A stretch of DNA of 64,000 nt, taken from positions 7,087,001-7,151,000 of the forward strand of contig NZ_CP162553.1 of the NCBI RefSeq assembly GCF_040939785.1, read 5' to 3'. How positions within the stretch are numbered: position 1 is the first letter of the stretch; every line of letters begins with the position of its first letter. A program made the position numbers and the translations under genes. The DNA comes from Bradyrhizobium lupini (lineage in GTDB: Bacteria > Pseudomonadota > Alphaproteobacteria > Rhizobiales > Xanthobacteraceae). Positions 1 through 64,000 of this stretch are shown here, piece after piece. The notes below the pieces were generated by a model. It did not search any database and was not told the DNA's origin. It saw only the letters and a program-made list of their open reading frames with translations.

Positions 1-331
1 CTATGCGGTGGTCGAGACCGCCGGCAACAAGCTGACCTGGGTGTCGCTGAAGCCGGTGACGGGGCGCACCCACCAGCTGCGCGCCCACATGGAACATATC
101 GGCCACCCCATCGTCGGCGATCCCAAATATTTCAACATCGAGAACTGGCAACTGCCGGGCGGCCTGCAAAACCGGCTGCACCTGCTGGCGCGCCGCATTG
201 TCATCCCGCATCCCCGCGGCGGCTTCATTGATGCGACCGCGCCGCTGCCGCAGCACATGCAGCAGTCATGGAACCTGCTCGGGCTCGATGCGAGCCGGTT
301 TGATCCGATCGAGAACGCGCCGGAAGAGTAA
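1..331 (+). CDS. RluA-family 23S rRNA pseudouridine synthase, C-terminal part (cut by window start)
   Basis: Open from the first bases in the frame starting at base 2, ending at TAA 329-331. The visible part has the RluA-family segment G-R-T-H-Q-L-R-A-H followed by H-P-I-V-G-D-P-K-Y, which lies after the catalytic Asp region in RluC/RluD-type enzymes. The family isomerises specific uridines in large-subunit rRNA (some members act on tRNA). The N-terminal catalytic domain and any S4 domain are outside the window, so the RluC/RluD/RluA subtype cannot be decided. Confidence 0.85.
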
Positions 332-381
332 TTGAGTTTGCAATCGGGTTGCTTCGCTGCGCTCCGAATAATGAAGCCCGC

Positions 382-828
382 TCAATTCCGAAACTGCTCT
401 AGAAACGTCCGCAGGCTATCGTGCGGGCTCTCGACATCCGTGATCAACCAGCCCTCGGGCCCGCTGACCAGGATGAAGTTCAGAGTCACCGGCCGGCCGC
501 GGTTGTCGAAATTCGCCGCGACATAGGTCTTGTCGTATTGCCTGCGAATGACCGCGATCGCGACCGGGCCGAGCTTCCAGCTCGGGCTCTGCACCAGGAA
601 ATCGTAGGGCTCGACCCGCGGCGCGGACCACACCTTGCGCAAAGAGGGGGCGAAGAATTGCCGGGCGGTGGCGCCATCCTGCGGCAGGCCTTTTGAGAGC
701 TCCGGCGCGCCCTGGCCGTAATGAGCGTAGACGTTGCGGACCACCGATTCCGGAGTCCGAAAGCCGCCCTGCGCCGCGGCCGGCCAAAACCCGGCGACCA
801 GAGCCACAATGCCCGCAAGTTCCCTCAT
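382..828 (-). CDS. Small secreted protein, function unknown
   Basis: 148 residues. The N-terminus (MRELAGIVALVAGFWPAAAQ) is a clear Sec signal peptide with an Ala-rich cleavage region, so a periplasmic location is likely. The mature part contains SVVRNVYAHYG and a C-terminal GWLITDVESP segment, reminiscent of DUF3828-like periplasmic proteins, but I cannot confirm the family. It is convergent with the pseudouridine synthase and divergent from the ATP12 gene. Confidence 0.7.
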   Translation of the reverse strand: MRELAGIVALVAGFWPAAAQGGFRTPESVVRNVYAHYGQGAPELSKGLPQDGATARQFFAPSLRKVWSAPRVEPYDFLVQSPSWKLGPVAIAVIRRQYDKTYVAANFDNRGRPVTLNFILVSGPEGWLITDVESPHDSLRTFLEQFRN

Positions 829-902
829 ACCTGCCGCTCGCTTTATCGGTCGTCGCTCTTACCTTACAAGCCTAGCATTGAGTGATCAGGGCCGAAAACC
901 AG

Positions 903-1697
903 ATGCGCGAATTGTTCGATGAAGCTGCGGGGCGATCCCCGCTTGATCCGCAGGAGTTGGTCCGCCAGGCCTCGCGCGTGCCGCTGCGCAAGCGCTTCTA
1001 CAAGGAGGTGGGGGTCGCTGAGGCTGAGGGCGGCTTTGCCATCACGCTTGACGGCAAGGCGATCCGCACGCCGTCCGGCCGCCAGGTGATCATCCCTGCG
1101 CGCGTGCTAGCCGACGCAGTGGCTGCCGAGTGGGCGGATCAGAAAGAGACGATCAATCCCATGACGATGCCGCTGACGCGGATCGCCAATAGCGTGGTCG
1201 AGGGCGTCGTCGACTGCGTCGATCTCGTCAGCGACGACCTCGCAAAGTATCTCCAGTCCGATCTGCTGTTCTATCGCGCCGGCCATCCCGAGGGGCTCGT
1301 CGCCCGCGAGGCCGCGCATTGGGACCCAGTGTTGTTCTGGGCCGCTGAGACGCTGGGAGCGCATTTCATCCTGTCCGAAGGCGTCATGCCTGTAACGCAG
1401 CCGGAGGCGGGCGTCCAGGCCGCGCGTGCGGCGCTGCCGGGGGATGCCTGGTCGGTCGCCGCCCTCCACGTGATCACCACCCTGACCGGCTCGGCCCTGC
1501 TGGCGCTGGCGCTGGCCCATGGCGTGCGCGATGCCGGCCAGGTCTGGGCGGCGGCTTATGTCGATGAGGACTGGAATGCCGAGAAATGGGGAGTCGACGA
1601 GGAAGCCGCCAGCCGCCGCGCCGCCCGCCTCAAGGACTTTCATGCCGCCGTGACCGTTTTGGCCGCTGTGAACGCGCCCGCGGCCAAAGGTCCTTAA
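903..1697 (+). CDS. ATP12 family chaperone (F1-ATPase assembly)
   Basis: 264 residues from ATG 903; an in-frame GTG at 882 would add seven residues, but the protein family normally begins near MRELFDEA. Family features are RKRFYKEVGV near the start, the block LDGKAIRTPSGR, WADQKETINPMTMPLTR, and DLLFYRAGHPEGL. ATP12 binds the F1 alpha subunit during assembly in mitochondria; alphaproteobacterial homologues are presumed to do the same for bacterial ATP synthase. It follows an rRNA pseudouridine synthase. Confidence 0.9.
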   Translation: MRELFDEAAGRSPLDPQELVRQASRVPLRKRFYKEVGVAEAEGGFAITLDGKAIRTPSGRQVIIPARVLADAVAAEWADQKETINPMTMPLTRIANSVVEGVVDCVDLVSDDLAKYLQSDLLFYRAGHPEGLVAREAAHWDPVLFWAAETLGAHFILSEGVMPVTQPEAGVQAARAALPGDAWSVAALHVITTLTGSALLALALAHGVRDAGQVWAAAYVDEDWNAEKWGVDEEAASRRAARLKDFHAAVTVLAAVNAPAAKGP

Positions 1698-1754
1698 CGA
1701 GAGGTTTACGAGGGCGGCCTTAGGGTAGGGCCTACGCTCCCCAGGCCCCTCGCT

Positions 1755-3352
1755 ATGCCGACGCCGATAAGCTCGATCGTTCCCGTCAGTGCCGCCAGCC
1801 CTGTTGCTGACGCGGTGACGCCCGATCTTGTGCTGCAGGCCGGCAGCGTCGTCGACGCAAGAGTCGTCAGCGTGCTCGCCGATAATCTGGTGCGGATCGC
1901 GATCGCCAACCTGTCGATGGATGTGATGTCCGAGGTGGCGCTGGCACCAGGCCAAAATCTCCAGCTTGCGGTGTCGCAGAACGGCGGCACCATCCGGCTC
2001 GCCGTCATGGGCGGGGCAGGCGAGGCGAGCGCCGATCAGGTCACGCTGACGCCGGCTGCGGCCTCGCTGGTTGACAGCCCGCCGATTGCTCCGTCGGCGA
2101 GCGCGGGACGCAACGTGCTGACGCCATCGGAGCAGGTCGCCGTTACCGCAGCTTCGGCCGAGGCGGTCACAAAGCAGGGCAGCCAGGCGCCGCTGTTCGC
2201 CAATCTGGCCGCGGTCGTCACCGGCAGCGATCTTCCGGCGGGGCTGAAGCAGGCAATGCTGGGCGTGCTGGCGCAGCAGACGCCGCTCAACACCGGGCTC
2301 GATGGCGGCGACATTGAATCCGCATTCCAAAATCCGGCCTATTCCTCGAAGCCTCGCTCGCCGAGGGCGCGACGTCGTCCTCCGGCACGATGCCGGACCT
2401 GAAGGCGGCATTGCTGGTGCTGCGCCAAACGCTGACGACGCTCGAGGCGATTGCGCCACAGGCGCAAGGTGCCGCGCTTCCGGCTGGTACCGTGGCGACA
2501 CCGCAGCTCACTGCCGCGGAGACGCAGGCCGCATTGCCCGCAACCGAACCCGAGATCGCCCAATCACCGGAAATGCCGCGCAGCGTCAATATCGCAGCCT
2601 CTGTGTTGGCGGACATCGCTGGCGGTGCTCCGCAGGCCGCGGTGCCGCGGGCCATGACCGCAGGCCTTGCCGCGAGCCTCCTGCAAGAGATCACGCAAAG
2701 CCTGCCGCGAATGACGGGAAACGTGCCGGGCTCGAACAAGGCCGTACCCGAGGGACATATTTTCGAAGCCGCCGCGCGCGCGACGCCACCACCGGTTCGC
2801 GGCGCGCTGCCGTCGCCGCAATTCATTGCCTCGCCGTCACTCGTACCGGATACGCCGCTCGCTGCGACCGTGCATCGCCTGCTCGATGACACCGATGCCG
2901 CTCTCGCGCGCCAGACGTTGCTCCAGGTTGCTTCGCTCCCCGATCGCACCGACGCCAGCGGTCACAAGATTGATCCGAGCGTGCCGCAGTGGAATTTCGA
3001 GATTCCATTCGCAACGCCGCAGGGCACGGCAATGGCGCAGTTCGAGATCTCGCGCGACGGCGGCAATGAATCCGCCGATCCCGCCAGGCGCGCCTGGCGC
3101 GCGCGCTTCACGCTGAATGTCCAGCCGGCCGGCCCCGTGCACGCTTTGATTACGCTCAACGGTGACAAGACCTTCGTGCGGATGTGGGCGGAGCGGCCGA
3201 CGACCGCACAGCAGCTTCGCGCCGGAATCGGCGAGCTCAACCAGGCACTGACCAGGGCCGAGCTCAAGCCCGGCGACATCCTGGTCCGCGATGGCACGCC
3301 GCCACAGCCCGCACCGGCCCGCGCCGGCCACTTTCTGGATCGCGCTACATGA
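1755..3352 (+). pseudogene. FliK-like (flagellar hook-length control C-domain) protein, frameshifted
   Basis: Two overlapping frames make one protein: residues 1-192 in the frame of ATG 1755, then, after the AAAA run at 2329-2332, the frame that runs to TGA 3350-3352. One extra base in that run restores about 532 continuous residues. The first half is Ala/Pro/Val-rich and low complexity, as in FliK. The C-terminal part (PVHALITLNGDKTFVRMWAE, then a helix with LRAGIGELNQAL) resembles the Flg_hook/FliK C-terminal domain that signals export specificity. It overlaps the FlhB-like gene by 4 bp (ATGA). Either a base-calling error or a real mutation; no other flagellar genes are nearby. Confidence 0.72.
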
Positions 3353-3609
3353 GCGACCCGTCGAAGCTTGCGATTGCGCTGCATTACGAGAGGGGCAGCA
3401 ACGCGCCGGTCGTCGTCGCCAAGGGCAAGGGCACGATCGGCGAAAAAATCGTCGAGATCGCCAAGGCCAACGACATCCCGATCGAGGAGAACGAGATCCT
3501 GGCCGGTGCGCTCTCCAAGGTCGAACTCGGCGAGGAGATCCCGCCGGACCTCTACAAGGCCGTCGCCGAGGTGCTGGTGTTCGTGCTGCGGCTGTCGGGC
3601 AGGCGGTAG
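3349..3609 (+). CDS. FlhB-like export-apparatus C-terminal domain protein (EscU/YscU/HrcU family)
   Basis: 86 residues; ATG 3349 overlaps the FliK-like stop. It matches only the cytoplasmic C-terminal domain of FlhB: ALHYERGSNAPVVVAKGKG, then IAKANDIPIEENEILAGAL and EEIPPDLYKAVAEVLVFV. The autocleavage motif Asn-Pro-Thr-His of FlhB is replaced by Ser-Asn-Ala-Pro, so substrate-switch cleavage is unlikely. Free-standing FlhB-CTD proteins paired with a FliK-like protein are known (YlqH/YlqG in Bacillus), with no settled role. Confidence 0.85.
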   Translation: MSDPSKLAIALHYERGSNAPVVVAKGKGTIGEKIVEIAKANDIPIEENEILAGALSKVELGEEIPPDLYKAVAEVLVFVLRLSGRR

Positions 3610-3679
3610 CTGTCATCGTTTCACCACGTTAGCGGCTGCATGGTCGCGGGCCATCTTCATCGCGTAACGGACATCGCCA

Positions 3680-4498
3680 GTGCTTACCCGCCGTTCCACT
3701 CTCGGCCTTCTCGCCGCAACCGCGATCCTGCCATCGCGTGCATTCGCTCACGTCGCGCCACCGCGAAATGAAATCCGTGACAGCCTCGCAAAGCGCTTCA
3801 CTGACCTCGGCACGGCGGGGACGTTCGTCGGCTACAAGGTCGAGGACTATCTGGTCGTCGCCAGCGACAAGGAACGTTCGGGCGAGGCGAAGCTGCCGGC
3901 TTCGACCTTCAAGATTCCGAACTCGTTGATTGCGCTCGAAACCGGCGTGGTCACTGACCCCGACAAGGACGTATTTCCCTGGGACGGCGTGAAGCGTCCG
4001 ATCGAGGCCTGGAACAAGGACCACACGCTGCGCAGCGCGATTCTCGTCAGCGCGGTGCCGGTCTATCAGGAGATCGCGCGCCGGATCGGGCAAGAACGCA
4101 TGCAAAAGTACGTCGATCTGTTCGACTATGGCAATCGCGACATCGGCGGCGGCATCGACCAGTTCTGGCTCACCGGCGCCTTGCGCATCGATCCGGTCGA
4201 GCAGGTCGATTTCATCGACCGGCTGCGCCGCCGCGCACTGCCGATCTCGAAACGCAGCCAGGATCTCGTCGCTGACATCCTGCCGGTGACCAAGGTCGGC
4301 GATAGCGTCATTCGCGCCAAGTCCGGGCTGCTTGGCGCCGAGCGCGGCGAGCCATCGCTTGGCTGGATGGTGGGCTGGGCCGAGAAGGGCGAAGCGCGCA
4401 CCGTGTTCGCGCTCAACATGGACTGCAAGGAGCCGCGCCTGGTCGGAGAGCGCATGCCGCTGACGCAAGCCTGCCTTGCCGAGATCGGCGCTATCTAG
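3680..4498 (+). CDS. Class D (OXA-type) beta-lactamase
   Basis: 272 residues from GTG 3680. The N-terminus has a twin arginine (LTRRSTLGLLAAT) and an Ala-x-Ala end, so Tat or Sec export to the periplasm. Class D active-site elements are in order: STFK at about residue 75 (Ser nucleophile, Lys to be carbamylated), Ser-x-Val at about 118 (SAVPVYQE), YGN at about 153, KSG at about 215, and a WMVGW segment. The enzyme hydrolyses beta-lactams; the spectrum cannot be read from sequence. It sits in core chromosomal context without mobile elements, so it looks intrinsic. Confidence 0.92.
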   Translation: MLTRRSTLGLLAATAILPSRAFAHVAPPRNEIRDSLAKRFTDLGTAGTFVGYKVEDYLVVASDKERSGEAKLPASTFKIPNSLIALETGVVTDPDKDVFPWDGVKRPIEAWNKDHTLRSAILVSAVPVYQEIARRIGQERMQKYVDLFDYGNRDIGGGIDQFWLTGALRIDPVEQVDFIDRLRRRALPISKRSQDLVADILPVTKVGDSVIRAKSGLLGAERGEPSLGWMVGWAEKGEARTVFALNMDCKEPRLVGERMPLTQACLAEIGAI

Positions 4499-4560
4499 CG
4501 ATACCGCGCTGGCGCCGCTCGACTAGCATCCCCCGGGTCAAGAAAAACCGGGAGGAGAAC

Positions 4561-5217
4561 ATGAACTCAACGCCACTCTGGCTGCCGTCGCTCACGCTTG
4601 CCGCCGCAGGCGGCTGGCTCGCCGCCACGATGTTTGCCGGTCCCGCCACCAGCAGGGAGCCGCGCTTTCCTCAGCTCACCATGGACCAGCTCGACGCCAA
4701 GCAGAAGCCCCTCGGCGAGCAGATCATGAAGGTCTCGAGCGTCGGCATCGGCGGTCCCTACAATCCGATGATCTGCAGCCCGGTGCTCGGCCAGCGCCTG
4801 TTCGACCTATTCCACTATCTGCGCTGGGAGACCTCGGTCCCGACAAAACTCAACGAGTTCGCGATCCTGATCATCGGGCGGCAATGGCGCTCGCAGGTGG
4901 AGTGGTACGCCCATGCGCCGCTCGCGGCGAAAGCGGGCCTGTCGCCCGACATCGTCGCGGAGCTGAAGGCCAATAAGCGGCCTGCGAACATGGCCGAGGA
5001 CGAGGCCGTCGTCTACGACTTCGTCACCGAGCTCACCGCGACGAAGAAGGTCGGCGACGAAACCTTCGCGCGCGCGAAGAAGGTCTTCAACGACCAGCAG
5101 ATCGTCGACCTCACCGCGGTCGCCGGCAATTACGTGATGGTCGCGATGTTGCTCGCAATGGCCGAAGAGACCGTGCCGCCGGACAAGCAGGAGCCGTTCA
5201 AGCCGGGCGAGCCGTAG
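4561..5217 (+). CDS. Carboxymuconolactone decarboxylase / AhpD-fold family protein, exported
   Basis: 218 residues; a good SD (GGGAGGAG) precedes ATG 4561. The N-terminus is a signal sequence or anchor (LPSLTLAAAGGWLAATMFAG). The core has the CMD-family helices: LRWETSVPTKLNEFAILIIG, then WRSQVEWYAHAPLAAKAGLS. The AhpD Cys-x-x-Cys pair is absent (EWYAH occupies that place), so peroxidase/disulfide chemistry is not expected. Substrate unknown. Confidence 0.8.
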   Translation: MNSTPLWLPSLTLAAAGGWLAATMFAGPATSREPRFPQLTMDQLDAKQKPLGEQIMKVSSVGIGGPYNPMICSPVLGQRLFDLFHYLRWETSVPTKLNEFAILIIGRQWRSQVEWYAHAPLAAKAGLSPDIVAELKANKRPANMAEDEAVVYDFVTELTATKKVGDETFARAKKVFNDQQIVDLTAVAGNYVMVAMLLAMAEETVPPDKQEPFKPGEP

Positions 5218-5221
5218 CCTT

Positions 5222-5307
5222 CGTCATTGCGAGGAGCGAAGCGACGAAGCAATCCAGACTGCCTCGGCGGAAAGATTCTGGATTGCTTCGCTGCGCTCGC
5301 AATGACG
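5222..5307. repeat. Chromosomal palindromic intergenic repeat, type A copy 1
   Basis: Large inverted repeat opening with CGTCATTGCGAG and closing with CTCGCAATGACG, with an inner pair AGCAATCCAG / CTGGATTGCTT. The same element recurs at 14031-14117 and, degenerate, at 22132-22206. It lies between convergent genes and could form a long transcript hairpin. Confidence 0.85.
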
Positions 5308-5324
5308 GAACATGTCGCGCTGGC

Positions 5325-6320
5325 CTAACCCAGCTTGAACAGCGCCTGCAAAAACTCCTCAACGGCCTTGCGCGACTCGGCGGCAGTCGTTGGATTGCCG
5401 CCGACATGCGGATTGAGCTCGACGCAAGCGTCCTGGTAGGTGAACGGCGCTTTCGTATCGGCGTTCATCAGCACGCCGCCGTCGCCTTCGCGGATCTGGC
5501 AGTTGCGCACGGTCTGCGCACCCGTGGACACGGCAACCGTATTGACGCCGAGCAGCCCACTGTCAAAACCATGCGCGCTGTCGGGGTATTCGGTCAGCAC
5601 CACGTCGCGGCCGGCCGTCTTGAGCCGCTTGATGAAAGCCTTGCAGCTCTTGACGGGATTGTAGTCGTCGGGCGTGCCGTGGAAGATGCGGATCGGGCGC
5701 GCGGCGATGTCCGTGTCGTTCTGATAGGTCGTCGAACAGTCGGGGTAGAAGGGAATGTAGGCGGCGAACTGGATGCCGGACTTGTTCCAGAGCTTGTGGA
5801 AGCGCTCGAGGCTCGCATAAAGCGTCGCCTGTCCGCCGCGTGAAAAGCCCATCAGCACGATGCGATCCGGATCGACGCGGGGATGCTTTGCAAGGATCTC
5901 CAACGAGCGGTAGATGTCGATGACGAGGTTGAGCCGACCGAGCAGGGCCTGGTTCGGCCCCACCACCGTCAGCCCGCGGCCGGTAAAGCCGTCGATCACG
6001 AAAGTCGAGATGCCCATGGCGTTGAACGCGTGCACCCAGGCTTCGGTCGTTGCGCCGACGCCGCTCGAGCCGTGCATCAGCACCACGACGGGGAGTTTTC
6101 CGCTGCCTTGCGCCACGCGCAGCTCGCCGGCGACCGTCACCGGCTTGCCGGCCGCGGCGTCGCCGCTGAGGAATTGCTGGTCGGAGAGGGTGAGCGAGGG
6201 GATCGGGTAGATCTCGGCGCGGGTGGCGACTTCCCGGGGAAGCGATTGTGCGTTGGCGCCCATGCCGACGAACAGCGTTGAAATGCAGAGCGCCATGGCG
6301 ACGCGGAATGCCGTCGGCAT
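5325..6320 (-). CDS. Dienelactone-hydrolase-like alpha/beta hydrolase, secreted
   Basis: 331 residues from ATG 6320, chosen because GGGGGAGG lies just upstream and the signal peptide (TAFRVAMALCISTLFVGMGANAQ) follows directly. Alpha/beta-hydrolase features: oxyanion region VVLMHGSSGVG, nucleophile elbow GFSRGG, an acid in IFHGTPDDYNP and a His in DSAHGFD. Cysteines in YPDCS, KSCK, RNCQ and DACVE suggest disulfides in the periplasm. Probably an esterase or lactonase; substrate unknown. Confidence 0.85.
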   Translation of the reverse strand: MPTAFRVAMALCISTLFVGMGANAQSLPREVATRAEIYPIPSLTLSDQQFLSGDAAAGKPVTVAGELRVAQGSGKLPVVVLMHGSSGVGATTEAWVHAFNAMGISTFVIDGFTGRGLTVVGPNQALLGRLNLVIDIYRSLEILAKHPRVDPDRIVLMGFSRGGQATLYASLERFHKLWNKSGIQFAAYIPFYPDCSTTYQNDTDIAARPIRIFHGTPDDYNPVKSCKAFIKRLKTAGRDVVLTEYPDSAHGFDSGLLGVNTVAVSTGAQTVRNCQIREGDGGVLMNADTKAPFTYQDACVELNPHVGGNPTTAAESRKAVEEFLQALFKLG

Positions 6321-6399
6321 CGGATCCTCCCCCGTGATTTTCAGTGAGTAGAACAACAGGCCCGCGCGCTGTCAAATTGACGCAAGCCGGCGGTTCGCC

Positions 6400-6993
6400 T
6401 CAGGCGGTGTCAGGCTTCTTCACCGTCAGCGCCTGGTCGATCGCAAAACCGCCAATCTCGCTCATCGCCTGCGAGATCACGTCGCCCTTGCGGGCAAAGC
6501 CGGCAGAGAGGACATCGAACTGGGTGCGCGCCAGCCGCAGCACCTCGATTGGCACGGAGATGGCGGTCTCGTTGAAGCTGTCGACCGAGGCGTGCAGCGT
6601 CTCCAGCTCGCTTGTGAGCTTGCCGATATGGCTCTCGGCGTGCTGCATCAGGCCGAGCAGGTTGCCACGCTCGGCATCGAATGCCGCGCGCTCGGCCGCC
6701 GCGGCCGCGGTGACTTCGGCAAGCTGGCTGCGCAGCCCGTCGATTTGCTTGACCATGGCGTCGGACGCCATCTCACCGGCCTCGCGCAGGTCGCTGTTGC
6801 GCGTGTTCTCTTCGTGCTCCCGGTGATAGAGGCGTTCCGCCGACATCGCCCGTTGCGTCAGCGACTCGATCAGCGCGGCCGCGCGTAGCAGCATCTCGCC
6901 GTTCCGCCCCGACACCATGCTGGCCATGCGCCGCAGGAAGTCGGTGGTTTCGGACGATGGGTTCGGCGGCAGTGGAACGACCGTCGCGGACAT
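6400..6993 (-). CDS. Coiled-coil hypothetical protein
   Basis: 197 residues from ATG 6993; an 18-residue longer frame begins at 7047. The middle (about 60-150) is a long charged helical stretch with heptad character (AERLYHREHEENTRNSDLRE, LRSQLAEVTAAAAAERAAFD). There is no signal peptide or membrane segment. I do not recognise a family; the composition suggests a cytoplasmic structural or partner-binding protein. Confidence 0.7.
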   Translation of the reverse strand: MSATVVPLPPNPSSETTDFLRRMASMVSGRNGEMLLRAAALIESLTQRAMSAERLYHREHEENTRNSDLREAGEMASDAMVKQIDGLRSQLAEVTAAAAAERAAFDAERGNLLGLMQHAESHIGKLTSELETLHASVDSFNETAISVPIEVLRLARTQFDVLSAGFARKGDVISQAMSEIGGFAIDQALTVKKPDTA

Positions 6994-7144
6994 GAGGTGA
7001 TGCTTGCAGCCGGAAATGATGACCGCCGCCGTACCGACTGAGCTCACGCAACATTCGGCGCCTGATCGTAAACGTGAGCAAGCCTGAATCGGCAGGTCCG
7101 GTCAACCGGGCCGGGCCGCCATATTTACGGGCAGCGCGCTGCGG

Positions 7145-7549
7145 TCAGGTATCCTTCTGCCGGCCGATCCGGCCGAGATGGGTGAAGCCGAATCCGGCCG
7201 AATATTTCAGGCCATAGCCCAGCGCCCGGTCGATGCCGATATGGGCGAGCCAGATCAAGGCGATGGACAGGGTGAGCGGCGAGGCGAGGCCGAAGCCGAG
7301 CGTCAGCAGCGCGACCGGCGCCATGTAGCTGTGGGCGGCGTTGTAGACCATCGCGCCGAGTTTGGCGTCCGACAGGTATGCCAGGAAGCTGAGATCGGGG
7401 ACGAAGAACAGCAGTGCGAACACCAGCCATGAGCCGTCCCAGGCCCAGTAGAGCATCACCATCCCCACAAACAGGGTCAGGCCCTCCAGCCGCAGCAGGA
7501 TGTTGACGCCGCCCGTCGCCGCGCCGGTCTCGGCCGCTCCTTCGGTCAT
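7145..7549 (-). CDS. DUF4260 family integral membrane protein
   Basis: 134 residues from ATG 7549 (a longer frame reaches 7642). Four hydrophobic segments: LEGLTLFVGMVMLYWAW, SWLVFALLFFVPDLSFLAYL, an AHSYMAPVALLTLGFGL segment, and SIALIWLAHIGIDRALGYGL. The ending LKYSAGFGFTHLG matches the DUF4260 signature. Function unknown; inner membrane. Divergent from the acyl-CoA carboxylase gene. Confidence 0.85.
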   Translation of the reverse strand: MTEGAAETGAATGGVNILLRLEGLTLFVGMVMLYWAWDGSWLVFALLFFVPDLSFLAYLSDAKLGAMVYNAAHSYMAPVALLTLGFGLASPLTLSIALIWLAHIGIDRALGYGLKYSAGFGFTHLGRIGRQKDT

Positions 7550-7698
7550 GCCCGTCTCCCAGGCAAAACTTTGAAATTCCTTGCGCTTTCCCGCTGCGGC
7601 AAGGCAGCCCTGCGGGACCGAAAGCCGCTTCCCGGCCCGCAAAATGCCGTGTTAGAACCCCCGGCAATCGCATTTAGGCTAAGAACTGGCGGGAGCAA

Positions 7699-9231
7699 AT
7701 GAAGAATATCCTGGACGCCCTTGAAGACCGTCGCGCCGGCGCAAAGCTCGGCGGCGGCGAGAAGCGCATCGAGGCGCAGCACGCCCGCGGCAAGCTGACC
7801 GCACGTGAGCGCATCGAGCTCTTGCTCGACAAGGGATCGTTCGAGGAATTCGACATGTTCGTCGAGCACCGCTCCACCGAGTTCGGCATGGAGAAGAACA
7901 AGGTGCCCGGCGACGGCGTCGTCACCGGCTGGGGCACCGTCAACGGCCGCAAGACGTTTGTCTTCGCCAAGGATTTCACGGTGTTCGGCGGCTCGCTGTC
8001 GGAAACGCACGCGCTGAAAATCACAAAGCTCCAGGACATGGCGATGAAGGCGCGTGCGCCCATCATCGGCCTGTATGACGCTGGCGGCGCCCGCATCCAG
8101 GAGGGCGTCGCAGCCCTGGCCGGCTATTCCTACGTGTTCCGCCGCAACGTGCTCGCCTCCGGCGTGATCCCGCAGATCTCCGTCATCATGGGTCCCTGCG
8201 CTGGCGGCGACGTCTATTCGCCCGCGATGACCGACTTCATCTTCATGGTGAAGAACACCAGCTACATGTTCGTCACCGGCCCCGACGTGGTGAAGACCGT
8301 CACCAACGAGGTCGTCACGGCGGAAGAGCTCGGCGGTGCCTCGGTGCACGCCACGCGCTCCTCGATCGCCGACGGCGCCTTCGAGAACGACGTCGAGACG
8401 CTCTTGCAGATGCGGCGCCTGATCGACTTCCTGCCGTCCAACAACACCGACGGCGTGCCGGAATGGCCGAGCTTCGACGACATCGGCCGCGTCGACATGT
8501 CGCTCGATACGCTGATCCCCGACAATCCGAACAAGCCCTACGACATGAAGGAGCTGATCCTGAAGGTCGTGGACGAGGGCGACTTCTTCGAGATCGCGGA
8601 CGCTTTTGCCAAGAACATCGTCACCGGCTTCGGCCGCATCGCGGGCCGCACGGTGGGCTTCGTCGCCAACCAGCCCATGGTGCTGGCCGGCGTGCTCGAC
8701 TCCGACGCTTCGCGCAAGGCGGCGCGCTTCGTGCGTTTCTGCGATGCCTTCAACATCCCGATCGTCACCTTCGTCGACGTGCCGGGCTTCCTGCCGGGCA
8801 CCGCGCAGGAATATGGCGGCCTGATCAAGCACGGCGCGAAACTGCTGTTCGCCTATTCGCAGTGCACCGTGCCGCTGGTCACCATCATCACCCGCAAGGC
8901 CTATGGCGGCGCCTTCGACGTCATGGCTTCCAAGGAGATCGGCGCCGACATGAACTATGCCTGGCCGACCGCCCAGATCGCGGTGATGGGCGCCAAGGGC
9001 GCGGTCGAGATCATCTTCCGCGCCGACATCGGCGACCCCGACAAGATCGCCGCGCGTACCAAGGAATACGAAGACCGTTTCCTCTCCCCCTTCATCGCCG
9101 CCGAGCGCGGCTACATCGACGACGTCATCATGCCGCACTCGACCCGCAAGCGGATCGCGCGGGCGCTGTCGATGCTGAAGGACAAGAAAGTGGAAACGCC
9201 GGCGAAGAAGCACGACAATTTGCCGTTGTGA
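7699..9231 (+). CDS. pccB: Acyl-CoA carboxylase (propionyl-CoA type) beta subunit
   Basis: 510 residues, full length for the carboxyltransferase family. N-terminal [20 protein letters not shown], the oxyanion and CoA-site regions [15 protein letters not shown] and [13 protein letters not shown], and the C-terminal carboxybiotin domain ([27 protein letters not shown]) are all present. It transfers CO2 from carboxybiotin to propionyl-CoA or a related acyl-CoA, feeding methylmalonyl-CoA metabolism. The biotin carboxylase subunit (pccA) is not adjacent, so it must be encoded elsewhere. The propionyl-CoA assignment rests on similarity. Confidence 0.92.
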
Positions 9232-9236
9232 CGCCT

Positions 9237-9312
9237 CGTAGCCCGGATGAGTGAAGCGACATCCGGGTTCTTCGTCAAGCTTCCCGCATGTCGCTTTGCT
9301 CATGCGGGCTAC
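9237..9312. repeat. Intergenic palindromic repeat (GTAGCCCGGATGAG family)
   Basis: Imperfect inverted repeat: GTAGCCCGGATGAGTGAAGC at the left and GCTTTGCTCATGCGGGCTAC at the right, directly after the pccB stop. It probably folds in RNA as a long hairpin and may act as a terminator or mRNA-stabilising element. Structurally distinct from the type A and type B repeats. Confidence 0.7.
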
Positions 9313-9351
9313 CGATTCTGTTTCTGAGTTGGCATCCTCGATCCAAATCCA

Positions 9352-9699
9352 ATGACCGAAGACGATCCGACCGACGAGATTTCAGACATCGAAGCGCGGA
9401 TCGAGGCTTTGGCCGAGATCGCCGAACGATGTCGGAAGTACATCCTGGCATCCAAGATCGCCGTCGGCGGCGGCGCTGCGCTGTTGCTGATCACGATCCT
9501 CGGCTTGCTCGGAATGGGCCAGACCGCCGCGCTCGGATCGATCGCTCTGGTGCTCGGCGGGATCGTCTCGCTCGGTTCGAACGTCAGCACGCTGCGGCAG
9601 ACGGAGAGCGCGATCGGGGATGCGGAGGCGCTTCGGTCTCAACTGATCAGCCGCATTGACCTTCGCGTGGTCGCCGATGCGCCGATGAAGCTGGTGTGA
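9352..9699 (+). CDS. Small two-helix membrane protein
   Basis: 115 residues. An acidic coiled-coil-like N-terminus (SDIEARIEALAEIAERCRKY) is followed by two hydrophobic segments (KIAVGGGAALLLITILGLLG and TAALGSIALVLGGIVSLGSN) and a charged C-terminus. No recognised domain. Probably an inner-membrane protein. Confidence 0.65.
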   Translation: MTEDDPTDEISDIEARIEALAEIAERCRKYILASKIAVGGGAALLLITILGLLGMGQTAALGSIALVLGGIVSLGSNVSTLRQTESAIGDAEALRSQLISRIDLRVVADAPMKLV

Positions 9700-9720
9700 C
9701 GCGGCGCTCGCAGGCCAATG

Positions 9721-9873
9721 TCACGCCGCAGCCCTGCGCGACAGCACCTGCAGCTCCTCGCGGCATTCGGCTGCGAACGCCTGAAGCTGCTCCGCGGTTT
9801 GCCGGTCGAGGATCGCCTTTGCCAGTCTTTCAGCGCGGGCAAGCTGGTCTCTGAGATATGCGATGCGGGCCAT
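9721..9873 (-). CDS. Short helical protein (50 aa)
   Basis: ATG 9873-9871 to TGA 9723-9721, with a strong SD (AAGGTGA) just upstream. The product is strongly helical and charged: MARIAYLRDQLARAERLAKA, then ILDRQTAEQLQAFAAECREE and a short tail. The amphipathic pattern and good start signals argue that it is real; similar short alpha-helical proteins are common in Bradyrhizobium. Function unknown. Confidence 0.65.
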   Translation of the reverse strand: MARIAYLRDQLARAERLAKAILDRQTAEQLQAFAAECREELQVLSRRAAA

Positions 9874-9969
9874 GTGTCACCTTCCGCAGGGATGATTTGA
9901 TGGCCGTGACCCTACGGCCATCGCCGGATTCATTATGTGAGGCACGTCACATCTGACGCGGGCGCCGCG

Positions 9970-10617
9970 TCAGCGGGTCGCGTCCGCCGCAGCGAAATGC
10001 GCCATCTGGTCGGCGTGGGCTTTGGCGAAGGCCGGGCGGGCGGTGGCGCGCGCGACGTAGGCGCCGCAGGCGGGACTGTCCGCGAGCCCTTCGAACTGAT
10101 CGACGATGCGCAGCACGTCTGACATCAGGATGTCGGCGACGGAGAACGTGCCTGCCAGCCATTCGCGGCTGGCCAGCACCGCCTCCATGTGCTTGAGGCG
10201 GAGCTTGAGGAAGTCGTCGACGAATTTCCACGCGGCCGTATCGCTCGGATGACCCATGAACTTCGACATCGTCCAGGGCAGGCTCGCCATCTCCACCGAA
10301 TTGAGCGCGGCGAACAGCCATTCCGTGGCTTCGTTGCGGCCGCGCGGATCTGATGGCATCAGCTTCGCGCTGAGGCCGCCGAGATGCAGCAGGATCGCGC
10401 CGCTCTCGAAGATCGAGAGATCGCCGTCGGTCAGCCACGGCACCTGCCCGAACGGCTGGTGCGCAAGATGCTCGGCGCCGCGCCCGTCGAACGGCGCGCT
10501 CGCGACGCGATAGGGCAATGCGGCCTCTTCGAGCGCCCAGCGCACCCGAAGGTCGCGCACGAAACCGCGCGGGGGCGGGGGAACCCAGTCGAAGGTGGTG
10601 AGCGTGAGGTCGGGCAT
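9970..10617 (-). CDS. Glutathione S-transferase family protein
   Basis: 215 residues from ATG 10617; an upstream extension to 10710 lacks family similarity. Thioredoxin-like N-domain: FVRDLRVRWALEEAALPYRV, FGQVPWLTDGDLSIFESGAI (the Gly-site Pro and Glu-Ser pair). The all-helical C-domain carries SREWLAGTFSVADILMSDVL, the conserved N-capping Asp of GSTs. It likely conjugates or reduces electrophiles with glutathione in the cytoplasm; substrate unknown. Confidence 0.88.
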   Translation of the reverse strand: MPDLTLTTFDWVPPPPRGFVRDLRVRWALEEAALPYRVASAPFDGRGAEHLAHQPFGQVPWLTDGDLSIFESGAILLHLGGLSAKLMPSDPRGRNEATEWLFAALNSVEMASLPWTMSKFMGHPSDTAAWKFVDDFLKLRLKHMEAVLASREWLAGTFSVADILMSDVLRIVDQFEGLADSPACGAYVARATARPAFAKAHADQMAHFAAADATR

Positions 10618-10747
10618 GTGGTGTCTCCGTCTGCTGTTCAGGCATAGGACGGGTGAGAGATGCGCGTTCCGACACCGGTGCCGTCCTTTTTTTGTCGTCG
10701 CCGACGTCATCGGCTAGTCTCACCCCAAACAACAGGAGGAAAATCCG

Positions 10748-11062
10748 ATGCCGTCAGCCTTCTTCGTCGTCCGCGCCGTCGTCACCGATGCCGGCAAGCG
10801 CGCCGCCTTCGACAGGTGGTACGAGACCGAACATCTGCCCGACGCGATGAAGGCCTTCGGCGTGAGCAAGGCCTGGCGGTTCTGGAGCCTCGACGATCCC
10901 TCACTGCATCAGGCGATGTATCAGTTCGCGAGCGAGGCTGCGCTGCACGCCATGCTGAAGGGCGAAGCGCTGACGCAACTGGTGGCCGATTTCAACCGCG
11001 ATTGGCCCGACGTGACGCGCACGCGCGAGTTGCTGGTGCTGGCGCAGGAGTTTGGCAAGTAG
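10748..11062 (+). CDS. Dimeric alpha-beta-barrel protein (EthD/DUF4286-like)
   Basis: 104 residues; AGGAGG lies upstream of ATG 10748. The pattern FFVVRAVVTDAGKRAAFDRW, YETEHLPDAM and a C-terminal beta strand fits the ferredoxin-like dimeric alpha-beta barrel seen in EthD and monooxygenase-like small enzymes. The W-Y-x-x-E-H-L-P motif is typical of that group. Reaction unknown. Confidence 0.72.
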   Translation: MPSAFFVVRAVVTDAGKRAAFDRWYETEHLPDAMKAFGVSKAWRFWSLDDPSLHQAMYQFASEAALHAMLKGEALTQLVADFNRDWPDVTRTRELLVLAQEFGK

Positions 11063-11190
11063 CGCCCGGCGGCGGGCTGTCACCGTCGGAGTCGCAGCGA
11101 AGCTGAACGCGCGATTCAGCTTCGGTTCATGTCGTCACCACGACACTCGCCTCTGCATCACTGGCACGACCATCCAAGAGGAAAGAAGTC

Positions 11191-11469
11191 ATGGAGCGCC
11201 GGAACTTTTTAAAATTTGCAATCGGTGTCGCGGCCGGAGCTGCCGCGTTCACGACCGCCGCAAAGGCTGCGCCGCTGGCGCCGCAGCCGCTCGGTGACCC
11301 CCGCATGCCGCAAGGCAATCCCGACGCTCATCCCGCAGTCACCAGCAGCGAAGAAGCCGCGCAGTTGAAGCCGGAGCAGGTGCACTGGCACGGCCGCCAT
11401 CGCCATTGGGGTTGGCGCCGCCGTCACTGGGGCTGGCATCGCCGGCGATGGCACCGCCGCCATTGGTAA
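11191..11469 (+). CDS. Tat-exported His/Arg/Trp-rich small protein
   Basis: 92 residues. The N-terminus MERRNFLKFAIGVAAGAAAF is a textbook twin-arginine signal (RRNFLK) with a following A-K-A cleavage region, so folded or metal-loaded export is implied. The last 28 residues are almost entirely His, Arg, Trp and Gly in an imperfect repeat (HWGWRRRHWGWHRRRWHRRH). That tail could bind metal or anionic polymers; neither is proven. SD AGAGGAAAG precedes the ATG. Confidence 0.75.
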   Translation: MERRNFLKFAIGVAAGAAAFTTAAKAAPLAPQPLGDPRMPQGNPDAHPAVTSSEEAAQLKPEQVHWHGRHRHWGWRRRHWGWHRRRWHRRHW

Positions 11470-11487
11470 GCTTCGCGCACCAGGCTT

Positions 11488-11518
11488 GAACGGGGACCGC
11501 GATCGGCGGTCCCCGTTC
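11488..11518 (+). terminator. Hairpin terminator after Tat-exported protein
   Basis: GAACGGGGACCGC and GCGGTCCCCGTTC flank a short loop 19 bp after the stop codon: a near-perfect stem. The following T run is weak, so termination may be partly Rho-assisted. Confidence 0.6.
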
Positions 11519-11560
11519 TGATCTGAAACATCCCGGTGCGACGTCAGGCGCTCAAAAAGA

Positions 11561-11595
11561 AAATGGCCGCGCAGGCTTTCGCCGCGCGGCCATTT
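11561..11595. terminator. Bidirectional terminator hairpin
   Basis: AAATGGCCGCGC / GCGCGGCCATTT stem between convergent genes. It is flanked by A-rich DNA on the left (CAAAAAGAAAA) and GCGAAAAAAAC on the right. The left A tract gives a U tract for the leftward transcript, so it best serves the minus-strand gene ending at 11617. Confidence 0.7.
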
Positions 11596-11616
11596 CGCAA
11601 TGCGAAAAAAACGAGA

Positions 11617-11868
11617 TCAGAACGGGCGGCAGCGGCCGGCGTACCAGCGGAAGCCGTAGGGGCACACGCGGGCGCGCGGCACGACCACGACAGGGGCTGG
11701 CGCAACCACGATCGGACCCGGGCGGACAACGACCGGACCGCGCATCGGGCGGCAGCCGCCATAGGCGCCGCGATACCAGCCGGGGCCGCAACCGCCGGCG
11801 GCGCTGGCCGCCTCGCTGAAACCAACGACCGCGCTGGCGAGCATCACGGCGGCAAACAGGTATTTCAT
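11617..11868 (-). CDS. Small secreted Gly/Pro/Val-rich protein with C-terminal Cys pair
   Basis: 83 residues from ATG 11868, with AGGAAG at SD distance; a longer frame to 11949 has no signal sequence at its start. Signal peptide KYLFAAVMLASAVVGFSEAA, then a GCGPGWYRGAYGGCRPMRG block, a Pro-Val repeat (VVVRPGPIVVAPAPVVVVPR) and a C-terminal CPYGFRWYAGRCRPF. The W-Y-R-G-x-x-G-x-C pattern occurs twice, suggesting disulfide-bonded mini-domains. Common type in Bradyrhizobium; function unknown. Confidence 0.75.
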   Translation of the reverse strand: MKYLFAAVMLASAVVGFSEAASAAGGCGPGWYRGAYGGCRPMRGPVVVRPGPIVVAPAPVVVVPRARVCPYGFRWYAGRCRPF

Positions 11869-12071
11869 TTGATCTTCCTTCTCGTCCTTGGGTGTAGGTT
11901 TTGGGGGCAGGTAGGAGGGCTTGGCGCTTTTCGGCGCACCATGAATCAAAAGACACGATTCGACACGTTAAAATCGCAACATGCCGACACGACGCCAGCC
12001 AAATCTGCCAATCATGACCTGAATGCGGCATGAACATTCCCAGCACGCGGATCCGGACGGCAGCAATGACG

Positions 12072-13079
12072 CTAGCGGCCGAGAAAGCCCAGGACTAGCT
12101 CCCTGTACTTCTCAGGCGCCTCGAGGAAGACGAGATGGCCGGTGTCCGGGATCACCTCGGCCCGCGCATTCGGCATCTTCGCCGCGAGTGCCTTCGCCAG
12201 CTCGGCGTTCTCTCCCATTTTCGCGCGCAGCGCCTCCGGTGCGCTCAGTCGGCCCGGCGCGTTGTGGTCGTCGGCGCCCATGATGAATAGCGTCGGCTCG
12301 GTGATCAGTGCGATCTCGTGCGCCACCGGCTCACGATAGATCATCTGGCCGGAACTGACGAAGGCACGCAGCCAGCGCGGATAATCCGGGCTGCCCTTGA
12401 TGTTGAAGCGGGCGTCGATGAACGGCGTGATCGCGTCCGGCGGCAGCTTGATCGCATAATTGGTCTGAAGCTGCTTGCGATAGCCATCGGCCGTGAGCTT
12501 GTCCTCGGTCTCGATGATCTTCTCGGTCGGCGTCGGCGGTACATAGAGGCGGTAATCTTCCAGCCCGATCGGGGCCGTCAGAACAAGGTGGGCGACGCGG
12601 TCGGGAAAGGCGCGGGCGATGCGGACGCCCAGCATGCCGCCGAGCGAATGGGCGACGATCTCGGCCTTGTCGATCTTCAGATAATCGAGCAGCGCGATGG
12701 TGTTGCGCGCCAGATTGTCGAAATGCAATTCGCCGATCGGCTTGGAAGATTTGCCGAAGCCGATCTGGTCCGGCACCACGACGCGGAAGCCGGCCTCGCT
12801 CAGCATCTTGATAACAGGTGCCCAGTAGCTCGACGGGAAGTTGCGCCCGTGCAGCAGCACGACGGTGCGGCCGTTCGGCTGCGCAGGCGGCACGTCCATG
12901 TAGGCCATGCTGAACTGCTCGCCGTCATTGGTCAGAGGCAGCAGGTGTACGGGATAGGGATAGGCAAAGCCTTCGAGCGCGATGCCGTAGGGTTCGCGCG
13001 GGGCGGTGTCGGCGGCGTGGGATGTAAGAGGAGCGGCGAGAAGAGCCGTGCAAAGCACGGCCGGGAGGAGGCGGATCAT
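12072..13079 (-). CDS. Exported alpha/beta-fold hydrolase
   Basis: 335 residues. Signal peptide RLLPAVLCTALLAAPLTSHA. Catalytic framework: oxyanion VVLLHGRNFPSSYW, nucleophile elbow AHSLGGMLG, acid in FIMGADDHNAPG, and His in PDTGHLVFLEAPE. The cap region contains PTPTEKIIETEDKLTADGYR. Resembles the proline-iminopeptidase/epoxide-hydrolase branch; a periplasmic esterase or lactonase is the safest reading. Confidence 0.85.
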   Translation of the reverse strand: MIRLLPAVLCTALLAAPLTSHAADTAPREPYGIALEGFAYPYPVHLLPLTNDGEQFSMAYMDVPPAQPNGRTVVLLHGRNFPSSYWAPVIKMLSEAGFRVVVPDQIGFGKSSKPIGELHFDNLARNTIALLDYLKIDKAEIVAHSLGGMLGVRIARAFPDRVAHLVLTAPIGLEDYRLYVPPTPTEKIIETEDKLTADGYRKQLQTNYAIKLPPDAITPFIDARFNIKGSPDYPRWLRAFVSSGQMIYREPVAHEIALITEPTLFIMGADDHNAPGRLSAPEALRAKMGENAELAKALAAKMPNARAEVIPDTGHLVFLEAPEKYRELVLGFLGR

Positions 13080-13120
13080 TGAAGGCTCTGAGTCATGTTG
13101 GCGCTAGGAGACACATTCTC

Positions 13121-13248
13121 CGTCATGCCGGGCTTGGCCCGCCTGCGCGGCCGAAGCCGCTTCGGCGAGGCGAAGGCCCGGGCATCCACGTGGTGCCACG
13201 CAAACTGCACTAAAGACGTGGATGGCCGGGTCAAGCCCGGCCATGACG
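13121..13248. repeat. Chromosomal palindromic repeat, type B copy 1
   Basis: CGTCATGCCGGGCTTGGCCC at the left and CAAGCCCGGCCATGACG at the right, with inner GGGCATCCACGTG / GACGTGGATGGCCGGG. A second copy is at 25011-25100. It separates divergently read neighbours here. Confidence 0.85.
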
Positions 13249-13276
13249 ACGACGAGACGCTTACACGCGCTTGTGT

Positions 13277-13975
13277 TCAGTCCTTCGCAGTCCCGAACAA
13301 CGCGGCAAACTGCTTCTCGCCGGTGCGCGTAAAATTCACCACGCGGCTGCCGGGCGTGGCGTCGCGGGCAGCCCATTTCAGCTCGGCGAAACGCTGCATC
13401 ATGGCGGCGCCCAGCGTGCCCGCGAGATGGTGACGCCGCTCGCTCCAGTCGAGGCAGGCCTTGCAGACCGGCCGGCGGGGATGGGCGAGCATGTCGGGCG
13501 AGATCTGCAAATGCTTCGCCAGGAAGCGCTCGCCCTCGGCCGTCAGCTCGATCTCCTGCTTCTTCTGCCTGACCAGGTTTTGCGCGCGGAGGGTGTCGAG
13601 CATCTGCACGCCGAGATCGCCGGCGAGATGGTCGTAGCAGATCCGGGCACGCCGCAGCGCCGGATCCTTCGGCCCGGTGCGCACGCGCATATGGCCGGTC
13701 CGCGCGGCGAGGCCCGCAAGCCCCTCCAGCACCCCGGCGACATCGTCGTCGGTGAGGCGGTAGTAGCGGTGGCGGCCCTGCTTCTCCGGCTCGATCAGGC
13801 CACCGGCCTCGAGCTTGGAAAGATGCGAGCTCGCGGTCTGCGGCGTGATGCCGGCCTCCTGCGCCAGCTCGCTCGCGGTGAGCGCGCGGCCGTTCATCAG
13901 TGCCGTGAGCATGTTGGCGCGTGCGGGATCGCCGACGAGCGAAGCGATCATGGCGATGTCAGGACCGGATTTCAT
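13277..13975 (-). CDS. ArsR-family HTH transcriptional regulator
   Basis: 232 residues. Winged HTH in residues 15-90: [20 protein letters not shown], then [20 protein letters not shown] (recognition helix) and the wing [13 protein letters not shown]-terminal part ([20 protein letters not shown]) is shared with the larger ArsR proteins found beside small-molecule enzyme genes. The Cys pair there could sense metal or thiol, but this is inference. It is divergent from the dimeric-barrel genes at 14141 and 14487, which it may regulate. Confidence 0.85.
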
Positions 13976-14030
13976 GCTTCGATGGTAGCCGAAGCATTGC
14001 GGTCGGGCAAGCGCGTAGCCTGGCTTTGCT

Positions 14031-14117
14031 CGTCATTGCGAGGCGCGAAGCGACGACGCAATCCAGGCTGCCTCCGCAGAGGGATTCCTGGATTGCTTCG
14101 CTGCGCTCGCAATGGCG
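14031..14117. repeat. Chromosomal palindromic repeat, type A copy 2
   Basis: Same element as 5222-5307: CGTCATTGCGAG at one end and CTCGCAATGGCG at the other, with AATCCAGG / CCTGGATTGCTTCG inside. It lies between the divergent ArsR gene and the NIPSNAP-like gene, so it partly occupies their promoter region. Confidence 0.85.
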
Positions 14118-14140
14118 GTGTGGAACCAGAGGAGCCCATC

Positions 14141-14449
14141 ATGTCCGTCACCGTCTTCATCCGCTACCAGCTCGATCCCTTCAAGCGCGCGCAGTTCGAG
14201 GAGTATTCGAAGCGCTGGCTCACCATCATCCCGAAATGCGGCGGCGATCTGATCGGCTATTTCATGCCGCACGAGGGCACCAACAACATCGCGTTTGCGC
14301 TGATTACCTTCGAGAGTCTGGCTGCGTATGAGGCCTATCGCGCCCGGCTGCGTCAGGATACGGAAGGCATGGCCAACTTCCACTTCGCCGAGGAGCACAA
14401 ATTCATCCTCGCGGAAGAGCGCACGTTTCTGCGCCAAGTGGTTTTGTAA
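14141..14449 (+). CDS. NIPSNAP-family protein
   Basis: 102 residues; SD AGAGGAG before ATG 14141. Sequence [36 protein letters not shown], and a closing RTFLRQV match the small NIPSNAP ferredoxin-like barrel family. Reaction unknown. It runs with the next two genes, with intergenic gaps of 37 and 51 bp. Confidence 0.8.
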
Positions 14450-14486
14450 GTGCTATCGTAGGCCATCAACGACAGGAGAGACGCCC

Positions 14487-14837
14487 ATGATCGCCGTGAT
14501 CTTCGAGGTCTGGCCGAAGCCGGAACACCGCCAGGATTATTTCGACCTCGCGGCCGACCTCAAGCCGATCCTGCAAACCATCGACGGCTTCATCTCGGTC
14601 GAGCGTTTCGAAAGCCTGACCGAGAAGGGCAAGATCTTATCGGTGTCGTTCTGGCGGGACGAGGCGGCCGTGCAAGCCTGGCGCAACACGATGGAGCATC
14701 GCCGCACCCAGGCCAAGGGCCGCGCGAAAATCTTCGCCGATTATCACTTGCGTATCGCCAGCGTCATCCGTGACTACAGCATGAATGATCGCGAGCAGGC
14801 GCCGAAGGACAGCCGCGCGGTGCACGACGCGCACTAG
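14487..14837 (+). CDS. Antibiotic-biosynthesis-monooxygenase-like (ABM) dimeric barrel protein
   Basis: 116 residues; SD ACAGGAGAGA precedes ATG 14487. MIAVIFEVWPKPEHRQDYFD, TIDGFISVERFESLTEKGKI, and SFWRDEAAVQAWRNTMEHRR (a W-x-x-x-x-E-H-R motif) identify the ABM family, which includes haem-degrading and quinol monooxygenases and many of unknown function. Adjacent to a NIPSNAP-like and a PEP-mutase-like gene. Confidence 0.8.
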   Translation: MIAVIFEVWPKPEHRQDYFDLAADLKPILQTIDGFISVERFESLTEKGKILSVSFWRDEAAVQAWRNTMEHRRTQAKGRAKIFADYHLRIASVIRDYSMNDREQAPKDSRAVHDAH

Positions 14838-14888
14838 CGCTCGTGGCGGCACGTCCCCATCTCTGCGCGGCCAACAAGGGAGAGAAAC

Positions 14889-15698
14889 ATGCACGTGACA
14901 ACTGCTGACAAGCGCGCGGCCTTCAGGAAGCTGCACGAGAGCGGCTGCTTCATCCTGCCCAATCCGGTCGACGTCGGCAGCGCGAAAGCGTTGCAGCATC
15001 TCGGTTTCAAGGCACTCGCGTCGTCGAGTGCGGGCTTTGCCTGGACCATCGGCAAAGCCGACAACCACGTCACCGTCGAGGACGTCTGTCAGCATCTGGC
15101 CGCATTGAGCACGTCGGTCGACATCCCCGTGAACGCTGATTTCGAGGGCGGCTTTGCGGTCGAGCCGGACAAGGTCGCGGAGAATGTCGAGCGCTGTGTG
15201 CGCACCGGCGTTGCCGGCCTGTCGATCGAGGATTCCACCGGCGACAAGGACAAGCCGATCTACGAGCGCGCGCTCGCAGTCGAGCGCATCAAGGCATCGC
15301 GCAAGGCGATCGGCGATAGCGGCGTGCTGCTGGTCGGCCGCTGCGAGGCCTATCTGTGGGGCGTGACCGACCTCAAGTTGGTCATCGACCGGCTGACGGC
15401 CTACGCAGATGCTGGCGCCGATTGCCTTTACGCGCCGGGCCTGAAGAGCCGCGAGGACATCGCCGCGGTGGTGAAGGCTGTTGCACCCAAACCGTTCAAC
15501 CTGTTGATCGGCGGCTCCGGGCTGTCATTGCAGGAAGCTGCCGATCTTGGCGTGCGCCGGATCAGCGTCGGCGGTTCACTCGCTCGCGCCGCCTGGGGCG
15601 GCTTCATGCGGGCCGCGAAGGAAATGGCGGAGAAGGGGACCTTCGCGGAGCTGGCGGGCGGCTATCCCGGCGGCGAGCTCAACAAGATGTTCAGCTAA
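14889..15698 (+). CDS. Isocitrate lyase / PEP mutase family protein
   Basis: 269 residues. TIM-barrel signatures: FILPNPVDVGSAKALQHLGF, the Mg-binding D-x-E (VNADFEGGF), GLSIEDSTGDKDKP, and VGRCEAYLWG. The KKCGH signature of true isocitrate lyases is missing; that position reads VGRCEAY, typical of the oxaloacetate-decarboxylase/PEP-mutase-like members. Probably acts on a 2-oxo- or methylisocitrate-like acid; substrate unknown. Confidence 0.85.
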   Translation: MHVTTADKRAAFRKLHESGCFILPNPVDVGSAKALQHLGFKALASSSAGFAWTIGKADNHVTVEDVCQHLAALSTSVDIPVNADFEGGFAVEPDKVAENVERCVRTGVAGLSIEDSTGDKDKPIYERALAVERIKASRKAIGDSGVLLVGRCEAYLWGVTDLKLVIDRLTAYADAGADCLYAPGLKSREDIAAVVKAVAPKPFNLLIGGSGLSLQEAADLGVRRISVGGSLARAAWGGFMRAAKEMAEKGTFAELAGGYPGGELNKMFS

Positions 15699-15708
15699 GA
15701 CAAACGAA

Positions 15709-15734
15709 AGCGGCAGGATGTGAATCCCGCCGCT
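15709..15734. terminator. Bidirectional hairpin between convergent genes
   Basis: AGCGGCAGGAT / ATCCCGCCGCT stem (one mismatch) with a GTGA loop, 10 bp after the PEP-mutase-like stop and just before the end of the minus-strand gene at 15756. Confidence 0.6.
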
Positions 15735-15755
15735 GTCGCATATTGTTGCAATTCG

Positions 15756-16148
15756 TTACTTCGCGCCGTCAGCGGGTGCCGGCGTATCCGGGGCCGCCTT
15801 GCTCGGCGCGGCGCCCGTGGTCACGCCCGGTCCGGTGTTGGTGCGCGGCGTCACGTCGCGCATGCCGGGAGGTGCGGCCGGATTGGTAGCCGGTGCCTGC
15901 TGCGCTGTCTGCGTCGCCGGCGTGGTGCTGGCCTGGTTGCTGGTGCCGGTGTTGTTCAGGCCGTAGAATACGGCACCCAGCACCAAGGCGATTGCCACTG
16001 CGAACAGGGCTACTTTGCCGCTGGAGGCGGGGCCTTCGCCAAGCTCCGGGTCGACCTGAAGCTGGGCATCCCGTCGCGCCGCATTGCGATACTCATCATC
16101 GGCGAGATTCGGGCGGTACGGATCGTTGATAAAACGGTCGTCAGCCAT
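15756..16148 (-). CDS. Single-span membrane protein with Pro/Ala/Thr-rich tail
   Basis: 130 residues; SD GAGGAG precedes ATG 16148. Cytoplasmic polar N-terminus (about 1-43), one membrane helix (VALFAVAIALVLGAVFYGL), then a low-complexity Ala/Pro/Thr tail, probably periplasmic. No catalytic motif. Unrecognised family. Confidence 0.7.
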   Translation of the reverse strand: MADDRFINDPYRPNLADDEYRNAARRDAQLQVDPELGEGPASSGKVALFAVAIALVLGAVFYGLNNTGTSNQASTTPATQTAQQAPATNPAAPPGMRDVTPRTNTGPGVTTGAAPSKAAPDTPAPADGAK

Positions 16149-16312
16149 CGATTGGTTCTCCTCGATTATTGCGGCGGGACAACCCGTGGATGCGAGATTC
16201 TGTTCCGCCCTCCTTAATGCTTTCGTCGCATGTTGCGCCCGCGGCGGGAATCGGGAACCTGTTCGCTGGGGAACCTGACGCGTAAGCTCCGCTGACGGAA
16301 GGGAACAAAGCG

Positions 16313-16966
16313 ATGTGGAGCTTGCCGCCGAGCGAATATAGCGTGCTGCATCTGTTGTCGCTGGTTGCGGTCGCGGCGCAAGGCATGACCGCCGCGCTCG
16401 CTGCCGGCCGCCGCAGCATGGATTGGCTCGGCGTCTGCTTCCTCGGCTGCATCACGGCGCTCGGCGGCGGCACCTTGCGCGATCTCTTCCTGGGGCATTA
16501 TCCGTTGGCCTGGGTGCAGAACCCCATCTACCTCGCACTGGCCGGAGGCGCCGCCTTCCTCACCATCCTGATGGCGCGCCTGGTGCACCGGCTGAAACTG
16601 GCCTTCATCGTGCTCGATGCCATCGGCCTCGTCGTCTTCACCATGACCGGCTGCGACATCGCCTGGCAGATGGATGCCACGCTGCCGATCGTCATCGTCT
16701 CCGGCATGGTGACCGGTTGCGCCGGCGGCGTGTTGCGCGACGTGCTCTGCAACGACGTGCCGCTGCTGTTCCGCTCCGAGCTCTACGCCAGCGTCTCGGT
16801 GGTGACGGGATTGTTCTATGCCACCGCGTTCGGTCTTAAGCTGAACGCCGAGCTCTGGACCATTTTGACATTCGTCCTCGGCATCAGCTTCCGCCTGCTG
16901 GCGGTGCGCTACAAATGGGAGATGCCGAAATTCGTCTTCACGGAAGAGGAGGAGCGGGAGCCTTGA
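16313..16966 (+). CDS. Trimeric intracellular cation channel (TRIC/YicG-like) family protein
   Basis: 217 residues, about seven hydrophobic segments. The family's two repeated Gly-rich elements are present: ALGGGTLRDLFLG and CAGGVLRDVLCNDVP, which line the pore in bacterial TRIC structures. Inner-membrane cation channel by family. Convergent with the cytochrome gene (only 1 bp between the stops). Confidence 0.9.
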   Translation: MWSLPPSEYSVLHLLSLVAVAAQGMTAALAAGRRSMDWLGVCFLGCITALGGGTLRDLFLGHYPLAWVQNPIYLALAGGAAFLTILMARLVHRLKLAFIVLDAIGLVVFTMTGCDIAWQMDATLPIVIVSGMVTGCAGGVLRDVLCNDVPLLFRSELYASVSVVTGLFYATAFGLKLNAELWTILTFVLGISFRLLAVRYKWEMPKFVFTEEEEREP

Positions 16967-16967
16967 G

Positions 16968-18194
16968 CTACGGCTCCTGCTTCCGCGCCCTCGCCACCTG
17001 CGCCGGCGTCACCAGCGGCGCGGCGTTGCCCCAGGAATTGCGGATGTAGTTCGTCACCGCCGCGATCTCTGCGTCGGACAGCTGGTTGGAATAGGCCGGC
17101 ATCTCCCCGGTGTTGGGCGCGCGCGGGGTCGTCACGGTGTGGGCGCCGTCGAGGATGATGCGCAAGGTCGAGGACGGATTGACCGATTGCAGCAGCGCGT
17201 TGGCGGGCAGCGGCGGATAGATGCGCGGTGCGCCGGATCCGTCGGCCTCGTGGCAGGCGATGCAGAACTTGGCGTAGATGGCCTGGCCGGCCTTCATCTC
17301 GGCATCGTCAGGCGGCGTCACGATCGTCTCACGCCGTGCCGGCGGCAGGTTCTTCAGGTAAACCGCGATCGCGCGCACGTCGGCATCGCTCATCTTCGAA
17401 GTCGAATTGACGACCACCTCCGCCATCAGCCCGCTGGCATGGCTCCTGGCGTTGCGCCCGCTCTGAAGATATTCCGTGATGTCTTCGACACTCCACGATT
17501 TCAGCCCGGTGCGGGCGGCGCCATCGAGCCGTGGCGCGTACCAGCCGCCCACCTCGTTGCCCGCGAGGGCCTGCGCCTGCTTGTCCGCGCCAAAATAGTT
17601 CTTCGGCGTATGGCAGGCGCCGCAATGACCGAGCCCGGTGACGAGATAGCCGCCCCGATTCCACGCCGCGCTCTGGCTCTGGTCCGGTTCGAACAGGCCG
17701 GGTTTGAAATAGACCATGTTCCAGATCCGCATCAGGCCGCGATAGCTAAACGGCCAGCGTAGTTCCGGCGGCTTGTTGCGGCTGGTGACGGCCGCGAGCG
17801 TTCCGAGATAGGCCCGGATCGCCAGCGTGTCGTCCTTCGTCATCCGCGTGAAATAGGGGTAGGGGAACGCCGGGTAATAGTTGGAGCCGTCTGGGGCGAC
17901 ACCGGTGCGCACGGCGCGAGTGAAATCGGTGTCGGTCCAGGCGCCGATGCCGGTGTCGCGGTCCGGCGTCACGTTCGGGGCATAGATCGCGCCGAATGGT
18001 GTGTCGATGCGCTTTCCGCCCGCGAACGGTTTGGCGGGATCGGCGGTGTGGCAGCCGGCACAGTCGCCGGCCTCCACCAGCGACTTGCCGTAGGCGATCA
18101 GCTCCGGTGACGGCTCGGCGGCGCCGGCCGCGCTCGCAACCGCACTGCACAACGCCAGGCCCACGAGAGCCAGGCCAGTGAGAATCGTCCGCAT
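16968..18194 (-). CDS. Triheme cytochrome c (dehydrogenase cytochrome subunit type)
   Basis: 408 residues with signal peptide and three haem-attachment motifs: CAGCH (about residue 45), CGACH (about 193), CIACH (about 312). This is the arrangement of the cytochrome c subunit of membrane-bound alcohol/gluconate-type dehydrogenases, which passes electrons from a periplasmic flavo- or quinoprotein to ubiquinone. No such dehydrogenase subunit lies next to it, so its partner is unknown. Confidence 0.88.
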   Translation of the reverse strand: MRTILTGLALVGLALCSAVASAAGAAEPSPELIAYGKSLVEAGDCAGCHTADPAKPFAGGKRIDTPFGAIYAPNVTPDRDTGIGAWTDTDFTRAVRTGVAPDGSNYYPAFPYPYFTRMTKDDTLAIRAYLGTLAAVTSRNKPPELRWPFSYRGLMRIWNMVYFKPGLFEPDQSQSAAWNRGGYLVTGLGHCGACHTPKNYFGADKQAQALAGNEVGGWYAPRLDGAARTGLKSWSVEDITEYLQSGRNARSHASGLMAEVVVNSTSKMSDADVRAIAVYLKNLPPARRETIVTPPDDAEMKAGQAIYAKFCIACHEADGSGAPRIYPPLPANALLQSVNPSSTLRIILDGAHTVTTPRAPNTGEMPAYSNQLSDAEIAAVTNYIRNSWGNAAPLVTPAQVARARKQEP

Positions 18195-18474
18195 CGAAAG
18201 CCTCTCCTGCGACCCATCGACGCCGTCCCGGATGACGGGGCGTCAATTCGTTGCGCGACGGCGGGGGTATGGTGACACAAAATGAAAATCGCGGATGCCA
18301 ATGCAGCCACGAAATTGCGATTTTTACCCGGCGCTCCCTTTGGTCCAGAATTGTGATGCGGAGCGTGAAATATCCGACATAGAGTGGCGGAAATGGTCGG
18401 CGCGCCCTAGCTAAAAACAACGGGCAGGCAACGGCTTAAGCAGCCAAGCGCTCAAAAGGGCGGAAGAGGACATA

Positions 18475-21400
18475 ATGGGCATCAACCAGGGTCCGATCAG
18501 TCTCGATCAGAAATACACCCAGGACACCGGACATATTTTCACGACGGGCATTCAGGCCCTGGTCCGGCTGCCGATGGCCCAGATCCGGCGCGACCGTGCC
18601 GCGGGATTGAACACCGCCGGCTTCATCTCCGGCTATCGCGGCTCGCCGCTCGGCGGCTATGACCAGCAGCTCTTCGCCGCGCGCAAGCATCTCGAGCAGT
18701 ACAACATCAAGTTCCAGCCCGGCGTGAACGAGGATCTGGCCGCGACCGCGGTCTGGGGCTCGCAGCAGCTCAACCTCTCGCCGGGCGCCAAGTATGACGG
18801 CGTGGTCGGCATCTGGTACGGCAAGGGCCCCGGCGTCGATCGCTGCGGCGACGTCTTCCGCCACGGCAATGCCGCGGGCTCCGCCAAGAACGGCGGCGTC
18901 TTGTGTCTCGCCGGCGACGACCACGGCGCAAAATCCTCGACGGTCCCGCATCAATCCGACCACGCCTTCATGTCGGCGCTGATGCCCTATCTCTACCCGT
19001 CGAGCGTACACGAGATGATCGAGATGGGTCTTCTGGGTATCGCGATGTCGCGCTACTCGGGCTGCTGGGTCGGCATGAAGGTGATCACGGAGACGGTGGA
19101 GACCACCGCCGAGATCGACCTCACCGACGAGATGACGCCGTTCGTGATCCCGACCGATTTCGAGATGCCCGAAGGCGGCCTCAATCTGCGCTGGCCCGAC
19201 GACCGCTTCGCCCAGGACCGCCGCCTGCAGGACTACAAGGGCTTTGCCGCGATCGCCTTTGCACGCGCCAACAAGGTCAATCGCGTCACCATGGACTCGC
19301 CCAACGCCCGCTACGGCATCATGGCGTCCGGCAAGAGCTACGAGGATATCCGTCAGGCGCTGCGCGAGCTCGGGATCACGCCCGAGGTCGCCGCCAAGAT
19401 CGGACTTCGATTGTACAAGATCGGCATGCCGTGGCCTCTGGAGCCGGAAGGCGTCAGGCAATTCGCTGTAGGACTCGAGGAAATCTTCATCATCGAAGAG
19501 CGCCGCGAGATCGTCGAGAACCAAGTGAAGCAGGAGCTGTTCAACTGGCGCGACGATGTCCGTCCCCGCATTATCGGCAAGATGGACGATCACGACAAGC
19601 GCTTCCTTCCCTTTGCCGAAGAACTCAGCGTCGCCTCGCTGGCGAGCTCGCTGACCGAGCGGCTGCTTCGACTTGATCTCAATCCCGAAATTGCAACGAT
19701 GCTGCGCGCCAAGGCCGATTGGTTCAACGGCCGCCAGGCGTCGCAAATGCAGGCGACCGCGCCTGTCGCCCGCACCCCGTATTTCTGCTCCGGCTGCCCG
19801 CACAACACCTCGACCAAGGTGCCCGAAGGCAGTCGCGCCTTTGCCGGCATCGGGTGCCACTTCATGGCACTGTGGATGGATCGCTCCACCGAGACCTTCA
19901 CCCACATGGGCGGCGAGGGTGTGCCGTGGGTCGGCGTTGCCCCCTTCACAAAGGAAGAGCACGTCTTCGCCAATCTCGGCGACGGCACGTATTTCCACTC
20001 CGGCAGCCTCGCGATCCGCCAGGCGATCGCCTCCGGCGCCAACATCACCTATAAGATCCTCTACAACGACGCGACCGCGATGACCGGCGGCCAGCATGTC
20101 GACGGGGAATTGTCGCCGCAGCAGATCACCTTCCAGCTACACAGCGAAGGCATCCGCGAGATCTATCTGGTCTCAGAAAATCCCGACGCCTATCCGGCGA
20201 ACGAGATCGCGCCCGGCGTCAAGACCGCGCATCGTGACGAACTCGACGCGGTCCAGAAGACCCTGCGGAAGGTCAAGGGCGCGTCCGCGATCGTGTTCGT
20301 GCAGACTTGCGCCGCCGAGAAGCGGCGCCGCCGCAAGCGCGGCACGATGGAGGATCCGGCGCGCCGTGTGCTGATCAATCCTGCAGTGTGTGAAGGCTGC
20401 GGCGATTGCTCGGTGCAATCGAACTGCATTTCGGTCGAGCCGCTCGAGACCGAGTTCGGCCGCAAGCGCGCCATCAACCAGTCGACCTGCAACAAGGATT
20501 ATTCCTGCGTCAAAGGCTTTTGTCCGTCCTTCGTCACCGTCGACGGCGGCAAGATGCGCAAGCGCGCGCCGGCGGGCGTCGGCGATATCGGCGATCTGCC
20601 CGAGCCGGCATCGCGCCCCAACCTGGACAAGCCCTACAACATCGCTGTCGGCGGCGTGGGCGGGACCGGCGTGCTGACGATCGGCGCGCTGCTCGGCATG
20701 GCCGCCCATATCGAGGGCAAGGCCTCGATGATCCTCGACATGTCGGGCCTGGCGCAGAAGGGCGGGGCGGTGCTGAGCCACGTCCGCCTGTCCGATCATC
20801 CGGCCGAGGTGACCTGCTCGCGCATCGTCACCGGTACGGCCGATGTGGTGCTCGCAGCCGATGAGGTGGTCGCGGTTGCCAAGGACACCATCTCGCTCTG
20901 CGACAGCAGCCGCACCCGCGGCATCATCAACAGCCACGTCATTCCCACCGCCGACTTCGTCCTCAACCGCGATTTCAACTTCCAGACCCGCAAGCTGAAC
21001 GGGTTGCTGGAAACCGCGCTGCACAAGGACTCGGTATTCTTCGACTTCACCAAGCCGGCCGAACAGCTGCTCGGCGACAGCATCGCCACCAACATGATGA
21101 TGATGGGCTACGCCTATCAGAAGGGCCTCTTGCCGTTGTCAGCGGAGTCGATCGAGCAGGCGATCGAGGTCAACGGCGTCTCGATCAAGATGAACAAGGA
21201 AGCCTTCCGCCTCGGCCGCCTCGCCGTCGCCGATCCCGCACGGCTTGCCGGCATGCTGAAGGGAACGGATGAGGTCGTTGCGCCCAAGTCCCTGGACGCA
21301 ATGACGCTCGACGAGGTCATCGAGCATCGCACCAGGCATCTCACGGCGTACCAGAACGGCCGCCTCGCGAAACGCTACCGCAAGCTGGTCGATCAGGTCA

Positions 21401-21966
21401 GCGACGTCGCCAGGCAGGGCGGCTATGACGAGGCGCTGACCCGCGCCGTTGCGGTCAACTACGCCAAGCTGCTGGCCTACAAGGACGAATACGAGGTCGC
21501 GCGCCTCTACACCGATGGCGCGTTCGAAAAGCAGCTCCGCGACCAGTTCGAAGGCGACTTCAAGTTCAACTTCAACCTGGCCCCGCCCATTCTGAGCAGG
21601 GGCGTCGATGCGCTCGGCCGCCCGAAGAAGCGCGCCTTCGGCCCGTGGATGCTTCCGGTGTTCCGCGTGCTGGCAAAATTCAAGTTCCTGCGCGGCACGC
21701 CGCTCGACATCTTCGGTCGCAGTGCCGACCGCAAGCTCGAGCGCGATCTGATCGCCGGCTACGAGAAGGACGTCGCCACCGTGCTCGGCCTGCTGTCGCC
21801 GCTGACGATCGATACCGCGGTGGAGCTGCTCTCGCTGCCCGACCGCATCCGCGGCTACGGCCCGGTGAAGGAGAAGGCCGTAGCAGACGCCAAGGCCCGC
21901 TACGCCCAGCTCGCCGCCGACCTCGCGAACCCGCCGCCGGCGCCGAGGCAGATCGCGGCGGAGTAG
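18475..21966 (+). CDS. Indolepyruvate:ferredoxin oxidoreductase, fused alpha-gamma form
   Basis: 1163 residues, matching the fused bacterial enzyme rather than separate archaeal IorA and IorB. N-terminal pyrimidine-binding domain (GYRGSPLGGYDQQL), central TPP-binding domain (YFCSGCPHNTSTKVPEG, then LGDGTYFHSG), a single Fe-S-like Cys cluster (VCEGCGDCSVQSNC with CNKDYSC), and the C-terminal gamma domain (VGGVGGTGVLTIGALLGMAA). It oxidatively decarboxylates aryl- or branched 2-oxoacids to acyl-CoA. SD GGAAGAGGA precedes ATG 18475. Monocistronic by spacing. Confidence 0.93.
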   Translation: MGINQGPISLDQKYTQDTGHIFTTGIQALVRLPMAQIRRDRAAGLNTAGFISGYRGSPLGGYDQQLFAARKHLEQYNIKFQPGVNEDLAATAVWGSQQLNLSPGAKYDGVVGIWYGKGPGVDRCGDVFRHGNAAGSAKNGGVLCLAGDDHGAKSSTVPHQSDHAFMSALMPYLYPSSVHEMIEMGLLGIAMSRYSGCWVGMKVITETVETTAEIDLTDEMTPFVIPTDFEMPEGGLNLRWPDDRFAQDRRLQDYKGFAAIAFARANKVNRVTMDSPNARYGIMASGKSYEDIRQALRELGITPEVAAKIGLRLYKIGMPWPLEPEGVRQFAVGLEEIFIIEERREIVENQVKQELFNWRDDVRPRIIGKMDDHDKRFLPFAEELSVASLASSLTERLLRLDLNPEIATMLRAKADWFNGRQASQMQATAPVARTPYFCSGCPHNTSTKVPEGSRAFAGIGCHFMALWMDRSTETFTHMGGEGVPWVGVAPFTKEEHVFANLGDGTYFHSGSLAIRQAIASGANITYKILYNDATAMTGGQHVDGELSPQQITFQLHSEGIREIYLVSENPDAYPANEIAPGVKTAHRDELDAVQKTLRKVKGASAIVFVQTCAAEKRRRRKRGTMEDPARRVLINPAVCEGCGDCSVQSNCISVEPLETEFGRKRAINQSTCNKDYSCVKGFCPSFVTVDGGKMRKRAPAGVGDIGDLPEPASRPNLDKPYNIAVGGVGGTGVLTIGALLGMAAHIEGKASMILDMSGLAQKGGAVLSHVRLSDHPAEVTCSRIVTGTADVVLAADEVVAVAKDTISLCDSSRTRGIINSHVIPTADFVLNRDFNFQTRKLNGLLETALHKDSVFFDFTKPAEQLLGDSIATNMMMMGYAYQKGLLPLSAESIEQAIEVNGVSIKMNKEAFRLGRLAVADPARLAGMLKGTDEVVAPKSLDAMTLDEVIEHRTRHLTAYQNGRLAKRYRKLVDQVSDVARQGGYDEALTRAVAVNYAKLLAYKDEYEVARLYTDGAFEKQLRDQFEGDFKFNFNLAPPILSRGVDALGRPKKRAFGPWMLPVFRVLAKFKFLRGTPLDIFGRSADRKLERDLIAGYEKDVATVLGLLSPLTIDTAVELLSLPDRIRGYGPVKEKAVADAKARYAQLAADLANPPPAPRQIAAE

Positions 21967-22131
21967 AATTTTCGTGGGGTGGACTCGCTAATCCACCCTG
22001 CAAATTCCTGTTTGAAATCAACCACCGTTCTACTGTGCATGGGGTTGTTTTCGCGAAAAAACGTTTTTCGATAAAACGAAATCACTTGTACCGTCGGGCA
22101 AAACAGCTTTAGGGTTCTTCCCGTCGTTCCC

Positions 22132-22206
22132 ATCATTGCGAGCGCAGCGAAGCAATTCCAGAGTGCGTCCGCGGAAAGATTCCTGGATTGTGCGCTCGCA
22201 ACGACG
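22132..22206. repeat. Chromosomal palindromic repeat, type A copy 3 (degenerate)
   Basis: CATCATTGCGAGCGCAGCGA on the left and GGATTGTGCGCTCGCAACGA on the right, related to 5222-5307 but shortened by loss of several bases in each arm. Confidence 0.75.
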
Positions 22207-22364
22207 ACTGCGGCAGCAGGGCCTTCCACCGCACCTCGGATGATGCGGCGGCCATTTGCGCCAGCCCGCTGCCCTCTCGCCCGACGGAATATTTCCGCGC
22301 TTGCCAACAGGGCGGCAGCGGTTCAGAAAAAACCGGAAGTGAGACACGCCAGCGGAGACCTTAT

Positions 22365-23522
22365 TTGACCATCAAGGGCAAGGCCTACATTGCCGGGATC
22401 TACGAACACCCGACCCGGCACGCGCCGGACAAATCCACCGCGCAGCTCCATGCCGAGGTCGCCAAGGGTGCGATCGAGGATGCCGGGCTCAGCAAGGACG
22501 ATGTCGACGGCTATTTCTGCGCGGGCGACGCCCCGGGCGGCGCCTGGCCGATGGTCGATTATCTCGGTCTCAACACCAAGAAACTCCGCCATGTCGATTC
22601 CACCGAGACCGGCGGCTGTTCTTACATCATCCATCTCGGCCATGCCGCCGAAGCCATCGCCGCGGGCAAGTGCTCAATCGCGCTGATCACGCTGGCCGGC
22701 AAGCCGCGCACCGGGGCGATGCCGCCGCGCGCGGCCGGCGCTGAGGCCGATTTCGAGACGGCTTATGGCGCGACCACGCACAATGCCTATGGCATGTGTG
22801 CCATGCGCCACATGCACGACTATGGCACCACCAGCGAGCAGCTCGCCTGGATCAAGGTCGCGGCCTCGCACCATGCGCAATACAATCCGCATGCGATGCT
22901 CAAGGACGTCGTGACCGTCGAGGACGTCCTGAACTCGCCGATGATCTCTGATCCCTTACATCGCATGGATTGCTGCGTGGTCTCCGACGGCGGCGGCGCG
23001 CTGATCGTGACCACGCCTGAAATCGCCAAGAGCCTGAAGAAGCCTTTGGTCAGGCTGATCGGACATGGCGAGGCGATGAAGGGCCCGCGCGGCGGCAAGG
23101 ATCTCGACCTCACATACTCCGCCGGCATCTGGTCCGGCCCGCGTGCCTTCGAGGAAGCCGGCATCACGCCGAAGGACATCAAATACGCCTCGATCTACGA
23201 CAGCTTCACCATCACCGTCCTGATGCAGCTCGAAGACCTCGGCTTCTGCAAGAAAGGTGAGGGCGGCAAGTTCGTCGCCGACGGCAATCTGATCTCGGGC
23301 GTCGGCAAGCTGCCGTTCAACACCGATGGCGGTGGCCTCTGCAGCAACCATCCCGTCAATCGCGGCGGCATGACCAAGATCCTCGAGGCCGTGCGGCAAC
23401 TGCGCGGCGAGGCGCATCCGAAGGTGCAGGTCAAGAATTGCGATCTCGCCATCGCCCACGGCACCGGCGGACTTTTGGGTGTTCGCCACGCCGCCTCGAC
23501 GGCCATTCTGGAGCGCGTGTGA
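22365..23522 (+). CDS. SCP-x-type thiolase / lipid-transfer thiolase domain protein
   Basis: 385 residues from TTG 22365, chosen because GGAG lies just upstream and the family begins near IKGKAYIAGIYEHPTR. Thiolase-superfamily features: STETGGCSYIIHLGHAAEAI (Cys at the acyl-enzyme position), MDCCVVSDGGGALIV, and the C-terminal AHGTGGLLGVRHA. Such non-canonical thiolases work with a DUF35 partner, here the next gene, which overlaps it by ATGA. Likely acts in beta-oxidation of unusual acyl-CoAs. Confidence 0.88.
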   Translation: MTIKGKAYIAGIYEHPTRHAPDKSTAQLHAEVAKGAIEDAGLSKDDVDGYFCAGDAPGGAWPMVDYLGLNTKKLRHVDSTETGGCSYIIHLGHAAEAIAAGKCSIALITLAGKPRTGAMPPRAAGAEADFETAYGATTHNAYGMCAMRHMHDYGTTSEQLAWIKVAASHHAQYNPHAMLKDVVTVEDVLNSPMISDPLHRMDCCVVSDGGGALIVTTPEIAKSLKKPLVRLIGHGEAMKGPRGGKDLDLTYSAGIWSGPRAFEEAGITPKDIKYASIYDSFTITVLMQLEDLGFCKKGEGGKFVADGNLISGVGKLPFNTDGGGLCSNHPVNRGGMTKILEAVRQLRGEAHPKVQVKNCDLAIAHGTGGLLGVRHAASTAILERV

Positions 23523-23911
23523 TGAGCGAAGCCAAGAAATATCCGGCCCCGGTGATGAACCCTGAGACAGCCGCGTTCTGGGATGCGGCCAAAGAGGGCA
23601 GGTTCATGATCAAGCGCTGCACCGCGTGCGGCGAGGCGCACTATTTCCCGCGTGCGATCTGCCCGTTCTGCTACTCCGACAAGACGGTGTGGGAGCAGTC
23701 TTCGGGCGAGGGTACGATCTACACCTACAGCTTGATGCGGAAGTCGCCGACCGGCCCTTACGCGATCGGCTACGTCACGCTGAAGGAAGGCCCATCGCTC
23801 CAGACCAATTTCGTCGATTGCGATCTGACGACGTTGAAGATCGGCCAGAAGGTGAAGGTGGTGTTCAAGCCGACCGACGGCGCGCCGCTGCCGTTTTTTA
23901 CGCCGGCGTAG
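23522..23911 (+). CDS. Zn-ribbon OB-fold (DUF35) partner of thiolase
   Basis: 129 residues; the ATG overlaps the thiolase stop (ATGA), implying translational coupling. The N-terminal zinc ribbon RCTACGEAHYFPRAICPFC has two C-x-x-C pairs; the C-terminal OB-fold carries EGTIYTYSLM. DUF35 proteins form complexes with SCP2-type thiolases and help bind CoA substrates. Confidence 0.9.
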   Translation: MSEAKKYPAPVMNPETAAFWDAAKEGRFMIKRCTACGEAHYFPRAICPFCYSDKTVWEQSSGEGTIYTYSLMRKSPTGPYAIGYVTLKEGPSLQTNFVDCDLTTLKIGQKVKVVFKPTDGAPLPFFTPA

Positions 23912-23924
23912 TCGCTTTCTTCCC

Positions 23925-24068
23925 TTCTCCCCTTGCGGGAGAAGGTGGCGCGAAGCGCCGGATGAGGGGTCTCTCTCCACCGAGAGATTGTTCGATGCGG
24001 AGCGAACCCCTCACCCAAACGAGTTTGTTGCGAGCACCTTGGAGCCCTCTCCCGCAAGGGGAGAGGGC
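23925..24068. repeat. Intergenic inverted repeat, CTCTCCCGCAAGGGGAGAG family
   Basis: Left arm CTTCTCCCCTTGCGGGAGAA, right arm CCCTCTCCCGCAAGGGGAGA. Each arm is itself palindromic, so the element can form either two small hairpins or one large cruciform. It lies between the DUF35 gene and the MaoC gene without a promoter-like break. Confidence 0.75.
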
Positions 24069-24119
24069 GCATCAATGGGCGCCGCCATTCGCTGAAACTG
24101 CCGGGAGGAAACAACAAAA

Positions 24120-24980
24120 ATGTCCGCCAGATACGACGAACTCAAAGGCCTCAAAAACCTCGGCCAGAAATATGCCTACACCGACCGCGAAGTGATGCTC
24201 TATGCCTACGGCATTGGGCTGGGCGCCGATCCGATGGACGAGAACGAGCTCGCCTTCGTCAACGAGGGCACGCTGACGCCGCGACCGCTCAAGGTGGTGC
24301 CGACTTTTGCATCCGTCGCCGCGTGGGGCGCGGGGCCTGGCGAGATGAACCTCAACCGCGTGATGGTGGTGGACGGCGAGCGCGACATCACCTTCCACCA
24401 GCCACTGCCGGTCGCCGCGCACATCACCGCCGATTCCTCCGTGGTCGAAGTCTACGACAAGGGCAAGGACAAGGGCGTGGTCATCAGCCATCAGACCGTG
24501 CTCAAGAACGAGAAGGGCGAGAAGCTGGCAACTCTGGTCGCCTCCCGCTTCGCCCGCGGCGACGGCGGCTTTGGCGGGCCGAACCTGACCCAGCCGGATC
24601 CGCACAAGAGCCCGTCCCGCGCACCCGACACGACCATCGACATCGTGACGCGTCCCGACCAGGCGCTGGTCTATCGTCTCTGCGGCGATCGCAACCCGCT
24701 GCACTCCGACCCTGAGTTCGCGAAGAAGGCCGGCTTCCCACGTCCGATCCTGCACGGCATGTGCACGTACGGCATCACCTGCCGCGGCGTGCTCCAGACC
24801 TATGCCGATTACGACGCTTCCGCCTTCCGCCAGCACGTCGCGCGGTTCTCCTCGCCGGTCTATCCCGGCGAGACCGTGACCATGGACCTCTGGAAGGACG
24901 GCAGCGTGATCTCGTTCGAAGCCAAGGTCAAGTCGCGCGGCGTCACTGTGATCAAGAACGGCAAGACGGTGCTGGGGTGA
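24120..24980 (+). CDS. MaoC-family (R)-specific enoyl-CoA hydratase 2
   Basis: 286 residues: two hot-dog halves as in the hydratase-2 part of peroxisomal MFE-2. The C-terminal half carries the hydratase motif YRLCGDRNPLHSDPEFAKKA (catalytic Asp and His), followed by GFPRPILHGMCTYG. It hydrates trans-2-enoyl-CoA to (R)-3-hydroxyacyl-CoA. It sits between the thiolase pair and an MFE-2-like dehydrogenase, so a split beta-oxidation module is implied. SD GGGAGGAAA. Confidence 0.9.
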   Translation: MSARYDELKGLKNLGQKYAYTDREVMLYAYGIGLGADPMDENELAFVNEGTLTPRPLKVVPTFASVAAWGAGPGEMNLNRVMVVDGERDITFHQPLPVAAHITADSSVVEVYDKGKDKGVVISHQTVLKNEKGEKLATLVASRFARGDGGFGGPNLTQPDPHKSPSRAPDTTIDIVTRPDQALVYRLCGDRNPLHSDPEFAKKAGFPRPILHGMCTYGITCRGVLQTYADYDASAFRQHVARFSSPVYPGETVTMDLWKDGSVISFEAKVKSRGVTVIKNGKTVLG

Positions 24981-25010
24981 TGATGCCGCTCGACGCGCTC
25001 TGAGTTATTT

Positions 25011-25100
25011 CGTCATGCCCGGGCTTGTCCCGGGCATCCACGTTCTTCGCGCGGTTGGCGATCAAGTTCGTGGATGGCCGGGACAAGCCCGGCCATGACG
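25011..25100. repeat. Chromosomal palindromic repeat, type B copy 2
   Basis: CGTCATGCCCGGGCTTGTCC and GGACAAGCCCGGCCATGACG flank GCATCCACG / CGTGGATGGCC. Same family as 13121-13248, with a shorter middle. Confidence 0.85.
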
Positions 25101-25130
25101 GAGCAAAAGAACAAAACAGGGAGAGCCACC

Positions 25131-26009
25131 ATGGGACTACTCGACGGCAAGGTTGCGCTGATCACCGGCGCGGGCGGGGGGCTCGGTGAGGCCTACGCAA
25201 AGCTGTTCGCGCGGGAAGGGGCCTCCGTCGTCGTCAACGACCTCGGTGGGCCCCGTGACGGCTCCGGCGCCGACACATCGATGGCGCAGCTCGTGGTGGA
25301 TGCGATCAAGGCCGAAGGCGGCAAGGCGGTCGCCAACGGCGCCGACATCTCCACCATGGAAGGCGGCCAGTCGGTGTTCGACGACGCCATCAAGCATTTC
25401 GGCCGCGCCGACATCCTCGTCAACAATGCCGGCATTCTGCGCGACCAGACCTTCGCCAAGGCGTCTGAGTCCGACTGGGACAAGGTCATCAAGGTGCATC
25501 TGAAGGGCACCTTTTGTTGCACCATGCCGGTATTTCGCTGGATGCGGGAAAACGGCGGCGGCGTCATCGTCAACACCTCGTCGACCTCGGGCCTGATCGG
25601 CAATTTCGGCCAGAGCAATTACGGCGCGGCCAAGGGCGGCATCTGGGGCCTGTCCAACGTGCTGGCAATCGAGGGCCGCAAATACAACATCCGGATCTGG
25701 ACGCTTGCGCCGGGCGCGCTGACCCGCATGACCGCAGACCTGCCCCGCTATAAGGAGAACCCCGGCGCGGCGCTGGGTCCGGACGGCATCGCGCCGGCCG
25801 TGCTATACATGGTCAGCGACTTGTCCGGTGACCAGACCGGCAAGGTGCTGGGCGTGTCCGGGCCCCGCGGCGTGCGCGAGATGCGGATGATGGAAATGGA
25901 CGGCTGGAAGCCGCCGCACACGGGCTGGAAGGCCCAGGACATCGCCGATCATGCCAAGGAGATCTTCTTCTCCGAAGAGCAGATCAAGATGGGGGCGCGG
26001 CGGTTTTAG
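25131..26009 (+). CDS. MFE-2-like SDR dehydrogenase ((R)-3-hydroxyacyl-CoA / 17beta-HSD4 type)
   Basis: 292 residues; SD AGGGAGAG. Rossmann motif TGAGGGLGEAYAKLFAREGA, NDLGGPRDG, NNAG, and the catalytic Tyr-x-x-x-Lys in SNYGAAKGG preceded by Ser. The G-G-P-R-D-G segment after the second strand is characteristic of the dehydrogenase half of MFE-2. It likely oxidises the (R)-3-hydroxyacyl-CoA made by the MaoC protein. Confidence 0.9.
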   Translation: MGLLDGKVALITGAGGGLGEAYAKLFAREGASVVVNDLGGPRDGSGADTSMAQLVVDAIKAEGGKAVANGADISTMEGGQSVFDDAIKHFGRADILVNNAGILRDQTFAKASESDWDKVIKVHLKGTFCCTMPVFRWMRENGGGVIVNTSSTSGLIGNFGQSNYGAAKGGIWGLSNVLAIEGRKYNIRIWTLAPGALTRMTADLPRYKENPGAALGPDGIAPAVLYMVSDLSGDQTGKVLGVSGPRGVREMRMMEMDGWKPPHTGWKAQDIADHAKEIFFSEEQIKMGARRF

Positions 26010-26037
26010 CCATCGACAGAGAGAAACAAGGACAACG

Positions 26038-26991
26038 ATGAAACTTACCGCCGACGCCAAGGGCACCGTCGCAATCGCGCCGACGCCGTTCCACGATGAC
26101 GGCCGGATCGACGAGCGCTCGATCGACCGCCTGACCGATTTCTACGAGGAGGTCGGCTGCGACGGCGTCACTGTGCTGGGCATCCTCGGTGAGGCCCCGA
26201 AGCTCGATGCCGCCGAGGCCGAACAGGTGGCGGTACGCTTCGTCAAGCGCGCCAAGAAGATGCAGGTGATCGTCGGCGTCTCCGCGCCGGGCTTTGCCAC
26301 CATGCGCTCGCTGGCGAAGGCCTCGATGGATGCGGGCGCGGCCGGCGTCATGATCGCGCCGCCGCCGTCGTTGCGGACCGACGACCAGATCGTCGGCTAT
26401 TACAAGCAGGCGGCCGAGGCCATCGGCCCCGACGTGCCCTGGGTGCTCCAGGACTTTCCGCTGACCTTGTCGGTGGTGTTCACCCCGGCCGTGATCCGCA
26501 AGATCGTCACCGACAATCCGAACTGCGTGATGCTCAAGCACGAGGACTGGCCGGGGCTGGAAAAGATCTCGACGCTGCGCAATTTCCAGAAGGACGGCTC
26601 GCTGCGGCCGCTTTCGATCCTCTGCGGCAATGGCGGGCTCTTTCTGGACTTCGAGATGGAGCGCGGCGCCGACGGCGCCATGACCGGCTATGCCTTCCCC
26701 GAACTCCTGATCGACGTCGTGCGGCTTTCGAAGGAAGGCAAGCGCGACGCCGCCCATGATCTGTTCGACGCGCATCTGCCGCTGATCCGCTACGAGCAGC
26801 AGCCCGGCGCGGGCCTTGCCGTGCGCAAATACGTGCTGCAGAAGCGCGGCATCATTGCCTCCAGCGCCCAGCGCAAGCCCGGCGCCACCATCACCCCGAT
26901 GGCGAAGGCGGAGGTCGATTACCTGCTGTCGCGCGTCGCCCGCGTCGACAAGCGCGCCAATCTCGGCCCGCAATCCAGCGCCGCAGGTTAG
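26038..26991 (+). CDS. DapA-family (dihydrodipicolinate synthase-like) aldolase
   Basis: 317 residues. TIM-barrel elements: VAIAPTPFHDDGRIDERSID, LGILGEAPKL at the usual G-T-T-G-E position, IVGVSAPGF, and the probable Schiff-base lysine in CVMLKHED. The catalytic Tyr motif of DapA (Y-N-x-P) reads LQDFPLT here, so ordinary dihydrodipicolinate synthase activity is unlikely. It follows the SDR gene by 28 bp and probably belongs to the same degradation operon. Confidence 0.82.
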   Translation: MKLTADAKGTVAIAPTPFHDDGRIDERSIDRLTDFYEEVGCDGVTVLGILGEAPKLDAAEAEQVAVRFVKRAKKMQVIVGVSAPGFATMRSLAKASMDAGAAGVMIAPPPSLRTDDQIVGYYKQAAEAIGPDVPWVLQDFPLTLSVVFTPAVIRKIVTDNPNCVMLKHEDWPGLEKISTLRNFQKDGSLRPLSILCGNGGLFLDFEMERGADGAMTGYAFPELLIDVVRLSKEGKRDAAHDLFDAHLPLIRYEQQPGAGLAVRKYVLQKRGIIASSAQRKPGATITPMAKAEVDYLLSRVARVDKRANLGPQSSAAG

Positions 26992-26995
26992 TCGA

Positions 26996-27811
26996 ATGGC
27001 CGAGGCATCAGCATCACGCCCTGCGTCGACGATCCTCCTGCTGCGCGACGGCGTGACGGTCGACGGCAAGAGCCGCGACGAAATCGAAGTCTTCATGATG
27101 GTTCGCCATCATCAGATCGAGTTCAATTCGGGCGCGCTGGTGTTTCCTGGTGGCAGCGTCGATGCCGGCGATCAGGAGATCGTCAAGCGCTCCGACCTGT
27201 ATTCGGGCGGCGAGGGGCTGAGTGAAGCGGACCGCGGCTTTCGGATCGCCGCGATCCGCGAGACCTTTGAGGAAAGCGGCATCCTGCTGGCGCGGTCGAA
27301 GGATTCGGACACGCCTGTTGACGCCAGGCGCGCCGGCGAAATCGCCGATGCGCATCGCGTCGCGCTCAACGAGCACAAGGTCAGCTTCCTGAGCATTCTG
27401 GCCGACAACGGGCTCCAGCTCGCGCTCGATACGCTCGTGCCTTACGCGCACTGGATCACGCCCGAGGGGATGCCAAAACGTTTCGACACATGGTTCTTCC
27501 TTGCGGCCGCGCCGCCCGACCAGCTCGGCGCACATGACGGCCGGGAATCGACCGACTCGATCTGGGTCTCGCCACGCGAGGCGGTGGAGGGCGGCGAGAG
27601 CGGCCGCTTCAAGCTGCCGTTCCCGACCACGCGCAATCTGATCCGGCTCGCCAAGCAGGGCCGCGTGAGCGCCGCGCTCGAGCACGCCCGCGGCATGTCC
27701 GTCGTGACGGTGATGCCTGTCATGACCAAGACCGAAACCGGCCGTCAGCTCCGCATTCCCCGCGAGGCCGGCTATGACGGTGAGGTGTTCGAGGTCGGGG
27801 CCATCGGCTAG
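26996..27811 (+). CDS. Nudix hydrolase (NUDT7/19-like, possibly CoA or acyl-CoA specific)
   Basis: 271 residues. The Nudix box is split by an insertion: FPGGSVDAGDQE, then about 25 residues, then IRETFEESGI (R-E-x-x-E-E-x-G). That long insertion is usual in the NUDT19/NUDT7 branch acting on CoA and acyl-CoA. Next to acyl-CoA genes this role is plausible. ATG 26996 is 5 bp after the DapA-like stop, so it is probably co-transcribed. Confidence 0.82.
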   Translation: MAEASASRPASTILLLRDGVTVDGKSRDEIEVFMMVRHHQIEFNSGALVFPGGSVDAGDQEIVKRSDLYSGGEGLSEADRGFRIAAIRETFEESGILLARSKDSDTPVDARRAGEIADAHRVALNEHKVSFLSILADNGLQLALDTLVPYAHWITPEGMPKRFDTWFFLAAAPPDQLGAHDGRESTDSIWVSPREAVEGGESGRFKLPFPTTRNLIRLAKQGRVSAALEHARGMSVVTVMPVMTKTETGRQLRIPREAGYDGEVFEVGAIG

Positions 27812-27885
27812 GACACTTCGATACAAAGCGAAGTATCGGCGAGGGCAGACGCGCTAGGTTCCGTCAACGGGATCGAGCGCGCGAC

Positions 27886-28812
27886 ATGGACAACCGACCG
27901 GGCAATCGGGAGAACAACAACATCGCCGTCGAGCTGGCGCTGCTGCTGGCGCTCGCAACGCTCTGGGGCGGCTCCTACACCTTCATCAAGCTCGGCGTCG
28001 CCACCATTCCTCCGATCACGCTGATCGCGGCGCGCACCACGATTGCGGGCCTGCTGCTGCTCGCGATCATGTGGGCGCGGGGCATCAGGCTGCCGACGGA
28101 TGCCGCGACCTGGCAACGCTTCGCCTTCCAGGCCGTGCTCAATAGCGTGATCCCCTGGACATTGATCGCCTGGGGCGAGCGCCACGTCGATGCCGCGCTT
28201 GCGACCATCCTCAACTCGGCCGGCCCGATCTTCACCTTCCTGCTCACGGCGGTCGTGACGCGTCACGAGGCGACGACACCGCGAAAGCTGGTCGGGGTGG
28301 TCGCCGGCATGGCCGGCATCCTGCTGATCGTCGGCGTCGATGCCTTCCATAATGTTGGAAGCGGCCTCGTCGCGGAGGCCGCGATCGTTGCCGCCACCAT
28401 CTGCTACGCCTGCGCCGCGATCTTCGGTCGCGGCTTCAAGGGCCTCGATCCCATGGCGCCCGCGGCCGGCTCGTTGCTGGCGGGGGCGGCGGCGCTGCTC
28501 CCGGCCTCGCTCATCGTCGAGCAGCCCTGGACGCTGTCGCCCTCGCTGAGTTCCGTGCTGGCGCTGCTCGCGCTGGCGACCTTCTCGACGGCCGCGGCCT
28601 TCGTGATCTATTTCCGCCTGATCCAGACCCTGGGCTCGGTCGGCACCACCGCGCAGGCCTATCTCCGCGTGCCGATCGGGGTTGCCATCAGCGTCGCCTT
28701 CCTCGGCGAGAGCCTGAGCCGGACCGCCTGGATCGGTCTTGCCTGCGTCGTCCTCGGCGTCGCCGCCATGACTATCCCGGCGCGGCGGCCGGCCGACGTC
28801 AAAACGTCATAA
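27886..28812 (+). CDS. EamA-family (DMT superfamily) transporter
   Basis: 308 residues with about ten membrane segments in two EamA repeats: first ATLWGGSYTFIKLGVATIPP, second from AAIVAATICYACAAIFGR. The PVAT-like end of the repeat appears as LRVPIGVAISVAFLGESLS. Likely exports small metabolites or amino acids; substrate unknown. Confidence 0.9.
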   Translation: MDNRPGNRENNNIAVELALLLALATLWGGSYTFIKLGVATIPPITLIAARTTIAGLLLLAIMWARGIRLPTDAATWQRFAFQAVLNSVIPWTLIAWGERHVDAALATILNSAGPIFTFLLTAVVTRHEATTPRKLVGVVAGMAGILLIVGVDAFHNVGSGLVAEAAIVAATICYACAAIFGRGFKGLDPMAPAAGSLLAGAAALLPASLIVEQPWTLSPSLSSVLALLALATFSTAAAFVIYFRLIQTLGSVGTTAQAYLRVPIGVAISVAFLGESLSRTAWIGLACVVLGVAAMTIPARRPADVKTS

Positions 28813-28936
28813 AACCGGGGCCAAGGAGGCCGGCAGGGCTTCAACATTAAGGATATTCGGCGGCCAGACGCATGTTCCCCCGGGACTGCAATACGTCGTA
28901 TATTGGAGCTCCAATGGCCCGGTCCACACAACACCA

Positions 28937-31623
28937 ATGTCCGCCGAATTGACGCCGACCCCTGAGAAAAAGCGAACTTTCTCGCTCTCCATCGGCCAGC
29001 TCACGTTCGGCAGCTTCCTTCTGGTGCTGGCGGTGATCATCGTCACCTCGACCGCGAGCGTGATTGCGATCCGGCACATCGACACGACCTTCGCCGAGCT
29101 GCAGCGGCTGCAGAGCGTCGGCGACCTCGCCGAGGACATCGACCGCCGCATGAACGAGCTGCGGCTCGCCGCGCGCGACTTCGTCACCGACCCTGGCGCC
29201 GGCATCCAGTTCAAGCAGGTGGGCGAGGCGGCATCGACGCTCAGTGACATCCTGAAGAAGACCCGCATCGAGCTCGTGCCCGAGCAGCAGGATATGATCG
29301 ACGGCGTCAGCGAGCGGCTTGCGACCTACCGCAGCGGCCTGGAACGGATCTCGACCTTGATCGACCGCCGCGCCCAGCTGCTTGCCGGGCTGCCGCCGCT
29401 CCGCGACCAGTTCGACGCAGCTGTCTCCGGCACTGCGGACCGAGAGCTGGCGTCCCGCCTGTCGGAAGCGCAGAGCCGGATCGCGCTTGGGTTGCTTGCG
29501 CGCAACCCGTCCGCGGCCGAGCAGGCGGCGCAGAGCATGCGGGCGATGGGCGTCACTGATCCCAAGCTCAGATCGGCGGTCAACGAGTACGCCGAGGCGA
29601 TCATCGCGGTCGCGGTCCGTGAACGGCAGATCGCCGACATCGACCGCGAGGTGCTGGGAACCGAGGGTCGGCTGATCGGCCGTGTCACCGAATTGCTGCG
29701 CGAGGTCAGCGCCCGGCGCGGTCACGTGCTGTCGCGCGACTTTGCCCGCACGCTGACGGAGGCGCGCTGGCAGAGCATCGTGCTCGGTACCATCGGTGTG
29801 CTGATCGGCATTCTCGCGGCCGGCTTCGTGGTGCGGCGGACGGTCCGTCCGCTCGCCCAGATCGCGCGGTCGATCCGCGCGCTCGCAGCCGGCGAGAAGA
29901 ACACCTCGATCCCGTCCGCCGACCTCGACAACGAGATCGGCGACATCGCGCGGGCGGCCGAAGTGTTCCGCCGTGCGCTGGAGGAGGCCGACACGGCACG
30001 CGAGGCGGCGGTGCGCGCACTGACCGAGCAACGCCTTGCCGAAGAGAGCTACCGGAAACTGTTCGAGGGCTCGGTCGACGGCATCTATGTCACGACGCCG
30101 GCCGGCGACCTCCTCAACGCCAATCCGGCGCTGGCGCGGATGATGGGCTATGACAGCCCCAAAGACCTCATCGACAGCATCAACGACATCGCCCACACCA
30201 TCTACGTCAATCCCGAGGCTCGCGTCGAATATCAGCGGCTGATGGCACGCGACGGCATGGTGCGCGAGTTCGAATACCAGGTGCGCCAGCGCGGCGGCGA
30301 CATCCTGTGGCTGTCCGACAGTGCCACCGGCGTCCGCGACGAGGCGGGCAACATCGTCCGCTATGAGGGCACGCTGCGCGACATTACCGACCAGAAGCGC
30401 GCGGAAGACGCCATTGCCGAAGGACGGCGCCTGCTCCAGCAGGTCATCGACACCGTGCCAGCGGTCATCAACGTCAAGGACCGCGACCTGCGCTACGTGC
30501 TGATGAACCGTTACATGGCCGGCATCTTCGAATCGAGCCCGGCGATGCGCTCGGCCGCACCACGGCCGACCTGATGTCGCGCTACGGCGCGGCCAAGTCC
30601 GACGAGAGCGACAAGCGCGTGCTGACGCTGCGAAAGGGCCTCGGCTTCTACGAAGAGGAGTACATTGATTCTTCCGGCCACATGCGGCAATGGCTCGTCA
30701 ACAAGCTGCCGTTGCTCGATGCCGAAGGCGAGATCGAGCGGATCGTCACCGTGGCGCTCGACATCGGCGAGCGCAAGCGCGGCGAGCAGGAGATGCGGAA
30801 AGCCAAGGAATCCGCCGAGACCGCGCTGCGCAATCTGCGCGAGACCCAGGCCTCGCTGATCGAGGCGGAGAAGCTGGCGGCGCTCGGGCGCCTCGTCGCC
30901 GGCGTCGCGCACGAGGTCAACAATCCCGTCGGCATCAGCCTCACGGTCGCCTCCGCGCTGGAGCGCAAGACCGCGATGTTCACCGCCGAAGTCGAACGCG
31001 GCGAGCTGCGCCGCTCCACGCTCAACGACTTTCTCCATACCAGCCGCGACGCGTCCTCGCAGCTCGTCGCCAATCTCAATCGCGCCGCGGAGCTGATCCA
31101 GTCGTTCAAGCAGGTCGCCGCCGACCGCAACTATTCGGACCAGCGCAGCTTCGATCTCGGTGACCTCACCGAGCAGGTGGTGATGAGTCTGCGGCCCGGC
31201 CTTCGCAAGCACAATCTGACGCTCAATGTCGAGTGCCAGCCTGATCTGACCATGAACAGCTATCCCGGACCCTACGGCCAGGTGCTGACCAATCTGTTTC
31301 TCAACGCGGTGGCGCACGCCTTCCCGGACGGCCGGCCGGGGACCATCGACATCCAGGTGCGCGAGTCCGGCAAGGACAATGTCGAGATCATCTTCTCCGA
31401 CAATGGCTGCGGCATGTCGCTCGACGTCCGCCGCCGTGCCTTCGATCCGTTCTTCACGACGCGGCGCGATCAGGGCGGCACCGGCCTCGGGCTGCACATC
31501 GTCTACAGCATCGTCACGAACAGGCTCGGCGGACGGCTCGATCTGGATTCCGAACCGGGCAGCGGCACACGTATCCAGATCATCCTGCCGCGCGTGGCGC
31601 CGCTCGAGCAGGCCGCGGAATAG
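28937..31623 (+). pseudogene. Membrane PAS sensor histidine kinase, single frameshift
   Basis: Frame 1 (28937-30574) gives an N-terminal membrane helix (FGSFLLVLAVIIVTSTASVI), a helical sensor region, a second helix (IVLGTIGVLIGILAAGFVVR), HAMP, and a first PAS. Frame 2 continues the second PAS from 30532, then the H-box LVAGVAHEVNNP and an ATPase domain (LFLNAVAHAF, DNGCGM, GGTGLGLHI). The join TTCGAATC (30528-30535) lacks one base; TTC-GGA-ATC would restore roughly 895 residues. No adjacent response regulator. A base-calling error is quite possible, since both halves are well conserved. Confidence 0.82.
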
Positions 31624-31688
31624 CTCACGCGTTTTCGAGCGAAGTGGATGCCGGTCCGCGTGACGAAAATGCGTCGAAACAACAATTG

Positions 31689-31725
31689 AGAGCTTCAGTT
31701 CTGATTCAATCAGAACCGAAGCTCT
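31689..31725. terminator. Convergent bidirectional terminator
   Basis: Near-perfect 18-bp stem (AGAGCTTCAGTTCTGATT against AATCAGAACCGAAGCTCT, one mismatch) with a one-base loop. It lies between the kinase and the GrlR-like gene and overlaps the latter's stop codon. Confidence 0.8.
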
Positions 31726-32074
31726 AGTCGGCCTCTGCAAGCTTATGCAGCGTCGCGCCGAAAATCTGGCTGGCCTTTCCGACCAGCGCGGTGCCCGTCA
31801 TGTCCCCGCGCGTCTCCGTGAACGTGCCGCTGAGGCCGATGCCGACCGCGGCAGGCCCGCCGAACAGCGGATTGTCGTCACCCCGCGGCGAGGTGTGACG
31901 CTGGACCAGCACCTCGCCCTTGAAGGTGTTGTCCTTCACCGTGTAGCTGCCGGTGTAATAGAGATAGGCGTCGCCGCCAAGAATCTTGCCGTCGCGAAAA
32001 AGAATCACGCCGCTGCCCTTGCCGACCCGACCATCGAGCAGGTTCACGTGAATCGAATAGAGGCCGTTCTTCAT
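31724..32074 (-). CDS. GrlR-like regulatory protein
   Basis: 116 residues from ATG 32074; longer readings to 32479 are not supported. MKNGLYSIHVNLLDGRVGKG, GSGVILFRDGKILGGDAYLY and YTGSYTV are typical of the GrlR family of beta-barrel-like small proteins, first described as a repressor partner of GrlA in E. coli LEE. In rhizobia such proteins are widespread and uncharacterised, so a T3SS link should not be assumed. Confidence 0.75.
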   Translation of the reverse strand: MKNGLYSIHVNLLDGRVGKGSGVILFRDGKILGGDAYLYYTGSYTVKDNTFKGEVLVQRHTSPRGDDNPLFGGPAAVGIGLSGTFTETRGDMTGTALVGKASQIFGATLHKLAEAD

Positions 32075-32331
32075 AACGTCCCGAGGCCGGCCGCCATCGC
32101 CCAATGGCGTAACCGGTGGTGCATTTATGCCAAAGGGCATGCGGCCACGCAACGCGGCAGTTTGGCCGCCGACCTTGCGAGCCTGCCCGTGAGCCGTAAT
32201 TGTCCCGGCTTGTCTATGACACCGCCATGACGGTCTGATCATGAAGCGAGGCCAGTCGTTGCGAATCAAGTTGGCCCGCGAAATGCATAACCATTGTTGC
32301 ACTGGCCGCGGGGTGCTGGAGCAAGACAAAC

Positions 32332-32829
32332 GTGAGCAACTGGATCGATTCCGGCGGCGAGAAGCCGCGTCTGTACAGTGTGCGTCCCACGATTTGCGAA
32401 ACACGACAACGGCGGATCGGCGGCGCAGCACGCTGGCGAACCGTGGCGAACCTAGCATGCGTCCTGGCCCTGATCGCACTCGCGGCCCCCTTCGGCCACG
32501 CGCGCGACCGCGGCCAGTTCGTCAACACCAATGCCGAATTGAAGGCCTGGTTCGACGGACTGCGAAGCGGCAAGGGGCCTTGTTGCTCCGATGCCGACGG
32601 CTCGGCGCTCTCGGACGCCGACTGGGACAGCAAGGACGGGCACTATCGGGTCCGCGTCCCGCGTTATGGCCACATGATCGACGGCCGACCGCAGGAGCTC
32701 GTCTGGGTCGACGTGCCCGAGGAGGCCGTGATCTCGGAGCCGAACCGGGTGGGGCGCACCATGGTCTGGCCGATCTACGGCTACATGGGCGTCGCCGTCC
32801 GCTGCTTCATGCCCGGCAGCATGACTTGA
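32332..32829 (+). CDS. Conserved exported hypothetical protein
   Basis: 165 residues if GTG 32332 is used; the hydrophobic stretch VANLACVLALIALAAPFGHA suggests the mature protein begins about residue 58 and that GTG 32443 could be the true start. Mature part: FDGLRSGKGPCCSDADGSAL and a C-terminal RCFMPG; three cysteines. This CCSDADG type is frequent in Bradyrhizobium; function unknown. Confidence 0.68.
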   Translation: MSNWIDSGGEKPRLYSVRPTICETRQRRIGGAARWRTVANLACVLALIALAAPFGHARDRGQFVNTNAELKAWFDGLRSGKGPCCSDADGSALSDADWDSKDGHYRVRVPRYGHMIDGRPQELVWVDVPEEAVISEPNRVGRTMVWPIYGYMGVAVRCFMPGSMT

Positions 32830-32879
32830 GCACGCCGGGCGGCAACGTCGCCCGGTGAGCCGATGCGGCGCGCGCCGTG

Positions 32880-33263
32880 TCAGGTATATTTCTTGTCGCG
32901 CTCGAGCAGCTCGATGGAGATGCCTTCGGGGCCGCGGATGAAGCAGATGCGCACGCCGGGGCGGATCGTGGTCGGTTCGCGCGTGAAAGTAACGCCCTTG
33001 GCCTTGAGCTCGGCGGCGACGGCGTCGATGTCCTTCACCGTGAGACCGAAATGGTCGAGGCCTTGATGCGGGTGCGGCGGCGGCGGGTTGACCGCATTGT
33101 CGCCCTCGAGGGGCGCAATGAAGATCCTTGCGCCGCCGAGATTCACGTCGATCCGTCCGGGCGCTTGCACGATCTCGCCACCGAGGATGTCCCGCAGCCA
33201 AGCCGCCGTGGCCTCCGGATCGGGGCTGCGCAGATGGACGTGATCCCAAGTGACGACTGGCAT
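32880..33263 (-). CDS. VOC-family (glyoxalase/dioxygenase fold) protein
   Basis: 127 residues. Two beta-alpha-beta-beta-beta modules: WDHVHLRSPDPEATAAWLRD and GLDHFGLTVKDIDAVAAELK, closing with IRGPEGISIELLER. Metal ligands would be His (DHVH), His (LDHFG) and Glu (SIELLE). Reaction unknown. Confidence 0.87.
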   Translation of the reverse strand: MPVVTWDHVHLRSPDPEATAAWLRDILGGEIVQAPGRIDVNLGGARIFIAPLEGDNAVNPPPPHPHQGLDHFGLTVKDIDAVAAELKAKGVTFTREPTTIRPGVRICFIRGPEGISIELLERDKKYT

Positions 33264-33443
33264 TTCGTGTTCTCCCGACGGATCTTGATGTTGCAGCGCA
33301 TGTTAGCGGGCTCGGCCCGTGACCGCCACCGCTCTTGCCGACTCGGCAGCTGCGCGGGAACCTTGGTTCGCCTTCCGGATTAAGGTAAGCAGTGGCCGAA
33401 TCCGTTGTCGAAACGTGCTTCCGCTGCGATCGGTGAGGCAACC

Positions 33444-34013
33444 ATGAGCGCTGGGTTTGACCGCATCGGGTTAGGGCGTTTCGCCGGGACCGGCGAACGA
33501 CTGGCGCGGGCGGTGACGATCGCGAGCGTTTCATTTGGGCGAGGCCTGCTGTGGCTGTTGGCGGCCATCATCGTCGGTTGCGGCATCTGGATGCTGCTCC
33601 CCGTCTCCAAAGGCAACAGTGCCGAACCGGTGAGGTCTGACGTGGCAGCCGTCGAGACGGCGCCTTCGCGCGATGCGGTCGCCGTGTCGCCGGCCTCCGA
33701 AGCTCAGATTCCGACAATGGCAGAACTCGGCCGGATCAGGATTTCATCTCAGACCTGGCGCCGCGGCGGCCTTGGATCGAAGGCGCTGGTGACGCTCACG
33801 CTGCGCAACGACAACGACTATGCCGTAAAGGATGTCGAGATCGTCTGCGCTTTTGCGCGGCGTGATGGCAGTCATCTCACCGACCGCACCCGCGTTCTGG
33901 CGGATCAGGTCAGCATGAAGAGCCGCAAGACTTTTGCGCGCATTCCTGTCGGCTTCGTCAACGTGAATGCCGATCAGGCGAAGTGTTCGCTTGTGGCAGC
34001 ACGCCGGACCTAA
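33444..34013 (+). CDS. Membrane-anchored protein of unknown function
   Basis: 189 residues from ATG 33444 (GGTGAGG upstream; frame open to 33405). One membrane helix LLWLLAAIIVGCGIWMLLPV, then a periplasmic domain with ALVTLTLRNDNDYAVKDVEI and a Cys pair (IVCAFA, AKCSLV). The strand pattern resembles an immunoglobulin-like fold for protein or envelope interaction; family not recognised. Confidence 0.65.
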   Translation: MSAGFDRIGLGRFAGTGERLARAVTIASVSFGRGLLWLLAAIIVGCGIWMLLPVSKGNSAEPVRSDVAAVETAPSRDAVAVSPASEAQIPTMAELGRIRISSQTWRRGGLGSKALVTLTLRNDNDYAVKDVEIVCAFARRDGSHLTDRTRVLADQVSMKSRKTFARIPVGFVNVNADQAKCSLVAARRT

Positions 34014-34172
34014 GGCCGGCAGTGCCGGGTAGCGGAAAAATTACTGTCCTGGGGGTTGGCCGAAAAACTTGCCGTCGCCATTTGAACCGAACGGCTGGGC
34101 CAGGAACTAATTAAATGATCGCCTGTTAAGGCGGAGAGCCCACGCGGGGATGCGGCGGGCGGAGCGTGGCCA

Positions 34173-34703
34173 ATGCCCATCTTTCGGTATTTCTTCTTTG
34201 TCGGTGGAGCCTTGCTCGCACTGCTGTTCGCGGCGAACTACGTTCTGCCGACTTCGCCTGTGACGCAGGCTATCGCAACCGCAAGCAACGAACAGCCGTT
34301 GATTCGGATCCGGTCCGATCGCCACCTGCCGGAGCGTGTCGTACTCGACACCAGTCAGCCGACGCTTGCCGCCCCTGCGGCGAAGATCGCCGCCGTCGCG
34401 GCTCCCCAGCCGCCCGTGGAGAGCATGTCACCCGCTTTGGCCGAGATATCAGCCAAGGCGCGGGTCCGCGAGACGTTCGCCCAATTCACGCCGGCCGCGA
34501 AGGCCGATACCGCTGCGGTCAAGAAGACCGAGGCCAAGACGCAAATTCAGCCGCAAGTTCAGGCGCAGGCCCAGCCCCCTCAGACCCCGGCGCAGCAGCC
34601 CAAGCGCAAGGTCGCCAGAACGCATCCGGTGCCGCAGCAAGGGCGGCCGATGATGGTGATGGCGCAGCAGCCGCATTTCGGCTTCTTCAACAGCACCTGG
34701 TGA
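34173..34703 (+). CDS. Exported/anchored Gln-Pro-Ala-rich protein
   Basis: 176 residues. N-terminal signal/anchor FRYFFFVGGALLALLFAANY; the remainder is low complexity with a Gln/Pro-rich tract (QPQVQAQAQPPQTPAQQPK) and C-terminal FGFFNSTW. Common in Bradyrhizobium near tRNA genes; function unknown. Confidence 0.65.
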   Translation: MPIFRYFFFVGGALLALLFAANYVLPTSPVTQAIATASNEQPLIRIRSDRHLPERVVLDTSQPTLAAPAAKIAAVAAPQPPVESMSPALAEISAKARVRETFAQFTPAAKADTAAVKKTEAKTQIQPQVQAQAQPPQTPAQQPKRKVARTHPVPQQGRPMMVMAQQPHFGFFNSTW

Positions 34704-34728
34704 GGGCGGGTCTGACCCGTCTCGAATC

Positions 34729-34760
34729 GAGGCCGGAAGGGCTTTTTATTGGCCGGCCTC
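34729..34760 (+). terminator. Rho-independent-like terminator
   Basis: GAGGCCGG / CCGGCCTC stem with a loop containing GGGCTTTTTATT, 26 bp after the stop of the Gln-rich protein and about 95 bp upstream of the tRNA. Confidence 0.65.
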
Positions 34761-34855
34761 TCTGCTAATTCGAACCCATCCGAACGTCGCCCGGCCTGCT
34801 GGCTCGCCAGCAGCTATCTGGGGCGTCTCGGTTACGGTCCAAGATCTGGGCCAGG

Positions 34856-34932
34856 GCGCTCGTAGCTCAGCTGGATAGAGCATCGGATTTCGATTCCGAG
34901 GGTCGGGAGTTCGAATCTCTCCGAGCGCGCCA
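34856..34932 (+). tRNA. tRNA-Arg (TCG anticodon), integration site of the island
   Basis: 77 nt including encoded CCA. Acceptor GCGCTCG/CGAGCGC, D arm GCTC-AGCTGGATA-GAGC, anticodon arm TCGGA-TTTCGAT-TCCGA with TCG at 34-36, and T arm GGGAG-TTCGAAT-CTCTC. It decodes CGA. The integrase stop is only 17 bp beyond the CCA, the usual geometry for integration into a tRNA 3' end. The gene stays intact. Confidence 0.95.
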
Positions 34933-34948
34933 ACCAACCGACTGTGAA

Positions 34949-36244
34949 TTAAGCGCTTTTCTCGACGGCCTGGTTTTCATTCTGAATGCCATCAGCCCCG
35001 TCATTCTGAACGCTTGTCGCTATTTTGTTCGCGAGGACGTGGGCATAACGCTTTTTGGTAGCCGATAGCATCCGCTTGGCCGAACGCTTGGCATAGCCTT
35101 CATAGCTCTGTTGCGTCTTGTGCGTGGACAGCGCCCGGCCTTGCCCGTCCGTAAGCTCTGCTTCCTCCAGCTCCGTCAACCCGCCGTGCCGGCAGGCATC
35201 CAGGGTGAAGTGGGGCGGAACGCCCTCGATCTTTTTCCGCAGTCGCGTCACGACATGGTTAAGAGAGCTGTAAATCCACGGCTTGGCTGCGCCGTCGCCT
35301 AAGTCGCGCAAGATCATGGGCAGCCCGAGCCTAGGGAGCTTCGCCAGGATTTCCTCAGCATCCGGATAGAACAGCGTCACGTTGCCCTTTTCGTCGGTCT
35401 CTTCCAGCGGGTGGGGCGCGATCGTGCCGGTCTTGTGGTGAGCTACCCGGATGATCGACGGCGCCGAAGGTGCCCGGTAGTCGGCCCATGTGATGTAGCC
35501 CGCAACCACGTTCTCCGGCCGCTGGAGCCATTCAAAGCAGATGACCGCGGTAGCGGCTGCCTCGGGATAACCCGCCTCGATCGCGCCCCAGGCGAAGGCG
35601 TAGGCCTCGTCCCGAGTGACGGCGGATTTCTTGGCTTTCGCCCGCTTCTTTACCGTCACGCCTTCCCATGGATTCGGAACGTCGGCCGGAAACTCTTCCG
35701 GGTAAAGCCGATGGACAACCCGCCACGCCTTGCGACAGAGGCCGATCAGCTTTTCGCCCGTGCGCAGCCGTTGCTGGCCAGCCGCGAGCTTCTTTCCCTT
35801 TGCGGTGATGAACTTGTCATAGAGTTTGTCTGCCGCTCGGGGGCTGATCGTCCTGACGAGACGGCCTCCGACACAATCGCCCGACTTGGTGATGACGTTG
35901 CAAATCTCGTCCATCGCCCATTCGTAATCTGAGCGCGACCGCTCCGCGACCTTCTCCAGATAAGCCTTGCTGATCTTGTATTCGCGAAACAGCCAATCAA
36001 CCGTTCCGTATTTCGGAGCCATGACGCCGCTTACTGGCAGGCCCTTGCGTGCCTGATCCCATTCGTCAAATTGCTCATTGAGCGTCTTGGCCCGCGCCAG
36101 CATCCGCGCGTAATCAGTCCCCAGAGCCTCATTCGAGAGGGGGCACCTCAGTGCGCGATATTTCGTCGGTACGTTGTAGTAATAGGCCGTCGCGCCTTTC
36201 GCCAGCAGCTTGGGGATCACGTGTCGGGGCAGTTCCACCCTCAC
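34949..36244 (-). CDS. int: Tyrosine recombinase integrase
   Basis: 431 residues from GTG 36244, which overlaps the upstream stop (GTGA) with AGAGG at SD distance; the frame is open to 36313. Catalytic residues: Arg in FEWLQRPENV, Lys in HHKTG, the His-x-x-Arg equivalent in DACRHGG, and the Tyr nucleophile in QSYEGYAKR. It catalyses site-specific integration/excision; the adjacent tRNA-Arg(TCG) 3' end is the evident attachment site. Confidence 0.93.
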   Translation of the reverse strand: MRVELPRHVIPKLLAKGATAYYYNVPTKYRALRCPLSNEALGTDYARMLARAKTLNEQFDEWDQARKGLPVSGVMAPKYGTVDWLFREYKISKAYLEKVAERSRSDYEWAMDEICNVITKSGDCVGGRLVRTISPRAADKLYDKFITAKGKKLAAGQQRLRTGEKLIGLCRKAWRVVHRLYPEEFPADVPNPWEGVTVKKRAKAKKSAVTRDEAYAFAWGAIEAGYPEAAATAVICFEWLQRPENVVAGYITWADYRAPSAPSIIRVAHHKTGTIAPHPLEETDEKGNVTLFYPDAEEILAKLPRLGLPMILRDLGDGAAKPWIYSSLNHVVTRLRKKIEGVPPHFTLDACRHGGLTELEEAELTDGQGRALSTHKTQQSYEGYAKRSAKRMLSATKKRYAHVLANKIATSVQNDGADGIQNENQAVEKSA

Positions 36245-36426
36245 AAATCCTCTGCGAGGTCGCCTTGCGCGAGGATTGGAGCTATTGCCCTGTCCAGATC
36301 GTCCCTCAGCCATAACCGTCTACGCCCTTCCGCTACTCGCGGCTGAGGATACTCTTTGCCGACCCGCTTTAGGAAGTCCTCCGCCGTGCGCTCGCCGCAA
36401 TAGCCGGCCGCCAGCTCGGCTGCCAT
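36241..36426 (-). CDS. Excisionase-like small DNA-binding protein
   Basis: 61 residues from ATG 36426 (frame open to TTG 36471). YCGERTAEDFLKRVGKEYPQ, then AEGRRRLWLRDDLDRAIAPI has the helix-turn-helix plus wing pattern of AlpA/Xis-type proteins (a residue run ending in R-L-W-L-R-D-D-L). It overlaps the integrase start, so expression is coupled. The role as directionality factor is inferred from size and position. Confidence 0.75.
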   Translation of the reverse strand: MAAELAAGYCGERTAEDFLKRVGKEYPQPRVAEGRRRLWLRDDLDRAIAPILAQGDLAEDL

Positions 36427-36478
36427 GCGCCTGGGCCAAGATCCTGCGGGAATTGCTGACGGCTTGCTCAAGCTTCTG

Positions 36479-36961
36479 TCACTCGCCCCCGGGCGAAATT
36501 GGAATAGCTGACGTTAGCCGAACCTCGACGCCGGCAGCCGGGCGCTTGTCTAAGGCGGGATCAAGTGCCACATCCATCAGGTATTCGCAAACCTCGGGGA
36601 AAAGCCTTCCGCCACCCAGAAACTCGAGAAGTCGGTAATGATACCGATCTTGCCGAGCACTGGCCTTCTGCTTAATCGCTTCGCTTGCCCCTTCCTCGAC
36701 AGTGCCGTTGGTGTCATGGGCCAGCATCACCATGAAGGCGGCTCCCTCGATTGAGAGCGGAGTGAAGTGCGAGGCTCGCTCTGCGATCTTATCCAGCTCT
36801 TCGTTAAGGAGCTTTCGGTCGATCTCGTCATTTCGAGCGTCAGCCTCATTGTACGCCTGATTGGTGAGCCTGAATTGCTCGGCCAGCCGCACCAAAGCGC
36901 ATTCGCTCGGCTGCGCTTGTGGGGCGATCGACGCCCGCTCGGCAGAAGGTAGATGCAGCAT
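36479..36961 (-). CDS. Prophage early-region hypothetical protein
   Basis: 160 residues from ATG 36961 (AAAG/GGAAAG upstream); an in-frame extension to 37138 would overlap the preceding gene. Helical, charged (LVRLAEQFRLTNQAYNEADA, LLNEELDKIAERASH). No recognisable domain. Part of the leftward operon running from the repressor region to the integrase. Confidence 0.6.
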   Translation of the reverse strand: MLHLPSAERASIAPQAQPSECALVRLAEQFRLTNQAYNEADARNDEIDRKLLNEELDKIAERASHFTPLSIEGAAFMVMLAHDTNGTVEEGASEAIKQKASARQDRYHYRLLEFLGGGRLFPEVCEYLMDVALDPALDKRPAAGVEVRLTSAIPISPGGE

Positions 36962-37068
36962 GCTTTCCGCTCCGATTACGCCTCCGCAGGCGATGCTGAC
37001 CAAATGATGATGCCTGAAGGGAAGACGCGGAGAGGGCGGCGAAGGCCGCCAACTCCCGACTATGCACA

Positions 37069-37650
37069 TCACGACCGCGCAGCGGCGGGCATGGCATCGA
37101 GGGAGGCGACAAGGTTCTGAAGCGCGGTCAAATGCCACCAGTCCTTATCCGTGCAAAATTCCTCATCCAGCATGTACTGGATCAGCGCAGCAGCAGCGGC
37201 CGGCGTTGTCGGCGCTGTATTCGCAAGGCGTTTTGCATACCGCCGTTCTGCGGCAACGCGTCGGTCAACTTCCTTGCTCAACCTTAAAAGCTTGGCGCGC
37301 CTATCCCAGGTGACACCGGCCGCAAGCTGCGCGTCATAACGAGCCTTGGCATCAAGATATTCCCGCTCGATTGTGGCGCGATTGATCTCGCCAGCTTCCA
37401 GCAATTGCTCGCGGCGAGCTTCGATTTCGCCCGCACCAATCGTGTAGCCCCGCCACTGAATCAGGCCGATTGGACGCGGGCCGTGCTTTTTCGTGGCCTC
37501 GAACTCGGCTTCTTGCAATTGATCGTAAAGCGCCTGCCAAGCCATTGCGAGCCTCTGGTGCTCAGCAATCATAGCAAGCACAGGATCGGCGATAGCGTCC
37601 TGACGTTTGGAGCGGTGCTGGCCGACTGCAGATTGCGGGAGCTGCAACAT
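37069..37650 (-). CDS. Prophage early-region hypothetical protein
   Basis: 193 residues from ATG 37650 with GGAG upstream, beginning MLQLPQSAVGQHRSKRQDAI. Helical with long charged stretches (EIEARREQLLEAGEINRATI, RRVAAERRYAKRLAN). It has YTIGAG- and WDRRAKLLRLSK-like segments but no family I recognise. Starts 13 bp after the upstream frameshifted gene. Confidence 0.6.
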   Translation of the reverse strand: MLQLPQSAVGQHRSKRQDAIADPVLAMIAEHQRLAMAWQALYDQLQEAEFEATKKHGPRPIGLIQWRGYTIGAGEIEARREQLLEAGEINRATIEREYLDAKARYDAQLAAGVTWDRRAKLLRLSKEVDRRVAAERRYAKRLANTAPTTPAAAAALIQYMLDEEFCTDKDWWHLTALQNLVASLDAMPAAARS

Positions 37651-37663
37651 CTTTCGATCTCCA

Positions 37664-38313
37664 TCAGTTCGCGGTGAGCGTGACGAGCGCGACGGCGACG
37701 TTGCGCATGAGGTGCTTAAGCTCGGCATCGTCTGGCGTGAAGAATACTCCGCGGGCCTCGTCCCGGCCGGCGTAGACGAGCAGGTCAATTGCGTCTTGCT
37801 GGCACGTCGGGCGGAAGTTGATGATAGCGAGTTCGGCTTTGGTCCAAGCCTTATGCGCCCGCTTCAAATTGCGCTTTGCTTCGCGAAGCGCCTTCGGGAT
37901 CGCACGCCGGCACGCACGCTCTTGACGATCCCAGTCCGTGAGGCGAGCCGTGAAACACTGCTCCACTTCTGCCCGCACGTCGTCGCTGGTCGCGGCCTCA
38001 AGGTGCCGGGCGCGATCCTTCTCGATGCTATCGCGCGACGTGTAGAACCAGTCATAGGCCTCGATAACCACGTCGTCGTGGCCGTCGCGCATGATACGGC
38101 TGGCGCCGTTCCTACCACCATAGACCTTCGGCTCGCCGGGCTTGGTTCGATTGTAGGCGAGCGAAAGACGGTCCTCGATGGCCCCCACTTTTCGACCTCT
38201 GCAACTGCCGCATTCAGGTTGGCAATTAGGATGCTTAGGTCGCTTTGTGCGGTAGGGCAGGCGAAGTTGATGACGGGCGGTGAAATCTGAGACTGCTTTG
38301 CAATGACCGGCAT
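37664..38313 (-). pseudogene. First gene of leftward early operon, probable frameshift
   Basis: ATG 38313 opens MPVIAKQSQISPPVINFACP and runs to ...AAVAEVEKW. A good protein then continues only in another frame (GAIEDRLSLAYNRTKPGEPK onwards, to 37664). The break is at the GGGGG run (plus-strand C run 38182-38186), where one additional G joins the frames into about 216 residues. The alternative is a separate gene from GTG 38188, lacking the N-terminus. The C-terminal part is helical (LREAKRNLKRAHKAWTKAEL); function unknown. It lies directly downstream of the OL-like operators. Confidence 0.55.
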
Positions 38314-38343
38314 GGAGGGCCTCCCGCTGTTGACGGGATCATG

Positions 38344-38358
38344 TAAAGCAGCTCTTTA
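38344..38358. promoter_or_regulatory. Putative repressor operator (OL-like site 1)
   Basis: TAAAG-CAGCT-CTTTA, a perfect 5-5-5 palindrome, 31 bp upstream of the first leftward early gene. Same consensus as the sites at 39147 and 39194. Confidence 0.7.
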
Positions 38359-38366
38359 GATGTTTG

Positions 38367-38381
38367 TCAAGCATTGCTTTA
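38367..38381. promoter_or_regulatory. Putative repressor operator (OL-like site 2)
   Basis: TCAAG-CATTG-CTTTA, 9 of 10 arm bases match the consensus. Its centre is 23 bp from OL-like site 1. It lies immediately beyond the repressor stop codon (38383). A further isolated TAAAG half-site is at 38396-38400. Confidence 0.6.
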
Positions 38382-38382
38382 G

Positions 38383-39135
38383 TCAATTTAGAAAATAAAG
38401 CGAGCTCAAGCGACCAACGATCCCGTGGCAAATTGGCCAATCCGAACGGGCCACCGTAACGCTTTCTGGTGGATTGAACCTCCGTACGGTGAAGGTTCGC
38501 TCATCTTGGAGAGCTAGCCTTCGCAACAACGCCTGTGCGTCGCCTGAACTCGGGGGTCTCTTCAGGAGCAGCACATCGGCGTCGGACGACATGGACGCGA
38601 GAGGATGCACCAGTACGAGATCGCGTTCCCTGTAAGCCGGCTCCATGTCGTTCCCACTTATCAGTACGCCGTATGAGCCAGAAACGCGTTCCAACAAAGG
38701 GGGGCGACGCACGAATTGTATGGGGCTAGCTTCAATCGTCATTGAGCCTTCGGTGTCAGAAGCCGCGATGTAGATGGGGAAATCTGCTGCTCCGCCCAGG
38801 GGTCCCTTCGTTAATTTTTCGGCTAAAAAGACCCTCTGATATTCCGGGGTTTGCGCGAGGCGGCGGCCTTGCTCCGCCCATTGCTGGTCGAGTTCGGTGT
38901 GAACGGATTTGATCAGATCGGGATCGCCCCCCATCAAATAATCGACGGAGGTGCCCAAAAGGCGAGCCAGGGCGTCCAATTTGCCAATATCGGGTCGGGA
39001 CTCATCGCGCTCCCAGCCCGAGACTGCTTGGGGCGTAACTCTGAGTTCTTCGGCGACTTGCGCTTGCGTCAGCTTGCCGTCGCTGCGGCGACGCGCAGCA
39101 GCGATCCTTTTTCCGAGGGTAAGTCTCTGTTCCAT
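38383..39135 (-). CDS. CI-like prophage repressor (XRE HTH + S24-like domain)
   Basis: 250 residues. HTH at about 20-45: LTQAQVAEELRVTPQAVSGW, then ERDESRPDIGKLDALARLLG. C-terminal S24/LexA-like domain with the segment SGNDMEPAYRERDLVLVHP. The usual catalytic Ser of the G-x-S-M-x-P motif is Asp here, so RecA-stimulated self-cleavage is not expected. Divergent from the Cro-like gene across three operators. It should hold both early promoters off. Confidence 0.9.
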   Translation of the reverse strand: MEQRLTLGKRIAAARRRSDGKLTQAQVAEELRVTPQAVSGWERDESRPDIGKLDALARLLGTSVDYLMGGDPDLIKSVHTELDQQWAEQGRRLAQTPEYQRVFLAEKLTKGPLGGAADFPIYIAASDTEGSMTIEASPIQFVRRPPLLERVSGSYGVLISGNDMEPAYRERDLVLVHPLASMSSDADVLLLKRPPSSGDAQALLRRLALQDERTFTVRRFNPPESVTVARSDWPICHGIVGRLSSLYFLN

Positions 39136-39146
39136 GCCGCCAATAT

Positions 39147-39161
39147 AAAGCTACACTTTAC
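39147..39161. promoter_or_regulatory. Putative repressor operator (OR-like site a)
   Basis: TAAAG-CTACA-CTTTA perfect palindrome, 12 bp upstream of the repressor ATG; best placed to control the repressor's own promoter. Confidence 0.72.
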
Positions 39162-39170
39162 AATTCATAC

Positions 39171-39185
39171 CAAGCAGTGCTTTAC
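39171..39185. promoter_or_regulatory. Putative repressor operator (OR-like site b, degenerate)
   Basis: CCAAG-CAGTG-CTTTA, 8 of 10 arm bases match. Centre 24 bp from site a and 23 bp from site c. Confidence 0.55.
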
Positions 39186-39193
39186 AAGAGGGT

Positions 39194-39208
39194 AAAGGGA
39201 TGCTTTAT
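39194..39208. promoter_or_regulatory. Putative repressor operator (OR-like site c)
   Basis: TAAAG-GGATG-CTTTA perfect palindrome, ending 6 bp before the Cro-like ATG at 39215. It also makes a second inverted pair with the CTTTAC at 39181-39186. Confidence 0.72.
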
Positions 39209-39214
39209 AGGGGC

Positions 39215-39541
39215 ATGGCTCGTAAAACAGATCCAGGACTGCAAGCAGTGTTGAGGGCCGCCCGGAAAGGTGACGCCCTGGCAGCCATCCTGCGCATAAC
39301 AGCGCAGGCCGTTTCCCAGTGGAAGCAGGTTCCCCACAAGCGTGTCTTGACGATCGAGCAGACCGTTGGAGTGCCCCGTCATATTCAACGTCCCGATCTT
39401 TATCCACCGCCTAGTGAACTGTGTATTTCATCGAGCGATAGTACAGCTCCCCGTGATGCTCCACCATCACAGCATCCCACTTCCGAAATAACTCAATCGC
39501 GCGCACACGCTCGAGAGTCAGTTCGGAGGCGTGCACAGTGA
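39215..39541 (+). CDS. Cro/YdaS-like HTH protein
   Basis: From ATG 39215: residues 1-65 (ARKTDPGLQAVLRAARKGDA, then LRITAQAVSQWKQVPHKRVL and a RHIQRPDLYPPPSE end) match the YdaS/Cro family of short prophage HTH proteins that oppose CI. The remaining approx. 42 residues are low-complexity and unlike the family, suggesting the original stop just after PPPSE has been lost or shifted. It would bind the same operators as the repressor. Confidence 0.8.
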   Translation: MARKTDPGLQAVLRAARKGDALAAILRITAQAVSQWKQVPHKRVLTIEQTVGVPRHIQRPDLYPPPSELCISSSDSTAPRDAPPSQHPTSEITQSRAHARESVRRRAQ

Positions 39542-39557
39542 ATTTCAGCGGCGTCAT
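39411..39557 (-). CDS. Possible 48-aa protein antisense to the cro-like 3' end
   Basis: ATG 39557 with GGAG upstream reads MTPLKFTVHASELTLERVRA and ends ELYYRSMKYTVH. Its composition is protein-like, whereas the cro tail it overlaps on the other strand is not. Real status uncertain. Confidence 0.35.
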   Translation of the reverse strand: MTPLKFTVHASELTLERVRAIELFRKWDAVMVEHHGELYYRSMKYTVH

Positions 39558-39583
39558 ATCTCGCTCCATTTCTAGCCCTCCGG

Positions 39584-39619
39584 GGCGGACAGGCTCGCAA
39601 CGGATTGAGCCTGTCCGCC
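39584..39619. terminator. Strong hairpin in prophage right early region
   Basis: GGCGGACAGGCTC / GAGCCTGTCCGCC, a perfect 13-bp stem with a 10-base loop. No T run follows on either strand. Could be a Rho-assisted terminator, an antitermination site, or a protein-binding palindrome. Confidence 0.5.
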
Positions 39620-39823
39620 ACATTCAACCGAGCAACGGGGGCGGTGCTCGGTTGGCTCACAATCCCGATAGAACGTCGGGGCAGGGCGCACCTCGCCCGA
39701 GTTCGCAACGAAATTCTCCTTTGGACAGCACAGCCCGCCGTGGTCGCCAAACTTTGCCGGGTCGCTCGTCCTCGAATGCGGCGCTGTTAAACGCGCGCTC
39801 TCTTGAAAAGCAGGAGAGCACAA

Positions 39824-40252
39824 ATGACGTCGGAATTTTCCCATAAGGTATCGGAGATGCAGGCTACTTCTCTCGACGAGGCTGCCGACCTTCTTCGAAA
39901 GTTGGCCGGCGAGCGCCAAGCTGGCGAGTCGCTGAAGGCGGTACTTCGCAGAGTACGCCGCAAGCTCGGCAACTGGTCTGAAAATCGTATCCGAGATGTT
40001 TGGCACCGCGATCCCAGGATCAAAGTCCGGGCGGACGAGGTCAATGAGCTGCGAGCGCTCGCAGAACCCAAGAGCAGATCAGAGAGCGTCCATGACTTGG
40101 AAGAGCTTCGAGCTACTGTCGCCCGTCTTGCAAAGTATGAAGCGCTTCTGCAGCGCCTCGACGAAGACCTTTATGGCCCGGACATTTCTGCGGCGAGCGA
40201 TCAGCTTGGCCAAGCGCGCAGCCTTTTGGGAAAAAGCGGCTCTGGACTATGA
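39824..40252 (+). CDS. Prophage early hypothetical protein
   Basis: 142 residues from ATG 39824 with AGGAG at SD distance. Helical: TSLDEAADLLRKLAGERQAG, LKAVLRRVRRKLGNWSENRI (lysine/arginine-rich, possibly nucleic-acid-binding), then a Leu-rich C-terminus. No family recognised. Confidence 0.65.
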   Translation: MTSEFSHKVSEMQATSLDEAADLLRKLAGERQAGESLKAVLRRVRRKLGNWSENRIRDVWHRDPRIKVRADEVNELRALAEPKSRSESVHDLEELRATVARLAKYEALLQRLDEDLYGPDISAASDQLGQARSLLGKSGSGL

Positions 40253-40369
40253 TCCCGACCTGGAAGAACGTTTAAAAGATCGGCGCGGCTAGATCGACGG
40301 ATTGAAGAGCTGGTACCGCACCAGCCCGCCGCGTCGTCCACATGCGGATTGCACCGGCGGAGGTGCTCA

Positions 40370-40891
40370 GTGCCGACGAGATCACGTCCTCAATTTATCG
40401 ATGATTACATTTTCAAGGTCGAAATGGGCACATGGTATTTTGCGCCGGGTGAGCTTGAGACCGATCGGCATCTCGTCGACTTATTTCGAGCTTTCAAATA
40501 CGACATCAAGAATCCCCAACATTGGCGCTGGCTCCTCCAAGAACTATCTGGCCCACACCGCCATTCTGGGAGAGGCAGACCGCCCAAATGGACAAAAGCG
40601 GCCCATGGTAAGCTGCTCGCGGACCTGTATTGGTTGGGACACGAGCTCCGTACCGACCCCAATGGGTTGCCTCACTTGTCTCGGAAGCCCGTTGTCGATG
40701 GGAGCTATGAACTAGCCGCTCTCCTCAAGAAGACGCACGCTCGCGACCCACTCTATAAGAACACTTCTGTTGATGAGATCTATAAACACCTGCTCAAGGC
40801 GCAAAAGACCTCGGACCACGAGAAGGATCCAAATGGAAGAGCGAAGGGGCGGCTCGGGATCAAGCGGAAGAAACGCGTTGCGAAAAAATAG
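40370..40891 (+). CDS. Prophage early hypothetical protein
   Basis: 173 residues from GTG 40370 (GGAGG upstream; frame open to TTG 40349). Begins with PTRSRPQFIDDYIFKVEMGT after the start codon. Central aromatic-rich part (YDIKNPQHWRWLLQELSGPH) and very basic C-terminus (GRLGIKRKKRVAKK). No family recognised; the basic tail suggests DNA or RNA contact. Confidence 0.6.
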   Translation: MPTRSRPQFIDDYIFKVEMGTWYFAPGELETDRHLVDLFRAFKYDIKNPQHWRWLLQELSGPHRHSGRGRPPKWTKAAHGKLLADLYWLGHELRTDPNGLPHLSRKPVVDGSYELAALLKKTHARDPLYKNTSVDEIYKHLLKAQKTSDHEKDPNGRAKGRLGIKRKKRVAKK

Positions 40892-40969
40892 CATTTAAAG
40901 GAATAGATGCCGGAGCAATTTCGGTATCTACAGGTAGCCGTCCATTCCTATCCAAAAAGGGCGGTTGCC

Positions 40970-41257
40970 ATGAACGAACACACCCCAAGTAGCCTATTCA
41001 CCCGTGAGCAGCTTCGGCTCCGCCTCAACGAACGCGGCTTTCCGCTCACCCGAAGCTATTGGTCGAAACTCAATCTGCCATCGGTGAATGCTGGCCCGCC
41101 AGTCGCTAAGTGGTTTGGCCGTCGCCCGCTGTACAAGCTGGAGGACGCTCTGGCCTGGGCTGAATCCCGTTGCGGCAGTACCCGCGGCAAACTCGCTACT
41201 CAACTGCCAAAAGTGGGTCGTCCCGAGATCGGTCGCGCTGCGGAAGCCGCCGCATAA
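40970..41257 (+). CDS. Small DNA-binding (AlpA/MerR-type HTH) protein
   Basis: 95 residues from ATG 40970. LFTREQLRLRLNERGFPLTR, then YWSKLNLPSVNAGPPVAKWF and GRRPLYKLEDALAWAESR follow the winged-HTH pattern of AlpA-like phage regulators: helix, turn, recognition helix, then a G-R-x-P-x-Y wing. Role inferred; could regulate middle genes or assist replication. Confidence 0.65.
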   Translation: MNEHTPSSLFTREQLRLRLNERGFPLTRSYWSKLNLPSVNAGPPVAKWFGRRPLYKLEDALAWAESRCGSTRGKLATQLPKVGRPEIGRAAEAAA

Positions 41258-41266
41258 GCAGAAAGA

Positions 41267-41292
41267 CCCGCGCGAGCGTTGCTCTCACGGGC
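41267..41292 (+). terminator. Hairpin terminator candidate
   Basis: CCCGCGCGAGC and GCTCTCACGGG pair (two non-Watson-Crick positions) around a GTT loop, 9 bp after the AlpA-like stop; followed by CCTGATTAGATTGT. Confidence 0.5.
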
Positions 41293-41422
41293 CTGATTAG
41301 ATTGTGCCGAAAGCCTGAACAACTTCACGCATAATCCAATTCTCCCGAAAAAGCAACGTTCGCGCGATCTTCACTGCTGAAAAATCAGCGGTGCAATCCC
41401 CATTGCAATTTCGAGAGAACGA

Positions 41423-41818
41423 ATGAACAGACCCGTCACTCCCAAACAGCTGAATCTTGACGCGGAAATGACGCGCGAGGAGATGCTGATCCAATCACTC
41501 GCAGCGCCTATCCACCTGGAAAGTCCAAAGTTCAAAGAGGATCTAGCCAAGATCGACCGGATCGCGGCGGAAAATTCGGAACGCGAGGCCACTTACGACG
41601 CCTTCGATTGGTCGAATGATCCTTCCGTTGTCCTCCAAGGCCAGCGCGCAACCGCGATTTATCGGAACAAGTGGGGCCATCTCGTTGTCAGACAGGAAAA
41701 GACCTGGGACGAAGAGTCGGATCCCTTCTTCGTCATCTCCCGCGAAAACTGCGACTCCTTCCTGGACCACGTCTGTGATGCGCTCGGTATTCCCTCGCTC
41801 GGAGGGCAGGAGCGATGA
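41423..41818 (+). CDS. Prophage hypothetical protein
   Basis: 131 residues. NRPVTPKQLNLDAEMTREEM, then acidic helices and a WGHLVVRQEKTWDEESDPFF strand region. Unrecognised. Its TGA overlaps the next ATG (ATGA), starting a chain of coupled genes. Confidence 0.6.
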   Translation: MNRPVTPKQLNLDAEMTREEMLIQSLAAPIHLESPKFKEDLAKIDRIAAENSEREATYDAFDWSNDPSVVLQGQRATAIYRNKWGHLVVRQEKTWDEESDPFFVISRENCDSFLDHVCDALGIPSLGGQER

Positions 41819-42695
41819 GCTTCACAGTGAGCCGCGCCACAATGGCGCGCGTGCCCAAGGACGTCCTCCGAAGGGATATCGCACGACGCTATAAAGCGCA
41901 CAGGAGAGCCACAAAGCAGACGGGCAAAAATCGCAGCCCGATCGCCAACCTGCGGCTGGTTGAACTGGAACGAATTTTCCGAGATCGCTTCGGGAAGTTT
42001 ATCCCATCAATGAGGCCGGTAATGCAGCGCTTCAAGTCCTGGCGGATGGCTTCGTGCTTGCGGGCGGCAACGGCGCTTCCCGCTTTGCCGGGTTCGTCAG
42101 GGCGAGGGCACCGTGGGCGTCCAGTTCTGTCGATGACATCCTTAACGCGTCGGCGACCTGCAGCCGCTGGCAGTCTGCGGATCAGATCGCTTGGCGCATT
42201 CAGCTGTCAGCCGCTGATCGCAACCGTCTGAGAGTCCGGACCATTGGCGCCGTTGGCATCACGGCCCGGCAGCGGAAGAGCGCAGCCAGAGCTAGGAAGA
42301 TAAAGCTGCAGGCAGCAAAGCGGGAGGCATCCGGTGCTACTCCTAGGGCGCAGTCGCTTGTCAAAACTGAGCCCTGGACGGAAGCCGGCATCAGCCGCTC
42401 TACTTGGTACAGGCGACTTGAAAAAAGCAGTGAGACGATTTCGGTCCCCATTTCTATAGTAGATATAACTAAGACCGAAATCGTCTCACCGGAGAGGTTG
42501 CAGCCCGCCGGTGAGCCCCAGGCGCGAGCGCGTGCCTTGAAATCTGGGACTAGGTTCCTCGGCACTTATCTCCCGCCTGCCGTGCTGAAGCATTCCGCCG
42601 CTTCGCGTCGGCCGTCGCCTTTGGCGCCGGCATTGGTTTCCTTCATTGATCCGCAGTCAGCCGAATTTGGCGCGAAGCTACAGGGAGCGCGGTAG
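41815..42695 (+). pseudogene. Phage/island DNA-binding-like protein, single frameshift
   Basis: Frame of ATG 41815 gives MSFTVSRATMARVPKDVLRR ... LERIFRDRFGKF, after which the frame ending at 42695 continues with YPINEAGNAALQVLADGFVL and FVRARAPWASSSVDDIL. One extra T in the TTT at 41998-42000 joins them into about 293 residues. The second half has LRVRTIGAVGITARQRKSAA and WTEAGISRSTWYRRLEK, a block I associate with a protein common on alphaproteobacterial islands; the last motif resembles an HTH. Function unproven. Confidence 0.7.
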
Positions 42696-42832
42696 TGGCG
42701 CATCTCGTGAGTGCTGATGGCGAGGCTTACGCTGGGCGACCTGGCTCGGGGCCGCACCGCTGGCACATCCTAGAACCCTTCATACCCGAAGAGGCGACGG
42801 CACTCGACCAGGCGGAGATGATTGAACCATGA
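42695..42832 (+). CDS. Tiny coupled ORF (45 aa)
   Basis: GTG 42695 overlaps the previous stop (TAGTG) and its TGA overlaps the next ATG (ATGA). Reads VAHLVSADGEAYAGRPGSGP, then HRWHILEPFIPEEATAL and a short acidic end. Exact fit between two neighbours supports it; no family. Confidence 0.5.
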   Translation: MAHLVSADGEAYAGRPGSGPHRWHILEPFIPEEATALDQAEMIEP

Positions 42833-43104
42833 CAATGGAGGCGAAATTGGTCGATTCGGACGAAATTCAGGATGCGGACACCGGTGAGGTTGCCGGTATG
42901 GATGCTGTCGCGATCCTAGAGATGGTCTTGTCGAGCCAACAGCGACTAATCGAGTTGGAGAGAGTCGATGCGGCGCGGACGGCGCTAGCCCTTGCTGCAA
43001 GCGATTTGGAGTCTATCAAGGCGAATGAAACCTATGAGCGGGCCTATTTTAAAGCTGCGAAACGACTTCGCGAGCGAAAGGACGCTTTTTTACTGAAACG
43101 TTAA
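42829..43104 (+). CDS. Small acidic coiled-coil-like prophage protein
   Basis: 91 residues; ATG overlaps the upstream stop. MTMEAKLVDSDEIQDADTGE, then helical VAILEMVLSSQQRLIELERV and LRERKDAFLLKR. No family recognised. Its TAA is followed immediately by the next ATG. Confidence 0.6.
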   Translation: MTMEAKLVDSDEIQDADTGEVAGMDAVAILEMVLSSQQRLIELERVDAARTALALAASDLESIKANETYERAYFKAAKRLRERKDAFLLKR

Positions 43105-43278
43105 ATGACAACGTTCGGTATTACGCCTATATTGCAAACATATTGGTTCTCCCTGTCCATATCAGGGGCCGCGCGTGCAGCCGGACCGCCCAGCACCATT
43201 TCCCAATGGGCTGAACTCAGGCGAGTGAGACGCAAATCTCAACATAGCTGTAGGCGCCCGCCGATGAAGCGCAGTTAG
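43105..43278 (+). CDS. Possible 57-aa HTH-like protein
   Basis: ATG 43105 directly follows the TAA of the previous gene. The stretch SLSISGAARAAGPPSTISQW has helix-turn-helix spacing (hydrophobic, small-Ala, Gly turn, Ser-Thr-Ile-Ser). No SD beyond coupling; remainder is basic. Low confidence. Confidence 0.35.
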   Translation: MTTFGITPILQTYWFSLSISGAARAAGPPSTISQWAELRRVRRKSQHSCRRPPMKRS

Positions 43279-43325
43279 TCCCGCTTCGATCGACCCGCGT
43301 CCGCGCTCTCGCCCGGTGGACGACC

Positions 43326-43505
43326 ATGAAATCCGATCGGCCAGCCTATGACGCGCTGGTGCAAGTTAAGACCCCCAAGTCCTTCGCTAACGCGCTGGAT
43401 CGGGCGGCAAACTTCCGCCTGATGTCCCGCAGTGATTTTGTACGCACGACATTGGCTGACCGCCTCCGCGCCGACGGGATCGAAGTCGAGCGGGGGGCGG
43501 CCTGA
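43326..43505 (+). CDS. Ribbon-helix-helix-like small protein (59 aa)
   Basis: ATG 43326 to TGA 43505. YDALVQVKTPKSFANALDRA, then NFRLMSRSDFVRTTLADRLR fits the Arc/CopG fold: a strand, helix, turn and a second helix with R-S-D-F-V-R. Likely a DNA-binding regulator. The next ATG is 1 bp after its stop. Confidence 0.55.
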   Translation: MKSDRPAYDALVQVKTPKSFANALDRAANFRLMSRSDFVRTTLADRLRADGIEVERGAA

Positions 43506-43506
43506 G

Positions 43507-43644
43507 ATGATCGCCAATCTCGCGCGTGCGCTTGCGCTTGGCTCCGTGCTCGCCATCGGCGCTGTTGCCCTTCTTGAAAAACAAGCGCCTTGGGCCGGCT
43601 TCGAGGCAATTTCGTTTTCGCCCGCATTCGAGGGTGGGCGCTGA
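43507..43644 (+). CDS. Small signal-anchor protein (45 aa)
   Basis: Begins MIANLARALALGSVLAIGAV, a clear membrane/signal helix, then LLEKQAPWAGFEAISFSPAF and a short tail. It starts 1 bp after the previous stop and ends 2 bp before the tailspike ATG, so it is co-translated with both. Function unknown. Confidence 0.5.
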   Translation: MIANLARALALGSVLAIGAVALLEKQAPWAGFEAISFSPAFEGGR

Positions 43645-43646
43645 AA

Positions 43647-45485
43647 ATGCGCATAGTCCCACTCAGATTTCCGGTTGGTGTTTTGCTGGTCCTCTCCCTG
43701 TTTGCGCCTGCCGAGGCTCAAAAGACCAAGGCGCAGCTTAACGCAGAAGTCAGCACGACATTTCCGGACAATTCAACGGGGCAGATCACCCCGTTGGGCG
43801 TGCAAGCATTTCAGCACGACGTAATCAATTCGATCATGCCGACCGCGCCTGTAGTGAATGGCAACTTTTCGTGTTTCAACGGCACGACAGGATTGCTTCA
43901 GGACTGCGGGACGTCTCCCACGGGGATTTCGATTGCTAATAGCAATCTCGTCGCAGGCTCAGCGAATACCGTGAAGGGTTCTCTGAACGGTTCAACGACG
44001 TCTGATATCGCTATCGTCTCCTGCTCACTCCTCTACCAGTTCACACAGTGGGTATCAGGCACTGGTTGGCAATGCGGAGTCATCCCCGTCCTGCCCTCTC
44101 GGGCTATCGCAGCCACCCTGAACCTGTCGGCATTCTCTGCCATCACAACGCAGGGCTATGCGACGCCAGGAGATGGCGGCGGTGCCACATTTATCAAGAT
44201 CGCCGGACCTCAGGCATTTATCGACTCCTACGTCACGAATTTCACGTTCACCGCCGGCTCTGGCTACACAGACGGGACCTATCTCGGCGTTCCGTTCAAC
44301 GTCGGCTGCAATGGCGCTGTTACCGTATCCAGCGGTGTGGTCACTGCAGTTTCATTTGCCGTGCCGTGCCCGAAGGAAACGGTTGGCCTAGTTTTCACGC
44401 CTAACAATTCTTTTGTTGGTGGGAGTGGTTCAGGTTTTTCAGTCACCGTCACCGGCATTTCCACAGCCAAAGCAAGTTTCGCGGATGCAGTTGGCAACCT
44501 GTTTCAATTCGTCACGGATCAGGCGGGGCAGGCCAACATCCTTCAATTCGGGGCCAAAGCAGACTGGAACGGCAGCGACGCCTCGGCGACGAACAATTCT
44601 CCAGCCATTTGGTCGGCGGCGGCATGGGCCTCCTATCCGGTTGCTACGGCGTCGGCGCAGGTGTTCGGCAACAAGATCATCTTCCCGCGCGGCGCCTATA
44701 TGACCTGCGGCGGATGGAACGGGACCATCTATGATATTCCGATCCCGGCCGGTGTCGTATTTGACGGGCTTCAAATTGGAATTGCCACACTGCGGGAATG
44801 CGCGGCAGACGGAAGCGGAAATCATTATATCGAACTCTGCGACAGCAATTCAGCGGTAGGTCAAAGCAATTGCGTGATCCAGAACATCACCATCGATGGA
44901 TCGGCGCTGACCACCAGCACGAACGGGACGGCGATGATCTACTCGAACTCTGGGCAGCAATTCACATTGGCTCAGGGAGTTTTTATCAACGCTGGCTTGC
45001 GAGGTTGCGTCAAATACGAGATCGGCAAAGGCGGAGCAGCCAACGATATTTGGATCGGACTGCAATGCACTCAAAACGGGGGCGCAATCAACACCGGATT
45101 TTCGCTCAACGCCGGCAGCACGCAACACATCATCCGTGACACCGTTTTTGCGTGTGGTGGCACCGGCATTAATTGCCCTATCGCGATCACCCACTCCAAT
45201 GGGCGGCTCATCGCTGAGAATCTTGACATCGAGGGGTTTGCTTTCGCTCTGTCTCAAAATGTCGGGACATCTGGGAACCTATCGATATTCAAGAATGTCC
45301 AACAGAACAGTACGAGCTGCACGGCGGTGATTCAGATCACGGCAGGCAATACCGCCGGCAATATCCTCTTTGAGAACGTTGCCACATCCTGCCCATTGAC
45401 GATCCAAAACAATCAATCCGGGGGTTCTAACTTCACCGGCAACATTCTCAAACCAATCACTTGCGTCAGCGGTGCATGCTCTTGA
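43647..45485 (+). CDS. Secreted right-handed beta-helix / tailspike-like phage protein
   Basis: 612 residues from ATG 43647. N-terminal cleavable-type signal (MRIVPLRFPVGVLLVLSLFA then PAEAQ). The centre has phage tailspike features: FGAKADWNGSDASATNNSPA (the F-G-A-x-x-D-G-x-x-x-x-T-N pectate-lyase/tailspike start) and a C-terminal series of short Asn/Thr/Gly-rich strands with repeated cysteines (SCTAVIQITAGNTAGNILFE). It probably binds or cleaves a surface polysaccharide. A Sec signal is unusual for a virion tail protein. Confidence 0.72.
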   Translation: MRIVPLRFPVGVLLVLSLFAPAEAQKTKAQLNAEVSTTFPDNSTGQITPLGVQAFQHDVINSIMPTAPVVNGNFSCFNGTTGLLQDCGTSPTGISIANSNLVAGSANTVKGSLNGSTTSDIAIVSCSLLYQFTQWVSGTGWQCGVIPVLPSRAIAATLNLSAFSAITTQGYATPGDGGGATFIKIAGPQAFIDSYVTNFTFTAGSGYTDGTYLGVPFNVGCNGAVTVSSGVVTAVSFAVPCPKETVGLVFTPNNSFVGGSGSGFSVTVTGISTAKASFADAVGNLFQFVTDQAGQANILQFGAKADWNGSDASATNNSPAIWSAAAWASYPVATASAQVFGNKIIFPRGAYMTCGGWNGTIYDIPIPAGVVFDGLQIGIATLRECAADGSGNHYIELCDSNSAVGQSNCVIQNITIDGSALTTSTNGTAMIYSNSGQQFTLAQGVFINAGLRGCVKYEIGKGGAANDIWIGLQCTQNGGAINTGFSLNAGSTQHIIRDTVFACGGTGINCPIAITHSNGRLIAENLDIEGFAFALSQNVGTSGNLSIFKNVQQNSTSCTAVIQITAGNTAGNILFENVATSCPLTIQNNQSGGSNFTGNILKPITCVSGACS

Positions 45486-45521
45486 TCGTGTGAGTTCGGG
45501 CAAGCTGTAAGGAAAGTACGA

Positions 45522-46901
45522 ATGGCCGAAGTCGATACATCCTTCTACAAGGACGCTGTTTCTGACAGCCCGCTTAAGGTCGCCGGAGAAGTTGCCGACT
45601 ATCGCAACAAGCTCCTGTCCAACGTCCAGAATCAACAAGCGGTTCAGATCAACGGAGTCCGGCTCGCAACTGAACGTTTCGGCATGATCAACAACGCGGC
45701 TGCCGGCTTGCTGTCTGATCCAGATCTCGGCACGAAGGACGTAACTGGGAAGGTATGGGAGACACTTGGCCGTCTGACGAAGGGCGACGTGATGTCCGCG
45801 CAGCACGCTGTTCAATTCATGCAGGGCTTCCCGGCGGATCCGAGGCTTCAGCCTCAGTATTTGAAGAACGTCCACGCCCAGACGCTCAGTGCTGAGCAGC
45901 GCGGGCGCGCGTACATGGGCGAGGTTCAGGGCGTGCCGACCGGCGGCGGCACCAAGCTAGTCCAGCAGCCTGCCTACGGCGGCTCCCCTCCGCGTGATCT
46001 TGGTTATATTCCAAACACGCTCCAGCCGAGCGAGCGCGTCCCTCAGTCCGACCCGAACCAGCCGAACTATGGTGGCAAGAGCTTCGTAGGCGGCACGGGT
46101 AATCCGCATATCGAGGGCCCCGCCAATCCCATGGGCGACTATTCCACTACGCGTCCGCTGCGGGAGGGCAACGGCGTCCACGCGGCACCGATGAAGTCAC
46201 AAAGCTCGCCGCCAGGTGGGTCTGGTCCTCCTACCGCACGGCCGATAGTCTCTGATTTGCCGCCGGGCGATGTTGAAGCAAAGCGAAAGGCTGGCGAGGG
46301 CTCCGGTGATGAGCTGGTGAATGCGCGCCATCGCAGCATCAACTTCCAGCAGGAGGTCTTCCCGCTTGAACAGGCCATTCCCGCCCTGGAAAAGCTCGGC
46401 ACGAAGGGCTCCGGCCCAGGCACCGAGAGCATCAATCACCTGAAGTCGTTTGTCCTCTCGAATATCCCAGGCGCGGACTTCAAGGGGCTGAAGGACGACG
46501 TCGCGACGTACGACAAGGCAAAGAAGTACCTCACCGACTTCGTCAATCAGAACGGCAACAGCGGCACCAATGACAAATTGGCAGCCGCGTTCGCCGGCAA
46601 TCCGTCCGTCAACATCAGCAACGCTGCCGCGGTGGACGTCGCCAAATCAGCACTAGCCTTGCGTCGCATGAAGCAGGCCCAGCTCGCGGCCTTCGAGCAA
46701 TCGGGGCTGCCCGAGAGCGAGTTCGGCAAATTTGCCTCGAAGTGGAACGTCACCGCTGATCCTCGCGCCTACGGCTTCGACATGATGAGTGCAGCTCAGC
46801 GGAAATCTATTCTGGATGGGCTGCCCAAGGGCAAGCGCGAACTCTTCATGCTCAATGTGCAGGACGCGGCCGAGCAGGGCCTGATTAAGGCGCCACGCTG
46901 A
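45522..46901 (+). CDS. Phage virion-type hypothetical protein
   Basis: 459 residues: helical N-terminus (LKVAGEVADYRNKLLSNVQN, VMSAQHAVQFMQGFPADPRL), a long Pro/Gly/Asn-rich linker (about 140-245), and a helical C-terminus. Such architecture occurs in virion/ejection proteins encoded beside tail genes of podovirus-like phages. Assignment by position and composition only. Its TGA overlaps the next ATG. Confidence 0.55.
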   Translation: MAEVDTSFYKDAVSDSPLKVAGEVADYRNKLLSNVQNQQAVQINGVRLATERFGMINNAAAGLLSDPDLGTKDVTGKVWETLGRLTKGDVMSAQHAVQFMQGFPADPRLQPQYLKNVHAQTLSAEQRGRAYMGEVQGVPTGGGTKLVQQPAYGGSPPRDLGYIPNTLQPSERVPQSDPNQPNYGGKSFVGGTGNPHIEGPANPMGDYSTTRPLREGNGVHAAPMKSQSSPPGGSGPPTARPIVSDLPPGDVEAKRKAGEGSGDELVNARHRSINFQQEVFPLEQAIPALEKLGTKGSGPGTESINHLKSFVLSNIPGADFKGLKDDVATYDKAKKYLTDFVNQNGNSGTNDKLAAAFAGNPSVNISNAAAVDVAKSALALRRMKQAQLAAFEQSGLPESEFGKFASKWNVTADPRAYGFDMMSAAQRKSILDGLPKGKRELFMLNVQDAAEQGLIKAPR

Positions 46902-48628
46902 TGCCGATGGACGAAAAAGCATTTCACGGCATTTGGGGTACGGAAGGCGCGAAAGCACCGGCGGATGAAACCGGCACGCGCGTTCTGGACCCCAAGGCCT
47001 TTGAGAGCCAGTGGCTAGTCGAGCCCAAGAAGTCCGCCGGTGACGAGCCGGTAGACATCGGCCAGGGTCGCGCAGAGGGCGTACAGTTCTTGCGTGGCGT
47101 TCCGGTAGCCGGAGCCTATGCCGACAAAGCCGCTGCGGCCCTAAATGCCGCAGCTTCCCCGTTTATCTCGACACCGGGCATGTCCAACGCGCCGACGTTC
47201 TCCGAGCGAATGACGGAGAACGAACGGCGGATCAAGATCGGCGCCGATAAGTATGCTGAGGACCATCCTGTTGCTGCCGGAGTTGAACAGTTTGCAGGCG
47301 GTACGGCGGCAATGGCGCCCCTCGCCGCCACCGCAGCAGGTGCGCGTGCTCTAGGGCTTACCGGACAGCTGTGGCAGCGTGCTGTTACAGGCGGTGCTAC
47401 CGGCGCCGGTCTTAGCGGCGCAGATGCTCTGGCAAGAAGCGGCGGAGATATCAAAGAAGCCGGCAAAGGCGCGTCAATTGGCGCCGGAGTCGGCGTCTTG
47501 TCACCCTTCGTCGCGCGAGTAATCGGCGCCGGGGTGAACAAGGTAATGGCGCCGGCAGCCGACCGCGCCACAAACTATCTGCTCCAGCGCGCAGAAGATC
47601 TTGGCATTCCGATCCGGCCCTCGCAGTCGAGCACATCGCCGTTCATCAACAAGATGGACCAGATGGTGCCCAAGATTCCAGGCTCGGGGATGGGCGCGGC
47701 AATCGATGAGCAACGCACGGGATTCAACCGGGCGGTGGCGCGGACCTTCGGTGGCGACGCTACTCGCATCACCCCAGACGTGATGGCAGCGGCCAAGAAG
47801 CGCTTGGGTCAGGAGTTCGATGCGGTCGAGAAAGGCACGGTTGTTCGGTTTGACCGGCCATTGGCAGGCAAGCTCAGTGGCATCCTTAGCGATGCAAGCA
47901 GCGTCCTTGAGCCGGACCAGATCGCACCGATCGCGAAGCGCGTGACGGAAATCTCCAATCTCGTGAAGAACGGCGAGTTTGACGGCCGCTCGTTCAACAA
48001 CATGCTCAAGAAGGATGCCCCTCTCAGCCGGCTTCAGAAGAGCACAGATCCGAACGTAAAGTTCTATGCGGGGCAGATCAGGACGGCGCTCCAGGACGCC
48101 TTGGAGCGGTCGGCACCAGCCGACCTGGCGCAGCGGTACAATCTTGCACGCTACCAGTATCGCAACATGAAGACCATCGAGCCTCTGGCGGAGAAGGCTG
48201 CCACAGGTGACATCTCCCCGACGCTGCTGTTGAACGAGGTACGAAAGGCGAATCCGAATTTCGCCTATGGCAGCGGCGGGGACATCGCAGATATCGCCCA
48301 GATCGGGCAGCGCTTCATGAAGCAGCCGCCAGACTCGGGCACTCCACTCGGGACCAAGGTGCTTGATACCTTCGTGCACGGAGCACCCGCCTTGGCGGGC
48401 GCGGCATTGGGTGGGGGCGCCGCATACGGTGGCGGCTTCGATCCTATGACGGACGTCGGTCTTGGACTTGGTGGCTTGATGGCAACCGCCGCGATGGCGC
48501 GCGGCGCCGGCCGCGTGATGCTTCGCCCGCAAATGATTGAGAACGCACTGACGCGGTCCCAGGTGGCTGCACCGGCAGCCGCAAACCGACTGATGCAAAT
48601 CAATCGGCCGGAGGAGCAGCGTCAATAA
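46901..48628 (+). CDS. Phage internal virion/ejection-type protein
   Basis: 575 residues. Gly/Ala-rich hydrophobic stretches (AAMAPLAATAAGARALGLTG and GASIGAGVGVLSPFVARVIG) alternate with helical regions; another Gly/Ala-rich segment lies near the C-terminus (ALAGAALGGGAAYGGG). This pattern fits proteins injected with phage DNA that interact with membranes. No enzymatic motif seen. Follows the previous gene with a 1-bp overlap. Confidence 0.55.
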   Translation: MPMDEKAFHGIWGTEGAKAPADETGTRVLDPKAFESQWLVEPKKSAGDEPVDIGQGRAEGVQFLRGVPVAGAYADKAAAALNAAASPFISTPGMSNAPTFSERMTENERRIKIGADKYAEDHPVAAGVEQFAGGTAAMAPLAATAAGARALGLTGQLWQRAVTGGATGAGLSGADALARSGGDIKEAGKGASIGAGVGVLSPFVARVIGAGVNKVMAPAADRATNYLLQRAEDLGIPIRPSQSSTSPFINKMDQMVPKIPGSGMGAAIDEQRTGFNRAVARTFGGDATRITPDVMAAAKKRLGQEFDAVEKGTVVRFDRPLAGKLSGILSDASSVLEPDQIAPIAKRVTEISNLVKNGEFDGRSFNNMLKKDAPLSRLQKSTDPNVKFYAGQIRTALQDALERSAPADLAQRYNLARYQYRNMKTIEPLAEKAATGDISPTLLLNEVRKANPNFAYGSGGDIADIAQIGQRFMKQPPDSGTPLGTKVLDTFVHGAPALAGAALGGGAAYGGGFDPMTDVGLGLGGLMATAAMARGAGRVMLRPQMIENALTRSQVAAPAAANRLMQINRPEEQRQ

Positions 48629-48804
48629 TGAGGCTGTTTGTAGCCGAGCTTTTCGGCCGAATATCCGAGTACGGCCGTGAGGAAGGCCCCGGCAGCGAAG
48701 CCATAACCAAAGTCCGCGCTGATGCCGGTGATTAGAAGTTTGACCAGCCACATGCAGCCGATGAACAGCACAATGCAAATCGAGTAGAAAATCAGGGCTC
48801 TCAT
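48622..48804 (-). CDS. Possible small membrane protein on the opposite strand
   Basis: 60 residues from ATG 48804 (GGGTGA upstream): RALIFYSICIVLFIGCMWLV, then a second hydrophobic stretch FGYGFAAGAFLTAVLGYS. The start codon overlaps the ATG of the plus-strand gene at 48803, leaving no promoter space. Holin-like size, but only speculative. Confidence 0.4.
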   Translation of the reverse strand: MRALIFYSICIVLFIGCMWLVKLLITGISADFGYGFAAGAFLTAVLGYSAEKLGYKQPHY

Positions 48805-49336
48805 GACGGTCACCCGTTCGAACATGCAAGCGGAAGACACAGGTTTAAGCGAATTGCTGGCCTTTGTGAAGGATATCCGGGCAGCCGGTGCGGCGGCGCC
48901 CGCGCTTCACTACTGGATGCCCGAGCGCTCCGGGGACGCTGATACGGACTACCAGCGCGGCAAATGGCACTTCAGAGAAGCCGTAGCAACGTCGCGCCGG
49001 CCGGGTGCGGGAATGTTTCTCGCCTATGTCCTCATGGCCATGTACGGCCGCCTCGGCCGCATGGAGCATGGTTTTCTTGACGCCCTCACTGAGGTCGCTC
49101 AGGTCGGCGCGATCCCTCAGCCGCTTACCGACGAGGAGATGTGCGAGGAAGCGGGGTTTTTGGAGCAAGAACGTCTGCACGAAAGCCAGATGGCGGGAGC
49201 ACTTGCATCCCGGCGCTGGTTTCCGGATCTCGCGAGCGTGCACCTTTACGCGATGCTCAGCGGCGTCGGTGGCGAACACATCGGCGCGGCTATTACCATG
49301 ATTGCGCGAACAGCGCTCAACGGAACGAGGCACTAA
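48803..49336 (+). CDS. Prophage hypothetical protein
   Basis: 177 residues (or 170 from ATG 48824). SELLAFVKDIRAAGAAAPAL, ALHYWMPERSGDADT and PLTDEEMCEEAGFLEQERLH. Helical; no domain recognised. Reads toward 49341 with a 4-bp gap. Confidence 0.5.
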   Translation: MTVTRSNMQAEDTGLSELLAFVKDIRAAGAAAPALHYWMPERSGDADTDYQRGKWHFREAVATSRRPGAGMFLAYVLMAMYGRLGRMEHGFLDALTEVAQVGAIPQPLTDEEMCEEAGFLEQERLHESQMAGALASRRWFPDLASVHLYAMLSGVGGEHIGAAITMIARTALNGTRH

Positions 49337-49340
49337 ACCC

Positions 49341-49874
49341 ATGTGGGCAAGCAAAGATCGGAATGACTACGAGGCGATGGTGGCCCGGGTGCGAAAGCAC
49401 TACGGCAACTCCGTCGAGGTGGGCGGCTACAATTCGCACGACATTCTAAACCTGAAGAGGCTGGATGCCGACCGGGAGCAGCACGAAGCTAAAGCCCGGG
49501 AGGAGCGTCCGTTTGTGGAGGCGGGCGGCCGCATGCACCAAAGCCGTCAGCGGGCGTTGAAGGCTTGGCGGACGATCACCGATGCGTCCGAGAAGTTGGC
49601 CACCAATCGGAGGGTACACCTCATCAACGGGCTCAGCGCGGAAATGCTTGAGCCAGCTGCTATGCCTCGATGGCCCGACCAGGGCCCGTCAACGGTCGCG
49701 CGGTATGACGAACTGGATGCAGAGGCCGCCTTGATCGCTACCGAGTTGGAGACCCGGGCTAGCAAGCTGTCCAGGTACGTCAGCGAATGGGAGCAGATGA
49801 CCCCAGATCAGCAGAACCGGTCGCTCATTCTGGCGATTGCCGATCGGCTCGCTATCGAGGCGTCGCCCAAGTGA
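49341..49874 (+). CDS. Prophage hypothetical protein (helical)
   Basis: 177 residues from ATG 49341. WASKDRNDYEAMVARVRKHY, KLATNRRVHLINGLSAEMLE and LATELETRAS-like helices. No family recognised. Its TGA overlaps the next GTG (GTGA). Confidence 0.5.
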   Translation: MWASKDRNDYEAMVARVRKHYGNSVEVGGYNSHDILNLKRLDADREQHEAKAREERPFVEAGGRMHQSRQRALKAWRTITDASEKLATNRRVHLINGLSAEMLEPAAMPRWPDQGPSTVARYDELDAEAALIATELETRASKLSRYVSEWEQMTPDQQNRSLILAIADRLAIEASPK

Positions 49875-50713
49875 CGAAGAAAGGGCCAAAGGCACGGAAG
49901 CTACCCCGCAGACGCCCGGCCGCGCCCAGCCCGGTGGCCGCGGCCGTGGCACCCGCGCCAGCGATTGAGCGCAATCCAAAGACCGTCACCCTCGACCTCG
50001 AGAAATCCCTTAAAGGCACTCACCAATGCATTGGTGGCTCCAGAGCTGACGAGTGGAACAGCCTTATCGCCGATCAGGCGTTCAAGACCCTCTGGAAAAC
50101 CGGGCACGAAAAGACCGACAGCGATTGGACTGACGGGATACTTCTCGCCCTGATCTGCATAAAGCCCCGCGACGAGTTCGAGGGCATGCTGGCCGCCCAG
50201 ATGTTCGGAGCCCACAACGCGGCGATGGAATGTTACCGCCGGGCGATGGTCCCCGACCAATCGTTTGCCGGGCGCCAGGAGGCCCTCAACCAGGCTAACA
50301 AGCTCTCTCGCACCTATGCGGCCCTCCTGGAGGCCCTGAACCGTCATCGCGGCAAGGGGCAGCAGAAGGTCACCGTCGAGCACGTGCACGTCTACCAGGG
50401 CGGGCAGGCCATTGTGGGAGCGGTGGAGCCCCCGGGGGCGGGGGCTTTGAAAAAAGGGAGGGTCAACCCCTTGCTGTTGGACATGTGGAATGCGCCACGA
50501 TGCGGCGCGAAGACCAGGAGCGGCAGGCCGTGCGAGTCGCCGGGCATGGCTAATGGGCGGTGCCGGATGCATGGAGGCCCGTCCCCAGGTGCCCCCAAGG
50601 GCAATCGGAACAACTTCAAGCACGGGTACTATTCGGCTGAAGCAGTTGCTCGGCGGCGCGAGATCTCAGCCATGCTGCGCACGGCTCGAAGCGTGTTGAT
50701 CGATGCCCATTGA
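49871..50713 (+). CDS. Island protein with CxxxTxxGxxC zinc-type motif and KGNRNNFKHG tail
   Basis: 280 residues from GTG 49871. Contains AQMFGAHNAAMECYRRAMVP, ANKLSRTYAALLEALNRHRG, TVEHVHVYQGGQAIVGAV, then a Cys/His knuckle (RCGAKTRSGRPCESPG, RCRMHGG) and PKGNRNNFKHGYYSAEAVAR. This combination is widespread on alphaproteobacterial islands and prophages but has no assigned role. The knuckle plus basic tail suggests nucleic-acid binding. Confidence 0.65.
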   Translation: MTKKGPKARKLPRRRPAAPSPVAAAVAPAPAIERNPKTVTLDLEKSLKGTHQCIGGSRADEWNSLIADQAFKTLWKTGHEKTDSDWTDGILLALICIKPRDEFEGMLAAQMFGAHNAAMECYRRAMVPDQSFAGRQEALNQANKLSRTYAALLEALNRHRGKGQQKVTVEHVHVYQGGQAIVGAVEPPGAGALKKGRVNPLLLDMWNAPRCGAKTRSGRPCESPGMANGRCRMHGGPSPGAPKGNRNNFKHGYYSAEAVARRREISAMLRTARSVLIDAH

Positions 50714-50851
50714 TCGCCGACGGCGAGTCCATCAAGCGGCTGCGCAGGACGCCGATTCTGTGAACTTCAAGAACTTCTGGCTCTTGAAGGCATTTCTTAA
50801 CGGTCATATGGTCTGCTTCGTGATGAATGCCCAGCTGAGACGACCGCCGCC

Positions 50852-51682
50852 ATGACTAGCCGACGGCCAGCAGACCTCCCGGAGTTCAGGGCACCTCCGC
50901 TGACCGAGGTTGCGCTCGGTGCCCAGTTTGACGTCATTCCGGGCTTCCTGACGCCCCACGTCGGACTAGTTTGGCAGCGCTTTCGCGACCAATTTCCGCT
51001 GCTCGAAGAGCAGCAGGCTCTTCCGCCTATTTTCGAGACTTTCGGACCCAATCCCCAGTTTGGCATGAGCCTGCAGCTCGTGGCTGGTCCTGAGACGCCC
51101 AGGGTGTTCTTCATCAATCAGGCGCGCACCGAGCTTCTGCAGGTTCAGAAGGACCGCTTTCTGCACAATTGGCGCAAGGTGGGCGCGGCGGACAGCTATC
51201 CGAGATTTGAGCGGATGCTTGAGACGTTCAAAACCGGTTTCGCCACTTTTTCGGATGCAATTTCTAGTGAGGGCCTCGGCTCCATCATTCCGAATCAGTG
51301 TGAGGTCACCTATATCAACCAGATGCCGGTTGCGTCAGGTGGAAGTCTCTCGGATATAACGGACGACCTGTTCGGGCAACATACTGGTAGCCTTGCGCTT
51401 GATGACCTCGGCAAGCCCGAGGACCTCAGGTTTCTTCTGCGCTACATCATGAGAGACGACGACGGAAAGCCCATGGGCCGCCTCCTTGCCTCGGCTGAGC
51501 CTGGTCGCAGGTTGGACGGACAGGCAATCATTCAGCTTACCCTGACTGCACGCGGTCGACCGACGACTCCCGACGAAAATGGTATTGTTGATTTTTTGAA
51601 CAAAGGCCGCATTAGTGTCGTTAAAGGTTTTGCCCATCTGACGGGGCCAAAGATGCATAAGCTGTGGGAGAGAACGCAATGA
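50852..51682 (+). CDS. TIGR04255 family protein
   Basis: 276 residues, full length for the family. Diagnostic blocks: PPLTEVALGAQF near the start, LVWQRFRDQFPLLEEQ, ELLQVQKDRFLHNWRKVG, and NQCEVTYINQ. TIGR04255 proteins are sporadically distributed and uncharacterised. Here it leads a compact three-gene unit (ATGA overlap with gene 2, 20-bp gap to gene 3) within a phage-derived island, a typical position for defence or toxin-antitoxin-type cargo, which remains inference. Confidence 0.85.
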   Translation: MTSRRPADLPEFRAPPLTEVALGAQFDVIPGFLTPHVGLVWQRFRDQFPLLEEQQALPPIFETFGPNPQFGMSLQLVAGPETPRVFFINQARTELLQVQKDRFLHNWRKVGAADSYPRFERMLETFKTGFATFSDAISSEGLGSIIPNQCEVTYINQMPVASGGSLSDITDDLFGQHTGSLALDDLGKPEDLRFLLRYIMRDDDGKPMGRLLASAEPGRRLDGQAIIQLTLTARGRPTTPDENGIVDFLNKGRISVVKGFAHLTGPKMHKLWERTQ

Positions 51683-52173
51683 CCGCGACAGCGCTTCGCA
51701 CAGATGACCAGTGGTATCAATCAGCCAACACCGTTGGCGAGCTGGTCAGATCGAGCTTCAAGCCGGTGGTTGTTGCGCGGCCTCAGCTGAGCGCACCGAG
51801 CGTCGTGCACCGTTCGAAATGGGCGAGAGCAGCTGTCGATCGGCTGATGGCTCTGGCGCCACTGCGCGACAATTGGGACCAGCGCGGATCAGCTGCCGTA
51901 CGCGCTGACGTACTCTCGTTTGCCTGGCACGCGTTGGCCCAAATTATGCCAGAGGATGGTTTGCCTCCCAATATAGTTCCGCTCGGCAACGGCGGTATTC
52001 AGTTGGAGTGGAGTTCAGACTCCGCCGAGCTTGAAGTGGAAATCGCGCGGCCTTTTCAGATTTCGGCTTTGTTGGTCGAAGCCGGCAACGGTGGCGCTGA
52101 GGTTGAGACCGATCTGCCTACGGATACTTGGGATCGACTGACGGAAGTACTTCGAGATCATTTCCGCAGTTAG
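51679..52173 (+). CDS. TIGR04255-cassette second gene
   Basis: 164 residues from ATG 51679, overlapping the preceding stop. VDRLMALAPLRDNWDQRGSA, and GGIQLEWSSDSAELEVEIAR are recognisable blocks: a short L-x-x-N-W-D-x-x-G motif followed by an expected beta-rich half. No enzymatic motif. A small partner or sensor is possible. Confidence 0.7.
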   Translation: MTATALRTDDQWYQSANTVGELVRSSFKPVVVARPQLSAPSVVHRSKWARAAVDRLMALAPLRDNWDQRGSAAVRADVLSFAWHALAQIMPEDGLPPNIVPLGNGGIQLEWSSDSAELEVEIARPFQISALLVEAGNGGAEVETDLPTDTWDRLTEVLRDHFRS

Positions 52174-52193
52174 CTCGTCGGACCTCGAAGGTC

Positions 52194-52622
52194 ATGCCGG
52201 CGCCACCGTTTCGCGATCAACACGGCACGATCCTTCCGCACGATCACCCGGAAATTCTCGACGCCGACTACGTTCTGCGACACATCGTTCCACCGCACGA
52301 TCTTCATCCTGATCCGGCGAAAGGCACTGTGCGGGTATCCTCCGGAGCGTATTCCGAATCGAGTGACGGCGGCATGTCGGTGGATATCATTCGCTGGATG
52401 GCCGCCGATGGGCTCGATGCGTGCGATTATCTTGCCGAAGATGGTATGGGCGCGACCAAGATCCGGGTTGGCGACCTCAGGGCTTTGGGGCTCATGGTCG
52501 GCTGGGACCCCGACACTGGCCACGAACATCATGGTGCTGTGTGGGGCATCAAGGATCAGAAGCAACGGCGCCGAATTTCGAAACTCGCAATAACCGTGCG
52601 CAAAGCGGCCGGCGAGACCTAG
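52194..52622 (+). CDS. TIGR04255-cassette third gene
   Basis: 142 residues from ATG 52194. Beginning PAPPFRDQHGTILPHDHPEI; the core includes YSESSDGGMSVDIIRWMAAD, GATKIRVGDLRALGLMVGWD and HHGAVWGIK. Unrecognised by me; the S-S-D-G-G-M-S-V-D and H-x-x-V-W-G segments look conserved and could form an active or binding site. Follows the second gene closely. Confidence 0.65.
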   Translation: MPAPPFRDQHGTILPHDHPEILDADYVLRHIVPPHDLHPDPAKGTVRVSSGAYSESSDGGMSVDIIRWMAADGLDACDYLAEDGMGATKIRVGDLRALGLMVGWDPDTGHEHHGAVWGIKDQKQRRRISKLAITVRKAAGET

Positions 52623-52693
52623 GTGCTCGTCGGCTGCGCTCCAAGATAACAACGTATAAGGCCCGCCAGCGTGACCCCGGCGCATACGACCAT

Positions 52694-52828
52694 GCCGCCA
52701 ACTGAGGCGGGCTTACTTCTGGGTGTTCCGCTTATAAATACACGCGCTGGGAACAAACCAAGATTTATTATTTTCACAATCTGTTCTCTGCCCGGAGAAC
52801 AACGTGCCCGCCAGTGTGAACCGGCGGG
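52694..52828. repeat. Hairpin-bearing repeat element R, copy 1
   Basis: Starts with GCCGCC-AACTGA-GGCGGG, then a conserved AT-richer segment (CTTACTTCTGGGTGTTCCGC, TTATAAATACACGC), the hairpin GTTCTC-TGCCCG-GAGAAC (52782-52799), and a second hairpin CCCGCC-N10-GGCGGG (52807-52828). The inverted partner is at 61701-61838. Confidence 0.8.
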
Positions 52829-52894
52829 TTTGCCTTGCTTCGAACGATTATTGAAACGCGAGGACGTACCTACCAATCCTTCCGCAATTCTACA

Positions 52895-53110
52895 TCACTC
52901 TTTCAAGTCCGAGAGACACCACAGTGCACCGGCATGGAATATGGCGCTCATTAGGCCGCCAAAGAGGAACGAGCCCGCGACCGTAAATACGCTGCCCGTG
53001 TTGCTGCCAAACACCGGCGCTATGATGCCGCCCACGAGCGCGGCCACGCCGAGATTGTTTAGATACGTTGCATGCAGCTTCGCCTTTTCGTTGTGAATGA
53101 GATTGCCCAT
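52895..53110 (-). CDS. Small two-span membrane protein
   Basis: 71 residues with GGGGGAG at SD distance. NNLGVAALVGGIIAPVFGSN and FTVAGSFLFGGLMSAIFHAG are two membrane helices; polar N-terminus (GNLIHNEKAKLHATYLN). Seen as orphan cargo in islands; function unknown. Confidence 0.65.
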   Translation of the reverse strand: MGNLIHNEKAKLHATYLNNLGVAALVGGIIAPVFGSNTGSVFTVAGSFLFGGLMSAIFHAGALWCLSDLKE

Positions 53111-53144
53111 CGAACTCCCCCTTTGAATCCCAACTTGGTTAGAG

Positions 53145-53818
53145 CTAGCGAAGCATTGACCTGATCGACGACGCAGAAAAGGTTGCTCCCCGCTCGTTCA
53201 AATGCCCGAGCCTAGCCAGTTCTGCAGCTACATCGCGCAAAGATCTGTTTTTGGTCGCCAACTGCTTTGCAACTTCGACCATAGCTGGCTTCCGTTCAGC
53301 CCAGCTCTTACGTCCCTCTACTTTGGCGCCGGTCCTTCGACGCTTTCGCTCTCTCGCGCCTCGCAGCTTGGCAACGGTCATCGCCTTGTCAAACTGTGCA
53401 ACGGCCCCAAGGATCTGGCGGATCAGCACCGCAGTCGGAGTATCGTCCATGAACTGATCGGGGAGTCGGCCGCGATCAGCGCTACGCCCTCCGCATTTAG
53501 CCGCTTCCATCCCGTTTCCTGGACGATCAAGTCACGCGCGAAGCGGTTGGCTGTTTCGACGATGATTGTCCGGACACCATTGGTGGCGATCAATTCCAGG
53601 GCGCCCATAAAGCCCGGCCTGGTATCTATGGTGTCGCTTCCACCAATGGCCGGATCATCGAACCACTCTACTATGCGGTAACCGGCCCGGTTCGCGTAAG
53701 CCTGGATCGCCTTCCGCTGGCGGGTGACGCTATCTTTGTCTGGCCCGACGTTCGCTGCCGAACTGGTCCGCGTGTAGCCAATGGCGGGCTTTCTTTGGCG
53801 TTTCTCTTGATCCCGCAT
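53145..53818 (-). pseudogene. Serine recombinase (resolvase/invertase family), frameshifted
   Basis: N-part from ATG 53818: IGYTRTSSAANVGPDKDSVT (the Y-x-R-x-S nucleophile segment), RFARDLIVQETGWKRLNAEG; C-part in another frame: QFMDDTPTAVLIRQILGAVA, FDKAMTVAKLRGARERKRR, and a C-terminal HTH (SLRDVAAELARLGHLNERGA). The join at GGGG 53460-53463 needs one extra base to give a continuous A-D-S-P-D-Q-F-M-D-D. About 224 residues when repaired: the small resolvase class. If the frameshift is real it is inactive. Confidence 0.82.
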
Positions 53819-53990
53819 GGACTTACCCCAGAAATGTACGGATTTCTCAGGAAAACTGTACAGCCTTTACAGGCCGCCTTCCAGTCTTTCCTACCTACCG
53901 AGCGAGGCCTCAACCTGATGTGCGGACCCATTGGCGTTTTGCTGAGAAGCGCACCATCATAGAAAAGGACACCAAAAATCAGGATGGACC

Positions 53991-54140
53991 GTGGAAGCAG
54001 CTCAGGAAGCACTGATCGAGCAGTGGGGCGAAAAAACTAGAGACCAAGTTCTCAGCAGGTCGCTGTCGGAGCTTTATGCCGCGTTGGGGTGGCCCGAACC
54101 GCTCATCGAAGAGGAACAGCTCGCAGAACCGCGTCTTTGA
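53991..54140 (+). CDS. Possible 49-aa protein
   Basis: GTG 53991 to TGA 54140: VEAAQEALIEQWGEKTRDQV, then SELYAALGWPEPLIEEEQL and a short end. Protein-like composition, weak SD. Low confidence. Confidence 0.35.
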   Translation: MEAAQEALIEQWGEKTRDQVLSRSLSELYAALGWPEPLIEEEQLAEPRL

Positions 54141-54203
54141 TAGCGCTGGGCGAAGTAACAGCCTCTTTCGCCAATCATAGGATGAAGGCGGTTGCGGCTC
54201 GCG

Positions 54204-54279
54204 CGTGCTAATTAGCCTTGGTTCTTCGGGTACAAGTGCAGCTTATGAAGCCGCTGCTCTACCATTGAGCTACTCCGGC
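54204..54279 (-). pseudogene. Half tRNA with CAT anticodon (3' half missing)
   Basis: Minus strand from 54279: GCCGGAG-TA, D arm GCTC-AATGGTA-GAGC, A, anticodon arm GCGGC-TTCATAA-GCTGC with CAT at positions 34-36. The sequence that follows (ACTTGTACCCGAAGAACC) has no T arm and no CTCCGGC acceptor strand. So it is a truncated tRNA-Met/Ile2-like gene, perhaps a relic of a phage tRNA or of a broken attachment site. The end coordinate is nominal. Confidence 0.6.
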
Positions 54280-54379
54280 GATTTAGTTGTCGCGGCAGCC
54301 GTCCTGTCTTTTCTTCTAATCCACTGGTAGTAACGTGTCCCTTCCACACGCCTTTCGGGGCTCAACGCGGGAGGTTTCA

Positions 54380-54553
54380 ATGCGCTTCGTCGACCGACAA
54401 GGGAAGGACGTCCCGAATGGAACGAGATGTCTTGCGGTACACGATAATGGCGACGGCACAACCACGATTTACTACAAGTCCGTCACCGAGGTTTTGGTCG
54501 ACTCGCGGGTGCATCCGAGGCCAAGATCGGATGCCCGAAAGTGTGATCCATGA
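54380..54553 (+). CDS. Small hypothetical protein (57 aa)
   Basis: ATG 54380 with GGGAGG upstream: RFVDRQGKDVPNGTRCLAVH, then DNGDGTTTIYYKSVTEVLVD. Beta-rich small protein. No family recognised. Confidence 0.5.
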   Translation: MRFVDRQGKDVPNGTRCLAVHDNGDGTTTIYYKSVTEVLVDSRVHPRPRSDARKCDP

Positions 54554-54948
54554 ACTGCGCCGCCTGCGTGTGTAGTTATATTCTTGGTTATATTTGGCGT
54601 TGAATTTGTCGGTACCGCGCCGTCATGGAGAGCGATACGAACGCCTCGTCCGTGAAGACTGGCACGGCTGGCTTTCCAGCCCCCAATGCTCCCGGCTGCC
54701 AATTCAATTGCGGATCAGAGCGCCGGGAGTGCCGCGGGGCGAGGCATCGATCAACTCGGCCCCCGGGCATGAGGTCCGCACCTAACCAGCGCGGGGGCCG
54801 AAGGTCTGCCTGGTCAAGGCCCGACAGCCGCAACATGGTGCACGCTGCTCGTTAGTCCTGCCAGTCCAAATAACAGCTTGGGACAAGGCCGTGAGGGATT
54901 ACGCCGCTTGTGCTTCCGAGGTCCACGGCGGCCGGATGCGATCAAAAC
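54554..54948. other. Gap without recognisable genes
   Basis: About 395 bp between the 57-aa gene and the large minus-strand protein. Small frames exist on both strands but none has a start signal or protein-like composition I trust. Confidence 0.5.
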
Positions 54949-56442
54949 TTACGCCCAAAGACCCTGACGTTCGCTGATCCTCTCGATCAGCGGCACGCTT
55001 CCATCCCGGAATGCCGGCGCGTCGAGCGAGATGAAGCGACGATCAACGGCGTCCTCTTTCCATGCAGCCTTGACGAACATCTTCGCGATCCGACCCGCGT
55101 CTTCCGGCGTAACCTCCTTTAGCCACAGCGCCGCAGCGAGCGAACTAACCGCGGGCCTGCGGATGTGGGGCGGCAGGTTGCGTGGGATGACCTGATCGGC
55201 GAGCGTAAACAGCGGATCAGCCGGCGCCGCGATTATGCCCGTTAATGTCGGCTCCCGCAGATTCGAGGAGCGAATGATAGCTGGTCGCGGCACTATAAGG
55301 CGCGGCTGCTGCGAGTTACGGTCGATCATCTCCGCTATGTCGTGGTGGAGACGACGGATGGCCCTGATCTGGCGAAAGTCGCAAACGAACGCCGCCGTAT
55401 GCCGATCTGTCAAGACGGTGACCCGCGTGCCGGCAATCACAGCCGCGCGCACCTTCTCGACCAATTCCTGCTTAGGTGTATGAGTCGGGTTCCTCGATCG
55501 GAGGCCGACGCACGTCAAGCACTGCCGATGCCAGCGACCATCGTTCTGCAAGTAGCTCTTGCCATGGATCGCATAGGAATGCCCTTGTGCGCAGAAATCC
55601 CGTCCTCCGCGGTGGCCCTTTTTCTTATCGGCCAGTTTGCGATTGCGCTGGACCAGAGCAGCAGCCCAAGCACCCCAATTTCGATACCTTTCGCAGTGCT
55701 TTTCAAATTTGTTTGCAGATACGATGGCCTTGGTGCCTTTGACGTAGCCAGTCAGCCATCGTTTGCTCATCCCTTTTTCGAGAACTGACATACACGCGAC
55801 GGCCTGCTCGGGCCTCATGTATTCCTCCTGATGTGGGATAGCGGCGCGCGCGTTAATCTTGTCGAGGCATTCAGCCAACGCGGCACAGTCGGCCGGATGA
55901 GGACAATTTCTACAGGTATCAATAGCGGCGCAGTCAGGAATGCTGAAATTCCGCGCCTTTAATTCGGGGAATGTCGGGAGGTCATCTTCTGTAACGTTCG
56001 TCGGGCGCGCTGGAAGATTGGGGTTAGAGCGTCCCTTCCTCTTGTCTGCAAGCTTGCGGTTGCACGCAGCAAGACCCAGCGCCTTTGCGCCCCACTCCGG
56101 ATACAGCTCGCAGTGCTTATCGAACGCCTTCTTGGAGCAGATCGTCGTTCCACCACCACCGACGATTGTACGTAGTGTCTCGCTAGCCTCCAGGCGCGCC
56201 ATGAAGGACGCGGCCTCGGTCGGGTTCATCGTGAACACTGCCCCGGCGATCAGCTTGGAAAGGCACGACTCGCAGACTCGCGGGGCCTTCTTGCCGGTTC
56301 GGAAGCGTGACAGCGGCAAGTTGTGCTCACATCGACGACACACCTTCATCATGACCGTCTCCATTTGTTGGACAGTAAGCGCGGGATGCGCGTCGCGCAG
56401 CCAGATCCTGAATCGCGGCGCCGCGTGGACGCGCTCAGCCAT
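54949..56442 (-). CDS. Large zinc-motif protein with internal duplication and sigma-like C-terminus
   Basis: 497 residues. Residues 35-60: CRRCEHNLPLSRFRTGKKAP followed by C-E-S-C, a zinc knuckle. Two related modules: FDKHCELYPEWGAKALGLAA (about 110) with NRKLADKRKG, and FEKHCERYRNWGAWAAALVQ (about 250) with NRKLADKKKG. Then a Cys/His region (FCAQGHSYAIHGK, RQCLTCVG). The last about 90 residues (LADQVIPRNLPPHIRRPAVS, RRFISLDAPAFRDGSVPLIE) recall the S-L-D-x-P-x-x-x-D-G-S pattern of sigma-factor linkers. Possibly a phage-type transcription factor; inference only. Confidence 0.6.
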   Translation of the reverse strand: MAERVHAAPRFRIWLRDAHPALTVQQMETVMMKVCRRCEHNLPLSRFRTGKKAPRVCESCLSKLIAGAVFTMNPTEAASFMARLEASETLRTIVGGGGTTICSKKAFDKHCELYPEWGAKALGLAACNRKLADKRKGRSNPNLPARPTNVTEDDLPTFPELKARNFSIPDCAAIDTCRNCPHPADCAALAECLDKINARAAIPHQEEYMRPEQAVACMSVLEKGMSKRWLTGYVKGTKAIVSANKFEKHCERYRNWGAWAAALVQRNRKLADKKKGHRGGRDFCAQGHSYAIHGKSYLQNDGRWHRQCLTCVGLRSRNPTHTPKQELVEKVRAAVIAGTRVTVLTDRHTAAFVCDFRQIRAIRRLHHDIAEMIDRNSQQPRLIVPRPAIIRSSNLREPTLTGIIAAPADPLFTLADQVIPRNLPPHIRRPAVSSLAAALWLKEVTPEDAGRIAKMFVKAAWKEDAVDRRFISLDAPAFRDGSVPLIERISERQGLWA

Positions 56443-56631
56443 CAGGATTTCTCATTCAGCGCGGATGGGATTTGATTCGGCCGGACGGGAGCCGACCGCA
56501 GGCCTCAGGCGCTCACGGAAGTGATTTTGACTCTGCACGGGAGTGCGGACTTTAAGGTCCGCTTTGGGGTCCAAAAGCAGCCTTCGTGCCCACGTTACCG
56601 ATTGGTCCGCTGAGGGCAACCCGGACATCTG

Positions 56632-56898
56632 GATCAGGCCCGATCGCTCGCCGAAAATGAGCCCTACGATCTTGCCATTCTCGACATCAATTTGCAGGGC
56701 TCAAATGTCAGGCCAGTAGCGGAGGCGATCACGGCTCGGGGGCCCCCGTTCTTTTTTCTGAGCGGTTATGGTTCGGGTGGGGTGCCGGAGTAATTCAAGA
56801 GCAGGCCCGTGTTGCATAAGCCGTGCGCGATCGAAATGCTAAGCCGGACTATCGACGCGATCTGGCCGAACCGGCAGCCTGATGATGCTCAAGGCTAA
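56632..56898 (+). pseudogene. Response-regulator receiver domain remnant
   Basis: In one frame: DQARSLAENEPYDLAILDIN (phospho-acceptor Asp in L-D-I-N-L), then PPFFFLSGYGSGGVPE, an in-frame TAA at about 56776, then SRPVLHKPCAIEMLSRTIDA (conserved Lys). This is the C-terminal two thirds of a receiver domain with the stop replacing a Glu-like position; the N-terminal acidic pocket is missing. Confidence 0.65.
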
Positions 56899-57150
56899 GG
56901 CGGCGGAGGAGGGGGCAGGCGTGCGGTTGACAAGGCGCCAAGAAAGAGGTGAGCAAAATTCGCGACGGCAACGTCTTTATGGTTTCGGTCATCCCGCGCC
57001 CTCCTCGTATCGCCGTCACTGACCGCAACGCTCGACGCCTCCGCTTCTTGCGATCTGTGAAGGGAGCATCGCGCCTACGTCGGTGATGATCTGATCGCAA
57101 AATTGGAAAATCCTATTGTCTTTCAAAGCTTCAACGCGGTGGCGAACGGG
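56899..57150. other. Gap without supported genes
   Basis: An 83-residue minus frame covers part of it but is Arg-rich with no start signal; I see no RNA gene or repeat here. Confidence 0.4.
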
Positions 57151-57420
57151 CTAGACAGCGGTTGCAAAACTAGCAACCCTATGCCGCGCCACCTCGGCGC
57201 CGCTGGCATCAACCACGATTACAACCGTATCCGCATCACGGTCGCAATCGGGATCGCTGGCGATATCCCGAGCGACACGGGCGCCGTATTGGGCAGCTTC
57301 TTCAGCCGAGCGAAATAACTCCCCGACATCGTCCGCCTGTGTCTCGCCTTTGTGGAAAATTGGGAAGTAGTAACGTCGCAAGCTGCGGCCCTCGTCCTTT
57401 AGCCGCGATCGTGCCCACAT
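57151..57420 (-). CDS. DUF6894-like small protein
   Basis: 89 residues from ATG 57420; TTG 57381 with AGGACGAGG upstream could be the true start, giving RRYYFPIFHKGETQADDVGE at the N-terminus. Then LFRSAEEAAQYGARVARDIA and TVVIVVDASGAEVARHRV. This Y-F-x-x-x-x-x-G ... D-x-x-G-x-E pattern is that of DUF6894 proteins, abundant and uncharacterised in Bradyrhizobium. Confidence 0.65.
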   Translation of the reverse strand: MWARSRLKDEGRSLRRYYFPIFHKGETQADDVGELFRSAEEAAQYGARVARDIASDPDCDRDADTVVIVVDASGAEVARHRVASFATAV

Positions 57421-57624
57421 GTCAGGACGGCCCGCACCTGTCAAAAACGACAGGGTCAGTGCGACAGCGGCGCTAGCAAGCAGCCCCGCGGTTACCGTGA
57501 TCGTTGTGGAATAACACGGTGATGTTTTGAAATTTTATCAGCCGGTGAAGTTCAACGGCGGCATGGTTGCGCACTACGCGCCATGTTGTTAGACCGCGCT
57601 CCTAACAATTCATGGAGTCACCGA

Positions 57625-57807
57625 GTGGCCAAAAAGGCAAAGAAAACTGTTCGCCGCGAGTGGACATCCGCTGAGCTGCGAGCTCTTAAAAAGCACTCAA
57701 AGGATCGTACTCCCGTTGCGAAGATTGCAAAGGAGATGAAGCGCACTGAGGGGGCGCTTCGTCAGAAGGCGCTCGTCTTGGGATTTGGTTTAGGCCATCA
57801 GCGCTAA
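57625..57807 (+). CDS. Small Myb/SANT-like basic protein (60 aa)
   Basis: GTG 57625. Lysine-rich start (AKKAKKTVRREWTSAELRAL) then KKHSKDRTPVAKIAKEMKRT and GALRQKALVLGFGLG. The W-T-x-x-E-x-x-x-L-K ... I-A-x-x-x-x-R-T-x-x-A-L-R-x-K pattern is a SANT/HTH-like fold frequent in Bradyrhizobium genomes. Probably DNA-associated. Confidence 0.68.
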   Translation: MAKKAKKTVRREWTSAELRALKKHSKDRTPVAKIAKEMKRTEGALRQKALVLGFGLGHQR

Positions 57808-57956
57808 TTGGAGGGCCGGTCAGGTAAACGGGCCACCAACCGATAAGCTCACCCCTTACGCGGAACTTGCGCGCCGGCACCTCCGGCCGGTCTCAGCCAA
57901 TCTTCTGCCAGCCCCAACCAAGCCTCCTTGCCCGGCGGCCCAATAGATCCATCGGC

Positions 57957-58388
57957 CTACTTGCGCCGTCTAAAGGGCACTACTTTCCCGGTTGGTTTTG
58001 GGGTTCGAGCAGGCGGCGGATCGGGCTCCGGCGTTTCCGGATCAATGCCGTAAAGGTCCTCTACGCTCACCTCTATCTTCCTCCACCGCTTCCCGCCTTC
58101 ATTGTACGCGAGAAGTGCCCAATTCTCGGTGAAACGCGCATCCTTCCACGGGATCAGGTTGCTATCCTCATCATCACCCGGCTCGTCGTCATCGCTCACT
58201 TTGCGGGGAACGGGAATGGTGATAGCTGGCTCCTCCCAGATGACGCCACCAGGTCCGATAGAGGTGTACTCACACTGGCTCGGGTCCAGAACCTCATCAA
58301 GCATGTACGCCAAGTCATAGACGTTCGGGGCGTAAAACACTCCGACCAGGTCATGTTCTTTGATCGTCCGGACGAGATACGCGGGCAT
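57957..58388 (-). CDS. Hypothetical protein, island cargo
   Basis: 143 residues from ATG 58388. PAYLVRTIKEHDLVGVFYAP, NVYDLAYMLDEVLDPSQCEY, an acidic patch (KVSDDDEPGDDEDSN) and a basic Pro-rich tail (PARTPKPTGKVVPFRRRK). No known domain. Confidence 0.6.
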   Translation of the reverse strand: MPAYLVRTIKEHDLVGVFYAPNVYDLAYMLDEVLDPSQCEYTSIGPGGVIWEEPAITIPVPRKVSDDDEPGDDEDSNLIPWKDARFTENWALLAYNEGGKRWRKIEVSVEDLYGIDPETPEPDPPPARTPKPTGKVVPFRRRK

Positions 58389-58543
58389 GACCAGTTCCTA
58401 GCCGTCAGCATCCTTCCCTAGGATATTAAGCAAAGCAATGTGGTGCCCGTTGTCAAAGCGTCGGAAAATTCCGAAACTGTCTCAGCTTGACGATATTGGG
58501 ACCGGATATCTCGAGTGTAATTCTCACGAATACGGAGGGGGAC

Positions 58544-58924
58544 TTGAAGCCTTTAAATGTCATCTTGCCGATATTTGTGGCCGCGGCGGGCTGCATTCCA
58601 AGTGAGAGGGTGCACGCCGATACGCTTCGCTGGATCTGCAAGTACGATGCCATGGCATCGCCGACGGGAGTGCAAAGGGAAAATTTCAAACTTGAGTTCG
58701 CGTTAGATACGCTGACAAAGAGGGCGGTTCTCATCGGCAATGCCGGATTGTCCGATGTTGGTTTTTTCAACGGTGATCAGGCAATCACGTTCGAAGAGAA
58801 GCTGGCTGGTGGCGCCGTCCAAACGACCTCGATCAGTCACACAGACGGCAAGTCGGTACACAGCAGACACTCTATACTGAACGGAAACTTCGTTCCTTCT
58901 CAATACTATGGCGCATGCAAGTAG
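58544..58924 (+). CDS. Small secreted protein
   Basis: 126 residues from TTG 58544 (GAGGGGG upstream). Signal peptide KPLNVILPIFVAAAGCIPSE then RVHADTLRWIC; mature part TTSISHTDGKSVHSRHSILN and a C-terminal Cys. One Cys early and one at the end may form a disulfide. Of a type common in Bradyrhizobium islands; function unknown. Confidence 0.6.
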   Translation: MKPLNVILPIFVAAAGCIPSERVHADTLRWICKYDAMASPTGVQRENFKLEFALDTLTKRAVLIGNAGLSDVGFFNGDQAITFEEKLAGGAVQTTSISHTDGKSVHSRHSILNGNFVPSQYYGACK

Positions 58925-59068
58925 GGCCCTTCAAGCCGTCCGCGCAAAACACGCCGGTTCACGCGGGCGGGCTCCCTGCACGCGGGTGTGATGCGCATGT
59001 GTGAAGTAGTTCACAAGTGGCAGATATCGCCAAGCATAGTGTGCGCGCTTCAGGTGGAGGGAAGCGCC

Positions 59069-59257
59069 ATGAATGCTAATTGGACGACCTCTCGAATGTT
59101 CGCACTGACAGCCGTTGTTCTGGTGGCAGCCGGTGCCACTATGGCGATTGGCACTCCTCTCAAAGTGATTGAACCGACTTTGGGAAAAGATTGGCAATGC
59201 AGCCGAACGTTGCTGCTTGTGACGACTTGTTCTCACTCGGGCGTTCGACCGGAATAA
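59069..59257 (+). CDS. Small exported protein (62 aa)
   Basis: ATG 59069 with GGAGGGAAG upstream. Signal sequence RMFALTAVVLVAAGATMAIG, then EPTLGKDWQCSRTLLLVTTC with two cysteines. Likely periplasmic and disulfide-bonded. Confidence 0.58.
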   Translation: MNANWTTSRMFALTAVVLVAAGATMAIGTPLKVIEPTLGKDWQCSRTLLLVTTCSHSGVRPE

Positions 59258-59266
59258 GAACCACTT

Positions 59267-59500
59267 TCAACGACCATCATTTGAAGGTTCCCACGCGAAA
59301 AAATGCAACCTCTCCTCGGCCGCGTTTGGTGATTGCGCGCTTGTGTAGGGAGCTGAGCGCCATTCGGCGGTGCAGAGAATCCCTCGATCGCATTCATCTG
59401 CGAGCTTAAGCAGCAGGTCAGCGTTAGCCTTATCGCCAGAAGCGAGGGCTAATCTGCGATATCGGTTGGCACGGGCGTTGCTCACGAATCCCGATCTCAA
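59267..59500 (-). CDS. Small helical protein, Bradyrhizobium island type
   Basis: 77 residues. NARANRYRRLALASGDKANA, LLLKLADECDRGILCTAEW. The Y-R-x-L-A ... A-D-L-L-x-K-x-A-D-E-x-x-R-G-x-L-C-T pattern recurs in many short Bradyrhizobium proteins. No known function. Confidence 0.55.
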   Translation of the reverse strand: MRSGFVSNARANRYRRLALASGDKANADLLLKLADECDRGILCTAEWRSAPYTSAQSPNAAEERLHFFAWEPSNDGR

Positions 59501-59585
59501 GCTACAAAGCAGGACATTGGTCCTAGTCCGTCCGCCGCTCGCGCGATTACCACCAGCAAAGCCGCCGGTTCATTCACGCAGCACC

Positions 59586-59828
59586 TTACTTCAGCGGAGG
59601 CAAATCGCCTTGAAGGCACCGGCCCACTTTGGAATGCATAGGATCTTCGCACGCGGCAAGGGTCGTAAGTACGTGATTGCAGACAGCGCATTGAAACGTA
59701 TGCAAGTCCACGCCTGGGCGTTCTAGCTCGATACTGACCAGCATCATCGAAGATTTGCACCTCGGACAGGCGGGGCGCTGCAATGCGATGGGTGCAAAGG
59801 TGGGCGGCAGGTGTTCAGATTGGGTCAT
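59586..59828 (-). CDS. Zinc-ribbon small protein
   Basis: 80 residues. RPACPRCKSSMMLVSIELER and FQCAVCNHVLTTLAACE give two C-x-x-C pairs about 30 residues apart, a rubredoxin-like zinc ribbon. Related cargo proteins are at 62987 and 63433. Confidence 0.6.
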   Translation of the reverse strand: MTQSEHLPPTFAPIALQRPACPRCKSSMMLVSIELERPGVDLHTFQCAVCNHVLTTLAACEDPMHSKVGRCLQGDLPPLK

Positions 59829-60514
59829 GGGTGCTTCCCTCGAGGCGGGAGCCCAACACTCTCAGTCACCGGTAATGCCTCGGTGCGGTCGCCGATGACC
59901 GAACGAGTATGCGCCGAATGGGGTCTCAATCGCGAGTCAATTCCCGGTGCGCCGGTCTGTGCGCCAGCGGCTTGCGGCGCACGCCGGCCGGCTTGCCCTC
60001 CCGGACCATCATGCTGCGCCCCTTCAGCGGCAACGTGAGCTGCTTGTCAAAGCGCCTGGTCCCCTTGGCGCTGAGGAAGCCCTCAAGGGCGCCCGCTTCA
60101 TCGTCGCTGTCGACCGCTACGGCCAGTTCCAGGTCGCACGCAGAACGTCGCCAATTGATCAAGCAGTACATCACCGACTGCCAGGCGATTATCAGAAAGC
60201 TGCTGCGCAGATTGAACTGATAGCTGCGGAACTGCGGTTCCCTTGTTGAGATCAGCGTCCATCGAGCGCAGGCGGCCTTCACGAGACTGTCATGGCACAT
60301 TTTTAGCATGGTCCCGCGACGGGAGATCGGCGCGCTAGGTCCCCGCTGTCTCGGCCTGATGACCAAGACTATGCGGGGAGTGAGCCGGCTCTTTTGGTCT
60401 GCGGTTGGTTCGACAGGCTACTTGGAAGTTAGCGCAGGTCACCGGCCAAGTTTTTGCGGTGAAGAAGTTTGAGAGCGACCTTTTTTGCGCATTTCCTTCT
60501 TTGGAGGGTTTTCC
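59829..60514. other. Long gap with no confidently real gene
   Basis: Several overlapping frames on both strands cover 59909-60366 (for example a minus frame ending KPAGVRRKPLAHRPAHRELT), but none has a clear start signal or family. Possibly one degenerate gene. The last 60 bp hold the SD of the gene at 60515. Confidence 0.4.
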
Positions 60515-60730
60515 ATGCGTATCCCGCCAATTCAAAATTCGTATGTTGCGGCATTATTGAAACTGCACGAGCAGCGACTAGAAAGGCTACGCATCGATCC
60601 AAAGATCGCACGGGATTATGCCGAAATCCTTCTTCTGAGGAAAAGACTCAGAGCACTCAATCAGAAGAAAGCTCCGTCCGCAGCGCTCAGCACACGAAAC
60701 GCACGATCTCGCACCGATAGGCGCGCCTGA
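60515..60730 (+). CDS. Small basic protein (71 aa)
   Basis: ATG 60515 preceded by GGAGG. RIPPIQNSYVAALLKLHEQR, LERLRIDPKIARDYAEILLL, then an Arg/Lys/Ser-rich tail. Helical; no family recognised. Confidence 0.55.
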   Translation: MRIPPIQNSYVAALLKLHEQRLERLRIDPKIARDYAEILLLRKRLRALNQKKAPSAALSTRNARSRTDRRA

Positions 60731-60844
60731 TGCATCGATGCGCGCTCCTGAAGGAGCGGATGGGCAAACTAACGGATGTGGATGCAGGAACCAGCGGGCG
60801 CGCATCCGAACTCGCCGGGACGGCGGCACAGACCAGAGCGCAAG

Positions 60845-61024
60845 GTGGAAGAATACAGAGCCTATCTCGTCGATCAGGACGGCCACTTCACCGGCCGGAT
60901 CGATCTCCTTTGTCGAGATGAACACGACGCCCGCCAACGTGCCAAGCAGCTTGTTGACGGCCACGCCGTGGAGCTATGGCAAGGCGACCAGAGAATCGAG
61001 CGGTTCGAGCCGCCACCGCGTTGA
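60845..61024 (+). CDS. Bradyrhizobium small protein, E-Y-R-A-Y-L type (59 aa)
   Basis: GTG 60845: EEYRAYLVDQDGHFTGRIDL, RQRAKQLVDGHAVELWQGDQ, RIERFEP. The pattern Y-R-A-Y-L-x-D ... G-H ... L-x-C-x-D-E-x-x-A ... V-D-G-H-x-V-E-L-W is very frequent in Bradyrhizobium small ORFs. Function unknown. Confidence 0.65.
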   Translation: MEEYRAYLVDQDGHFTGRIDLLCRDEHDARQRAKQLVDGHAVELWQGDQRIERFEPPPR

Positions 61025-61172
61025 TTTTGGCCGTGGGCTAAGTTCACTTTTGGACACTGTAGAGCCGTGCTCTAATTTAGGTTAAGTGAGCAAGAGGCGG
61101 GACCCTGCCAATGCTCACCGACAATCGATCTGAAACGACCCGGCCGCGCCGCCCCAATTCGGCAGCCACCAG

Positions 61173-61340
61173 ATGACGGTCGAAATGCTCCGCCGATCTC
61201 GGGAGCAGATCGCCGCATCGCTGGCGCTGCTCCGCAGCGGTGCGGCGAGGGATCATCCGCGATGCCGACCAAGCGAGCGAGCGTCGCGCTTAGAAGCCCT
61301 TCTGGCGCCGCAAGCTTACTCTTTCCGGTTCTCACGCTGA
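61173..61340 (+). CDS. Possible 55-aa protein
   Basis: ATG 61173: TVEMLRRSREQIAASLALLR opens like other short helical Bradyrhizobium proteins; the rest (DHPRCRPSERASRLEALLAP) is less convincing. Overlaps the convergent gene at 61316 by 25 bp. Confidence 0.4.
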   Translation: MTVEMLRRSREQIAASLALLRSGAARDHPRCRPSERASRLEALLAPQAYSFRFSR

Positions 61341-61498
61341 GCCCTGATCTCTGCGCGAACGGAAGCACTCTCAAAGATCGAACGTCTTAGTGCGAGAATT
61401 GTCCGTTCGCTTTCCTCGCACAAAGCACGCCGCTGCTCGCGAATAGCCCGAGATTCGTAGAAGACTCGCTCGATGCGCGCAGAAACCGAATCCGACAT
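61316..61498 (-). CDS. Short charged helical protein (60 aa)
   Basis: SDSVSARIERVFYESRAIRE, QRRALCEESERTILALRRSI, then FESASVRAEIRAQRENRKE. Helical throughout with charged heptads; similar short proteins occur throughout Bradyrhizobium accessory DNA. Confidence 0.55.
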   Translation of the reverse strand: MSDSVSARIERVFYESRAIREQRRALCEESERTILALRRSIFESASVRAEIRAQRENRKE

Positions 61499-61700
61499 GT
61501 AGCGACCATGGAGCCGCCTCAGCTGGTCGCCATTTAAGTAGGTACCCCCAAATTCTGAAATCGATTAACCCAGGTTAGTGAATAGGGATGCCAGGAGGCG
61601 GAGCAGGAAGCCACAGTTCGCAACGACGGATTTGGCCCGCTCCTAGAGGGGCGGTCCTTCCGTACAGGCTCCTAACAATCTCCAGTATCTGACAGCAAAA

Positions 61701-61838
61701 GGCCCGGCAGTGTGAACCGGCGGGCCCGCAGTTCTCCGGGCGAGAACAGATTGTGATTTTAATAAATCTCCCTTTGTTCCAAAAGCGTGTATTTATAAGC
61801 GGAACACCCAGAAGTAAGTCCACCTCACTGGGCGGCTG
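61701..61838. repeat. Hairpin-bearing repeat element R, copy 2 (inverted)
   Basis: Reverse complement of 52694-52828 over the conserved core (CTTACTTCTGGGTGTTCCGC, TTATAAATACACGC, ending GTTCTC-GCCCG-GAGAAC). The terminal hairpin CCCGGC-AGTGTGAACC-GGCGGG at 61703-61724 is, however, in the same plus-strand orientation as copy 1, so that hairpin is flipped relative to the rest of the element. Confidence 0.8.
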
Positions 61839-62986
61839 AGAGACGGCCCCGGCTTCGGGGGGGGCTGGAAGGTGGGCCGGGGCCGGCCCGCCGGCTCCCG
61901 GTCGTGTGAGCCAGCAAACCCTCCAAGTTTTCCTCTGCGCGTTCGTTCCTCTAAGAGCCTTTCGAGGACACAATTGCGGCGCGGCCTGCCGTTGCTAAAT
62001 CCGGCCTGACCTCCGCCCTCGGTAGCCGCACCCGGCGCACACAAAGCGCGGCTCGATACCAGACAAGCGAACCTCGTCCGGCCAGGGAGTTGCGACCCCA
62101 TTGGCAGCAGATCAGGAGCCGCTTCGGCCATCTCGCGCATCTCACCAAAGGTGATCTTCTGAAGCCGCATGCCGGTTTTCACGGCCATGTCGCCGAAAGT
62201 CAATGGTCGGCCCTCAGCGGCTCAGCAGGCGCGCAAGGTGGGTAAACAAACGCGCCGGTTCACTTGGTTGGCCTGTTCGGGATAGCAAGGACCGGTCTAG
62301 CCCCCCAAAAAAATGAGCTCGAGCCTTGTTCGCCTATCGGCCTGGCGCGGAGGGAAGGTAATTCGGCTTCAGGTCTTTCCCGTCCTTGGGGCCGCTTCTT
62401 GGCAAGCCTGACTGAAAGATGAGTCACACAATGAAATGCGCACCCCCGGAAGAGGGTGGCATCGCCGCGGAATGTCGCGGCTTCGACGCTCGCAGTCTAA
62501 CGGAAAGCCCCTTTCTCAAGAAGGGGCGGTTGAACTCGCGGCGCCCAAGGGGAGGGCTCCGGGGCGGGCTGGCGGACCGTCCTTAACGCGGCACGGATGC
62601 CTTCTTACGCGGCCGCCCTTCTCGTCATTGGCGCACAAGCTTGGACCGCATACCGGTCAGCATCGTGTAGGCAAGACGCCGCCAGATCAGGTTCATCAGG
62701 ACTAGCATGTGGTATCCCCGTGTTCGATTCCGCCACTTTCGACCCCCTCTGTTTCAGCAAGATTTCGCGGGGCCGGGAAATGGCTTCGCGCGAGGTCGGG
62801 GTCGCGTCCCCGGTGCAGGTCGGGATGGCGGCGAGTTAATTGACACCGCCAGGGGAGGTCTGAGCGATCGGTGTCATAATGGTACGCTGTCGCGGCCGCC
62901 CGGCAGGTGGGCGGAAATCTCATTCTCCAATGGCAATCGGAACGCCGCGTCTGATCGTACAGAAATGGAATAGCTGCGGGGGCCAG
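61839..62986. other. Long gap, no supported gene
   Basis: About 1.1 kb. Frames on both strands lack start signals and protein-like composition. A terminator-like CCCCTTTCTCAAGAAGGGG hairpin is present near 62506-62526. I see no RNA gene I can defend. Confidence 0.4.
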
Positions 62987-62996
62987 TCACGCTGGC
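62982..62996. terminator. Hairpin of the GCGTGA family (copy D)
   Basis: GCCAG-TCACG-CTGGC followed by GGGGCTTTC at the 3' end of the zinc-motif gene (62987). On the minus strand this reads CCCCGCCAGCGTGACTGGC. Confidence 0.55.
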
Positions 62997-63256
62997 GGGG
63001 CTTTCGGTTTTTGATTAGCTGCGGCACGAGCGGCGCCTTTCAAGGCCGCTTCGATGGTCTTAGGCCGCGTACCTCGGCGGGATCTTCCGCTTTGCTGCTT
63101 AGGCGCGGATGATCGGGACACTCTCGTAACAAGCCACAGATCGCTGCGGCAGCTGGCGCATTCATAACGCTTCAGTTCGTAGCCTTTGGTCACGGGGAAA
63201 ACAGCTTTGAGCAGTCGAGCTTGGCTACAAACGGTGCATCCGGCTTCGCCATTCAC
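62987..63256 (-). CDS. Zinc-motif small protein
   Basis: 89 residues from GTG 63256 (GGGAGG upstream; frame open to TTG 63286). GCTVCSQARLLKAVFPVTKG and YECASCRSDLWLVTRVSR give C-x-x-C pairs, then a basic tail (RGTRPKTIEAALKG). A zinc ribbon that may bind nucleic acid or protein. Confidence 0.58.
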   Translation of the reverse strand: MNGEAGCTVCSQARLLKAVFPVTKGYELKRYECASCRSDLWLVTRVSRSSAPKQQSGRSRRGTRPKTIEAALKGAARAAANQKPKAPPA

Positions 63257-63432
63257 GATCGCCTCCCGCAAGCAATTTGGCCGCAATGATCGAAATCAGA
63301 ACTGAGTCTCGGTTCAGGAGCAATAGCGGCTCACGCTGGCGGGGCCTATTCCGATACAGCCGCCCGGTAGTCGTCCGGAGGTGTAACCGCCGGCCATTGG
63401 AATTACCATTCTCACCTTTTGGCGGACCAGCA

Positions 63433-63597
63433 ATGGCGCAAGGCGGTGGCACGGACAAGGCACCAACCCTCATCTGCAACAGATGTCAGCGTCCAATGGA
63501 GTTTCTCGCCTCGCTGCCGGCAATTGCAAACCTGCCCGCCGCCTATGCCTACAGGTGCATGCCCTGCCTGAGAGTTGAAACTATCGTTCTGGGCTGA
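63433..63597 (+). CDS. Zinc-ribbon small protein (54 aa)
   Basis: ATG 63433. PTLICNRCQRPMEFLASLPA and AYRCMPCLRVETIVLG: two C-x-x-C pairs flanking a short linker. Third zinc-ribbon mini-protein of this region. Function unknown. Confidence 0.58.
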   Translation: MAQGGGTDKAPTLICNRCQRPMEFLASLPAIANLPAAYAYRCMPCLRVETIVLG

Positions 63598-63663
63598 AGG
63601 AAGGCACTGCCGGACGACTAGAATTTGGGCGGCTGGCGCCACCTGCGACACGTCAATCCTGTG

Positions 63664-63900
63664 CTATCTCACGTGCATTTTCTCGACGATCGCATAGAGC
63701 AGCACGAAGATCGGCAAGAAGACGAAGAACCAAACGGCCTCCGGTTCGTCCCGGGAAAATTCACGGTTCGGATCTGTTTCCGTGCCGAACGGCACAGGTG
63801 GCACAGGCGGCTTTGTACGGCTGCGTTTTACCGCTCGGCTTAGCAGCCGTCGAATCGCTGGTTCGTCCGGATCGCTTGCGCGTCGGCTCTGGTTCGTCAC
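63664..63900 (-). CDS. Small tail-anchored-like membrane protein
   Basis: 78 residues from GTG 63900. Polar Arg/Pro-rich N-terminus (TNQSRRASDPDEPAIRRLLS), then VWFFVFLPIFVLLYAIVEKM near the C-terminus, so it is anchored by its tail. No family recognised. Confidence 0.5.
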   Translation of the reverse strand: MTNQSRRASDPDEPAIRRLLSRAVKRSRTKPPVPPVPFGTETDPNREFSRDEPEAVWFFVFLPIFVLLYAIVEKMHVR

Positions 63901-63904
63901 GACT

Positions 63905-64000
63905 TTAGACCGCGAACATCAGCGGGTATTTGCGGACCAGTTCGAGGTCAACATAGCCGGCGGCATTGATCCACTCGTGGGGACAGTAAACGATCGAGCC
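63905..64000 (-). CDS. C-terminal end of an unidentified gene (cut by window end)
   Basis: Minus-strand frame open from the window edge: GSIVYCPHEWINAAGYVDLE, LVRKYPLMFAV, stop TAA at 63905-63907. 31 residues visible; the protein starts outside the window. Not recognised. Confidence 0.45.
   Translation of the reverse strand, partial: GSIVYCPHEWINAAGYVDLELVRKYPLMFAV

Follow-up and report, generated by a model that had tools for sequence, protein, structure and literature searches.

A probable lambda-type lysogeny control region with TNAAG-N5-CTTNA operators in a Bradyrhizobium lupini prophage

A 64,000-nucleotide stretch of Bradyrhizobium lupini DNA (contig NZ_CP162553.1, positions 7,087,001 to 7,151,000; hereafter the window) very probably harbours a lysogeny switch of the lambda type, represented by its OR/OL control region. 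Three putative operator sites separate the divergently oriented repressor and cro-like genes, and a second cluster of two sites lies beyond the repressor gene. As a kind of object a lambda-type switch is ordinary; its putative operator word is unusual, widely shared and, in most groups, doubles as predicted promoter sequence. The initial annotation of this DNA had proposed a lambda-like operator system, a reading that is supported by the genome-wide specificity of the motif, by the independent reappearance of three-plus-two arrays at other cI/cro pairs and by the fit of promoter-like sequences to the sites.

Features of the locus (window coordinates):
34856..34932, + strand: tRNA-Arg (TCG), probable attachment site, adjoining the integrase
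34949..36313, - strand: integrase (PHROG 1, E 1.6e-10), probable left prophage end
37664..38313, - strand: first leftward-operon gene; compared with an intact homologue (G017 / L129), its frame is interrupted near 38185-38191
38343..38371, - strand: predicted PL, CTTGAC-N17-CTTTAC, 10/12 to CTTGAC-N17-CTATAT; -35 over the left half of OLb, -10 over the left half of OLa
38344..38358, no strand: OLa, perfect operator TAAAGCAGCTCTTTA, closest site to the leftward operon
38367..38381, no strand: OLb, operator TCAAGCATTGCTTTA, 9/10, ending 1 base short of the repressor stop codon region (38383)
38383..39135, - strand: cI-like repressor, 250 aa, HTH_3 plus an S24-like C-terminal domain (below the Pfam gathering score)
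39145..39174, - strand: predicted PRM, CTTGGT-N18-CTTTAT, with a poor -35 (left half of O2) and an 18-bp spacer
39146..39160, no strand: O1, perfect operator TAAAGCTACACTTTA, repressor-proximal
39170..39184, no strand: O2, middle operator CCAAGCAGTGCTTTA, 8/10
39180..39208, + strand: predicted PR, CTTTAC-N17-CTTTAT, 10/12; -35 in O2, -10 in O3
39193..39207, no strand: O3, perfect operator TAAAGGGATGCTTTA, cro-proximal
39215..39541, + strand: cro-like gene, HTH of YdaS/P22_Cro type; the start at 39215 fits the relatives, with an alternative in-frame ATG at 39200
39803..40252, + strand: later rightward-operon gene, homologous to the one that follows cro in G124 (53% over 113 aa)

Operator sites and regulator genes

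All five TAAAG-N5-CTTTA sites that had been described at the two ends of the repressor gene were found, three of them perfect and the others matching at 9/10 and 8/10 positions. The coordinates first given were correct for the left pair and one base too high for the trio, and the reported spacings of 23 bp (pair) and 24 and 23 bp (trio) agree with the start-to-start distances. The description of the sites as lying on one helical side is loose, since 23–24 bp correspond to 2.2–2.3 turns at 10.5 bp/turn. The central spacer is 5 bp at all five sites. As had been proposed, the trio lies between divergent cI-like and cro-like genes, which encode a P22 c2-like HTH repressor leftward and a YdaS/P22-Cro-like Cro rightward, and the pair lies upstream of the leftward early gene, between the repressor stop codon and the ATG at 38313.

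A whole-genome search found the perfect motif three times in 7,826,318 bases, all at the switch, and one-mismatch copies at 23 further places, one of those at the switch. Taken singly, sites with up to two mismatches are common in the window (11 versus 5.3 expected; 6 of 100 shuffles reach 11), and the significance is therefore carried by the arrangement of the sites and not by single sites. When an array was defined as sites 22–25 bp apart with up to two mismatches each, two arrays (2 + 3 sites) were observed in the window, versus none in 200 dinucleotide shuffles of it. The interval 38301-39230 holds five sites, whereas 2000 shuffles averaged 0.28 and never gave more than 4.

The nearest solved relative of the repressor HTH by sequence is P22 c2 (phmmer, 1adr, E 1.2e-6). 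An AlphaFold2 model of the repressor, of only moderate quality (mean pLDDT 71.8, 8-sequence alignment), matched P22 c2 N-domains with a TM-score of up to 0.92 by target (3jxb_D), and the match of a DicA model to the window repressor HTH fell below the cut-off. The repressor recognition helix, TPQAVSGW, departs from that of P22 c2 at Q in the sequence alignment. The Cro-like protein scored 28.5 against YdaS_toxin (gathering 30 bits) and 27.5 against P22_Cro (gathering 30.2), both just below threshold, and gave no NCBIfam match. A recognition helix of the form QA[VI]xxW is present in both window proteins.

Recurrence of the operator array

The strict pair pattern, searched in 265 genomes of the genus, matched only the window genome and G124, twice each, and the reversed control gave zero matches. 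An HTH-only protein search of the same 265 genomes (E up to 1e-10) returned the same two. Their exact agreement partly reflects the thresholds, because both strict searches missed G192, whose diverged version of the switch was found through a search for the leftward gene. Among 391 genomes sampled from the family, the window genome alone matched the pair pattern. The window and G124 cro products match at 57% over 99 aa, and the repressors match in the HTH part only (49% over 77 aa).

In viral contigs the pair pattern matched 71 stretches, 48 of them GC-rich (GC at least 0.46) and 23 AT-rich. With the helix pattern QA[VI]xxW, which was chosen after the first loci had been seen, an away-facing HTH gene was found within 200 bp of the array in 38 of the 48 GC-rich stretches and was absent from the remaining 10; a divergent pair of such genes was present in 26, and 35 carried two or more arrays. 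The corresponding figures for the AT-rich stretches are 0/23 for the helix and 4/23 for two or more arrays. The reversed decoy pattern matched 27 stretches, none with the helix and one with two arrays, although only 3 of the 27 are GC-rich, which makes the decoy a weak control for GC-rich DNA.

Loci were also picked solely for a relative of the window Cro. A trio was found in 9 of these 11, and a leftward pair in 7 of those 9; L124 has no array, and the pair is absent from the stretch examined of L119. At L117 (2809-2950) there are a trio and cro but no recognisable repressor at the cI position, and a different leftward ORF adjoins; a pair 36 bp from this trio, at spacing 24, was not counted as PL. 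In six named phage regions with related proteins, no array was found in five, and the sixth, from Klebsiella phage ST16-OXA48phi5.3, shows a pair of weak sites, spaced 24 bp, in the interval from cro to cI. The collection contains some redundancy: L079 and L021 are parts of one contig, three contigs occur under two names each (L115/L039, L116/L052 and L123/L018), and the L039/L115 switch is also that of G124, so that these loci are not independent. Because the loci are mutually related, p-values overstate significance.

These results describe an operator class of GC-rich temperate phages that is defined by sequence and linked to one type of recognition helix (QA[VI]xxW), shared by repressor and Cro. 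Through this link, DNA sequence might allow uncultured prophages to be assigned to immunity groups.

Protein searches of the viral contigs with the window repressor and with its nearest relative, P0002, confirmed no relatives, and a scan of genome contigs gave one weak locus, without the motif. Separately, the genus relatives L002 and L003 (in G091 and G239) have only the C-terminal part of the repressor in common with the window (43% over residues 112-242), a case of domain swapping. L003 retains both Ser and Lys of the autocleavage dyad, and a matching operator array was not found in the L002 or L003 stretch.

Promoter sequences within the half-sites

The window operators overlap the predicted PR, PL and PRM. 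The sigma-70 consensus used for Sinorhizobium meliloti is CTTGAC-N17-CTATAT, as described by PMC2873474. With up to two mismatches it occurs at three places in the window, and two of these are exactly the predicted PL and PR; the total of three is itself not unusual (11 of 100 shuffles). A generic E. coli sigma-70 scan detected neither PL nor PR, and a terminator scan likewise gave nothing useful at the locus. The -10 hexamers are poor by the E. coli standard (TTTATA, and TTGAGT in some relatives).

The geometry was examined in 12 trios (window, L115-L123, L021 and L023), with the outward half-sites taken as promoter hexamers. The PRM spacer is 18 bp in all 12 and the PR spacer is 17 bp in 10, with 18 bp in L119 and L023; the PL spacer is 17 bp in all 10 pairs counted. 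In a second set of 21 loci, OR spacing is 23 bp in 15, 24 bp in 5 and 22 bp in 1, and OL spacing is 23 bp in 20 and 24 bp in 1. The repressor-gene ATG follows the O1 hexamer by 8 nt in 9/12 loci (exceptions L117, L118 and L023), and the cro ATG follows the O3 hexamer by 5–8 nt in 11/12 (exception L118). In several loci, including the window, an alternative in-frame start precedes the hexamer end by ~10 nt. With translation from the downstream starts, the cI mRNA, and probably the cro mRNA, are predicted to be leaderless or nearly so.

Among the 112 half-sites of 56 sites (12 trios and 10 pairs), a set picked by consensus similarity, the core AAG is invariant (112/112); at position 2, A occurs 68 times, C 37 times and G 7 times. 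Within the 12 trios the middle site is on average the poorest match, with mean mismatches of 0.25, 1.83 and 0.92 for O1, O2 and O3. Read outward, C at position 2 gives CTTGA and A gives CTTTA. CTTGA, with G at the variable position, occupies 18/22 of the PR and PL -35 halves in the 56-site set, versus 9/34 of the -10 halves and 8/44 of the non-promoter halves; the PRM -35 half is CTTGA in 0/12.

The viral search pattern frees only one half-site. This biases the OL base counts of loci selected by the pattern, and the 42/42 obtained from the second set is not to be taken at face value. Less biased figures come from three sources. An OR-only count in the second set, with L034 and L037 dropped since their ORs themselves match the search pattern, gave CTTGA in 19/19 PR -35 halves, 1/19 -10 halves and 5/38 other halves; among 16 representatives from a crude clustering at 80%, the values are 16/16 at -35 and 5/32 in other halves. 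The Cro-selected loci alone gave 14/16 at -35 versus 5/32. Thirteen GC-rich loci had been omitted from the second set, excluded by the helix pattern or by one-sidedness, and the six pattern-free ORs among them have CTTGA in 6/6 -35 halves, 2/6 -10 halves and 2/12 other halves.

The other seven of the 13 (L014, L031, L042, L057, L060, L065 and L066) contradict the rule: they have CTTTA or CTTTT at -35 and 24-bp spacing, and their ORs match the search pattern. The window is itself an exception at PR, where the -35 half is CTTTA. The CTTGA rule at -35 thus holds for most groups and not for all. The seven loci encode repressors with NPQA[VI]TGW-type helices and form a second version of the operator class.

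A tentative generalisation, slightly less likely than not to hold, is that TNAAG-N5-CTTNA represents a widespread operator class in which the short half-site word would at once be read as -35 and as -10. Its promoter role would be tuned by one tolerated base (CTTGA or CTTTA), and the spacing would be dictated by RNA polymerase (6+17 or 6+18 bp) and not by repressor cooperativity. The C-terminal module of the repressor would thereby be freed, and the induction signal would become a plug-in part; active S24 domains, dead S24 domains and no such domain at all would then be found on one operator grammar.

The classical statement for lambda attributes the spacing to repressors that cooperate in pairs through their C-terminal domains. 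Applied here, with the fit to promoter hexamers as a secondary matter, this explanation seems somewhat unlikely, though credible. The 23/24-bp period resembles that of lambda OR, the arrays of the seven contradicting loci stay regular at 24 bp with no CTTGA in the -35 half, and the C-terminal part of the repressor model (the model of mean pLDDT 71.8) weakly matches lambda and 186 repressor chains, with several unrelated enzymes also among the weak matches. Against it, the common spacings are exactly 6+17 and 6+18, the -35 halves of most groups carry the -35-like base, and L119-L123 retain trios of 24/23 or 24/24 with repressors of 104-106 aa that consist of an HTH and little else. Such repressors are too short for an S24-type domain, which argues for a period fixed by the promoter rather than through cooperation between such domains, although a repressor made of the HTH alone might cooperate by some other route. 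An old question, whether operators of the lambda kind are spaced for cooperative repressor binding or for the geometry of their promoters, becomes testable, since there are natural relatives in which the spacing persists and the repressor has no room for the usual cooperativity domain.

Regulators, related switches and the state of the prophage

In the mechanism that we propose from this layout, the cI-like repressor and the Cro-like protein would compete for the 15-bp TNAAG-N5-CTTNA palindromes. The outward half-sites of sites 23 bp apart would supply a -35 (CTTGAC/CTTTAC) and a -10 (CTTTAT/CTTTAC) separated by 17 bp, giving putative PR from O2/O3 and PL from OLb/OLa. On the repressor side, the 24-bp spacing and the poor -35 half would make PRM weak and probably dependent on activation by repressor at O2. 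In the lysogenic state, cro and the leftward operon would be closed to RNA polymerase by repressor occupying, in a presumed order, O2/O3 and OLa/OLb. A fall in repressor would then allow Cro to be made, and Cro would shut PRM.

The lambda switch has this OR/OL layout and operator-promoter overlap, with three OL sites. The window shares with it the divergent cI/cro genes, three operators between them, a second cluster beyond cI at PL, the 23–24 bp spacing and, in sequence geometry, the overlap of operators with PR, PL and PRM. It differs in its 15-bp TNAAG-N5-CTTNA operator, in having only two detected OL sites, in a YdaS/P22-Cro-like Cro whose gene is also predicted to be leaderless, and in a repressor without the Ser-Lys dyad. 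The P22 operator has a half-site resembling TNAAG, with half-sites 4 bp apart. Compared with the P22 immC system (c2/Cro), the window repressor HTH is closest to c2 by sequence with a good fold match and Cro is weakly P22_Cro-like, but the central spacer is 5 bp and not 4. One Cro-selected locus, L125, has TNAAG-N4-CTTNA sites at 2917 and 2940 (2917-2953), 23 bp apart and upstream of its Cro relative; this 4-bp-spacer version, which resembles the P22 spacing, might show how the spacer length changed.

Leaderless regulator mRNAs have been described for lambda cI (PMC8630535) and, by RACE, for both cI and cro of PY54 (PMC4488713). Among the telomere phages PY54, N15 and phiKO2 (CI/CB, Cro), PY54 thus resembles the prediction for the window, but its Cro is described as binding a single 16-bp OR3, the sole operator reported there (PMC4488713), versus five sites in the window. 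The PaaR2/YdaS switch of CP-933P in E. coli O157:H7 likewise places a YdaS-type Cro opposite a CI-like regulator, with palindromes at equal intervals across PRM and PR, a PL as well and a leaderless regulator gene (PMC8630535). It differs in the length and consensus of its palindromes (18 bp, GTTTAGTAA), in having four of them in the intergenic region and in a downstream toxin-antitoxin locus (PMC8630535). No report of a TAAAG-N5-CTTTA operator was found in the open-licence literature, searched mostly at title and abstract level by motif letters and for Bradyrhizobium switches, P22 operators, leaderless cro, Xanthomonas phages, non-cleavable repressors, phage 16-3 and operator half-sites; we do not claim its absence from print.

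These comparisons bear on which protein binds. It is conceivable, if unlikely, that only Cro or only the repressor recognises the sites and that the other protein uses a different, overlapping signal. The single operator bound by PY54 Cro (PMC4488713) offers a precedent, as do the two overlapping repeat types described for CP-933P, where such an arrangement is discussed for PaaR2/YdaS (PMC8630535), and the window repressor and Cro match different HTH families. Competition of both proteins for the same sites is favoured by the QA[VI]xxW helix that they have in common and by the divergent pairs of such genes at 26 of the 48 GC-rich loci. Furthermore, the pair beyond cI is not beside cro, and autoregulation of cro alone would not explain it.

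The Ser-Lys autocleavage dyad of the repressor is replaced, Ser by Asp and Lys by Arg: the window repressor has GNDMEP and LLRRL where relatives with an intact dyad (P0003, P0004, P0005 and L021) have G-x-S-M and a lysine. P0002, 47% identical in the alignment, has EEM and LLRRL at these positions, and P0006 keeps the Ser with AKL at the lysine position. By alignment, the dyad is lost in the lineage of the window and P0002. Its absence makes lambda-style SOS induction unlikely, and RecA-driven induction of this prophage is unlikely to have been kept. A lambda-like switch with a repressor that lacks the bond cleaved in the SOS response has been described in the cryptic prophage Qin (DicA/DicC; PMC10448788). 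DicA differs in its length of 135 aa and in operators described as similar to those of lambda PR/PL, whereas the window repressor keeps a dyad-less S24-like domain.

The initial annotation saw a seemingly complete switch in an otherwise partial prophage. The operators, promoter geometry, repressor and Cro bear out the first description, while the missing dyad and the broken frame of the first leftward gene do not. A partial prophage agrees with the integrase beside tRNA-Arg, a single DNA-ejection protein match, weak matches to the terminase small subunit and the lack of a second attachment site (no exact repeat of at least 14 bases of 34880-34960 within the window), in a scan that covered 20 ORFs. 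It is quite unlikely that the prophage has decayed to the point where the switch is a silent relic, its sites persisting without regulating anything. The broken leftward gene, the repressor without a dyad and the few structural-gene matches among the 20 ORFs scanned would fit a relic, but the reading frames of repressor and Cro are open, all five sites and the three promoter geometries are intact, and the dyad loss is common to P0002 and thus not a decay of the window copy alone. A PHROG DNA-ejection protein family match at 46901-48628 (+ strand; E 2.9e-43) indicates that some virion genes remain.

The idea that some unrelated host regulator uses these sites as operators, or that they are repeats arising by chance, draws on the roughly twofold excess of loose single sites in the window and is extremely improbable, since chance repeats are ruled out by the genome-wide rarity and the absence of arrays from 200 shuffles, a host-regulator site by the lack of any further perfect copy in the genome, and both are at odds with the recurrence beside cI/cro pairs and the clean decoy.

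Homologues of the first leftward gene are present in 8 of 265 genus genomes, the window genome included. Upstream of the copies viewed, the window operator class was found in G192, and different repeats, read by eye, in G017, G043, G211, G186 and G008. A common leftward gene (window and L129-L134) under differing upstream repeats suggests exchange of immunity modules around a shared operon. Elsewhere in the window, a weakly HNH-like protein (54949-56442, - strand) matches in its C-terminal part a G124 gene (L127, about 1203-1586; 32% over 137 aa). The G124 counterpart lies in the leftward operon just beyond OL, and the window version lies ~17 kb to the right of OL.
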